Of a stretch of DNA of 39,282 nucleotides, positions 1 to 39,282 are shown piece by piece. Each line of letters starts with the position of its first letter. The stretch's first letter is position 1. The DNA is from Gammaproteobacteria bacterium (GTDB taxonomy: Bacteria > Pseudomonadota > Gammaproteobacteria > Ga0077554 > Ga007554): positions 1 to 39,282 of the forward strand of contig JAKFXX010000045.1 of NCBI GenBank assembly GCA_021731145.1, in the 5' to 3' direction. Made by a program: the position numbers and the translations under genes. The notes beneath the pieces were generated by a model. It ran no database searches. It was not told the origin of the DNA and was given only the letters and a program-made list of their open reading frames with translations.

Positions 1-199
1 CTCGGCTCAGTCGTTCGCCCATGTCTTCGATCGGTTGCACCAGATTATCCCAGGTGTAGGGGCCGGGCGCGGCCAGTAGCGCCTGCACACCCGCGCGGTT
101 TTCCGCCAATATCCAATCAATGGCAGGCTCAACATGCTCGGGGCGAATCTGGGTGAACGGCGGCAGGCCGGTCATTTCAAGCAGGGGGTTGTTGTTCAT
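1..199 (-). CDS. prlC: Oligopeptidase A, N-terminal fragment (M3 metallopeptidase)
   Basis: The reverse strand from the ATG at 199 reads 66 codons and runs off the window edge. The peptide begins MNNNPLLEMTGLPPFTQIRP, continues with EHVEPAIDWILAENRAGV and has PYTWDNLVQPIEDMGERLSR at the break. This matches the N-terminus of E. coli PrlC/OpdA (NPLL...LPPF..I.PEHV.PA, then PYTWENL.QPL). The family is a cytoplasmic zinc endopeptidase that degrades signal-peptide fragments and short peptides. The HExxH zinc motif lies outside the window, so catalytic competence cannot be judged. A weak AGGG-like ribosome-binding site precedes the start. The gene is divergent from rpmE across about 250 bp containing a nested inverted repeat. 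The assignment rests on N-terminal similarity only. Confidence 0.85.
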   Translation of the reverse strand, partial: MNNNPLLEMTGLPPFTQIRPEHVEPAIDWILAENRAGVQALLAAPGPYTWDNLVQPIEDMGERLSR

Positions 200-233
200 T
201 GTTGAATTCCCTAATTAAGCGGCGTTATTGTGG

Positions 234-285
234 ATAGATTAGGATGAACGCCAGGCGGTCTGGCGTTGTTAGTGCCCTAATCTAT
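234..285. repeat. Nested inverted repeat in the prlC/rpmE divergent region
   Basis: Perfect 10-bp outer arms (ATAGATTAGG at 234-243, CCTAATCTAT at 276-285) enclose a perfect 8-bp inner hairpin (AACGCCAG at 247-254, CTGGCGTT at 260-267, loop GCGGT). It lies 35 bp upstream of the prlC start, so it could fold in the prlC leader RNA or act as a DNA operator. There is no U-tract, so it is not a standard terminator. Function is unknown. Confidence 0.6.
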
Positions 286-352
286 CATGGACGGCCATGG
301 CGCAACAAAGGGACGTTTTGGGGGCCTTGGCAGGATTTTTTCGGTATCCTGC

Positions 353-381
353 TTGCCGTAGACCGCTGATTTGCGTATTAT
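353..381 (+). promoter_or_regulatory. Candidate sigma-70 promoter of rpmE
   Basis: TTGCCG (353-358) and TATTAT (376-381) are separated by 17 bp, pointing towards rpmE. A 7-bp hairpin (GCAGGAT at 330-336, ATCCTGC at 346-352) abuts the -35 box. The predicted leader, about 388-447, contains a small GTCGCG/CGCGAC stem. This is inferred from sequence only. Confidence 0.45.
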
Positions 382-447
382 GTTGCGTTCCTGTCGCGGA
401 GCGTGGTGCGCGACGCAAAGTTTTGATACACGAGTACGAGGTTGCAA

Positions 448-651
448 ATGAAAGCCGATATCCATCCTGCCTATAATGAAATCACCGTAAGCTGCAGCTG
501 CGGCAACACGTTCAAGACACGCTCCACCTCCAGCAAAAACCTGGGTCTGGACGTATGCTCGGTTTGCCATCCTTTCTACACCGGCAAGCAGAGAATCGTC
601 GATACCGCTGGCCGCGTGGATAAATTCCGCCAGAGATACGGCGCGAAATAA
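448..651 (+). CDS. rpmE: 50S ribosomal protein L31, zinc-binding (C+) form
   Basis: A 67-residue protein beginning [20 protein letters not shown], matching bacterial L31 along its whole length. The zinc-binding cysteines of the C+ paralogue are all present: C16 and C18 in SCSCGN, C37 and C40 in DVCSVCHP. The conserved FYTGKQR segment follows. L31 bridges the two ribosomal subunits in the central protuberance. The ATG at 448 is chosen over an in-frame TTG six bases earlier because GAGG at 438-441 is well spaced from it and the family starts MK.DIHP. A strong intrinsic terminator follows, so the gene is probably monocistronic. As a C+ protein it stores zinc and is usually replaced by a zinc-free paralogue under zinc starvation; none is in this window. 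Confidence 0.97.
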
Positions 652-683
652 TACGCAGCGATGCCGTTGGATCGTTGTTTAAG

Positions 684-716
684 AAGGGTGCCCCGCAAGG
701 GCGCCCTTTTTGTTTT
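684..716 (+). terminator. Intrinsic terminator of rpmE
   Basis: AAGGGTGCCC (684-693) pairs with GGGCGCCCTT (699-708) through ten pairs including one G-U, with loop CGCAA and then a T-rich run to 716. It lies 32 bp after the rpmE stop. It would fall inside the nuclease gene if that gene started at the ATG at 661. Confidence 0.85.
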
Positions 717-744
717 GGGCGGACTAAGAGTCCATTTAGGCAGG

Positions 745-1521
745 GTGTTCGCCAGAGTATTCATCGCCTGCTGCGTGACCACCCTTGCCGTCCCCTGTCA
801 GGCCGATGACGCGTCCCCTGCTTGTGCGGTAGACCGCATCGACGAGTCTGCGATAGTGAATTATGTTTATGACGGCGATACGGTGCGTCTCAGCGATGGC
901 CGCAAAGTGCGGTTCATTGGCATTGATACCCCAGAGGTCGGGCACAACGGCGCGCCGTCGCAGCCCTTTGCCAGAAAAGCACAAAGCGCGTTGGAAACCC
1001 TGCTGGGTTCCGGCAGGGCCATTAGCCTGCGGTATGATGAGGAGCGTCAGGATAGATATGGGCGCGACCTTGCCCATGTTTTTCTGGAAAGCGGCGTGAG
1101 CATCGAAGCCCAGATGTTGGAGCAGGGGCTTGCGACCGTGTTGACCTACCCTCCAAATACGTGGAATCTGGCCTGTTATCAGGCTGCCGAGCAGCGTGCG
1201 CGCAAGGCGCGGCGCGGGATATGGTCTTTGCCGCAGTACCAGCCCGTCGATGCCGCAAGCGTGACGGGTGATGGGCGAGGTTTTCGCCTGATCAAGGGAA
1301 AGGTGACGCAGATCAGCGAAGACCGTGGCGGCCTATCGCTTGAACTCAGTGGCGGAATACGGCTGTATATCTCCCGCAAAAACAGGCATTATTTTGCCAG
1401 CTCACCACCAGAGGGATGGCAGGGCCGCACCGTGCTTGCCCGAGGAAAATTATCGTCAGAGGGCGAGGGCGGGGCACGCATCCGTATTCGCCATCCTACA
1501 GCGTTGCAGGTGATTGAATAG
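745..1521 (+). CDS. Exported staphylococcal nuclease-like (thermonuclease) protein
   Basis: Predicted secreted nuclease of the SNase/OB-fold family (Ca2+-dependent phosphodiesterase on DNA and RNA). The core shows YDGDT, then VRFIGIDTPEV, then RQDRYGRDL. These supply the equivalents of catalytic Asp21, Arg35, Asp40, Glu43 and Arg87 of staphylococcal nuclease (D45, R56, D61, E64 and an R in the third motif, numbered from the start chosen here). A second beta-rich region follows after about residue 190. The frame is open from an ATG at 661, but that start would put the rpmE terminator inside the gene. The GTG at 745 gives a clean signal peptide (VFARVFIACCVTTLAVPCQA, cleavage before DDAS). A terminator-like hairpin follows the stop. 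The family is secure; the start is less certain, and the physiological substrate is unknown. Confidence 0.85.
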   Translation: MFARVFIACCVTTLAVPCQADDASPACAVDRIDESAIVNYVYDGDTVRLSDGRKVRFIGIDTPEVGHNGAPSQPFARKAQSALETLLGSGRAISLRYDEERQDRYGRDLAHVFLESGVSIEAQMLEQGLATVLTYPPNTWNLACYQAAEQRARKARRGIWSLPQYQPVDAASVTGDGRGFRLIKGKVTQISEDRGGLSLELSGGIRLYISRKNRHYFASSPPEGWQGRTVLARGKLSSEGEGGARIRIRHPTALQVIE

Positions 1522-1544
1522 GCTCTAAAAACAAAAAAGCGTCG

Positions 1545-1571
1545 CTGCAAGACGTTGTTGCAGGTTTTTTT
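1545..1571 (+). terminator. Probable intrinsic terminator after the nuclease gene
   Basis: CTGCAA (1545-1550) pairs with TTGCAG (1558-1563), followed by G and seven T. The stem is short, but the U-tract is good and the position, 24 bp after the stop, fits. The rest of 1572-1841 holds no convincing gene. Confidence 0.55.
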
Positions 1572-1656
1572 AACGAGAGGATTTCTGCCGCGATTTCAGG
1601 CGGCATCACGCTGCGCTTTTTGCACTTGGTTATTGAAATCGCCCAATTATTCCCGC

Positions 1657-1685
1657 TTGACACTCGCGTAATACCATGGCATAAA
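1657..1685 (+). promoter_or_regulatory. Candidate promoter of the cytochrome c gene
   Basis: A perfect TTGACA (1657-1662), a 17-bp spacer and CATAAA (1680-1685). It would give a leader of about 150 nt. Just downstream an imperfect dyad (GCTG TTGG ... CCAA CCCAGC, 1691-1712) could be an operator. This is inferred from sequence only. Confidence 0.45.
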
Positions 1686-1841
1686 AGCAGGCTGTTGGGT
1701 ATCCAACCCAGCAAGGGAAGGGCGCTGTTTTTCTTATGGGATAGCAGCGATTTTCTCATAAAAATACCATCGCATGCCGTTGAATCTTGGTTGAGGCGCC
1801 GGCAGCGCGGTTTTTGTCAGTCAAATTAAGGAGAGAAAAGC

Positions 1842-2168
1842 ATGAGAGCACGTTTGTTGGGTGTTTCCGCTGCAGCCGTGATGTTGCTGGGCGCAGGTCA
1901 GGCCAGCGCAGATCTGGAGCTGGCCAAGGCCAGTGGTTGCTTGGCTTGCCACAGCGTAGAAAAGAAAGTTGTTGGCCCAGGTTGGAAAGATGTTGCTGCC
2001 AAGTACAAGGGTAATGCCGGTGCCAAGGCTGAACTGGTTGCCAAGGTCAAGGCCGGCGGTAAAGGTAACTGGACCGCAGTGACCGGCGGCGTGCCGATGC
2101 CTCCCTACTCCCCCCGCGTTTCCGATGCCAACATCGAAAAGCTGGTAGACTTCGTTTTGGCCCTGTAA
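1842..2168 (+). CDS. Periplasmic class I cytochrome c (c551/c5-like)
   Basis: A 108-residue monohaem cytochrome. The N-terminus is a Sec signal peptide (MRARLLGVSAAAVMLLGAGQ, cleavage after ASA at about residue 23). The haem motif CLACH is at residues 33-37. The likely axial Met86 lies in GVPMPPYSPRV, the usual GG.(V/I)PMPP context of c551/c-8-type small cytochromes. The mature protein of about 85 residues fits that group. It should shuttle electrons in the periplasm between a bc1 complex and a terminal oxidase or reductase; the partner is not encoded nearby. A strong Shine-Dalgarno AAGGAGAG (1828-1835) sets the start. The gene stands alone between its own candidate promoter and a strong terminator. 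Confidence 0.93.
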   Translation: MRARLLGVSAAAVMLLGAGQASADLELAKASGCLACHSVEKKVVGPGWKDVAAKYKGNAGAKAELVAKVKAGGKGNWTAVTGGVPMPPYSPRVSDANIEKLVDFVLAL

Positions 2169-2190
2169 TTAAGCCAGAATCGAGTCTTGC

Positions 2191-2222
2191 AAAAGCCAGC
2201 CTCCGGGCTGGCTTTTGTTTTT
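2191..2222 (+). terminator. Strong intrinsic terminator after cytochrome c
   Basis: AAAAGCCAGCC (2191-2201), loop TCCG, GGCTGGCTTTT (2206-2216), followed by GTTTTT. The 11-bp stem and the A/T tracts on both sides mean it could also serve the converging rubredoxin gene. Confidence 0.92.
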
Positions 2223-2252
2223 CCGCAGGGATGACTTACTCGCAGATAGGCT

Positions 2253-2438
2253 CTAAATTTCCATCATCTCGAAATCTTCCTTGCCTGCCCCGCAATCCGG
2301 GCAACGCCATGTAAGCGACACATCCTCCCAGCGGGTGCCGGGCGCAATCCCTTCATCGGGCACACCTACGGCCTCGTTATAAACGAAACCGCAAATTACG
2401 CACATATAAGTTTTTAATTCCAGTGTCTGAACTGTCAC
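2253..2438 (-). CDS. Rubredoxin
   Basis: A 61-residue iron-sulfur electron carrier. Both Fe(Cys)4 knuckles are present: C13-V-I-C16-G and C46-P-D-C49-G, with the conserved Y.Y....G.P..GI.PGT.W.D.....W.CP.CG frame. Rubredoxins pass single electrons, for example to alkane hydroxylases, rubrerythrins or oxygen-scavenging systems; no such partner is in this window. The start is a GTG at 2438, supported by GGAG seven bases upstream. It gives about seven residues ahead of the usual (K)YxC start. The gene is divergent from thiD across about 155 bp. Placement of a rubredoxin next to thiD/thiE/hemL is, from general knowledge, seen in other gammaproteobacteria. Confidence 0.95.
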   Translation of the reverse strand: MTVQTLELKTYMCVICGFVYNEAVGVPDEGIAPGTRWEDVSLTWRCPDCGAGKEDFEMMEI

Positions 2439-2593
2439 AAACGGGCTCCAAGTGTAATCAAGCGTAATCCGGTATTATTCCGGGGTGAATCTTCGCACTT
2501 TTTTGTGGCAAGCGAAATGCTATAACGGTGTAAAATTCCAATATATGCAAACATAATGGCGGTACAATTATCGTTTTTCAAGGACGTGTGAGT

Positions 2594-3406
2594 ATGACTG
2601 AGCAACAATCCATCCCGGTGGTCATGGTTTTTGCCGGCTGTGACTCCACTGGCGGGGCGGGGATTCAGGCCGATATCGAGACGCTGGCGAGTATGGGGTG
2701 CCATGCTGCGCCGGTAATCACGGCCATCACGGTGCAGGATACCCAGCAGGTGCAGGGATATACTGCCATTGACGCCGCCTTGGTCATTGCCCAGGCGCGC
2801 GCAGTGCTGGAAGACATGCCGGTGGCCGCCTTCAAGATCGGGATGGTGGGCAGTGTGGAGAACGTGGAGGCGATCCACACCTTGTTGCAGGATTACCCGG
2901 ATGTCCCCGTCGTGCTCGACCCAGTGCGCGCTGCGGGCGGCGGTGGCGAACTTGCCGATGAGGAGGTCGTTGACGCCATGGTGACGCTACTGTTTCCGCT
3001 GACTACGGTATTGACGCCCAACACACTGGAGGCGCGCGCTCTGGCACCAGAGGCCGATACTCTCGATGCCTGTGCGCAGGAGATCCTGGAAAACGGCTGC
3101 GAATTCGTCCTCATCACGGGCGCCCACGAAAACACCGCAGCGGTGATCAATACGCTGCACGGTAACCGGCGTCAATTGGAGTCATTCTCCTGGGAGCGCC
3201 TGCCGGCGAGTTATCATGGCTCCGGTTGCACCTTGGCATCCGCCATCGCTGGCCTGCTGGCTCACGGTATGGAGCCCTTTACCGCCATCCATGAGGCACA
3301 GGAATATACTTGGGAAACGTTGAAACACGGCTACCGCATTGGCATGGGGCAACATCTGCCCAACCGGTTGTTTTGGGCGCGGGAGGATGAGGGTCAGGGC
3401 GCGTGA
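2594..3406 (+). CDS. thiD: Hydroxymethylpyrimidine/phosphomethylpyrimidine kinase
   Basis: A ribokinase-fold kinase of 270 residues that phosphorylates HMP and then HMP-P to HMP-PP for thiamine synthesis. It shows the substrate loop AGCDSTGGAGIQADI (residues 14-28), VLDPVR near 108-112, TPNTLEA near 141-147 and the anion-hole/catalytic segment HGSGCTLASAIAG with Cys212. The ATG at 2594 is preferred over the in-frame GTG at 2588 because AGGA (2581-2584) is nine bases from the ATG but only three from the GTG. It is the first gene of thiD-thiE-hemL, overlapping thiE by four bases. No TPP riboswitch elements were found in the 155 bp upstream, so thiamine control of this operon is not evident. Confidence 0.95.
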   Translation: MTEQQSIPVVMVFAGCDSTGGAGIQADIETLASMGCHAAPVITAITVQDTQQVQGYTAIDAALVIAQARAVLEDMPVAAFKIGMVGSVENVEAIHTLLQDYPDVPVVLDPVRAAGGGGELADEEVVDAMVTLLFPLTTVLTPNTLEARALAPEADTLDACAQEILENGCEFVLITGAHENTAAVINTLHGNRRQLESFSWERLPASYHGSGCTLASAIAGLLAHGMEPFTAIHEAQEYTWETLKHGYRIGMGQHLPNRLFWAREDEGQGA

Positions 3407-4044
3407 AAAAACCACTGCGTGGTCTTTACGCCATCACTGACAGTAGCTTGATTGCGCCGGGGCGCCTCCTTGATGTCGTGAGCTGCGCCATCGCGGGCGG
3501 TGCCGCAGTGGTCCAGTATCGGGATAAAGGCCTGGACGGCCCGCGCCGCGAGCGCGATGCGCGTGATCTGCTTGCGTTGTGCCGCTCGCATGGCGTGCCT
3601 CTGATCATCAATGATGACGTGACGCTTGCCCAATCTGTTGGCGCGGATGGCGTGCACCTGGGATGCGACGACATATCGCCGGCGGAGGCAAGACGTATTC
3701 TGGGGGTGGCGGCGGTGATTGGTGTCTCCTGTTACAATAATTTTGAACTGGCAGTAACGGCGCAGGCGGAAGGCGCCGATTACATCGCCTTTGGGCGGTT
3801 TTTTCCCTCTCAAACCAAGCCCGGTGCCGTGCAGGCGAGTATGGATTTGATTTGCCGTGCCAAGGCAACCTTCACTATTCCAGTGGTGGCCATCGGTGGT
3901 ATTACGCCGGACAACGGCGCTGTATTGATCGAGGCTGGCGTTGATATGCTGGCGGTGGTCGAGGGTATATTTGGTCAGCCTGACCCGGCGCATGCGGCAC
4001 GGCGATACACACAACTTTTCGAACAAGAAGGAAATACGCAATGA
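3403..4044 (+). CDS. thiE: Thiamine-phosphate synthase
   Basis: A 213-residue TIM-barrel enzyme that joins HMP-PP and HET-P (thiazole phosphate) to give thiamine monophosphate. Recognisable segments are GLYAITDSS at the N-terminus, VVQYRDKG (first phosphate/Mg site), [43 protein letters not shown] and [11 protein letters not shown]. The start is a GTG whose last two bases overlap the thiD stop, a typical coupled junction. The stop in turn overlaps the hemL ATG. It is complete and of standard length. Confidence 0.95.
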
Positions 4045-5321
4045 CTCGATCCCATGAACTTTTTCAAAGTGCCCAGCGGCATATCCCCGGCGGTGTGAAC
4101 TCCCCGGTGCGCGCGTTTCGCGGCGTGGGCGGCGAACCGGTGTTCTTCAAGCGTGGCGCTGGCGCCTATGTGTATGACGAAGACGACCGGCGCTACATCG
4201 ACTATGTTGGTTCATGGGGGCCGATGATTCTCGGGCACTCTCACCCCGAAGTAATCAAGGCAGTGCAAGAAGCCGCCGCCAACGGCCTTGGTTTTGGCGC
4301 GCCGACCGCTATTGAAACCACTATGGCCGACCTGCTCTGCGAGCTGGTGCCGTCCATGGATATGGTACGCATGGTCAGCTCCGGCACCGAGGCCACCATG
4401 AGCGCGATCCGTCTGGCGCGCGGTTACACCGGGCGCGACAAAATCGTCAAATTCGAGGGTTGTTACCACGGGCATTCGGATTCGCTGCTGGTCAAGGCCG
4501 GCTCCGGCGCGCTCACCCTGGGTGTGCCGACATCACCGGGTGTGCCGGTGGCGCTGGCCGAACACACTATTACGCTCGATTACAATGACCTCTCCCAAGT
4601 GGAGGAGGCCTTTGCTCATGTCGGCGGGCAAATCGCCTGTATCATCGTCGAACCCGTGGCGGGCAACATGAATTGCATTCCGCCCTTGCCTGGTTTTCTG
4701 GAAGGGCTGCGCACTATCTGTGATGAATACGGCGCGGTGCTGATTTTCGATGAGGTGATGACCGGCTTCCGTGTCGCGCTGGGTGGAGCGCAACAGTTTT
4801 ATGGTGTGACACCAGACCTCACCACCTTGGGTAAGATCGTCGGCGGTGGCCTGCCGGTCGGCGCCTTCGGTGGCAAAAGGGCCGTCATGGAGCGTATCGC
4901 CCCGCTCGGCCCGGTCTATCAGGCCGGCACCCTCTCCGGTAATCCCGTGGCGATGGCAGCAGGTTTGGCCACCCTCACCAAGCTTCTCAAGCCGGGGTTT
5001 TATAGTGATCTGGCCACCATGACCCAGCGTCTCACCGATGGCGTCACCGCGCGCGCCAAGGCGGCGGGCGTTCCCATGTGTGCCAGCCAGGTAGGCGGCA
5101 TGTTTGGCCTGTTCTTCAGTGACGAGCCCAGCATCCACAGTTACGCCCAAGTGATGAACTGTAATGTGGAGCGTTTCAAACTATTCTTTCATGGCATGCT
5201 GGAACAGGGCGTATACCTTGCGCCATCGGCTTTCGAGGCCGGTTTTGTCTCGTCGGCGCACGGCACGGCAGAGATTGATGCTACGCTCGACGCGGCGGAG
5301 AGGGTGCTGGCTGGGTTGTGA
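4041..5321 (+). CDS. hemL: Glutamate-1-semialdehyde 2,1-aminomutase
   Basis: A 426-residue PLP enzyme, the same length as E. coli HemL, that makes 5-aminolevulinate from glutamate-1-semialdehyde in the C5 pathway of haem synthesis. Visible features are [11 protein letters not shown] at the N-terminus, [16 protein letters not shown] (113-128), [14 protein letters not shown], the PLP-ring Asp in [12 protein letters not shown], and the Schiff-base lysine K265 in [18 protein letters not shown]. It is translationally coupled to thiE by an ATGA overlap, so haem and thiamine genes share a transcript. A bidirectional terminator follows. Together with hemE (14915-15979) it shows a haem pathway starting from glutamyl-tRNA. 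Confidence 0.97.
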
Positions 5322-5458
5322 GAGGGGGGTATCGTATCAATATCAAGCGCGCACGTGCTTGGTATTGATGGACGGTGTGGCTTGAATTGCTTTGGACGTC
5401 CACGCGAAACAGGAATGCCTGGCCTTGGACGATATTTTCCGAGTATCAACCAAGAAAT

Positions 5459-5491
5459 AAAAAAGCCGTAGCGGCCAGCTACGGCTTTTTT
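5459..5491. terminator. Bidirectional terminator between hemL and the PEP-CTERM genes
   Basis: AAAAAAGCCGTAGC (5459-5472), loop GGCCA, GCTACGGCTTTTTT (5478-5491): a perfect 14-bp stem with A and T tracts at either side. It can terminate both the rightward hemL transcript and the leftward PEP-CTERM transcript. The preceding 5322-5458 holds no gene. Confidence 0.92.
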
Positions 5492-5518
5492 GCCTTCGAG
5501 TGTTCGAAGATTGCTGGC

Positions 5519-6061
5519 TTAAGCGGCGACCAAGCCATCCATTTTCTTGGCTGAATCTTGACGGCGGGCAAAGCGCCAACCCAGCAGGCCAAGACCTGCT
5601 GCCAGCATCGTCCAGGTATCGGCTTCAGGCACGGGAGCAGCGATCATGCCAAGCGTGTACAAGCCGCCCGCGTTGCCTGTGGCAGTGCCGGTTACCTTAA
5701 GGTAATAGTCGTTCCCTGCGCCCAGCAGGCCAGTAAAGAGCAAAGGATCGGCGTTGGTATCTGTTATCGACGCGTTGCTGCTGTCGAAGACGGCGAGGTT
5801 CAAGCCACTTATGTTGTAGTTGATGTTGATGGTGCCGAAGTTGAGGTGGAGCGGGATGTTTGTAACTCCTGCACCGACTGCGGACATCGTCGTCAAATCA
5901 AAGGTATACGTATCTGCGAAACTGCCGGACACGGTCTTGACGCCGCTGCTATAGGGTGTAGTGCCCAGTGTTCCAGTGTCGTAAGCATTGGTGCTGGCCT
6001 GTGCGGCGCCCCAGGAAAGCAGCAAGGCTGCCCCAATTGCTGTAGTTCTCATTTTGTTCAT
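5519..6061 (-). CDS. PEP-CTERM protein, FxDxF type (copy 1)
   Basis: A 180-residue exported protein. It has a Sec signal peptide (MNKMRTTAIGAALLLSWGAA, cleavage after QAS), a beta-rich Gly/Thr/Asn-rich body, and a C-terminal sorting signal: VPEADTW, a hydrophobic stretch (TMLAAGLGLLGW), then basic FARRQ. Exosortase cleaves such signals at the inner membrane before the protein reaches the outer surface, often linked to exopolysaccharide. The motif FADTYTFDL (F-x-D-x-Y/F) places it with the FxDxF family of PEP-CTERM proteins. About 12 residues follow the basic cluster, longer than in classic PEP-CTERM proteins. It is paralogous to the next gene along nearly its whole length. The body has no assigned function. 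Confidence 0.88.
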   Translation of the reverse strand: MNKMRTTAIGAALLLSWGAAQASTNAYDTGTLGTTPYSSGVKTVSGSFADTYTFDLTTMSAVGAGVTNIPLHLNFGTININYNISGLNLAVFDSSNASITDTNADPLLFTGLLGAGNDYYLKVTGTATGNAGGLYTLGMIAAPVPEADTWTMLAAGLGLLGWRFARRQDSAKKMDGLVAA

Positions 6062-6090
6062 TGTTAACTCTCGTATAAGTCGTTGCTTTG

Positions 6091-6148
6091 TATGCTGCTC
6101 GCCATGCGATAACCCGCGTAGACGGGGTGCTACAAAATCCTTTTAAAA
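6091..6148 (-). promoter_or_regulatory. Upstream boxes of PEP-CTERM copy 1
   Basis: Two elements are shared with copy 2: a TATGnTG..GCCATGCGA box at 6091-6109 and CAAAATCCTTTTAAAA at 6133-6148. Between them lies ACCC...GGGT dyad sequence in place of the GCGAA/TTCGC dyad of copy 2. The boxes lie 30-90 bp upstream of the start codon, which suits an activator site plus promoter, but no canonical -24/-12 pair is present. The remaining part of this spacer, 6149-6376, shows only a second TTTTAAAA near 6183 and no gene. Confidence 0.4.
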
Positions 6149-6376
6149 GTTATCTCTCTGAGTTTGTTTACGAAAAAAAGAACTTTTAAAAGATTGCAGG
6201 ACGATACCCCAGTTGATTTTGAAATGCAACCGTCTTTTTACGGGGTGGGAGGTGGCGGCGTTGTCATGCACCCCGAAAATTATGCAATCCGCCCTGCAGG
6301 AGACTCACCCAGCAGGTGGGCCCCCTACGTCCGGCAGATTGCTATGTTGAGTTTGATGTTTCAAGCCGAGGCCAAC

Positions 6377-6919
6377 TCAGGCCGCAGCCAAGCTCCCCGG
6401 AGTTTTGTTTGCCGCCCGACGGCGAGCTTGACGCCAGACCAGCAACCCGAGGCCTACCGTCACCAAAGTCCATGTTTCGGGGGTGGGGACGGCGGCAGCG
6501 ACAGCACCCAGAACGTATATGCCACCAATGGAGCCGATCGGTGTGCCTGTTATCTTCATGTAATAGTCGGTGCCGGGGGAAAGCGTGCCGATAAAGCTGA
6601 GCGGGTTGGCGTCGTTGTCCAGCATCGGAGCATTGGAGTTGTTGTAAACGCCAAGATTCAGACCGCTGATGTCATAGAGCGGGGGGCGCCCAGGGAAAGT
6701 AAGCGGTATATTGGAAAGTCCTATCCCGACAGCCCAAGGGGAGGTTCCTGTCAGGTCAAAAATGTACCTATCTTCGAAACGGGTGGAGCCGGTTACCGTT
6801 TTGGTGTCGCTCCCGTAAGGGGTGGCGTTCAGCGTTCCGATATCATAAGGGATAGCATGGGCAACACCGCATGAAAACAGGAGCATTGCCCCGATAGACG
6901 CAGGTTTGATTTTGTTCAT
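6377..6919 (-). CDS. PEP-CTERM protein, FxDxF type (copy 2)
   Basis: A 180-residue tandem paralogue of the downstream gene. The layout is the same: signal peptide (MNKIKPASIGAMLLFSCGVA, cleavage after HA), YDIGTLNATPYGSDTKTV near the mature N-terminus, FEDRYIFDLTG (FxDxF-type motif), YDISGLNLGVYN, TDYYMKITGT and a sorting signal VPTPETWTLV-hydrophobic-RQARRR. The VPEP core is varied to VPTPETW. About 13 residues follow the arginine cluster. Equivalent segments in copy 1 (YNISGLNLAVFD, NDYYLKVTGT) show the duplication clearly, although the two have diverged. AAGG about nine bases before the ATG is the likely ribosome-binding site. It is probably a surface or matrix protein processed by an exosortase encoded elsewhere; its specific role is unknown. 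Confidence 0.88.
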   Translation of the reverse strand: MNKIKPASIGAMLLFSCGVAHAIPYDIGTLNATPYGSDTKTVTGSTRFEDRYIFDLTGTSPWAVGIGLSNIPLTFPGRPPLYDISGLNLGVYNNSNAPMLDNDANPLSFIGTLSPGTDYYMKITGTPIGSIGGIYVLGAVAAAVPTPETWTLVTVGLGLLVWRQARRRAANKTPGSLAAA

Positions 6920-6946
6920 TTTTAGAAACCTTTTGCAAGTAGTGGG

Positions 6947-7000
6947 TATGTTGTGCCATGCGAAGCATTCGCAAACAAATACTGCAAAATCCTTTTAAAA
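6947..7000 (-). promoter_or_regulatory. Upstream boxes of PEP-CTERM copy 2
   Basis: TATGTTGTGCCATGCGAA (6947-6964) and CAAAATCCTTTTAAAA (6985-7000) are near-copies of the elements ahead of copy 1, spaced 30 rather than 32 bp apart. A GCGAA-GCA-TTCGC dyad separates them. Part of the box reads TGGCACA...ACCCA on the coding strand, which resembles a -24 element but lacks the -12 GC. Regulation by a common factor is inferred. Confidence 0.4.
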
Positions 7001-7132
7001 ATTGTCGCCTCGGGAGAGTGAGGGGGAATTTTTAAAAAGACGGTCCGCGTTCTAATGGGAAATTAATTAGTGGATTCTAACAGAATGACCCATTATCAGT
7101 ACATGGGTCTCTGGATTTTTGAGGAACTCACC

Positions 7133-7155
7133 CCCGGCGCTGCAATAGCGCCGGG
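7133..7155. terminator. GC-rich hairpin after PEP-CTERM gene 3
   Basis: CCCGGCGCT (7133-7141), loop GCAAT, AGCGCCGGG (7147-7155), 12 bp beyond the stop codon of the leftward gene. It lacks a U-tract on that strand, so it may be a 3'-end stabilising hairpin rather than a full terminator. On the plus strand an alternative CTGCAA/TTGCAG pairing is followed by TTTTT. Confidence 0.5.
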
Positions 7156-7166
7156 AGTTGCAGTTT

Positions 7167-7724
7167 TTAGGCGGGCAGGGGTGATAGGGCTTCGCTCGGG
7201 TTGGCAATTTTACGCCGGTATGCGAATGCGCCCAGCATGCCAAGGCCAAGCAGCATCATCGCCCATGTTTCCGCTTCTGGGACAGGAGGGGCGACAGTTG
7301 GGGTGAAATGGAGGTCGTACGAGGCATTTCCTGATACGCCCGTCACTGTGGCAAAGAGAAATTTGCCGGGTTGGGTGTCAAAAGAAAATGATGCGCCAGG
7401 AGTGCCGCTCGAGAAAGAACCGCCTCCCAGTGCGTTAATAGCGCCGGATATTCCGCTAAAAAGGCTAAAGCTGTCCGCCGAGAATACCGAGAAACCACCA
7501 AAAAATGACGAGTTACCGCTTGTGTTGATCGTTGCCGTGTAGTCGGACGTGGGGATCTGACCTAGGCCGGATAAGACAAAAAAGTCAGTCTCATTCGAAA
7601 GAACGCTTGCCGAAAAGCTTTGTCCATTGAAGTTCAGGGTGGGTAATGCAAAGGCTGCGCTGCTCATACCGAGCAATGCGGCAGCCCCGATCAATTTTTT
7701 GAGTCCTGAAGCTGTGTTGTTCAT
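7167..7724 (-). CDS. PEP-CTERM sorting domain protein 3
   Basis: A 185-residue exported protein. The signal peptide runs MNNTASGLKKLIGAAALLGM to SSAAFA. The body is rich in Ser, Gly and Phe (for example FFGGFSVFSADSFSLFSG) and predicted all-beta. The C-terminus is VPEAETWAMMLLGLGMLGAF followed by AYRRK and about 12 more residues. VPEAETWAM is the common PEP-CTERM variant of beta- and gammaproteobacteria. A strong AAGGAG lies six bases before the ATG. It is not closely related in its body to the two neighbouring FxDxF proteins, but shares a box upstream with them, here duplicated with a 46-bp period. Exosortase processing and surface export are inferred; its specific function is unknown. Confidence 0.87.
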   Translation of the reverse strand: MNNTASGLKKLIGAAALLGMSSAAFALPTLNFNGQSFSASVLSNETDFFVLSGLGQIPTSDYTATINTSGNSSFFGGFSVFSADSFSLFSGISGAINALGGGSFSSGTPGASFSFDTQPGKFLFATVTGVSGNASYDLHFTPTVAPPVPEAETWAMMLLGLGMLGAFAYRRKIANPSEALSPLPA

Positions 7725-7764
7725 ACCTTTCTCCTTGGGTTAAAGGTGGGTGAGTAGGTTGTAT

Positions 7765-7842
7765 AATAATGACTGTATGTTACGCCAGAATGACAAAAAA
7801 AAATCTGTAGAATAATGATTAAATGTTACGCCATGATGCAAA
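7765..7842 (-). promoter_or_regulatory. Direct repeat (46-bp period) upstream of PEP-CTERM gene 3
   Basis: AATAATGACTGTATGTTACG (from 7765) and AATAATGATTAAATGTTACG (from 7811) begin two copies that continue with CCA.(G/A)ATG..CAAAAA. The core ATGTTACGCCA matches the box ahead of the two FxDxF genes. An almost perfect 18-bp palindrome, TGCAAAAATATTTATGCA (7837-7854), overlaps the distal copy. Paired, helically related repeats ahead of a start codon suggest cooperative binding of a regulator. Confidence 0.5.
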
Positions 7843-7854
7843 AATATTTATGCA

Positions 7855-8335
7855 AAAAACGCGCCATTTAATGAATAAAAAACTATATATAATTGATATT
7901 AAAAGGTTTATTTTGTTCAGCATATGGTTTTAGTATTCGGTAGTAGGGCGCTGCTGTTTCGTGGGTAAGCGCATAGACACCGGTAGTGTTTATTAATTGA
8001 TATATTAATCAACAAGATGTGCTTTAGTTCCTGTGTGCTTTAATGTGGTGCGGCACGCTCTGCCATGGACATAAAAATAATTTATGCCGGATTATGTAAG
8101 TTATCGTCGGATTATGGAGACAATCATCCCTTGTCGAGGGTTTGCGATCGCTATTATTTAGTTTTGATCAAATAACAGATTCCTAAAAAAGCGCCTTTCG
8201 AAAGCTTTAAGAATGTACAATTTCCGGTGTTTTTTTGTTCTTTATTTTTAATATCAATATGTTGCATGTTTTATGCCTGCGCTGAAAGCCGGGTGTCGTA
8301 TATCGGCGACATACATGGCGCGATCAATATGCCTA
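7855..8335. other. AT-rich gene-free intergenic region
   Basis: No convincing gene is present. It holds a further GCCATG followed by an ATAAAAATAATTTATGC segment at 8062-8086, similar to the one at 7830-7853; two CGGATTATG copies (about 8087-8113); a TTGAT/ATCAA dyad near 8000; and one GCGATCGC. It is markedly more AT-rich than the flanking genes. It separates divergent genes for two exported proteins and may hold both promoters or a small RNA, but none can be fixed from sequence. Confidence 0.5.
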
Positions 8336-8498
8336 AGAACCTGTTCACGATCTCGCTGAAGGGCGCATTGCGGCGTTAAAATCGAACTCAAAATGCTCAC
8401 ATACTTCGTGTATGCTCCGCTTTTTCGTTCGATTTTGCCTCATTGTGCCCTTTAGGGGTATGCACTGCATCCCTTGATCAAGATCGTGAACAGGTTCT
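8336..8498. repeat. 163-bp palindromic repeat (MITE-like)
   Basis: Perfect 18-bp terminal inverted repeats, AGAACCTGTTCACGATCT (8336-8353) and its complement (8481-8498). Inside, imperfect complementarity continues: AAGGGCGCATTG (about 8359) with CATTGTGCCCTT (8441-8452); AAAATCGAAC (8378-8387) with GTTCGATTTT (8427-8436); and an apex CATAC-TTCGT-GTATG (8400-8414). The whole element can fold into one long hairpin, and no transposase is inside. A partial copy of its left end occurs at 33521-33547. No clear target-site duplication was found. It probably belongs to a dispersed family moved in trans. Confidence 0.8.
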
Positions 8499-8559
8499 AA
8501 TCGCCCAGTCTTGCGATAATCCCTCCCGCCTGCTGGATGGTGTTTAATCAAGGAATCTC

Positions 8560-11500
8560 ATGGACATGCTGCACCGTATCTTGTTTTGGCTGCTGATTCT
8601 TGTTTCAGCGCCGCTAGCATCAGCAACTGTAACGGTCGTCCCTGACACGGTGCCCTATGGCCGTGCCTCAGAGGTGATGGTTACCATTAATGGTGCTGTG
8701 TCACCCGGCAGCAGGTTTGTGCTGGAGTCGGGTGGTCCTTTTGTCGAGCAGGAGCTGCCATTGACATACAAAGTCCATGATATGGCGCTGCGCAATGGAT
8801 TGGTCTATCTGGCAGCGGGTGAGCAGGGGTTAAGGATTATTGACGCCGGGATGCCAGGGGCTCCAAAACTGGTTGGACACTTTGCTGCAAATCCGGCTGT
8901 CCGCGCTGTGCTGGACAGTGGGCTGGCCTTGATTACGGATGGTGCCAATGCCCTGGAAATGGTGGATGTCAGGGACACGTCGCATCCCAAGGCCGTGGGC
9001 CACTATCGTTCTGATCGGCCCATTACAGATGTGTTTGTGGATGGCGGATACGCGTATCTGCTGCTGGATAAAGCCAGTGTTGCGGTGCTTGATATCCGGT
9101 CTCCGGCAAATGCCGCCATGCTTTCCCGATATGAGTTGGAGGGGGAGGCGGGCAAGCTGTTTGTCGAGGGAGATCATATTTATGTGGCGAATGGCGCCCG
9201 GGGTCTTGCGGTGTTGGATGCCAGCGACAAATCCCGTCTCAAACCAGCGGGGCGTTATGCCGTTACGGGCGGTGCGATGGATGTGGCGGTGCAGGATGGG
9301 CTGGCGCTGGTGGCGCGCGGTGTTGCCGGGCTGGGGGTGTTCGATGTCTCCGATCCGGCGCGCATCAAGTGGTTAGGCAGTCACAGCAGGCTGGGCAATA
9401 TTGTTGGCCTGAAAATCCAGGGGCGGCAGGCGCTGGTGTGGAATGACCGCTTTGATCTGATGCTGCTGGATATTGTCAAGCCTGCCATGCCCGCTATTAT
9501 TGCTTCTTACCGTACCACGCATGATGTCATCAGTGCCGGGCTGGATGGCGGCAAGGTGATCGCGACCACGCCGTCCGCACTTCAGGTGCTGGATTTCTCT
9601 GGCGTGCCGCCGCAGTTTTCAAATGAAAATCTGGACGTGGGGCAGGGCGTCAATTTTGGCGGTGAGCGCAGGCTGTTCATTCGCGATAACGTTGCTTATG
9701 TGTCGGATTGGTTCGCTGGCCTGCATCTCTATGATATCAGTGACCCGCGCCGCCCCAAGCTGTTGTCTACCTTTCATACGCCGGGTTCTGCCAAGGGTGT
9801 GGTGGTGAGGGGTGATTATGCTTTTGTGGCGGATGATGACCGTGGTCTGCTGGTGTTGAATATCAAGGATCCGCGTCAGCCCATGCAGGTTGCCAATCTG
9901 CCAACCAATGGTTTGGCTTATACGCCGAAGCTGGTGGGTGATCTGCTCTATCTTGCCAGTCATCGTGGCGGTTTTCAGATTATTGATGTCCGTGATCCTG
10001 GCGCGCCTGCGATCATTGCCGATGTCGACACGCCCGGCAAGGCGTGGAGCCTTGAGGTCGCCGGTGATGTGCTCTATGTCGCGGATGATGCCTCCGGCTT
10101 ACTGGTGTTCGATGTGCGTGATCCGCGCCGGCCGCGACAGATCGGCACATTCAGCCCAGGCGGCGCGGCGGAGGATGTGGTGGTGCGAGGTGATACTGCG
10201 TACGTGGCCTTTTTTGACCAGGGTTTTTATGTCCTTGATATTAAAAATCCCGCCGAACCGAAGGTGCTGGGGCATACCTCCACACCGGGCAATGCGCGTG
10301 TCATTGAGCTGAAAGGTAATCTGGCGTATGTCACGGATTGGTTTGCGGGGGTGCAGGTGATCGACATCAGCGACGCACAACATCCCGCCATTATCGGTAG
10401 TTATGACACCAGTGGTGCGGCATGGGGTATTGGCATCAAGGGTGACTATGCCTATATCGGCGACTGGTGGGGCGGGTTCGCTGTGCTGGATATCAGCAAT
10501 CCCGCATCGCCCACGTTGGCGGGTCATTATCACACCCCAAGCCAACCCCGAAATCAGGTGATGCAGGCCGCCGTGCAGGGTAAGTTTGCCTATACGGCCA
10601 ATAGCGCGACCGGACTACAGGTATTTGATATTACCAATCCTCTGAATCCCACCTGGGCCACCGGCCTGGATATCAACGGCACTGCCAATGCGGTCTGGCT
10701 GGATGGGCCGGTTGCTTTTCTTGCCGTTGATAATGGCGAGGATGAGGGGCTGGTGATGGCCGATATTCGCAATCCGTATCAGACGCACCGCATCGGCGGC
10801 ATGAAAATCGCGGGCGGTGCGCTGGGGGTGCAGGTGCATAACGGGCGTGCCTATGTTGCGAGCAGCCGTGCCGGGCTCATCGTCATGGACGTTAAAAATC
10901 CCGGGCATCCGCAACGCATTGTGGCTTACCCTGCAAAACTGAACGATGTGTGGGTCGATAACGGCCGTATCTTTATCGCAACGGTGGACCGCGGGCTGGA
11001 GGTGCTTGATATGGACCTCAAACCAACCTCACGCTACAAAACGGGCCATGAAACTGTCTTGGTTCGTGCGCGTGGCGATACGGTTTTCCTTTACGAAAAA
11101 GGTGTGGGGATTCGTGTGCTGGATATCAGCGGCAAGAATGTCAGGCCGATCGCGTTGTTTGAGACCGGCGAGGCGCTATCAGACATCCTGCTGGAGGAGG
11201 ATTTATTGTATGTGGCCGGACAACAGTCAGGGCTGATGGTGGTCGATATCTCCAGTCTGACGCAACCGGAAATACAGGCCATTTATCCGCTAACCCAGCG
11301 TGCCGGGAAAGTTACCCTAACCAATAACACGGCCCTGCTTGGGGGTGCGGACATCATTACCGCAGTGAAGCTGCTGCCACCTATTGCTCTTGCCAAAGTG
11401 GGTGAAAAGAAGCTGCGGGCAGTTATTCCAAAGGATATGCCGATAGGCGCTTACAATGTCGTGGAGGTTGACGCGAAGGGCGGAAAAGTCCGCAGCCGTA

Positions 11501-11598
11501 ACGCATTGAAAGTCGAAATGCAGCGATTCTCCAAGCCGAAAATCACGCCTGAGGAGTTTCAGCGGTTGTTGCAGGAGCAAAGAAAGCTGCGGCAGTGA
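8560..11598 (+). CDS. Secreted LVIVD-repeat beta-propeller protein
   Basis: A 1012-residue protein with a signal peptide (LFWLLILVSAPLASA, cleavage near residue 22). From about residue 65 to 935 it consists of roughly 42-residue repeats. The typical unit is G-(S/N)-A..V.V.GD.AYVAD...GL.VLDI.DP..P..(L/I)G....T, for example GLHLYDISDPRRPKLLSTF and GVQVIDISDAQHPAIIGSY. These match LVIVD repeats, each expected to form one propeller blade. I count about 21, enough for three seven-bladed propellers. The N-terminal VTVVPDTVPYGRASEVMVTI and C-terminal AVIPKDMPIGAYNVVEVDAK segments look like two halves of an Ig/IPT-like domain. The tail (KITPEEFQRLLQEQRKLRQ) is charged and helical. AAGGA lies before the ATG. 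It converges with the vWA gene 19 bp away. Probably a cell-surface or periplasmic binding protein; the ligand is unknown. Confidence 0.88.
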   Translation: MDMLHRILFWLLILVSAPLASATVTVVPDTVPYGRASEVMVTINGAVSPGSRFVLESGGPFVEQELPLTYKVHDMALRNGLVYLAAGEQGLRIIDAGMPGAPKLVGHFAANPAVRAVLDSGLALITDGANALEMVDVRDTSHPKAVGHYRSDRPITDVFVDGGYAYLLLDKASVAVLDIRSPANAAMLSRYELEGEAGKLFVEGDHIYVANGARGLAVLDASDKSRLKPAGRYAVTGGAMDVAVQDGLALVARGVAGLGVFDVSDPARIKWLGSHSRLGNIVGLKIQGRQALVWNDRFDLMLLDIVKPAMPAIIASYRTTHDVISAGLDGGKVIATTPSALQVLDFSGVPPQFSNENLDVGQGVNFGGERRLFIRDNVAYVSDWFAGLHLYDISDPRRPKLLSTFHTPGSAKGVVVRGDYAFVADDDRGLLVLNIKDPRQPMQVANLPTNGLAYTPKLVGDLLYLASHRGGFQIIDVRDPGAPAIIADVDTPGKAWSLEVAGDVLYVADDASGLLVFDVRDPRRPRQIGTFSPGGAAEDVVVRGDTAYVAFFDQGFYVLDIKNPAEPKVLGHTSTPGNARVIELKGNLAYVTDWFAGVQVIDISDAQHPAIIGSYDTSGAAWGIGIKGDYAYIGDWWGGFAVLDISNPASPTLAGHYHTPSQPRNQVMQAAVQGKFAYTANSATGLQVFDITNPLNPTWATGLDINGTANAVWLDGPVAFLAVDNGEDEGLVMADIRNPYQTHRIGGMKIAGGALGVQVHNGRAYVASSRAGLIVMDVKNPGHPQRIVAYPAKLNDVWVDNGRIFIATVDRGLEVLDMDLKPTSRYKTGHETVLVRARGDTVFLYEKGVGIRVLDISGKNVRPIALFETGEALSDILLEEDLLYVAGQQSGLMVVDISSLTQPEIQAIYPLTQRAGKVTLTNNTALLGGADIITAVKLLPPIALAKVGEKKLRAVIPKDMPIGAYNVVEVDAKGGKVRSRNALKVEMQRFSKPKITPEEFQRLLQEQRKLRQ

Positions 11599-11617
11599 TT
11601 GGTAATTTAAATTGTTT

Positions 11618-12388
11618 CTACTTGAAATCAAGGTGGAGCATTTTTCCGCCGGTTTTTTCCGCGAGCGTGCCGTATGCGTGATTGGTGGATTCATTCGATC
11701 GGCCCAGCGGCAGGGTGAATACCGGGCTGGGGATTTTGTCGTAGTAGATCTGGTCGTTGGAGGGTTCATCGCCAACCAGCAAATAGGCCCCCGGCGGCGG
11801 GGAGTTTCTGGCTGCGACGCGGAAGGCGTGGCCTATGGTTTCCATGCTGCCGATGAAAGGCGCGCCGCGCATCAGCCGGTCGAACATCTCGCCCATCGTG
11901 CCGGTGTAGGTCTCCGCTTTGTTGTCGGAGAACCAGGTGATGGCGGATAGCCGTTTGCCTGATTTATTTATGACCAGCCGCAATACCGGTACGAGGAAGG
12001 ACGCCAGGCCGTGCATGGAGCCCGATGCGTCGACTACCAGGTGAATGTCATCGCCGGGAATATTTTGCAGCCCTTCGATAAAAAGATCGAAATCCTTGCG
12101 GCCAAAGGTGGAGGTTTCGAGAATTTTTTCGAGATAATTTTCCTCGCTGTTGACGACGATCTGCTCGAGGTTTTTGGCCAAGCTTTTTTTGTCGGCCTCC
12201 GCTGCGGATAATCGCTGCTGGAGATCCTGCACCTGTCCTTTTAGTTTGCCGGGCTGGCTGCCGCCCGACATGCGGGCGGTGATCACCATGATGGTGAACA
12301 GGAAGATAAAGATGACCAGCATCAACAACGCCATATCCGAATAGGTGATATAGACGCTTTCATCCATGAAACGGCGGCGTCTATTCAT
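11618..12388 (-). CDS. MotB-like transmembrane protein with C-terminal vWA domain
   Basis: A 256-residue protein. Residues 14-38 form one membrane helix with ITYSDMALLMLVIFIFLF. The Asp18 position matches the proton-carrying Asp of MotB (YADxxxA) more than the TolR/ExbD pattern. A coiled-coil segment follows (about 46-90). Residues 113-256 are a von Willebrand factor A domain with a full MIDAS start, DASGS (D120, S122, S124), a possible Thr184 and an acidic third motif at VGDEPS (D207). The usual peptidoglycan-binding OmpA domain of MotB is absent. Its start overlaps the stop of the upstream MotA/TolQ-type gene by eight bases, so the two are co-translated. Inferred role: the force-receiving subunit of a proton-driven 5:2-type motor whose output is a metal-dependent adhesion or protein-binding domain in the periplasm. 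The target is unknown. Confidence 0.83.
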   Translation of the reverse strand: MNRRRRFMDESVYITYSDMALLMLVIFIFLFTIMVITARMSGGSQPGKLKGQVQDLQQRLSAAEADKKSLAKNLEQIVVNSEENYLEKILETSTFGRKDFDLFIEGLQNIPGDDIHLVVDASGSMHGLASFLVPVLRLVINKSGKRLSAITWFSDNKAETYTGTMGEMFDRLMRGAPFIGSMETIGHAFRVAARNSPPPGAYLLVGDEPSNDQIYYDKIPSPVFTLPLGRSNESTNHAYGTLAEKTGGKMLHLDFK

Positions 12389-13418
12389 GGGACGAATCGG
12401 GCGGTGACCGCCGCTTGCGGTTGGACAGGAACAGCCTCTTCAGCGGCGGCCACCAGGCGCGGTTGACCTGATCCACCAGCTTGATTTCCTGCCGCAACAG
12501 AATACGGTAATGCTTTTGCATTTTGATGGCTTCTCTGAGGGCGGCAAGGTCATCGCCTTTTTCCAGCCCATCGCCAAAGTCGCTCAATTTCCTGGCCTCT
12601 TCACGGAACTCCGCCATTGCTTGTTTGGAGCCCGCAAACGCATCCTGCAACAGTTTGACATTCGCGCCCAGCGCGGCAACCTCGCCGTTGAGAATGCGCA
12701 CATCCTTTTCTTCCGTTTGTTTGCAATCGGCCGCGCAATATACCAGGCAGATTTTCATGATGCGGTCATAGAGGTCCTCAACCCCATTTTCGGTAATCAG
12801 GGCGAACACGCGCAGCAGTAAACCGCCAAACACCGCGCCCAACAGCGTGGCGTAGAAGGCCGTGCCCATGCCGCCCATCGCTTTGCGCAATCCCTCCAGC
12901 AGCAGTGCTTCGTCATGGCCTAATGCCTCCAGCGAGCTGCTTAAACCCGCCAGTGTGATGCTCAGGCCCATTACCGTCCCGATCAATCCCTGGGTGATGA
13001 GCAGGTTGCCCATGACCGCCAGGCCATGGCTGACGCGCTGGTAGAAGGAGAGTTCGGTCTGGAGCAGTGCTTCCAGATTGAGGTGACCGTTGGTCATCAC
13101 CACCTCTTTCAGTGAGGCGAAAAACCGGTGTGAGGCGTGGCGTTGCAACGGGGTAAGGATGCCCATCAGGCCTTTTTCCCGAGCGGCGCTTTCCATTTGT
13201 ATCACTTCAATGGATTCGCGCGTCAGTGTCATGGTGAGCATGAAGCTGACAAACATGCTCAACACAAACAGCGTAAGGATGACCCAGGTGAGCTTGGTGG
13301 TGTCGTTTTTTATAAATTCCCAGATGCCGGTGTCGACATACAGTCCCAGCGTGACGATGAGTGCGAAAGAGGCCCAGACCAGCCAAAACAGCAAGGTGCG
13401 GTATACCTTGTTGCTCAT
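12381..13418 (-). CDS. MotA/TolQ/ExbB-family proton channel subunit
   Basis: A 345-residue inner-membrane protein with four predicted helices: 7-27 (TLLFWLVWASFALIVTLGLY), 43-65, 133-157 and 184-208. Helix 3 carries the family signature (GNLLITQGLIGTVMGLSITL) and helix 4 the small-residue pattern GGMGTAFYATLLGAVFGGLL. A cytoplasmic loop of about 65 residues lies between helices 2 and 3. A long C-terminal cytoplasmic part (residues 210-345) has heptad-like stretches. The ATG at 13418 is chosen because the protein then begins MSNKVYR just before helix 1; the upstream frame is open to 13457. The next gene encodes its presumed MotB-like partner, overlapping by eight bases. In this superfamily a pentamer of this subunit surrounds two partner helices. 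The specific system is not recognised as flagellar, Tol or Ton. Confidence 0.85.
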   Translation of the reverse strand: MSNKVYRTLLFWLVWASFALIVTLGLYVDTGIWEFIKNDTTKLTWVILTLFVLSMFVSFMLTMTLTRESIEVIQMESAAREKGLMGILTPLQRHASHRFFASLKEVVMTNGHLNLEALLQTELSFYQRVSHGLAVMGNLLITQGLIGTVMGLSITLAGLSSSLEALGHDEALLLEGLRKAMGGMGTAFYATLLGAVFGGLLLRVFALITENGVEDLYDRIMKICLVYCAADCKQTEEKDVRILNGEVAALGANVKLLQDAFAGSKQAMAEFREEARKLSDFGDGLEKGDDLAALREAIKMQKHYRILLRQEIKLVDQVNRAWWPPLKRLFLSNRKRRSPPDSSHE

Positions 13419-13524
13419 ACTATTTTCTACCTTTCTGCTGAAGGATTGAGGAACCATTCATGGCTGTCGGCCAGGGTCAACCTGGCGGTGTCCAGACACT
13501 TATCTATCCGCTCTTACGGGGCTC

Positions 13525-13944
13525 TTACGAGGTCAGGGCGTGGGCCCAGTCAAGAATAGACTGTACGCGTGCGGCCACCATGCCTCGCGCTTCCTGGTAG
13601 GGTACCCAGCGATATTCCTCGTGCTCCGGGTGTCCCAGTTCGGGATTTACCGGCAAGGTGATATCGGCCTGCCGGGTTTCGGCGACGTAGTATCGCGCCA
13701 CCTTGCCGCGACCGTAGGGCGGTGTCTCTTGATAGCTGTTCCCCCAGGTAAATGTCAAGTTATTTAATGAGGTTTCTTCTTCCACCTCGCGGATGGCGCC
13801 TTGTAGTGGCTCTTCACCCGCCTCGACCATCCCTTTGGGAAAGTCCCAGTTGCTGTAGGCGCGCAGCAACAGATACCACTTTTTGTTTTCTTCGCGCCGG
13901 ATAACAATCACCCCGGCGGAGAGCGTTTTTTTCTCCACGGTCAC
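13525..13944 (-). CDS. Nudix hydrolase (diadenosine tetraphosphatase-like)
   Basis: About 139 residues. The Nudix box reads GMVEAGEEPLQGAIREVEEE then TSL, matching GX5EX7REUXEEXGU except that the final Gly is Ser. The upstream FPKG (WDFPKGMVEAGE) and SAGVIVIRR...WYLLLR resemble asymmetric Ap4A hydrolases and related (di)nucleotide polyphosphatases. The Mg2+-binding glutamates (REVEEE) are intact, so activity is expected; the substrate is not certain. The frame is open to 14061, but that would overlap the preceding gene by 79 bp and add unconserved sequence. The GTG at 13944, with AGGAGG just upstream, or the GTG at 13938, is more likely. It lies in a minus-strand series after the methyltransferase-like gene, with 106 bp before the channel gene. 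Confidence 0.85.
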   Translation of the reverse strand: MTVEKKTLSAGVIVIRREENKKWYLLLRAYSNWDFPKGMVEAGEEPLQGAIREVEEETSLNNLTFTWGNSYQETPPYGRGKVARYYVAETRQADITLPVNPELGHPEHEEYRWVPYQEARGMVAARVQSILDWAHALTS

Positions 13945-13982
13945 CGGACCTCCTGAAATCCATTGTTGAAATGGCAAAAAAA

Positions 13983-14840
13983 TTAAACGGCAATACCTCT
14001 GGAGCGCAGGTGTTCTTTCGCGGCCAGTGCCAGCAAGGTCATCTCCATGTCCCGTTCCCAATCATACCCCTTGTCAGCTTCCGTGTATCCACGCAGGCTG
14101 GTGCCATGGAAGGACTCGTCGGCGTAGATCTTGACGTGGCGGACTTCTTCGATGCTTGCCGACAGCTCGGGCCATATTTCGTGCATCATGTCACGTTGTC
14201 GTGTCACGGACCATTCGTCGATGAGCTTGTAGCGCGGCGGTAGCTGGGTGAATGCCTCGGCGGTGCCGGTCTGCCGCTTGCCTGTGGATTCGTCGATGTG
14301 ATCCGTGTACACGTAGACAATCAGTTTTGGCGAATGTTGCAGAATCACGGGGGTCAGGTTGACTTCTGACGGCATCCAGGAGCAGAAGGCGATGTCGAAG
14401 GGAAAGTCGATGTCGCTGATGGGCTGGTTACGCATCTCGTAACCGTTGGCGTCATGGAAGTCGGGAATCTGGTGAGGCTTGGCGGCGGGATCGCGGACGC
14501 CAATCACGCTGGCACCTTCCCGCGCCAGCAGGCTGCCAATGAAGCCATTACCGCAGTTCAGGTCACAGACAACGGGTTGGGCGGCTACCTGACGTGCGTA
14601 ATGGGCGATTTTTCGCATTTCGCTACGCAGTGGATAGTAGTGGGCAATGGTCGGGCCGGTCGTCGCAGCATTCCGATCCGGGTTGCTGAAGATCAAGGAG
14701 TATAAGGGCAGGCCTTTGATGCGTTCAGCGAAGGGCAGGGCGGGATTCCAGCAGGCATGTTCTTTTTGCTGCACGGCAACGATGCGGGTAAACATCTCGT
14801 TACTAAAGGATTCCATTTCGCGAAGCGGTTCAAAATTCAT
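13983..14840 (-). CDS. SAM-dependent methyltransferase-like protein, function unknown
   Basis: A 285-residue cytoplasmic protein with a Rossmann-type SAM site: VVCDLNCGNGFIGSLLA (residues 90-106) gives motif I (D-x-x-C-G-N-G-F-I-G), and VIGVRDP supplies the acidic residue after strand 2. A motif IV-like segment FDIAFCSWMPSEVNLTPVIL (148-167) follows. The N-terminal 70 residues (MNFEPLREMESFSNEMFTRI...) and a C-terminal helical part are not recognised. There is no substrate-defining motif such as NPPY. The ATG at 14840 is preferred to an in-frame TTG at 14852 (weak GGAA seven bases upstream). It follows hemE by 74 bp and precedes the Nudix gene, but there is no evidence for a haem-pathway role. 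It could also be a non-catalytic SAM-binding protein. Confidence 0.75.
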   Translation of the reverse strand: MNFEPLREMESFSNEMFTRIVAVQQKEHACWNPALPFAERIKGLPLYSLIFSNPDRNAATTGPTIAHYYPLRSEMRKIAHYARQVAAQPVVCDLNCGNGFIGSLLAREGASVIGVRDPAAKPHQIPDFHDANGYEMRNQPISDIDFPFDIAFCSWMPSEVNLTPVILQHSPKLIVYVYTDHIDESTGKRQTGTAEAFTQLPPRYKLIDEWSVTRQRDMMHEIWPELSASIEEVRHVKIYADESFHGTSLRGYTEADKGYDWERDMEMTLLALAAKEHLRSRGIAV

Positions 14841-14860
14841 GGTTGTTTCCAAAAATAGCG

Positions 14861-14905
14861 CCAGAGGGTTTGGGGATCGTTGAGGAAAAAGTCCGCGCCC
14901 TCTGG
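14861..14905 (-). terminator. Long-loop hairpin after hemE
   Basis: CCAGAGGG and CCCTCTGG (14898-14905 and 14861-14868 on the plus strand) pair with a 29-nt loop. On the transcript it is followed by GCGC and TATTTTT. The long loop makes efficient termination doubtful, so read-through into the methyltransferase gene is possible. Confidence 0.35.
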
Positions 14906-14914
14906 GGCAAAAAA

Positions 14915-15979
14915 TTACGCGTGATATTGGGGGCTCAGCTCGTGTACGGCCTCGACGAATGCCCGTGCCTGTTCGGGGTCTACATGCTGGTGAATGCCAT
15001 GGCCCAGATTGAAAACATGGCCGGAACCGTGTCCGTAGCTGGCAAGGATGGTTGCCACTTCGGCGCGGATGCGTTCGGGGGAGGCGTACAGCACACAGGG
15101 GTCCATGTTGCCTTGCAGGGCGACTCGATCCCCTACGCGTGCGCGCGCATCGCTGAGGTCAGTGGTCCAATCCACGCCCAACGCATCACAACCTGTATCC
15201 GCCATTGCTTCCAGCCAGGCCCCGCCGCCCTTGGTGAACAGGATCACCGGTACGCGGCGGCCTTCGCTTTCGCGTTGCAGGCCGTGGACGATTTGTTGCA
15301 TGTAACGCAGCGAAAACTCGCGGTAATCGCGCGGGGTCAGCACGCCGCCCCAGGTATCGAATACCATCACCGCCTGTGCCCCGGCAGCGATCTGCGCGTT
15401 CAGGTAAGTGATGACCGACTGCGCCGTGGTATCAAGCAGCTTGTGCAGCAGCGCGGGCTGGTCGAACATCATGCCTTTGATTTTTGAATATTCCTTGCTG
15501 GAGCTGCCCTCCACCATGTAGGTGGCCAGCGTCCAGGGGCTGCCGGAGAAGCCGATCAGCGGCACCCTGCCATGCAGTTCGCGGCGTATCAGCCGTACTG
15601 CGTCCATGACATAACGCAGATTGCTCTCCGGGTCGGGCACGCCCAGTGCGGCGACATCGGCAGCGGTACGCACCGGACGCTCAAAGCGCGGGCCTTCGCC
15701 TTCGGAGAAATACAGTCCCAGGCCCATTGCGTCGGGGATGGTGAGGATGTCGGAAAACAGGATCGCGGCATCGAGCGGGAAGCGCTCCAGCGGTTGTAAT
15801 GTGACCTCGCAGGCCAGCTCCGGGTTGGTGCACAGATCCATAAAAGAACCGGCGCGCGCCCGGGTGGCGCGGTATTCAGGCAGATAACGCCCCGCTTGGC
15901 GCATCATCCATACCGGGGTGACATCTACAGGTTCGCGCAACAGGGCGCGCAGGAAACGGTCGTTTTTCAATTCAGACAT
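14915..15979 (-). CDS. hemE: Uroporphyrinogen decarboxylase
   Basis: A 354-residue cytoplasmic enzyme, the same length as E. coli HemE, that decarboxylates the four acetate side chains of uroporphyrinogen III to give coproporphyrinogen III. The start [20 protein letters not shown] and the signatures [64 protein letters not shown] and [10 protein letters not shown] are all present. The ATG at 15979 is chosen by alignment over an in-frame start 15 bases upstream. It follows gltD on the same strand with a hairpin between. A tandem GCGCMAAG repeat lies 14 bp before its start codon, so its translation-initiation region is repeat-derived. Confidence 0.97.
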
Positions 15980-15993
15980 GTAAAGGCTACTCA

Positions 15994-16016
15994 CGCAAAG
16001 GCGCCAAGGCGCAAAG
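15994..16016. repeat. Short tandem repeat CGCAAAG/GCGCCAAG/GCGCAAAG
   Basis: Three imperfect 7-8 nt units in tandem. From memory this sequence type is dispersed in many proteobacterial genomes. Here it occupies the leader immediately ahead of hemE, and its flank provides GTGAG as the only Shine-Dalgarno-like sequence. Confidence 0.5.
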
Positions 16017-16026
16017 AAATATTTAA

Positions 16027-16057
16027 CCCTGGAAGCGGTAGTTGACCGCCTCCAGGG
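16027..16057 (-). terminator. Hairpin between gltD and hemE
   Basis: CCCTGGA (16027-16033) pairs with TCCAGGG (16051-16057), and GCGGT with ACCGC, with one mismatch and loop AGTTG. It begins a few bases after the gltD stop. On the transcript it is followed by TTAAATATTTCTTT, a weak U-rich tract. It could be a partial terminator or attenuator separating gltBD from hemE. Confidence 0.5.
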
Positions 16058-16062
16058 CCGGT

Positions 16063-17490
<1,428 letters not shown>

Positions 17491-17516
17491 TTATCGGTGG
17501 CAGGATGCACAGCGCG

Positions 17517-21998
<4,482 letters not shown>

Positions 21999-22037
21999 TC
22001 AGTTCTGGATCGTGAGTTAGCTGTCCCCTGCCCCCGT

Positions 22038-22056
22038 GATCACCATTAAGGTGACC
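22038..22056 (-). promoter_or_regulatory. Hairpin in the gltB leader
   Basis: On the transcript, GGTCACC pairs with GGTGATC (one G-U pair) around loop TTAAT. It lies between the candidate promoter and the gltB ATG. It could be a regulator operator (a GGTCACC-N5-GGTGATC dyad) or an RNA structure. Function unknown. Confidence 0.4.
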
Positions 22057-22095
22057 ATGAAGGGGCAATGCAAAATCGCAGGGGAAATGAGTCTG

Positions 22096-22124
22096 AGTAT
22101 ACTAGCGCGCGGCGCTTGGTTCAA
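22096..22124 (-). promoter_or_regulatory. Candidate sigma-70 promoter of gltBD
   Basis: On the minus strand TTGAAC (22124-22119), exactly 17 bp, then TATACT (22101-22096). The predicted start of transcription is near 22089, giving a leader of about 90 nt. Confidence 0.65.
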
Positions 22125-22178
22125 TGCGGGTGTGCTGGACAAATCCCGCGTGCTTTTGATGGGTTTTGGGTGTGCGGC

Positions 22179-23492
22179 CTACTGCCTGGATTTTTTCAGG
22201 TCGTCCTGGATACTGCCGATGCTGCGTATCCAGGGGGTGATGCCGGTCAGTTTCGTGATGTCCTGTGCCGCTTGTTCGGCTTGGGCGCGGGTAGCATAAA
22301 TGCCGGTGAGCAAGACGTGCCGTGTCTCGCCGAGGCGGTTTACACGGAAGTAGGCGGTTTCCGTCGTGAGCGGATGGCTCGCGGTGAACGCCTGCAATGG
22401 CGCTTCGGTTTTCATCGACATAAGCTGGAGGGTGTAGTGGCTGGGGCTCTGTGTAAGCAGCCAGGGTTCGCCTTTGAGCGTAGTGACCGGTTCGCTGGTG
22501 GCCTTTTTTGCGGGTGCCGCAACGGTGTTGGCGTCTGGTTGCGTGGAGGGCGCGATAGTGGCAGGGGTTGCCTCGTCGGGCGGTACGGCAGGCATGGGTT
22601 CAGGCGCAGGCGGCACGTTGCTCACGCTGAGTCCGGCCTCCTTGGCCTGCACATCCACATTCGCAAGTTGCGCGAGTGCTGCCTCTCTTTGTTGCGTGGA
22701 GAGAGCAGGGTGTAATGGCGGGATCTCCAGCGGCATGGCCTTGCCCTGCGCGAGGGTTGCCGTCGATGCGGGCGGGGCGGTGTCCTTATCGGGCGAGATG
22801 TTGATCTGGTTTTGCAATAGCAATGCGGCTGCCGCCAGGGTGATCGTGATGCCCGTCAGCCACAGCACTTTCTTTCCCTTTTTTGATGGCTGGCCCGAGG
22901 TTTTTTGATCGCCGGATGAGGCAGGAAGGTAAAAGGCGTGCGCCATGCGTTGCCGCAAGGGCGCAAGTGCGGGGGTAGCGAGCATGGGTTCGATCTGCGG
23001 CTGGCAAAACAGGATGATGGTCAGTAATCCCTGGCTGTCATCGCCCGCCTCAAGGATGCGCGCCAGTAACAGGAGTGCAGATTCGCGCAGCTGATCGGCG
23101 TTGTCTATCGCCAGTATCGGGCGATGCGCGTCCAGCCTCATCTCGCGCAGGCGTTCGCTCAACAGTCGCAGACGTGTCTCGCGGTTTTGCGTCTTGCTAA
23201 CGCGCAGGCCGAATTCCGCGCTGAGTGTGGCGAGGATGCCATCTTCGTCCAGCATGGGCGTGGCGTCGATGCGGCATACGCGCCATGATGCGGAGGCCGA
23301 GGCCAGGAGTTGCTCCAGCAGGGCGGTTTTGCCGCTCTCTTTGCCGCCGATCACCAGTAGCAATTCGCTGTATGGCGCAAGATAGCGCAACATGTGCAGG
23401 TGTTGTTCGTGCAGTGGCGGGGCGTCGAAAATATCGTCTTGCGAGGAGCCTAGCGAGGGTTCGCGCCGCAGTGTTGGGGAGGATGACGGCAC
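22179..23492 (-). CDS. DamX-like AAA ATPase with C-terminal SPOR domain
   Basis: 437 residues. The N-terminal half is an ExeA/GspA-type ATPase region: Walker A GGKESGKT (49-56) and Walker B ILAIDNADQ (126-134). One membrane helix, VLWLTGITITLAAAALLL (209-226), is followed by a long Pro/Ala-rich periplasmic linker. The C-terminal SPOR domain (from about 345, YTLQLMSMKTEAPLQAF to ITPWIRSIGSIQDDL) should bind denuded peptidoglycan at the division septum. This matches E. coli DamX in layout. In many gammaproteobacteria such a gene sits between aroKB and gltB; here gltB follows but ppx precedes. The start is a GTG at 23492, three bases after the ppx stop, without a clear Shine-Dalgarno, so translation may be coupled. 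Confidence 0.87.
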   Translation of the reverse strand: MPSSSPTLRREPSLGSSQDDIFDAPPLHEQHLHMLRYLAPYSELLLVIGGKESGKTALLEQLLASASASWRVCRIDATPMLDEDGILATLSAEFGLRVSKTQNRETRLRLLSERLREMRLDAHRPILAIDNADQLRESALLLLARILEAGDDSQGLLTIILFCQPQIEPMLATPALAPLRQRMAHAFYLPASSGDQKTSGQPSKKGKKVLWLTGITITLAAAALLLQNQINISPDKDTAPPASTATLAQGKAMPLEIPPLHPALSTQQREAALAQLANVDVQAKEAGLSVSNVPPAPEPMPAVPPDEATPATIAPSTQPDANTVAAPAKKATSEPVTTLKGEPWLLTQSPSHYTLQLMSMKTEAPLQAFTASHPLTTETAYFRVNRLGETRHVLLTGIYATRAQAEQAAQDITKLTGITPWIRSIGSIQDDLKKSRQ

Positions 23493-23495
23493 GAT

Positions 23496-25034
23496 TTAAG
23501 CGAATTCCAGTTTGATGTTGGCCGCCGCCAGATAGGCGGCTTCCCCGGCCAGTTCGGTCTCGGTGAGGGGGTGTCTGGCCAGCCATGCGGCAGGGAACTG
23601 AACGCGCAAGGAGCGTCGCCCCGCCGTCAGCCTGAAATCCGGCAATGCCGCGTCGGCGCGGCTGCGGTGCAGCAGTACCGCAAGACGCAGCAGGACGCAC
23701 AAGCGCCACTCCTGATCAATTTGAGAGGCGGGAAGCCGCATGAATATCTCCATGGGAAACTTGCGCCGGTGGCCACGGATCAACCCCGCCAGCCGTGCCT
23801 GTTCCTGGCGTGAGAATCCCGGCAGGTCGGAGTTTTCCACCAGATAGGCACCATGCTTGTGGTACTGGTTGTGGGCGACCGCCAGGCCAATTTCATGCAG
23901 GCGGGCGGCCCAGCTCAATAAGTGGGCATGTTCCTCGTTGGCAATGCTCCAGTCACGCGCTACCTGGGAGAGGCAGGCCAGCGCGGTACGTTCGACGCGG
24001 GCGGCTTGGGTAGTGTCTGCATGGTAACGCGCCATCATCGCCTGGATGCTGGTTTCGCGCACATCTTCATGCTGTATCCTGCCCATCAGGTCATATAACA
24101 CCCCTTCGCGCAGCGCGCCGTCGGCAACCTGCACGCACTTGATGTCCAGCGTCTCCATTGCCGCAAGCAGAATCGCCACGCCGCCGGGCAACACCGCTAT
24201 GCGTTCGCTGCTCAGCCCATCCAGGCGCAGGCGTTGCACATGGCCCGCTTCGATCAGCGCGTCGCGGAGTTTGCGCAACGCCGGCCGCGTGATGCCTGTG
24301 TCGCTCCATCCCTTGTCGCGCACGATTCTGTCCACCGCGCGGATGGTGCCCGACGCGCCAACGACGCTCTGCCAGCCGAGCCGCCGGTATTGCGCCTGGA
24401 TCGGCTGAAGTTCAAGCTGCGCGGCGATTTCCGCGCGACGCATGTCGCGGGCGCGGATTACGCCATCGGGAAAATGGGCGCGGCTCATGTTCACGCAGCC
24501 CATGTGCAGACTTTCCATCTGTAGCGGTTCGAAACCTTCGCCAATGATCAGCTCGGTGCTGCCGCCACCGATATCCGTCACCAGGCGTCGCCCCTTCTGT
24601 AGCGGCAGGCTGTGCGCGACACCCAGGTAGATAAGCCGCGCCTCCTCACGGCCAGCGACGATCTCGATAGGGTGCCCCAGGGCGTTTTGCGCGCGCTCCA
24701 GAAAGTCACCGGCATTACAGGCGGCGCGCAGGGTGTTGGTGCCCACGGCACGCACGCTGCCCGGCGGCATGTCGCGCAAGCGTTGACCGAAGCGTGCCAG
24801 GCACTCCAGGGCGCGTTTCTGGGCGGGTTCTCCCAGCCGGTTTTTCTGATCGAGCCCCGAGGCCAGCACCACCATTTCACGTAAACGGTCAACGACATGG
24901 ATCTGGCCGTTCATGATGCGTGCCACCACCAGGTGAAAGCTGGTGGAGCCGAGATCAATGGCAGCGACGATTTGCGGTGGGGCGTTATTCGGCACGTCAG
25001 CGATGGCTTTTATTTCTTCTGGAGGGGTAGACAT
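23496..25034 (-). CDS. ppx: Exopolyphosphatase (Ppx/GppA family)
   Basis: 512 residues, close to E. coli Ppx (513). The N-terminal actin-like ATPase fold has both phosphate loops, VAAIDLGSTSFHLVVAR and LVTDIGGGSTELIIGEG, plus VRAVGTNTLRAA and GREEARLIYLGVAHS. The C-terminal part is HD-like (LLSWAARLHEIGLAVAHNQYHKHGAYLVENSDLPGF). It removes phosphate from long-chain polyphosphate; GppA-type pppGpp hydrolysis is an alternative that sequence alone does not exclude. It is downstream of a CHAD gene, whose family binds polyphosphate, which supports the Ppx reading. A MITE-like repeat ends five bases before its ATG, and there is no recognisable Shine-Dalgarno. The next gene follows three bases after its stop. 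Confidence 0.92.
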   Translation of the reverse strand: MSTPPEEIKAIADVPNNAPPQIVAAIDLGSTSFHLVVARIMNGQIHVVDRLREMVVLASGLDQKNRLGEPAQKRALECLARFGQRLRDMPPGSVRAVGTNTLRAACNAGDFLERAQNALGHPIEIVAGREEARLIYLGVAHSLPLQKGRRLVTDIGGGSTELIIGEGFEPLQMESLHMGCVNMSRAHFPDGVIRARDMRRAEIAAQLELQPIQAQYRRLGWQSVVGASGTIRAVDRIVRDKGWSDTGITRPALRKLRDALIEAGHVQRLRLDGLSSERIAVLPGGVAILLAAMETLDIKCVQVADGALREGVLYDLMGRIQHEDVRETSIQAMMARYHADTTQAARVERTALACLSQVARDWSIANEEHAHLLSWAARLHEIGLAVAHNQYHKHGAYLVENSDLPGFSRQEQARLAGLIRGHRRKFPMEIFMRLPASQIDQEWRLCVLLRLAVLLHRSRADAALPDFRLTAGRRSLRVQFPAAWLARHPLTETELAGEAAYLAAANIKLEFA

Positions 25035-25038
25035 TAGG

Positions 25039-25180
25039 TTTAACCCGGATTGTTCATTAGGCTCGATACGATGTGTTTTGCAAGTATCCGTTCGCCCGGA
25101 GTTTGTCGAAGGGCTTGTCTTTACAGTGCGCGTGGTTCGACAAGCTCACCACGAACGGCTAATGAATAATCTGGGTTTAA
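25039..25180. repeat. 142-bp palindromic MITE-like element in the ppx leader
   Basis: Terminal inverted repeats of 22 bp with three mismatches (TTTAACCCGGATTGTTCATTA at 25039 onwards and its near-complement at 25159-25180). An inner inverted repeat runs CCGTTCG...TTTGTCGAAGG (25088-25112) against GGTTCGACAAGCTCACCACG (25134-25153) and AACGG. The inner CCGTTCG.....GAGCTTGTCGAA type is, from memory, a common dispersed palindrome in proteobacteria. It fills almost the whole CHAD-ppx spacer, ending 5 bp from the ppx start codon and 11 bp from the CHAD stop. No coding capacity. Confidence 0.8.
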
Positions 25181-25191
25181 TTTTACCATGC

Positions 25192-26226
25192 CTACTTATC
25201 ATTGCGTGCCTTTTCAAGCAGGCTTTGTCCCAGACGGGTGACGTGCCGGACAAGCGTCTGTGCGCCGTCGTCAAGATAATGGGCCGCAATCTCCGTGAGT
25301 AACGCCTCCGCGCGCGCCTTCGCAAGCCGGGCGAGTGTTACCAGCCCGGCGTGTTCGTTGCGCCGTTGTTCCGCCCGTAGATGAGCCGGGTCAATCTCGC
25401 TCCCAAGTGCGATATCCAGCAAGCGGCGTGCCCTTGCGGCTGCGGCAGCTTCCACCGCGAGCGCGATTTCCTGTGCGTGCAGATGGGCGTCGTGCAGGTC
25501 ACCGAGCAGATCCTGCAGCTCCTTAAGCTGTTTGATGATCTGCTTGCCGTCCTTGATCTCTTCCTGTATTGGTTCCAGCAGGTAGCGCAGGCGTTTTACC
25601 TGGATCCGGGTGTTGTGCAGGGTTTGCACGTCGGCGGAAGAGGCATTGCCACCTTCACGGTGTGCTGCGCGCCATAGACCCCGTTCCAGCTCTTTACCGT
25701 GTTGTTTGATTTGTTTGCCGGTGACTTCGGCAAATGGGGTTTCGTGCGCCTGGCCATCCAGATCATACGCAACGGTATAGCGTTGTAGCTGCTTGCGGAG
25801 TTTCGGTTCGAGGCGCAAAAAATCCTTGATCGCCCGTGTGCGTATTTCATCATAAGCCTTGGCCTTGCGCGCCTCCAGCCTTTCCAGCAGCCACAACCAG
25901 CCGATCCTCTGGCGTGCCGGCAGGTGGTGTTCTTGAGACCGCAGCCATTCGATCCGCACTTCGGCGTCACGCGCCTCATTAGTGGCCCGCGCCAACCGCC
26001 GCAGTTGCTTCCGGCTCTTTTTCGGGACGGTGTCCGACAGAGCATCCTGGTAGGCCTGCGTGCAACTGCGCAACCGGCGCAACGCCACACGGAAATCATG
26101 CAGCGCCTCCAGATCCTCCGGATTATCAAACCGCCCATACGCGGCAACAGCGGCATCCAGTTGTGCCAGGGCAGTCATGCGCACCGCACGCGCGGCGGAA
26201 AGCATCAACAGTCCGGTGGGATCCAC
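25192..26226 (-). CDS. CHAD domain protein (polyphosphate-associated)
   Basis: 344 residues, essentially one CHAD domain (conserved histidine alpha-helical domain). It shows LEALHDFRVALRRLRSCTQA near the N-terminus, TNEARDAEVRIEWL, TLHNTRIQVKRLRYLLEP with the second conserved His/Arg cluster, and LQDLLGDLHDAHLHAQEIAL. These basic, His-rich helices are known to bind polyphosphate and target proteins to polyP granules. The GTG at 26226 is chosen because GGAGG, lying across the end of sixA, is six bases upstream; the frame is open further up to 26322 but would overlap sixA deeply. No CYTH domain is attached. It lies between sixA (2 bp) and ppx. A 23-bp stretch (25640-25662) is identical to sequence in the glyoxalase gene's 5' end. 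Confidence 0.9.
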   Translation of the reverse strand: MDPTGLLMLSAARAVRMTALAQLDAAVAAYGRFDNPEDLEALHDFRVALRRLRSCTQAYQDALSDTVPKKSRKQLRRLARATNEARDAEVRIEWLRSQEHHLPARQRIGWLWLLERLEARKAKAYDEIRTRAIKDFLRLEPKLRKQLQRYTVAYDLDGQAHETPFAEVTGKQIKQHGKELERGLWRAAHREGGNASSADVQTLHNTRIQVKRLRYLLEPIQEEIKDGKQIIKQLKELQDLLGDLHDAHLHAQEIALAVEAAAAARARRLLDIALGSEIDPAHLRAEQRRNEHAGLVTLARLAKARAEALLTEIAAHYLDDGAQTLVRHVTRLGQSLLEKARNDK

Positions 26227-26228
26227 CG

Positions 26229-26735
26229 CTATCCTCCGAGCGCGCGGAGCTGGGACGGGGCAAGTGCCCAGACCAGTATCGCCTTGCCCTGTGCGATGCC
26301 GTTCGAAAACTCGATCAAGCAAGCCGCTCCTTTTTTGATCTCGATAAAGGGCTGTTTTTTGCCCGTCAGCAGCCAGCTCACCAGATGGCCTAAATCCGGC
26401 TCATGACCCACCACGGCGACGGTGTCATGCCCTTTTTGGGCCTTGATCCAGGACAGCACCGATTCCGGGGCGTGTCCAGGCGCGAGCTCCCGCACTTCAG
26501 TGGCCATCAGCCCGCCGTAGGCATCGCCGATGATCCGCGCCGTTTCCGCAGCGCGTGTCAGCGGGCTGGTGGCCAGAAGATCAATCTGAGGGATCACACC
26601 ATGAAGCCCACGCACCGCCTTACGCATTTTCTTGCGGCCGATGTCTGTCAATGGCCGGGTATCATCTGGCTCGCCGGTGGTGGCGAATATTTCCCGGTCT
26701 TCGGTCGGGGCGTGGCGGATGATGAGTAATTGCAT
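26229..26735 (-). CDS. sixA: SixA-type phosphohistidine phosphatase
   Basis: 168 residues of the histidine phosphatase superfamily. The N-terminal catalytic motif is IIRHAPTEDRE (R7, H8, with Ala where many members have Gly). LLATSPLTRAAETARII supplies the second Arg, and VAVVGHEPDLGHLVSWLL the second active-site His. SixA removes phosphate from HPt/phosphohistidine proteins, including PTS-Ntr components. The length and compact core without a large insertion suit SixA rather than phosphoglycerate mutase. A strong GAGGAG precedes the ATG. It is the first gene of the minus-strand sixA-CHAD-ppx-damX run; the 26736-26857 spacer upstream must hold its promoter, but none is obvious. Confidence 0.88.
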   Translation of the reverse strand: MQLLIIRHAPTEDREIFATTGEPDDTRPLTDIGRKKMRKAVRGLHGVIPQIDLLATSPLTRAAETARIIGDAYGGLMATEVRELAPGHAPESVLSWIKAQKGHDTVAVVGHEPDLGHLVSWLLTGKKQPFIEIKKGAACLIEFSNGIAQGKAILVWALAPSQLRALGG

Positions 26736-26857
26736 GGGTGGTGCTCCTCAATGTTGGGAAAACCTACATTAGGCAAGCGTAGAGACTGGAGAAGAATCCG
26801 TCCAGCGGTTTCGGGGGGAAGGAGGGTGCAGAGGAAAAAAGCGCAGTAACGCGCCCC

Positions 26858-26885
26858 AAAAAAAGCCCACCCGCAAGGGGTGGGC
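26858..26885 (-). terminator. Intrinsic terminator of PEP-CTERM gene 4
   Basis: On the minus strand GCCCACCC (26885-26878), loop CTTGC, GGGTGGGC (26872-26865), then seven T (26864-26858). It stops transcription from the upstream PEP-CTERM gene before it reaches sixA. Confidence 0.93.
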
Positions 26886-26930
26886 AATCATGCACTATTT
26901 GTGGAGCTTATTGTGAGTAAAGCGAAGCGA

Positions 26931-27905
26931 TTAGGTGGCCTTGCGGCGACGGCGGGCAAAGCCCAAACCAGCCAAGCCTAAACCCAGCAGGGCAAGGGAG
27001 GCAGGTTCAGGAACCTGCTGTACCCCACCACCGCCACCCTGAGTGACTTCACCAAATACCGAGACCCCGAAGAGGTTGCCACCTGCCCCAGTATTGATCG
27101 TTTGTTCGACCGTGCCGCTCGCGATGCTGAATTTATAAAGCATGCCGGAGCTGATGTCGCCACTCCAGAAGGATGTTCCATTCGGATCCAGGTTCAACGC
27201 AAACCAACTGTCTTTCCCAGTTACGTCATACGTTTGAGTTATGGCGCCTGTTGAGTTCATACGCAGAACGTTGCTGCTATTGGCCACCAGCAAGCCCCCG
27301 TCACCCAGGAGCCGAAGTGCATACTCCCCTCCCGCATTGGAGAAGTTGGCCAAGCGTGTGTTAGTGGCGATGTCCAGTACACCCACAAAGCCTTGCTCAG
27401 TCGTGAAGTAGATGAGCGAGTTGGCGGCGTTGAGGTCAATCCAATCCGCCCTGCCTGCAGTAGTGTTCAGCGAAGCGAGGAGGGTGCCCGTTGGCGAGTA
27501 TTTCCCGATCAAACCGCTACCGGCACTGCTCATATAGAAATTGCCTGCCTGATCGAAGACGAGGCTCTCCGGCAAGCCAGTCTGCGAGACGAATGGCGAG
27601 GTGAGGGTGTGCGGCTCGCCTGGCCCGGCGAACTTGGCCAGGAAGTTATTGCTGAAGTTGGTGACGTAAAGATTCCCGGCGGCATCGGACGCCGATCCGG
27701 TGGTATAGCCACTAGCGCCCGTATTCAGCGTTTCCTGCAAGACTCCTGCAGAATTATAGTGCTTCACATTACCGCTGCCCGTGGACGCAAAAATGTCCCC
27801 GATCGCAAAGGGAGTTGCCTGTGCCACATTTACAACTCCCGCCATACCGACCACCAGCGCAAGTGCGGCTAAGGTCGGGCTCAATTTTGATTTTGCTAGT
27901 TTCAT
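26931..27905 (-). CDS. PEP-CTERM protein with NHL/Vgb-like propeller body
   Basis: 324 residues. The N-terminal signal peptide runs from MKLAKSKLSPTLAALALVVG to AQA. The body has repeated strands of the type GNLYVTNFSNNFLAKF, GNFYMSSAGSGLIGKY and SLIYFTTEQGFVGVLD, typical of a beta-propeller. After a Gly-rich linker (TQGGGGGV) comes a textbook sorting signal, QQVPEPASLALLGLGLAGLG, followed by FARRRRKAT. It is thus a canonical exosortase substrate, unlike the VPEAETW-type signals at 5519-7724. GGAG eight bases upstream of the ATG sets the start. It is monocistronic, with a strong terminator downstream and a sigma-54-like promoter upstream, consistent with PEP-CTERM genes known to be controlled by RpoN with PrsK/PrsR. 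The ligand is unknown. Confidence 0.9.
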   Translation of the reverse strand: MKLAKSKLSPTLAALALVVGMAGVVNVAQATPFAIGDIFASTGSGNVKHYNSAGVLQETLNTGASGYTTGSASDAAGNLYVTNFSNNFLAKFAGPGEPHTLTSPFVSQTGLPESLVFDQAGNFYMSSAGSGLIGKYSPTGTLLASLNTTAGRADWIDLNAANSLIYFTTEQGFVGVLDIATNTRLANFSNAGGEYALRLLGDGGLLVANSSNVLRMNSTGAITQTYDVTGKDSWFALNLDPNGTSFWSGDISSGMLYKFSIASGTVEQTINTGAGGNLFGVSVFGEVTQGGGGGVQQVPEPASLALLGLGLAGLGFARRRRKAT

Positions 27906-28002
27906 GGCTAATTCTCCAAATGGGAAAGAGTGAATAAATGGGGTCAGACACGATTTCTATGCTTACTCAACCACTATCGTGCCGACCTTTCACAAATAAG
28001 TA

Positions 28003-28018
28003 GGCATAATAAATGCCA
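28003..28018 (-). promoter_or_regulatory. Candidate sigma-54 (-24/-12) promoter of PEP-CTERM gene 4
   Basis: On the minus strand TGGCATTTATTATGCC has GG and GC exactly ten bases apart and TGGCA at -24, as in TGGCACR-N4-TTGCW. It lies 98 bp upstream of the start codon. It is also a GGCAT/ATGCC inverted repeat, so a different protein site is an alternative. Confidence 0.45.
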
Positions 28019-28488
28019 GCATAGAATTTAATAATTAAATTCCCATTTATTACACGGTGTTATATGTTTATGGCGAGGTAGACAGCAGCTCGTCGGGTAG
28101 ATTTTCGGGCGAGACTGTAAAGAAAGCCGACAAAATAACCTCTGAATTAAGGGGGTATATAAGAAACACATAATATTTCTTTTTGATATGCTATTGATTT
28201 TTATTAAATTTTATTATTTCAGCACAAAAACAAAGTGTGTAATGAAATCCGACATTCAGATATTTCAATGGCTTACATGGATTTTAACGCCATTGTTGGC
28301 AATGATTCATTGTTGCCAGGGCATGCCGTGATGCTTCCAGTCCCGCTACGAAAAAACGGCGCATAACTGTAGGAGCTTTCTGTCTTTCGTCGGCGCACTC
28401 ATCTGGCTTCGCTAAATGTCAACAGTTCGATGCGTGGAAAACAAGGTCAGGCAGGCGTATTATTTGGTTTTTTGCAGAAGGATTTTAG
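28019..28488. other. AT-rich intergenic region between PEP-CTERM gene 4 and the glyoxalase gene
   Basis: No gene is visible. It contains a TGGCAA/TTGCCA hairpin at 28297-28318 with an AATGA/TCATT core, and a poly-T-rich stretch near 28170-28220. Upstream activator sites for the sigma-54-like promoter would be expected in its left part, but none can be identified. The segment 28320-28450 is less AT-rich and may be an eroded sequence. Confidence 0.4.
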
Positions 28489-28935
28489 GTGACAAAACTT
28501 CATGGAACTTGTCCCCCTGAGGGGGAGGCATTGCCACCTTCACGGTGGCTGCGCGCTGCCCTTCAGGGTATTCTGCACATCACCTGGATAGTCTCCAACC
28601 TTGAGCGTGCTCGGCAGTTTTATGAGGGTGTGCTGGGGTTGAGGCTGGATGAGTCGCGTCCCGACCTGGGTTTTCCTGGCGTGTGGTATACGCTGGAATC
28701 AGGCCAGCAGATCCATCTTATGGAGCTGCCCAATCCTGATCCCGTGAACGGTCGGCCTGTACATGGCGGGCGGGATCGTCACGTGGCGCTGGCGGTGGAC
28801 GATGTCGAGGGAATGGCGGTGGCGCTGGAAGGAGCGGGCGTTCAGTTTACCCGCTCACGATCGGGTCGTCCCGCACTGTTTGTGCGGGATCCCGACGGTA
28901 ATACTTTTGAGCTGGTAGAGGCGGTTAACTTATAG
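28489..28935 (+). CDS. VOC/glyoxalase family protein
   Basis: 148 residues. From residue 28 it is a single two-module vicinal oxygen chelate protein: ILHITWIVSNLERARQFYEG with VLGLRL, then GQQIHLMEL, DRHVALAVDD and DPDGNTFELVEAV. Candidate metal ligands are His30, the His/Glu of the second strand pair, His of DRHVAL and Glu of FELVE. Such proteins are metal-dependent lyases, dioxygenases or resistance proteins; the substrate is unknown. The first 25 residues (TKLHGTCPPEGEALPPSRWL...) are not part of the fold and are encoded by a repeat (28512-28549). The GTG start at 28489 has a good AAGGA six bases upstream, so the repeat seems to be translated. Its end overlaps the end of the converging GGDEF gene by six bases. 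Confidence 0.82.
   Translation: MTKLHGTCPPEGEALPPSRWLRAALQGILHITWIVSNLERARQFYEGVLGLRLDESRPDLGFPGVWYTLESGQQIHLMELPNPDPVNGRPVHGGRDRHVALAVDDVEGMAVALEGAGVQFTRSRSGRPALFVRDPDGNTFELVEAVNL
28512..28549. repeat. Small double-palindrome repeat in the 5' end of the glyoxalase gene
   Basis: TCCCCC-TGA-GGGGGA (28512-28526) is followed by GCCACC-TTCAC-GGTGGC (28533-28549). The 23 bases at 28525-28547 are identical to 25640-25662 inside the CHAD gene on the same strand of the window. Both copies then continue into GCTGCGCGC. It looks like a dispersed palindromic element that has been captured into coding sequence. Confidence 0.6.
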
Positions 28936-29748
28936 CGCCTGGTAGGCGCGGTGCAAAAGTTTGTTGGTGTCGTCACCTTTGATCCAGCCCGCCACCCCGC
29001 AGCGTGATTCCAGGCTGAAGTGTTGCCCATCAGCCCCGGTTATTTTTACCTCCGCGAGGCGTAGCTGGAGCTTGTTGGCCAGCTCGACGGCAGCGGCTCC
29101 CGTTGTTTCCGGTAATATGAGCAGAAACTCGTCGGTGTCCATGCGTCCGGTCATGTCAACCCAGCGCATCTGGTCCTTGAGGAATTGGCTGACGGCCATC
29201 ATGGCTCGGTCGGCGCTGGAATCTCCGTGGATATTGTCAAGCTGTGCGAGGTTGGCGATTTTTAACACGATCACGGCGAGGGGGTTTTCGTAGCGCCGGC
29301 TGCGTGAGATTTGCGGTTCAAGGCTTTGCAGCAGGGCGCGGCGATTCGGCAAGGATGTGAGCGGGTCATTGAGGGTGTAGAGTGCCAACTCTTCCGTTAA
29401 TCGCTCTTGCGCCTCTTGTTGCGATGTAATGTCTGCATAAAAATGCACGTTGCCCACCCCATCGCCCAGCGATTGCCGCCAGCATTTCAGCCAGCGTGCC
29501 GGCCGCGAGCTCGTCGCCGGAAGGCGCATGATTTCCTGGGGGTCGAACAGGCATTTTCTGGCATCCTGCGACAGGCTAGATATGGTCAGGGTATTTTGCC
29601 CGGATAGCTGATCGTCCTGTAAGTCCAGAAGGTTTTGCAGTGATTTATTGATGGATAACACTTGCCCCTTGTTATCCAGGGCTAGAATGCCTAAAGGGGC
29701 AGCCTCAAGGATAGCCAATGCAATGGCTGAATCAAGACGCTTTATCAT
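28930..29748 (-). CDS. PAS-GGDEF protein with degenerate GGDEF site
   Basis: 272 residues from the ATG at 29748 (GGAG nine bases upstream; the frame is open to an ATG at 29763). The N-terminal PAS domain (about 8-110) contains IALAILEAAPLGILALDNKG and ends in FYADITSQQEAQERL. The GGDEF domain begins DPLTSLPNRRALLQ. The signature reads RMDTDEF instead of R(Y/L)GGDEF, and the upstream metal/substrate segment reads LKIANLAQLDNIHGD where active enzymes have D.D.FK..ND..GH. Both glycines, the first metal Asp and the Lys are therefore lost, so diguanylate cyclase activity is unlikely and a sensory or scaffold role is possible. There are no transmembrane helices, so it is cytoplasmic. It is divergent from cyaA with 122 bp between. 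Confidence 0.85.
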   Translation of the reverse strand: MIKRLDSAIALAILEAAPLGILALDNKGQVLSINKSLQNLLDLQDDQLSGQNTLTISSLSQDARKCLFDPQEIMRLPATSSRPARWLKCWRQSLGDGVGNVHFYADITSQQEAQERLTEELALYTLNDPLTSLPNRRALLQSLEPQISRSRRYENPLAVIVLKIANLAQLDNIHGDSSADRAMMAVSQFLKDQMRWVDMTGRMDTDEFLLILPETTGAAAVELANKLQLRLAEVKITGADGQHFSLESRCGVAGWIKGDDTNKLLHRAYQAL

Positions 29749-29870
29749 AGCTAAACTCTCCATGGTTGTTCATTTCCATACAATCATGCCACGAGATTGT
29801 GTCTGTAAACTATTAATATCGGATGTTGTTGGGCAAACTTTAGCCGCCTGATGGGTGTTGCCGGAATGTC

Positions 29871-32816
29871 ATGTTTCCATTCCTTCTGCCGCTATTATCT
29901 CGGGGTGCGATAGATGACGCAAAAAATATGAGTTTCGGAGCCAGACTGGCTGACATAAACGCCATCAAGCGGCGCTTTTTGGCGCTCAATCGTGAGCGTT
30001 TGCAGCGTGCGCAGTCGTCTTTGCGCGAGCGGCAACGCTGTTTTCTCGATCTTTTGCCCCTGCTGTTTCATGTTAATCATATGCTGCTGCCGGGGTTTGT
30101 TTCCAATAACACCCCAATGGGGGTCTCCAACTATTCTCCGGACAAGCGCGCCCTTGAGGCGGCGAAGAAGATTTCCAGGAATTTTTCATGCAAGCGCAAG
30201 GCATTGCCACGCTTCGACATTCTATCGCTTTTTCTGATGGGTAGCAGTGGCACGATTGCCTATTCCAAGAAAAGTGACTTCGATATCTGGATTTGCCACC
30301 CCGCAAACATTAAAGAAGAGCTTCTTGACGAGCTGCGCAAAAAGGCGGGGGCCATCGAGAAGTGGGCGGCCAGTCTTGATCTTGAGGTTCACTTTTTTCT
30401 TATGGATCCGTCGTCATTCAGGTCCGGCAAGCAGAGTGAATTATCCAAGGAAGGTAGCGGCAGCGCACAACATTATTTGCTGCTGGAGGAGTTTTATCGC
30501 ACAGGATTATTGTTGGCGGGGCGTTACCCGGCATGGTGGCTGGTGCCTCCTGATAAGGAGCAAGAGTATGACAGTTATCTTGAGGGATTGAAGAATAGTT
30601 TCGCGGTACGGGAAGCGGAGTATGTTGATTTTGGCGGGATTCCTCTGATACCGGCAGAGGAGTTTTTTGGCGCCGCCTTATGGCAGCTTTTCAAGGGCAT
30701 CGACTCACCCTATAAGTCGGTGCTCAAGCTCCTGCTGATGGAGGTTTATGCCCATGAATATCCTGCGAGCGATTTGCTTTGCCAGCGTTTCAAAAAGGCG
30801 ATTTATGCAGGGGAAATTTCTCTTGACGCGATTGATCCCTATATCATGCTGTATTACAAGGTTGAGGAACATCTGAAAAAAACTGCCGAGAAGGAACGTC
30901 TTGAATTATTCCGGCGGTGTTTTTATTTCAAAGTCAACGAGCAGCTCAGTATGCCAGATTCACCTCGTCAGAACAGTTGGCGGCGCGATCTTGTCAAGAG
31001 TCTCGCGCATGCCTGGGATTGGGATCCTGCTTATCTTGAAACGCTTGATGCGCGCCTTTCGTGGAAAATAAACCGCGTGCTCAGGGAGCGCAGAATCCTG
31101 ACCAGCGAGCTGACGCAAAGTTATCGTTTTTTGTCTGATTTCGCTCATGAGCATGCCCAGTTGGCGCTGATAAACCAAAAGGATTTGAATGTCCTTGGCC
31201 GTAAATTGTATGCGGCTTTTGAGCGCAAGGCAGGCAAGGTCGAGATCGTCAATCGTGGTATTTCTCAGGGATTGTGGGAGAGCCATCTCACTTTTTTTCA
31301 TAAAAAAGAAGATGATGAACACGATGGTTGGGCGCTTTTCATAGCGCCGTACAATGAAGTCGAACACGGCGGTTTCCAGCCCGTCAAGCGGGCGCACAGC
31401 ATTGTTGATCTTGTGGCCTGGTGTTGCTTCAATGAGATGGTGAATGATGCGACAGTGATTGGCTTGCACTCCAAGGACGGCGGCCTTACACTCCGGGATA
31501 TCAAGTTGCTGATCAATTCCCTTCAAAGTTTATTTCCGAAGCCCCAGCCTTCGGAAACGAGTATGGAGGATCTTTCCAAGGCGTCGCGCATGGAGAAGGC
31601 GGCCCTCTTTATTAATTTGGGTGTTGATCCGATGGCGACACGCACGCGCCAGGGTATGCACTATACCAGCAATAAGACCGATGCGTTGAGCTATGGCGGT
31701 GCGGGGGAAAATCTTGCGCTGACATTCGATATGGTGACGCTGACAAGCTGGAGGGAGGCGCTGACATCCAGGTATGTGGGACTCAATGGGTTGATGAATT
31801 GTTTGTGTGAGTATGTGCGTTGGATGCCACCCTCCAAGGGTGTATTGCCCCCGCCTATTTCGATTCAGTGCTTTTCTTCGAATCATGGCGCCACTATTGT
31901 AAAAAGAATAGAGGAATTATTTCGTAATATTGTCGATTGTTTTTATCGAAGCGCCCATGCTGCCACCCCGCGCTATATCCTGTCTGTTGAAAATATTTAT
32001 TACCTATTGTGGTGTGAGAATGACGCGCTGCGATACATGCGTATTGAGTCGTATGACGATTTGCTGGTTAAGTTGGCTGCGGAGCAGCCGTCGTTCAGTC
32101 ATGTTGAAATTGATCAGCATGCTCTCCGCGGCACACCTCTCCCTCATATTTTCGCAGTAAATAAGCCAAAGATGATCCAGGTTTTTTACCGGATGGATGG
32201 CAATAGCGCTGATGTGTATGTGATTGATGAGTGTGGCTCTCTTTACTGTCAGCGTATGCTCCATTGCGAAAGTATGGCGCTAATCAATCAGCATACCTTG
32301 TTCTTTGACTCCGTATTGAGGCGGCAACATCTCCTGGGGGCGGGCGAGAGACAGGGGGTGGATGGTTTGATTGGCGTTGAGTTTTATCAGATCAGCAAGG
32401 ATGCGATGGGTAAGACCGTGCTGGTGAGAAATGATCCTATCCGGAAAAAGGGGTTGAAAAATTATTATAACGTGCAGATCATCGTTGACCAGGTAAAGGA
32501 CGGTAAGCTGGCTTTTACCATTTACTGTGGTGACGAGGAATTTACTTCGCTCGAATACGGCAACGGCCTATTCCGCGAGGTTGCCAGGTATGTGCTGATG
32601 CAGCGGCAAAGCGGCTTGCGCTACCCCATCTACATTACGGATATCAATCTTCCCTCAGCGATGCTTGGCGAGGCGGCGGGGCGGCGGCAAACCATTCACT
32701 TTCTGAATTATAAACGGCAGATCGAAGACAAGCTCAATGAGGCGCTTCTTGAGCTGGACCGGCAGGGCGGGCAGGCTCAAGCAAGTATACGGCGCAACCA
32801 CTCGCCCATGTCGTGA
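29871..32816 (+). CDS. cyaA: Class I adenylate cyclase
   Basis: 981 residues; the enterobacterial-type enzyme that makes cAMP from ATP for CRP signalling. The catalytic nucleotidyltransferase core has FLMGSSGTIAYSKKSDFDIW (121-140) with the metal-binding Asp136 and Asp138. Further conserved blocks match E. coli CyaA: QHYLLLEEFYRTGLLLAG, AEEFFGAALWQLFKGIDSPY, KSVLKLLLMEVYAHEYP, RRCFYFKVNEQLS, and LGRKLYAAFERKAGKVEIVN in the C-terminal half. The C-terminal regulatory region extends beyond the E. coli length (848). The start is uncertain: the ATG at 29871 has only GGA upstream, and a Met at 29928 would give MSFGARLADINAIKRRFLAL, also compatible with the family. Its 3' end overlaps the converging esterase gene by 40 bp. 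No CRP site was seen upstream. Confidence 0.93.
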   Translation: MFPFLLPLLSRGAIDDAKNMSFGARLADINAIKRRFLALNRERLQRAQSSLRERQRCFLDLLPLLFHVNHMLLPGFVSNNTPMGVSNYSPDKRALEAAKKISRNFSCKRKALPRFDILSLFLMGSSGTIAYSKKSDFDIWICHPANIKEELLDELRKKAGAIEKWAASLDLEVHFFLMDPSSFRSGKQSELSKEGSGSAQHYLLLEEFYRTGLLLAGRYPAWWLVPPDKEQEYDSYLEGLKNSFAVREAEYVDFGGIPLIPAEEFFGAALWQLFKGIDSPYKSVLKLLLMEVYAHEYPASDLLCQRFKKAIYAGEISLDAIDPYIMLYYKVEEHLKKTAEKERLELFRRCFYFKVNEQLSMPDSPRQNSWRRDLVKSLAHAWDWDPAYLETLDARLSWKINRVLRERRILTSELTQSYRFLSDFAHEHAQLALINQKDLNVLGRKLYAAFERKAGKVEIVNRGISQGLWESHLTFFHKKEDDEHDGWALFIAPYNEVEHGGFQPVKRAHSIVDLVAWCCFNEMVNDATVIGLHSKDGGLTLRDIKLLINSLQSLFPKPQPSETSMEDLSKASRMEKAALFINLGVDPMATRTRQGMHYTSNKTDALSYGGAGENLALTFDMVTLTSWREALTSRYVGLNGLMNCLCEYVRWMPPSKGVLPPPISIQCFSSNHGATIVKRIEELFRNIVDCFYRSAHAATPRYILSVENIYYLLWCENDALRYMRIESYDDLLVKLAAEQPSFSHVEIDQHALRGTPLPHIFAVNKPKMIQVFYRMDGNSADVYVIDECGSLYCQRMLHCESMALINQHTLFFDSVLRRQHLLGAGERQGVDGLIGVEFYQISKDAMGKTVLVRNDPIRKKGLKNYYNVQIIVDQVKDGKLAFTIYCGDEEFTSLEYGNGLFREVARYVLMQRQSGLRYPIYITDINLPSAMLGEAAGRRQTIHFLNYKRQIEDKLNEALLELDRQGGQAQASIRRNHSPMS

Positions 32817-33448
32817 ATCTCCTGTGCGCACAGTGTGTGCGGCATGGCGTAGCTTCGCCATTCGACCCGGTAACCCGCATCTTCCAGCGTCTTGCGGGAT
32901 ATCTGGCTATATATTAGTGGAATGACAGTGTCTTCCGTGCCATGCGTCATCATGATGGGTATATTTGCGTTGGCGGGATGTGCTTCATTGCGCAGCTCTG
33001 CGGCCAACGGTAGATAGGTGGATAACGCCAGGATTCCCGCCAGCGGCTGCGGGTAACGTAGCCCTGTATGCAGCGCAATGGCCCCACCCTGAGAGAATCC
33101 CGCCAGAACGATCCTGTGAGCAGGGATGCCCCGTGTAATTTCACGCTGAATCAGTGCGTGGAGCGCCTGCTCCGAGGCGCATATGCCCAGGTTATCTTCG
33201 ACAGCGGGTATGTCGGCGGATGCGATGTCATACCAGGCGCGCATCTGATAGCCGCCGTTTATTGTTACTGGACGCTGCGGTGCATGAGGAAACACAAAGC
33301 GCACCCCCAACTCTTTGGGGAAATGCAGTTGCGGTACGATATCCATAAAGTCGTAGCCGTCGGCGCCCAGGCCATGCAGCCAGATGATGCTGGCGGTGGG
33401 GGGTGTTTCGGGAGTGATTTCGGCGGCTGGGAGGGTTTCTTGAGTCAT
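32777..33448 (-). CDS. Carboxylesterase/phospholipase family alpha/beta hydrolase
   Basis: 223 residues of the small serine esterase family of bacterial EstB and eukaryotic acyl-protein thioesterases. It has IIWLHGLGADGYDF near the N-terminus, FPHAPQRPVTINGGYQMRAW, the nucleophile Ser119 in LAGFSQGGAIAL, Asp173 in THGTEDTVIP and His204 in YAMPHTL, so the catalytic triad is complete. Substrates are short-chain acyl esters; the natural one is unknown. No signal peptide is present, so it is cytoplasmic. AGGA seven bases upstream supports the ATG at 33448. The last 13 codons overlap the end of cyaA in antisense, an unusually long convergent overlap. Confidence 0.93.
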   Translation of the reverse strand: MTQETLPAAEITPETPPTASIIWLHGLGADGYDFMDIVPQLHFPKELGVRFVFPHAPQRPVTINGGYQMRAWYDIASADIPAVEDNLGICASEQALHALIQREITRGIPAHRIVLAGFSQGGAIALHTGLRYPQPLAGILALSTYLPLAAELRNEAHPANANIPIMMTHGTEDTVIPLIYSQISRKTLEDAGYRVEWRSYAMPHTLCAQEIHDMGEWLRRILA

Positions 33449-33520
33449 GAAGTTATCCTGATATGGTGATTGAGAAGATATACTACGCCTGTGCTGATCC
33501 GCAACCGATATACTGATATG

Positions 33521-33547
33521 AGAACCCGTTCAAAATCTCGCTGGAGG
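33521..33547 (+). repeat. Partial copy of the 163-bp repeat's left end
   Basis: AGAACCCGTTCAAAATCTCG (33521-33540) then CTGGAGG matches the left end of the 8336-8498 element with about four differences over 27 bp. The rest of that element is absent here. Its last bases, GGAGG (33543-33547), are the Shine-Dalgarno of the gene that follows. Confidence 0.65.
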
Positions 33548-33552
33548 TTTAT

Positions 33553-33912
33553 ATGAATCCCAATGCCAAAGTGCCCCGTATCAAGAACGATGATGTTTTT
33601 TATCTGATGTTGCGTGATGGCCGGATCGCGGAGTTCAATGACAAGAAGGCTAAAGGCGCGGCTATCGACCTGGTGAATTGCGATTTTCGCGGGCTGGATT
33701 TGCGTGGTTTGGACGCAGAAGGGCTGGACTTGAGTGGCTGTTATTTTCGTCAGGCCGATTTTCGCGGCGTTGATTTTGGCAAGTGCCGACTGGAAGGCGC
33801 CAGCATTCATGCGACCAAGATTTCGGGGGCCTATTTTCCCGCAGAATTGAGCGCGGATGAGATCACGCTGTCATTATTGCATGGGACGCGGATGCGGTAT
33901 TCGAAGCTCTAA
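33553..33912 (+). CDS. Small pentapeptide-repeat protein
   Basis: 119 residues. The middle (about 37-96) is built of five-residue units with a central Leu/Phe: AIDLV NCDFR GLDLR GLDAE GLDLS GCYFR QADFR GVDFG KCRLE GAS. It should fold as a short right-handed quadrilateral beta-helix. The N-terminal 30 residues (PRIKNDDVFYLMLRDGRIAE) are not repeats. No signal peptide or membrane helix is seen, so it is cytoplasmic. Pentapeptide proteins range from gyrase-protecting DNA mimics to unknowns, and nothing here points to one role. A perfect GGAGG-N5-ATG, contributed by a repeat fragment, sets the start. The stop overlaps that of the converging amgK by four bases. Confidence 0.85.
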   Translation: MNPNAKVPRIKNDDVFYLMLRDGRIAEFNDKKAKGAAIDLVNCDFRGLDLRGLDAEGLDLSGCYFRQADFRGVDFGKCRLEGASIHATKISGAYFPAELSADEITLSLLHGTRMRYSKL

Positions 33913-34904
33913 ACGCTCCCCATGCGCGGCAGTATCCGGTCATGGATAAGCGCATGCAGTCCGGCAGTTTCGGGATGGCGTCCGCTCACTTCCTTTACAT
34001 ATCCCAATGTCCGCGGGATATCCTTGAGATAGCCCGGCTTGGCGTCGCGGATGTTGAGGCGGGCGAAGATGCCGATGGCCTTGAGGTGGCGCTGTACACC
34101 CATTAGATCGAACCAGCGCAGGAATTGCGCAGCGTCGATCCCACTGATAATGCCCGCTTTTAACGCCTGTGCGTGATAGCTCTTGCCCCACTCTTCTACT
34201 TGCTCGCGTGGCCAGGCGATGTAGCAGTCGCGCAGCAGCGAGGCCAGGTCGTAGGTCACCGGGCCGGTCACTGCGTCCTGAAAATCCAGAATGCCGGGGT
34301 TGCCCTGTTCAGTCACCATCAGGTTGCGTGAATGATAATCCCGGTGTACCCATACCTGTGGTTGTTCCAGTGCTGATTGGGTGAGAGCATCAAATACTTC
34401 GTCGAGCGCGTCCGTTATAGCCTTGTCCAGCGTCAGCCCCAGATGCCGTTCCATGAACCAGTCGCGGAACAGTGCCATCTCACGCATCAGCAAGGGGCGG
34501 TCATAGGCCGGCAGCAAGGCGGTGCTGCCTGTTTTGGGGCGCTGTAATGCCAGCAGTGCCTGCATGGCATCGCCGTAGAGCCGGGACACGCTGGTCTCAT
34601 TCAGTTCGCTCAGGTATTGGCTGTGCCCCAGGTCGGTCAGCAGCAAAAAGCCGCGCTCCAGATTGGTCTCCAGCACTTCTGGCACGTTCAGGCCTAGTGC
34701 ATGAAACGCGCGGGCGATGGTGATAAACGGGCGGCAGTCCTCCTTGTCGGGCGGGGCATCCATGACGATGCGGCTCTGGCCTGCATAACACACGCGGAAA
34801 TAGCGCCGGAAGCTCGCATCCGATGAAGCGGGCGCGATGTCAAAGGGAGGCAGGCCAACGTCTTGACGCAGCCAATGGGTTAATTCATTCAAACGTTCGG
34901 GCAT
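33909..34904 (-). CDS. amgK: N-acetylmuramate/N-acetylglucosamine anomeric kinase
   Basis: 331 residues of the aminoglycoside phosphotransferase/choline kinase fold. It has SSDASFRRYFRV at the nucleotide loop, LLLTDLGHSQYL at the hinge, catalytic VHRDYHSRNLM (D189, N194) and the Mg-binding ILDFQDAVTGP (D207). These fit AmgK, which phosphorylates MurNAc and GlcNAc at C1 in the Pseudomonas-type peptidoglycan recycling route. The position divergent from lptD-surA-pdxA is the same as in Pseudomonas, where murU follows amgK. Here no murU follows; a pentapeptide-repeat gene converges instead. The function is inferred by family and synteny; homoserine- or thiamine-kinase-like activities are less likely. 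No clear Shine-Dalgarno precedes the ATG at 34904. Confidence 0.83.
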   Translation of the reverse strand: MPERLNELTHWLRQDVGLPPFDIAPASSDASFRRYFRVCYAGQSRIVMDAPPDKEDCRPFITIARAFHALGLNVPEVLETNLERGFLLLTDLGHSQYLSELNETSVSRLYGDAMQALLALQRPKTGSTALLPAYDRPLLMREMALFRDWFMERHLGLTLDKAITDALDEVFDALTQSALEQPQVWVHRDYHSRNLMVTEQGNPGILDFQDAVTGPVTYDLASLLRDCYIAWPREQVEEWGKSYHAQALKAGIISGIDAAQFLRWFDLMGVQRHLKAIGIFARLNIRDAKPGYLKDIPRTLGYVKEVSGRHPETAGLHALIHDRILPRMGSV

Positions 34905-35028
34905 GGTTGTTTTGTTTTGGGGCGTGGCTGGTTAATATCAAGGTATACTAATAAAATGCTTGGCTCTCACTATTCTAAGCAATTTTGACGCCGGATTGCC
35001 AATCAATAACACACATGATGCTGTTTCC

Positions 35029-37275
35029 GTGAAAAAATCTCCGCCGGTTGTCTTGCGCTATGTTTGTGCGTTGCTGTTGTCGTTTCCTGTCGTGGATGTG
35101 ACATCTGCCGCCTCGCTCTTGACGCCTCTCCCGGAAGGTCCGTGGGGGTTGTGCGATATGCACGCCGTACCCAAGCCTCGCGTGCCCATTAGTGCTGCCC
35201 AGCGCAAGGAAGCGCCCACTTATTTGAGTGCGGATTACGGGTTTGCCGTTAAGGACAAGCTGGCCGTCTTCAGCGGCGATGCGCTGGTGCGGCGTGCCGA
35301 CGAGCGGTTGGCGGCCGATACGGTTATTTATGACGAGGCCAAGGGCACCGCGCAGGCTCAAGGCGATGTTCGTTACCGGAGCGACAATCTGGAAGCCGAC
35401 GGCGATGCCGGGTATATGGAGCTGGAGGCGGACAAGGGTCAGTTCGAAAACGCGCGATACCGCTTCGAGGAGCAGCATGCCCGTGGCAGCGCGGTCACGA
35501 TCATCAAGGAAAATGCCGAGGTTACGCGCCTCAGGCAGTCCACCTATACCACCTGTAACCCTGGCAGCGAGGCGTGGTTGCTGCGTTCATCCACCCTCAG
35601 GCTGGATGAGGGCAAGGGTGTCGGCGAGGTTTATAACGCCACGGTGCGGTTCATGGGTGTGCCGTTTTTTTATATGCCGTATATGACTTTTCCGATCAAT
35701 AATCAGCGCAAGAGTGGTTTTTTGATCCCGCGCCTTTTGCCATCCTCCTCCTCTGGTGTGAGCATCAGAATACCGTATTATTTGAATCTCGCGCCGGATT
35801 ACGATGCGACCATTACGGCGCGTTATATGAGTCTGCGCGGCCTGATGATGGAAGGCGAATTCCGCCATCTCAACCGCACCAGCCGGGGCGAGCTGGATGT
35901 GGGGTATATGCCAAACGACGCGCTTTATGGCAAGGACCGCGCCGCAGCCGCCTACAAGCATACCGGTAGTCCCGCCGAGGGCTGGAGCACTGATCTTAAT
36001 CTTAACTATGTCTCTGACAAGGACTATTTCAGGAATTTTGGCAACAGCCTGAGTGTTGCGGCGGCCGCTTATGCGGAGCGCCGTTTCGATGTGACATATC
36101 AGCGTGAAAACCTGACTTTTCTGGGGCGAGTGCAGGGTATGCAGCCTTTGGACAGAGCGCTGCCATCCGCCGCACGCCCCTACCGGGTATTGCCACGCTT
36201 GCAGTTGACTGCCGGTTGGCCAGGGCAGGAGGGGGCGCCGAGTTACCGTTTTCAGAGCGAGGTGGTGCGCTTTGAACAGGAGGACCGGCTTAATGGGGCG
36301 CGCCTCGACTTGCAGCCCGAGATCAGTTTTCCGTGGCAGCGTGAGGCGGGATTTGTCACGCCCAAGCTGGTGCTGCGGCATACCCGCTATCTGCTGGATA
36401 ACGCATTGCCAGGGATGCCGGAGTCGCCAACCCGGACGCTGCCCATCTTTAATATCGACAGCGGGCTTTTTCTGGAGCGCGATTTCGCTTGGGGTGCGCG
36501 CCCCTTGCTGCAAACACTGGAACCACGCCTTTTTTATCTCTACGCCCCTTACCGGGATCAATCCGCCCTGCCGGTGTTCGACAGCGCCGCGATGGATTTC
36601 AATTTCGCGCAACTCTTTCGCGATAACCGGTTCAGCAGTGTGGATCGCGTCGGTGACGCCAACCAGGTCAGCATGGCTCTGACCACACGCCTGCTCGACA
36701 GCGGCGCGGAGCGTGTCCGTGCCAGCATTGGCCAGATATACTATCTTGATGACCGCAGGGTGACGGTTCCCGGTGGGGTGGCAGGCACGCGGCATACCTC
36801 TGATATCGTCGGTGAAGTGGCCGCCAGCGTGGCGCAAAGCTGGACTGCCAGCGGCGATCTGTTCTGGAATTCGAATGTTGAGCGCATCGAGCGCGGCTCT
36901 GTGCGCATTCAGTACCAGCCGCTCAGAAATCATATCCTCAACCTGGCCTACCGTTACCGGCGAGACCAAATGGACCAGATGGATCTGTCGCTTTTTTGGC
37001 CGGTGCACCGCAACTGGAGTGTCATCGGGCGCTGGTATTATTCGATTCCAAACAACCGCGTTCTGGAATCGCTGGCGGGCCTGGAATACAACAGTTGCTG
37101 TTGGGCATTTACCATCCTCACCCGCGATTTCACTACCGGCGCCAGCGCAACGGGCGCCAACACATCCAACCGCTCTGTGATGTTTCAATTGGAACTCAAG
37201 GGCCTGGCGAGTGTCGGACAATCCATCAGCACAATGCTGGAGCGTGGTATTCTAGGCTATCAGGGCGCACGATAG
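35029..37275 (+). CDS. lptD: LPS-assembly protein LptD
   Basis: About 748 residues. The outer-membrane protein that, with LptE, inserts lipopolysaccharide into the outer leaflet. After the signal peptide (VKKSPPVVLRYVCALLLSFP...TSAAS) an OstA-type beta-jellyroll is seen (VFSGDALVRRADERLAADTV, AQAQGDVRYRSDNLEADGD). Next come VPFFYMPYMTFPINNQRKSG and the large beta-barrel. All four cysteines of the E. coli disulfide pattern have counterparts: LCDMHA near the mature N-terminus, YTTCNPGSEAW, and the adjacent pair in YNSCCWAF near the C-terminus. The start is uncertain. The frame is open from a TTG at 34960, but the GTG at 35029 gives a normal signal peptide; neither has a good Shine-Dalgarno. A TATACT at 34944-34949 may be the -10 box. 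It heads lptD-surA-pdxA. Confidence 0.93.
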   Translation: MKKSPPVVLRYVCALLLSFPVVDVTSAASLLTPLPEGPWGLCDMHAVPKPRVPISAAQRKEAPTYLSADYGFAVKDKLAVFSGDALVRRADERLAADTVIYDEAKGTAQAQGDVRYRSDNLEADGDAGYMELEADKGQFENARYRFEEQHARGSAVTIIKENAEVTRLRQSTYTTCNPGSEAWLLRSSTLRLDEGKGVGEVYNATVRFMGVPFFYMPYMTFPINNQRKSGFLIPRLLPSSSSGVSIRIPYYLNLAPDYDATITARYMSLRGLMMEGEFRHLNRTSRGELDVGYMPNDALYGKDRAAAAYKHTGSPAEGWSTDLNLNYVSDKDYFRNFGNSLSVAAAAYAERRFDVTYQRENLTFLGRVQGMQPLDRALPSAARPYRVLPRLQLTAGWPGQEGAPSYRFQSEVVRFEQEDRLNGARLDLQPEISFPWQREAGFVTPKLVLRHTRYLLDNALPGMPESPTRTLPIFNIDSGLFLERDFAWGARPLLQTLEPRLFYLYAPYRDQSALPVFDSAAMDFNFAQLFRDNRFSSVDRVGDANQVSMALTTRLLDSGAERVRASIGQIYYLDDRRVTVPGGVAGTRHTSDIVGEVAASVAQSWTASGDLFWNSNVERIERGSVRIQYQPLRNHILNLAYRYRRDQMDQMDLSLFWPVHRNWSVIGRWYYSIPNNRVLESLAGLEYNSCCWAFTILTRDFTTGASATGANTSNRSVMFQLELKGLASVGQSISTMLERGILGYQGAR

Positions 37276-37313
37276 GCCGTAACGCAGGGGCTATTCCCCT
37301 TTAACGATGTAAG

Positions 37314-38642
37314 ATGAATCTGTTAATGAAAAAATTGCTCGTAACTTTAATACTGGTGTTTGCCGCAAGCGTCGCGTTTGCCGACGCCCCACAGGAAAAT
37401 GCCTCATCAAAAAACAGTGTCGAAATCGACCGTATCGCCGCCATCGTCAATGACGCTGTGATCACGCGCAGCGAGCTGGATGAGCAAATCCACACCATCA
37501 AGCAGCAGTTGCGCCAGCAGAAAACACAGCTTCCGCCGGACGCCGTGCTGCAAAAGCAGGTGCTGGAGCGCTTGATTTCCAATCAGTTGCAATTGCAGCT
37601 TGCCGCCAGCACGGGTATCCGTGTTGACGATGACGTGCTGAACAAGGCGATAGGCCGAATCGCGGAACAGAACAAGCTGTCTATCACGGAATTTCGCGGC
37701 GTACTGGAAAAAGATGGCGTCAATTTCGCCAGTTTCCGCGAGGATATCCGTAACGAAATCATCATGACCCGACTGCGCCAGAGGCAGGTTGATAGCCGTA
37801 TCAACGTGACCGATCAGGAAGTCGCCCGGTTTCTCGCCACCCAGGCGGACAAAGGTAAATCAGACGATCAATACCGTGTGTCGCATATCCTGATTGCCGT
37901 GCCTGAAGCGGCCTCGCCGGAACAGATCCAGGCCGCCAAACAGAAGGTCCAGCGGGTGCTGGATGACCTGCGTGGCGGCGCCGATTTCAAGGAAACCGCC
38001 ATCGCCGTCTCTAACGGCCAGCAGGCGCTGGAAGGAGGCGATCTGGGATGGCGCAACGCGGGTCAGTTGCCGTCGCTGTTTGCCCCGCTGGTGGAACGCA
38101 TGAAGCCAGGTGATCTGAGCGACATCATCCGTAGTCCGAGCGGCTTCCACATCATCAAGTTGATCGACTACCGTAGTGGGCAGATACATAAAGTGACCCA
38201 GACCCTGGCTCGCCATATTCTGATCCGTACCAATGAACTGGTTAGCGACGATGATGCCAGCATCAAGCTGGAGCAGCTCAGTCAGCGTATCAAAAGTGGT
38301 GCTGATTTCACCGAGTTGGCAAAGGCCAATTCCGAAGACAAGGGCAGTGCCGTCAACGGCGGCAGCCTGGGCTGGGTCAGCCCCGGCGAGATGGTGCCGG
38401 CCTTTGAGCGGGCCATGGATGAACTCCAGCCAGGGCAGATCAGCAAGCCCTTCAAGAGCGAGTTCGGCTGGCATATCGTCCAGGTACAGGAACGGCGTGA
38501 ACAGGACAACACCGAACAATTCAACCGGAGTCAGGCCTTTGCAGCGATTCGCCAGCGCAAGATGGAAGAAGAATCCCAGATCTGGCTGCGCCGCCTGCGC
38601 GATGAAGCGTATGTGGAATACCGGCTGGACGATGCCTTGTAG
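37314..38642 (+). CDS. surA: Periplasmic peptidyl-prolyl isomerase/chaperone SurA
   Basis: 442 residues. The signal peptide is MNLLMKKLLVTLILVFAASV with cleavage after AFA. The N-terminal chaperone domain contains VEIDRIAAIVNDAVITRSEL and LDEQIHTIKQQLRQQ. Two parvulin-type domains follow: the first with YRVSHILIAVPEAAS and GGDLGWRNAGQLPSLF, the second with LARHILIRTNEL and GGSLGWVSPGEMVPAFE. A C-terminal helix completes the core. It escorts unfolded outer-membrane proteins, LptD among them, to the Bam complex, which fits its position 38 bp after lptD. A small AGGGG-CTATT-CCCCT hairpin (37286-37300) lies in that gap. The ATG at 37314 is used; a Met four codons later is an alternative. Confidence 0.96.
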   Translation: MNLLMKKLLVTLILVFAASVAFADAPQENASSKNSVEIDRIAAIVNDAVITRSELDEQIHTIKQQLRQQKTQLPPDAVLQKQVLERLISNQLQLQLAASTGIRVDDDVLNKAIGRIAEQNKLSITEFRGVLEKDGVNFASFREDIRNEIIMTRLRQRQVDSRINVTDQEVARFLATQADKGKSDDQYRVSHILIAVPEAASPEQIQAAKQKVQRVLDDLRGGADFKETAIAVSNGQQALEGGDLGWRNAGQLPSLFAPLVERMKPGDLSDIIRSPSGFHIIKLIDYRSGQIHKVTQTLARHILIRTNELVSDDDASIKLEQLSQRIKSGADFTELAKANSEDKGSAVNGGSLGWVSPGEMVPAFERAMDELQPGQISKPFKSEFGWHIVQVQERREQDNTEQFNRSQAFAAIRQRKMEEESQIWLRRLRDEAYVEYRLDDAL

Positions 38643-38657
38643 CCTTTCCCGCTAGCC

Positions 38658-39282
38658 ATGCTGCCCCGTCTCGTATTGACTCCCGGTGAGCCCGCCGGCA
38701 TCGGCCCGGATCTGTGTGTGCAGATCGCCCAGCAAGCCCGCGATGCCGAGTTTGTGGTTGTGGCTGATCCTGGCCTGCTGGAGTCTCGTGCGCGCCTGCT
38801 GGGGCTGCCGTTGCGGCTGGAGGAGTTTGATCCCTCCCGGCCGGCCACATCCTCACGAACGGGCGTCCTCAAAGTCATCCCTGTGCCGCTCGCCAATGCT
38901 GCCGTGTGCAGTCATCTTGATCCGGCCAATGCGCCCTATGTGCTGGAAACGCTGCGTGTTGCAACGCGTGCCTGTCAGGCGCGGCATTGCGATGCGCTGG
39001 TTACCGGTCCCGTGCAGAAAAGCGTCATCAATCGAGCAGGGATTCCGTTCACCGGCCATACCGAGTTTCTCGCCGATCTGACCCAGGCTCCGCAAGTGGT
39101 GATGATGTTGGCAGTGCCGGGGCTGCGTGTGGCGCTTGCCACCACGCATCTACCGCTGCGCGAGGTGAGCGGCGCCATTACTTCCCCGCTTTTGGAAAGC
39201 GTGTTGCGCGTTTTGCATCATGACTTGCGGGCACGGTTTGGCATCGCCAGTCCGCACGTTTTGGTGTGCGGGCTCAATCCCC
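38658..39282 (+). CDS. pdxA: 4-hydroxythreonine-4-phosphate dehydrogenase, 5' part
   Basis: The frame is open from the ATG at 38658 to the window end (208 codons). It begins MLPRLVLTPGEPAGIGPDLC, the family's N-terminal (T.GdPaGIGPE) motif. DALVTGPVQKSVINRAGIPF and TGHTEFLAD (metal-binding His) follow, and VALATTHLPL is near the break. The enzyme is NAD-dependent and oxidises 4-phosphohydroxy-L-threonine in the DXP-dependent pyridoxal phosphate pathway. It follows surA by 15 bp in the conserved lptD-surA-pdxA order, which continues with ksgA in many gammaproteobacteria. The C-terminal part is outside the window. Confidence 0.95.
   Translation, partial: MLPRLVLTPGEPAGIGPDLCVQIAQQARDAEFVVVADPGLLESRARLLGLPLRLEEFDPSRPATSSRTGVLKVIPVPLANAAVCSHLDPANAPYVLETLRVATRACQARHCDALVTGPVQKSVINRAGIPFTGHTEFLADLTQAPQVVMMLAVPGLRVALATTHLPLREVSGAITSPLLESVLRVLHHDLRARFGIASPHVLVCGLNP

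Follow-up and report, generated by a model that had tools for sequence, protein, structure and literature searches.

Genes at the locus

The window, as we call the whole stretch of 39,282 nucleotides of gammaproteobacterial DNA that was analysed, carries two overlapping genes on the reverse strand. Gene A (positions 12381-13418) encodes a channel subunit of the MotA/TolQ/ExbB family, and gene B (11618-12388) encodes an axle-like subunit of 256 amino acids. The stop codon of A and the start codon of B share ATGAATAG, and this 8-bp overlap suggests translational coupling. Counted from the ATG at position 13418, A has 345 amino acids; the length is 358 if the open reading frame is taken to 13457. 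The start was set at 13418 because the orthologues (e.g., that of locus L003) begin there and a plausible Shine-Dalgarno sequence lies in front of it.

Upstream of A, on the same strand, lie genes for a NUDIX protein and a putative methyltransferase-like protein, hemE, a gltD-like gene, and gltB. The order gltB-gltD-hemE-methyltransferase-like-A-B recurs, with some gaps, in other families (L064, L068, and L069), which suggests old vertical inheritance. Downstream of B and convergent with it, a forward-strand gene (8560-11598) encodes a protein of 1012 amino acids with at least 13 LVIVD beta-propeller repeats. Relatives of this protein occupy the same position in L013 and lie nearby in L075. 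The window also encodes two proteins with PEP-CTERM sorting signals (7167-7724 and 26931-27905, both on the reverse strand), which points to a probable exosortase system in the host. Flagellar, Tol, Ton, and Zorya genes had been described as absent nearby in the original prediction, and none is found among the open reading frames of the window that were scanned.

The channel subunit

A matches the Pfam family PF01618 (MotA_ExbB) at 7.4e-8 with 32.6 bits, against a curated cut-off of 22.9. Its sequence contains four membrane segments, with a cytoplasmic stretch of about 65 residues between helices 2 and 3. The early description of this gene product as a four-helix MotA/TolQ-type protein is borne out by the family match and the four segments. 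The AF2 model of A has helices at residues 5-42, 54-95, 128-177, and 183-241; its pLDDT of 59.7 is poor, and the four membrane segments agree with it. The C-terminus is a helical tail of about 120 residues, which is variable in length and weakly conserved across orthologues. A sequence profile search of the PDB with A returned weak MotA matches only.

Two pore threonines of A (358-aa numbering) are present in all 68 A sequences compared. T161 lies in helix 3 in the motif GLIGTVxG (12975-12977, reverse strand), and T204 lies in helix 4 in the motif FYxTLLG (12846-12848, reverse strand). They were compared with known channel subunits in an alignment that included E. coli TolQ, ExbB, and MotA as well as the other PF01618 members of the host genome. 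T161 shares a column with the Thr of GLFGTVWG in E. coli TolQ and ExbB, and T204 with the Thr of IATAIG/LATAIG in TolQ/ExbB.

Elsewhere, the host genome has seven further PF01618 loci, some of them TolQ-, ExbB-, or MotA-like. In a tree of A subunits, the window family stands apart from Tol/Exb, from MotA, and from a coiled-coil family. A separate MotA-like/MotB-like pair, unrelated to the one described here, was also observed (L101:1429-3294, L104:56-2337, and L105:191-2020). Its B protein combines a transmembrane helix with the sequence FWPSFTDIM, a lengthy coiled coil, and a C-terminal domain that no Pfam model matches significantly and that is neither OmpA nor vWA. Its A protein forms a separate, fully supported clade in the tree.

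The axle-like subunit

B consists of an Arg-rich N-terminus, a single transmembrane helix, a helical linker, and a C-terminal vWA domain. The transmembrane helix carries D18 (12335-12337, reverse strand), a MotB-type and putatively ion-carrying Asp. Among 72 distinct B sequences, D18 is conserved in 71; the sole exception is an Ala in L098 (G262), in the sequence SFSALSLLML. The single helix with its MotB-type Asp is therefore as first described. A check for invariance had been suggested for both D18 and D120; invariance holds for D120 (72/72), whereas D18 falls short of it by this one sequence. Residues 13-37 match the MotB_plug model weakly (0.0024, below the cut-off). No OmpA or ExbD domain is recognised in B by Pfam; the TolR/ExbD model PF02472 gives no match to B and reaches 0.027 in one of 11 orthologues. 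An OmpA-like peptidoglycan-binding domain had likewise been reported as missing, and the C-terminal domain is a vWA domain in its place.

The AF2 model of B has a middling pLDDT of 70.6, and the AF2 input alignments were shallow (6 rows). It contains two helices, residues 10-41 and residues 46-79, followed by an alpha/beta domain that starts near residue 111. The predicted linker helix, residues 46-79 (12152-12253, reverse strand), has a coiled-coil-like sequence, in agreement with the coiled coil originally noted in B, and stands where MotB has its plug/linker. Residues 111-256 (11621-12058, reverse strand) have a vWA topology in this predicted fold. In VIA structural alignments against the PDB, this region matches integrin I, vWF A2, proteasome-subunit, and bacterial vWA domains with Z scores of 12.5-14.0 and rmsd values of 2.7-3.1 over about 140 residues. 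These matches include the integrin alphaL I domain (3bn3; Z 14.0, rmsd 2.7, 139 aligned residues) and the bacterial vWA domain 4fx5 (Z 13.5). Foldseek alone is marginal (best 6e-4 to 1e-3), and a PDB sequence profile search with B gave chance-level matches only. None of the Pfam vWA models recognises B. B scores under their cut-offs and would thus tend to escape surveys by domain.

The structural alignment pairs residues 111 to 256 of B with residues 128 to 292 of alphaL. Provided that the first ten positions are ungapped, D120 of B would correspond to D137 of alphaL, the first Asp of the MIDAS. D120 opens the first MIDAS motif, D120-A-S-G-S124 (DxSxS; 12017-12031, reverse strand), in which D120, S/T122, and S124 are each conserved in 72/72 sequences; most orthologues have DxTxS. 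The likely residue of motif 2 is T184 in G-S-M-E-T-I-G (11837-11839, reverse strand), a position with T/S in 67 and N in 5 of the 72 sequences. The likely residue of motif 3 is D207 in GDEP (11768-11770, reverse strand), which is invariant, as is the adjacent E208 (72/72 for both). B itself carries every MIDAS ligand position (DxS/TxS, T, and D), and the intact DxSxS of the original prediction is upheld together with its vWA domain.

The Arg-rich N-terminus and the positive-inside rule would place the vWA domain in the periplasm. The transmembrane helix ends around residue 41 and the vWA domain starts at residue 111, which leaves about 70 residues in between. Judged from this spacing and from the model, the domain should lie within several nanometres of the inner membrane on its periplasmic side. 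A grip on an envelope protein is more likely than a role as a surface adhesin. Of the "adhesion domain" originally proposed, the MIDAS-bearing vWA stands, whereas "adhesion" is only a family name.

The same layout can be read in the opposite direction, with the vWA domain as the input. A ligand at the MIDAS would then gate ion flow through A, and the signal would pass through the tail of A to the cytoplasm, making the pair a ligand-gated ion channel or envelope sensor. In integrin I domains, MIDAS ligation alters the conformation of the vWA domain. The linker of B stands at the place of the MotB plug, and the long cytoplasmic tail of A is missing in TolQ and ExbB, which also favours a sensor. 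However, the weak conservation and variable length of this tail speak against it, and no conserved signalling partner lies beside the pair in the 56 loci that were fetched. We regard this reading as unlikely, while giving it some weight.

Pairing and distribution

A lies directly upstream of B on the same strand for all 74 distinct B genes. No B gene was found without A (0/74), as the motor reading of the original prediction expects. The gap between the two genes is -32 to +33 bp in 71 of the 74 pairs. This constant linkage, together with the conservation of D18 and the MIDAS residues, goes beyond what chance would give. All 74 pairs of the window family have one vWA gene per motor. A-like matches without B are only those of a locus with two vWA genes, which is compared with the pair below.

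Strong B matches occur in 33 of the 369 sampled genomes of the window's class; four further matches in this sample are weak and limited to the transmembrane segment. Within the window's own family, B is present in 8/8 searched genomes. A phylum sample of 398 adds 43 genomes with B from outside the class, and all of these belong to families f207, f227, and f240. This second class is probably Zetaproteobacteria, since L016 belongs to Mariprofundales and its A groups with the f207 and f227 rows in the tree. A and B are thus an old, strictly paired two-gene module of two bacterial classes.

Some genomes have at least two copies of the pair (G247:C1, G394, G404, G429, and G465). One of them is the gammaproteobacterium Candidatus Tenderia electrophaga (G247:C1; plasmid 100% to CP013100.1), which has two full A-B pairs, both intact. 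Searches of a plasmid collection gave no match to A, to B, or to a double-vWA protein. A biocathode bacterium and probable Zetaproteobacteria are among the multi-copy carriers; as a passing thought, the pair may be linked to extracellular electron uptake.

Recurrent neighbours

The 56 fetched loci that bear the pair show no general neighbour that could be a conserved partner or ligand gene, and OmpA, TolA, TonB, TolR, or ExbD genes do not recur beside the pair in these neighbourhoods. Two less general associations provide leads. A DUF4019/DUF3887-like lipoprotein gene adjoins B in eight loci from both classes (L070, L141, L015, L043, L044, L048, L050, and L058). In L070 (9129-9551) and L141 (9184-9621), it follows B directly, after 9-10 bp. 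In the window genome, the only homologue is a distant one and lies on a different contig. This lipoprotein is a candidate ligand or partner of B.

The second lead is cbb3-oxidase-type genes (ccoG, ccoP-like, cytochrome c4, and neighbours), which lie no more than about six genes from the pair in about 15 of the 56 loci, again in both classes (L015, L043, L044, L046-L049, L051, L057, L060, L063, L136, L140, L146, and L154). These genes were named by reading the sequences, without a profile search. They raise the possibility of a force-driven helper of a respiratory or envelope complex, similar to NorD/CoxE, whose client would be cbb3 oxidase or a different cytochrome. One B orthologue weakly matches the VWA_CoxE model (8e-4). 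However, most loci, including the window, have no oxidase gene nearby, and the cbb3 loci are related, so that their count is not independent. The vWA proteins of the NorD/CoxE type act in the cytoplasm, where they and MoxR-type ATPases assist in enzyme activation, whereas the vWA domain of B should be periplasmic. We consider a helper of this kind improbable.

Proposed mechanism

We favour, with some reserve, the view that A and B form a proton-driven inner-membrane rotary motor of the 5:2 type that turns a pair of vWA domains against a ligand in the envelope. The wheel would consist of five A subunits, with two B helices at its centre. With one vWA gene per motor, the axle is presumably a homodimer. 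By analogy with MotAB, TolQR, and ExbBD, ions would pass along the D18 residues and past the threonine ring of A (T161 and T204), leading to stepwise rotation. The turning axle would bear the periplasmic vWA pair on a short helical stalk, and the MIDAS metal sites would grip an acidic residue of the ligand. Torque or tension may reach the ligand directly, without a TolA/TonB arm or a peptidoglycan-binding domain. The constant presence of A and the near-invariance of D18 support the motor part of the original prediction; its suggestion of a new device does not hold, as discussed below. Points that speak against the motor are the Ala at D18 in L098, the Asn at position 184 in 5/72, the modest confidence of both AF2 models, the lack of a conserved ligand gene in the fetched loci, and the failure of BLAST to align the vWA part of B with those of the double-vWA locus described below.

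A more specific version treats MIDAS ligand binding by the homodimeric vWA axle as a metal-dependent clutch. The motor would run only when both vWA domains hold ligand, and force and sensing would share one site. On this view, Zetaproteobacteria and several gammaproteobacterial families would keep the pair as a conserved housekeeping module. We consider the clutch quite unlikely as a whole.

To our knowledge, the 5:2 motors known so far either anchor to peptidoglycan or pull on TolA or TonB. An axle that ends in a metal-dependent grip would, if true, be a different way to deliver force in the cell envelope.

Comparison with known motors

The pair resembles MotAB in its four-helix A subunit and in its B subunit with a single Asp-bearing helix and a C-terminal domain predicted to be periplasmic. 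Unlike MotAB, it has no OmpA-like peptidoglycan-binding domain and no flagellar genes nearby. With TolQR and ExbBD it shares the pore threonine motifs GLxGTVxG and ATxxG. However, the TolR/ExbD periplasmic domain is absent, no TolA or TonB gene is nearby, and A differs in its four membrane segments and in its long tail.

PADLOC, NCBIfam, and PHROGs gave weak matches only for the pair. ZorA and ZorB are among the best weak profile matches of the two proteins, and the A subunit of ZorAB also has a long cytoplasmic tail, as does A, which raises the question of a Zorya-like anti-phage motor. However, the score of 20.8 bits is far below the NCBIfam cut-off of 400, no ZorC/D/E-type neighbour recurs, and the vWA domain replaces the OmpA-like domain. 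The genes around the pair are housekeeping ones, such as glutamate synthase genes and hemE, and in some families many of the sampled genomes carry the pair. An anti-phage role of the Zorya type is therefore highly improbable.

The closest precedent is a class of TolQ-like genes with "TPH-vWA" axles and without TolR/ExbD (PMC12204202; Mol Biol Evol 2025, msaf138; section 8, Fig. 4c,d). That study proposed, mainly on the basis of structure prediction and gene order, that Asp-bearing transpore-helix vWA proteins join TolQ-like pentamers as a dimer. Its query proteins came from Idiomarina. In the AF3 models of that study, which concern a sister architecture, the Asp of the TPH sits inside a Thr ring. 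These motors have predominantly two different vWA genes each and occur mainly in Proteobacteria (PMC12204202). The window family shares with this class a TolQ-like gene tightly linked to an Asp-helix vWA protein, without TolR/ExbD, and differs from it in having one vWA gene per motor, not a heterologous pair. A and B are best read as a single-vWA branch of this class. The idea of a vWA axle is not new, and the different mechanical device suggested in the original prediction had already been proposed in 2025. A further paper, which surveys MotAB and related systems, makes no mention of vWA (PMC12505986; mBio 2025).

A gammaproteobacterial locus of the double-vWA type (G031/L135), which this analysis came upon independently, encodes a channel subunit of 264 amino acids and two vWA proteins of 335 and 349 amino acids, which are 34% identical to each other in a global alignment. 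Both begin with an SD-bearing transmembrane helix, as B does, but their vWA parts cannot be aligned with B by BLAST past this helix. With the L135 channel subunit as the query, further matches at E<=1e-9 in the 369 genomes belong to the window family only. In the reverse search, this subunit is the best match outside the window family, with 74.6 bits versus at least 375 inside. These reciprocal results indicate that the channel subunits of single- and double-vWA motors belong to one subfamily. In the A tree, the double-vWA row is on a very long branch, and its placement inside the window family was not used. Alvin_2249/2251 was considered as a relative and rejected, as it is listed with an ExbD/TolR gene. 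To the 2025 proposal (PMC12204202), the single-gene branch adds conservation statistics, residues that can be mutated, and a smaller system of two proteins.
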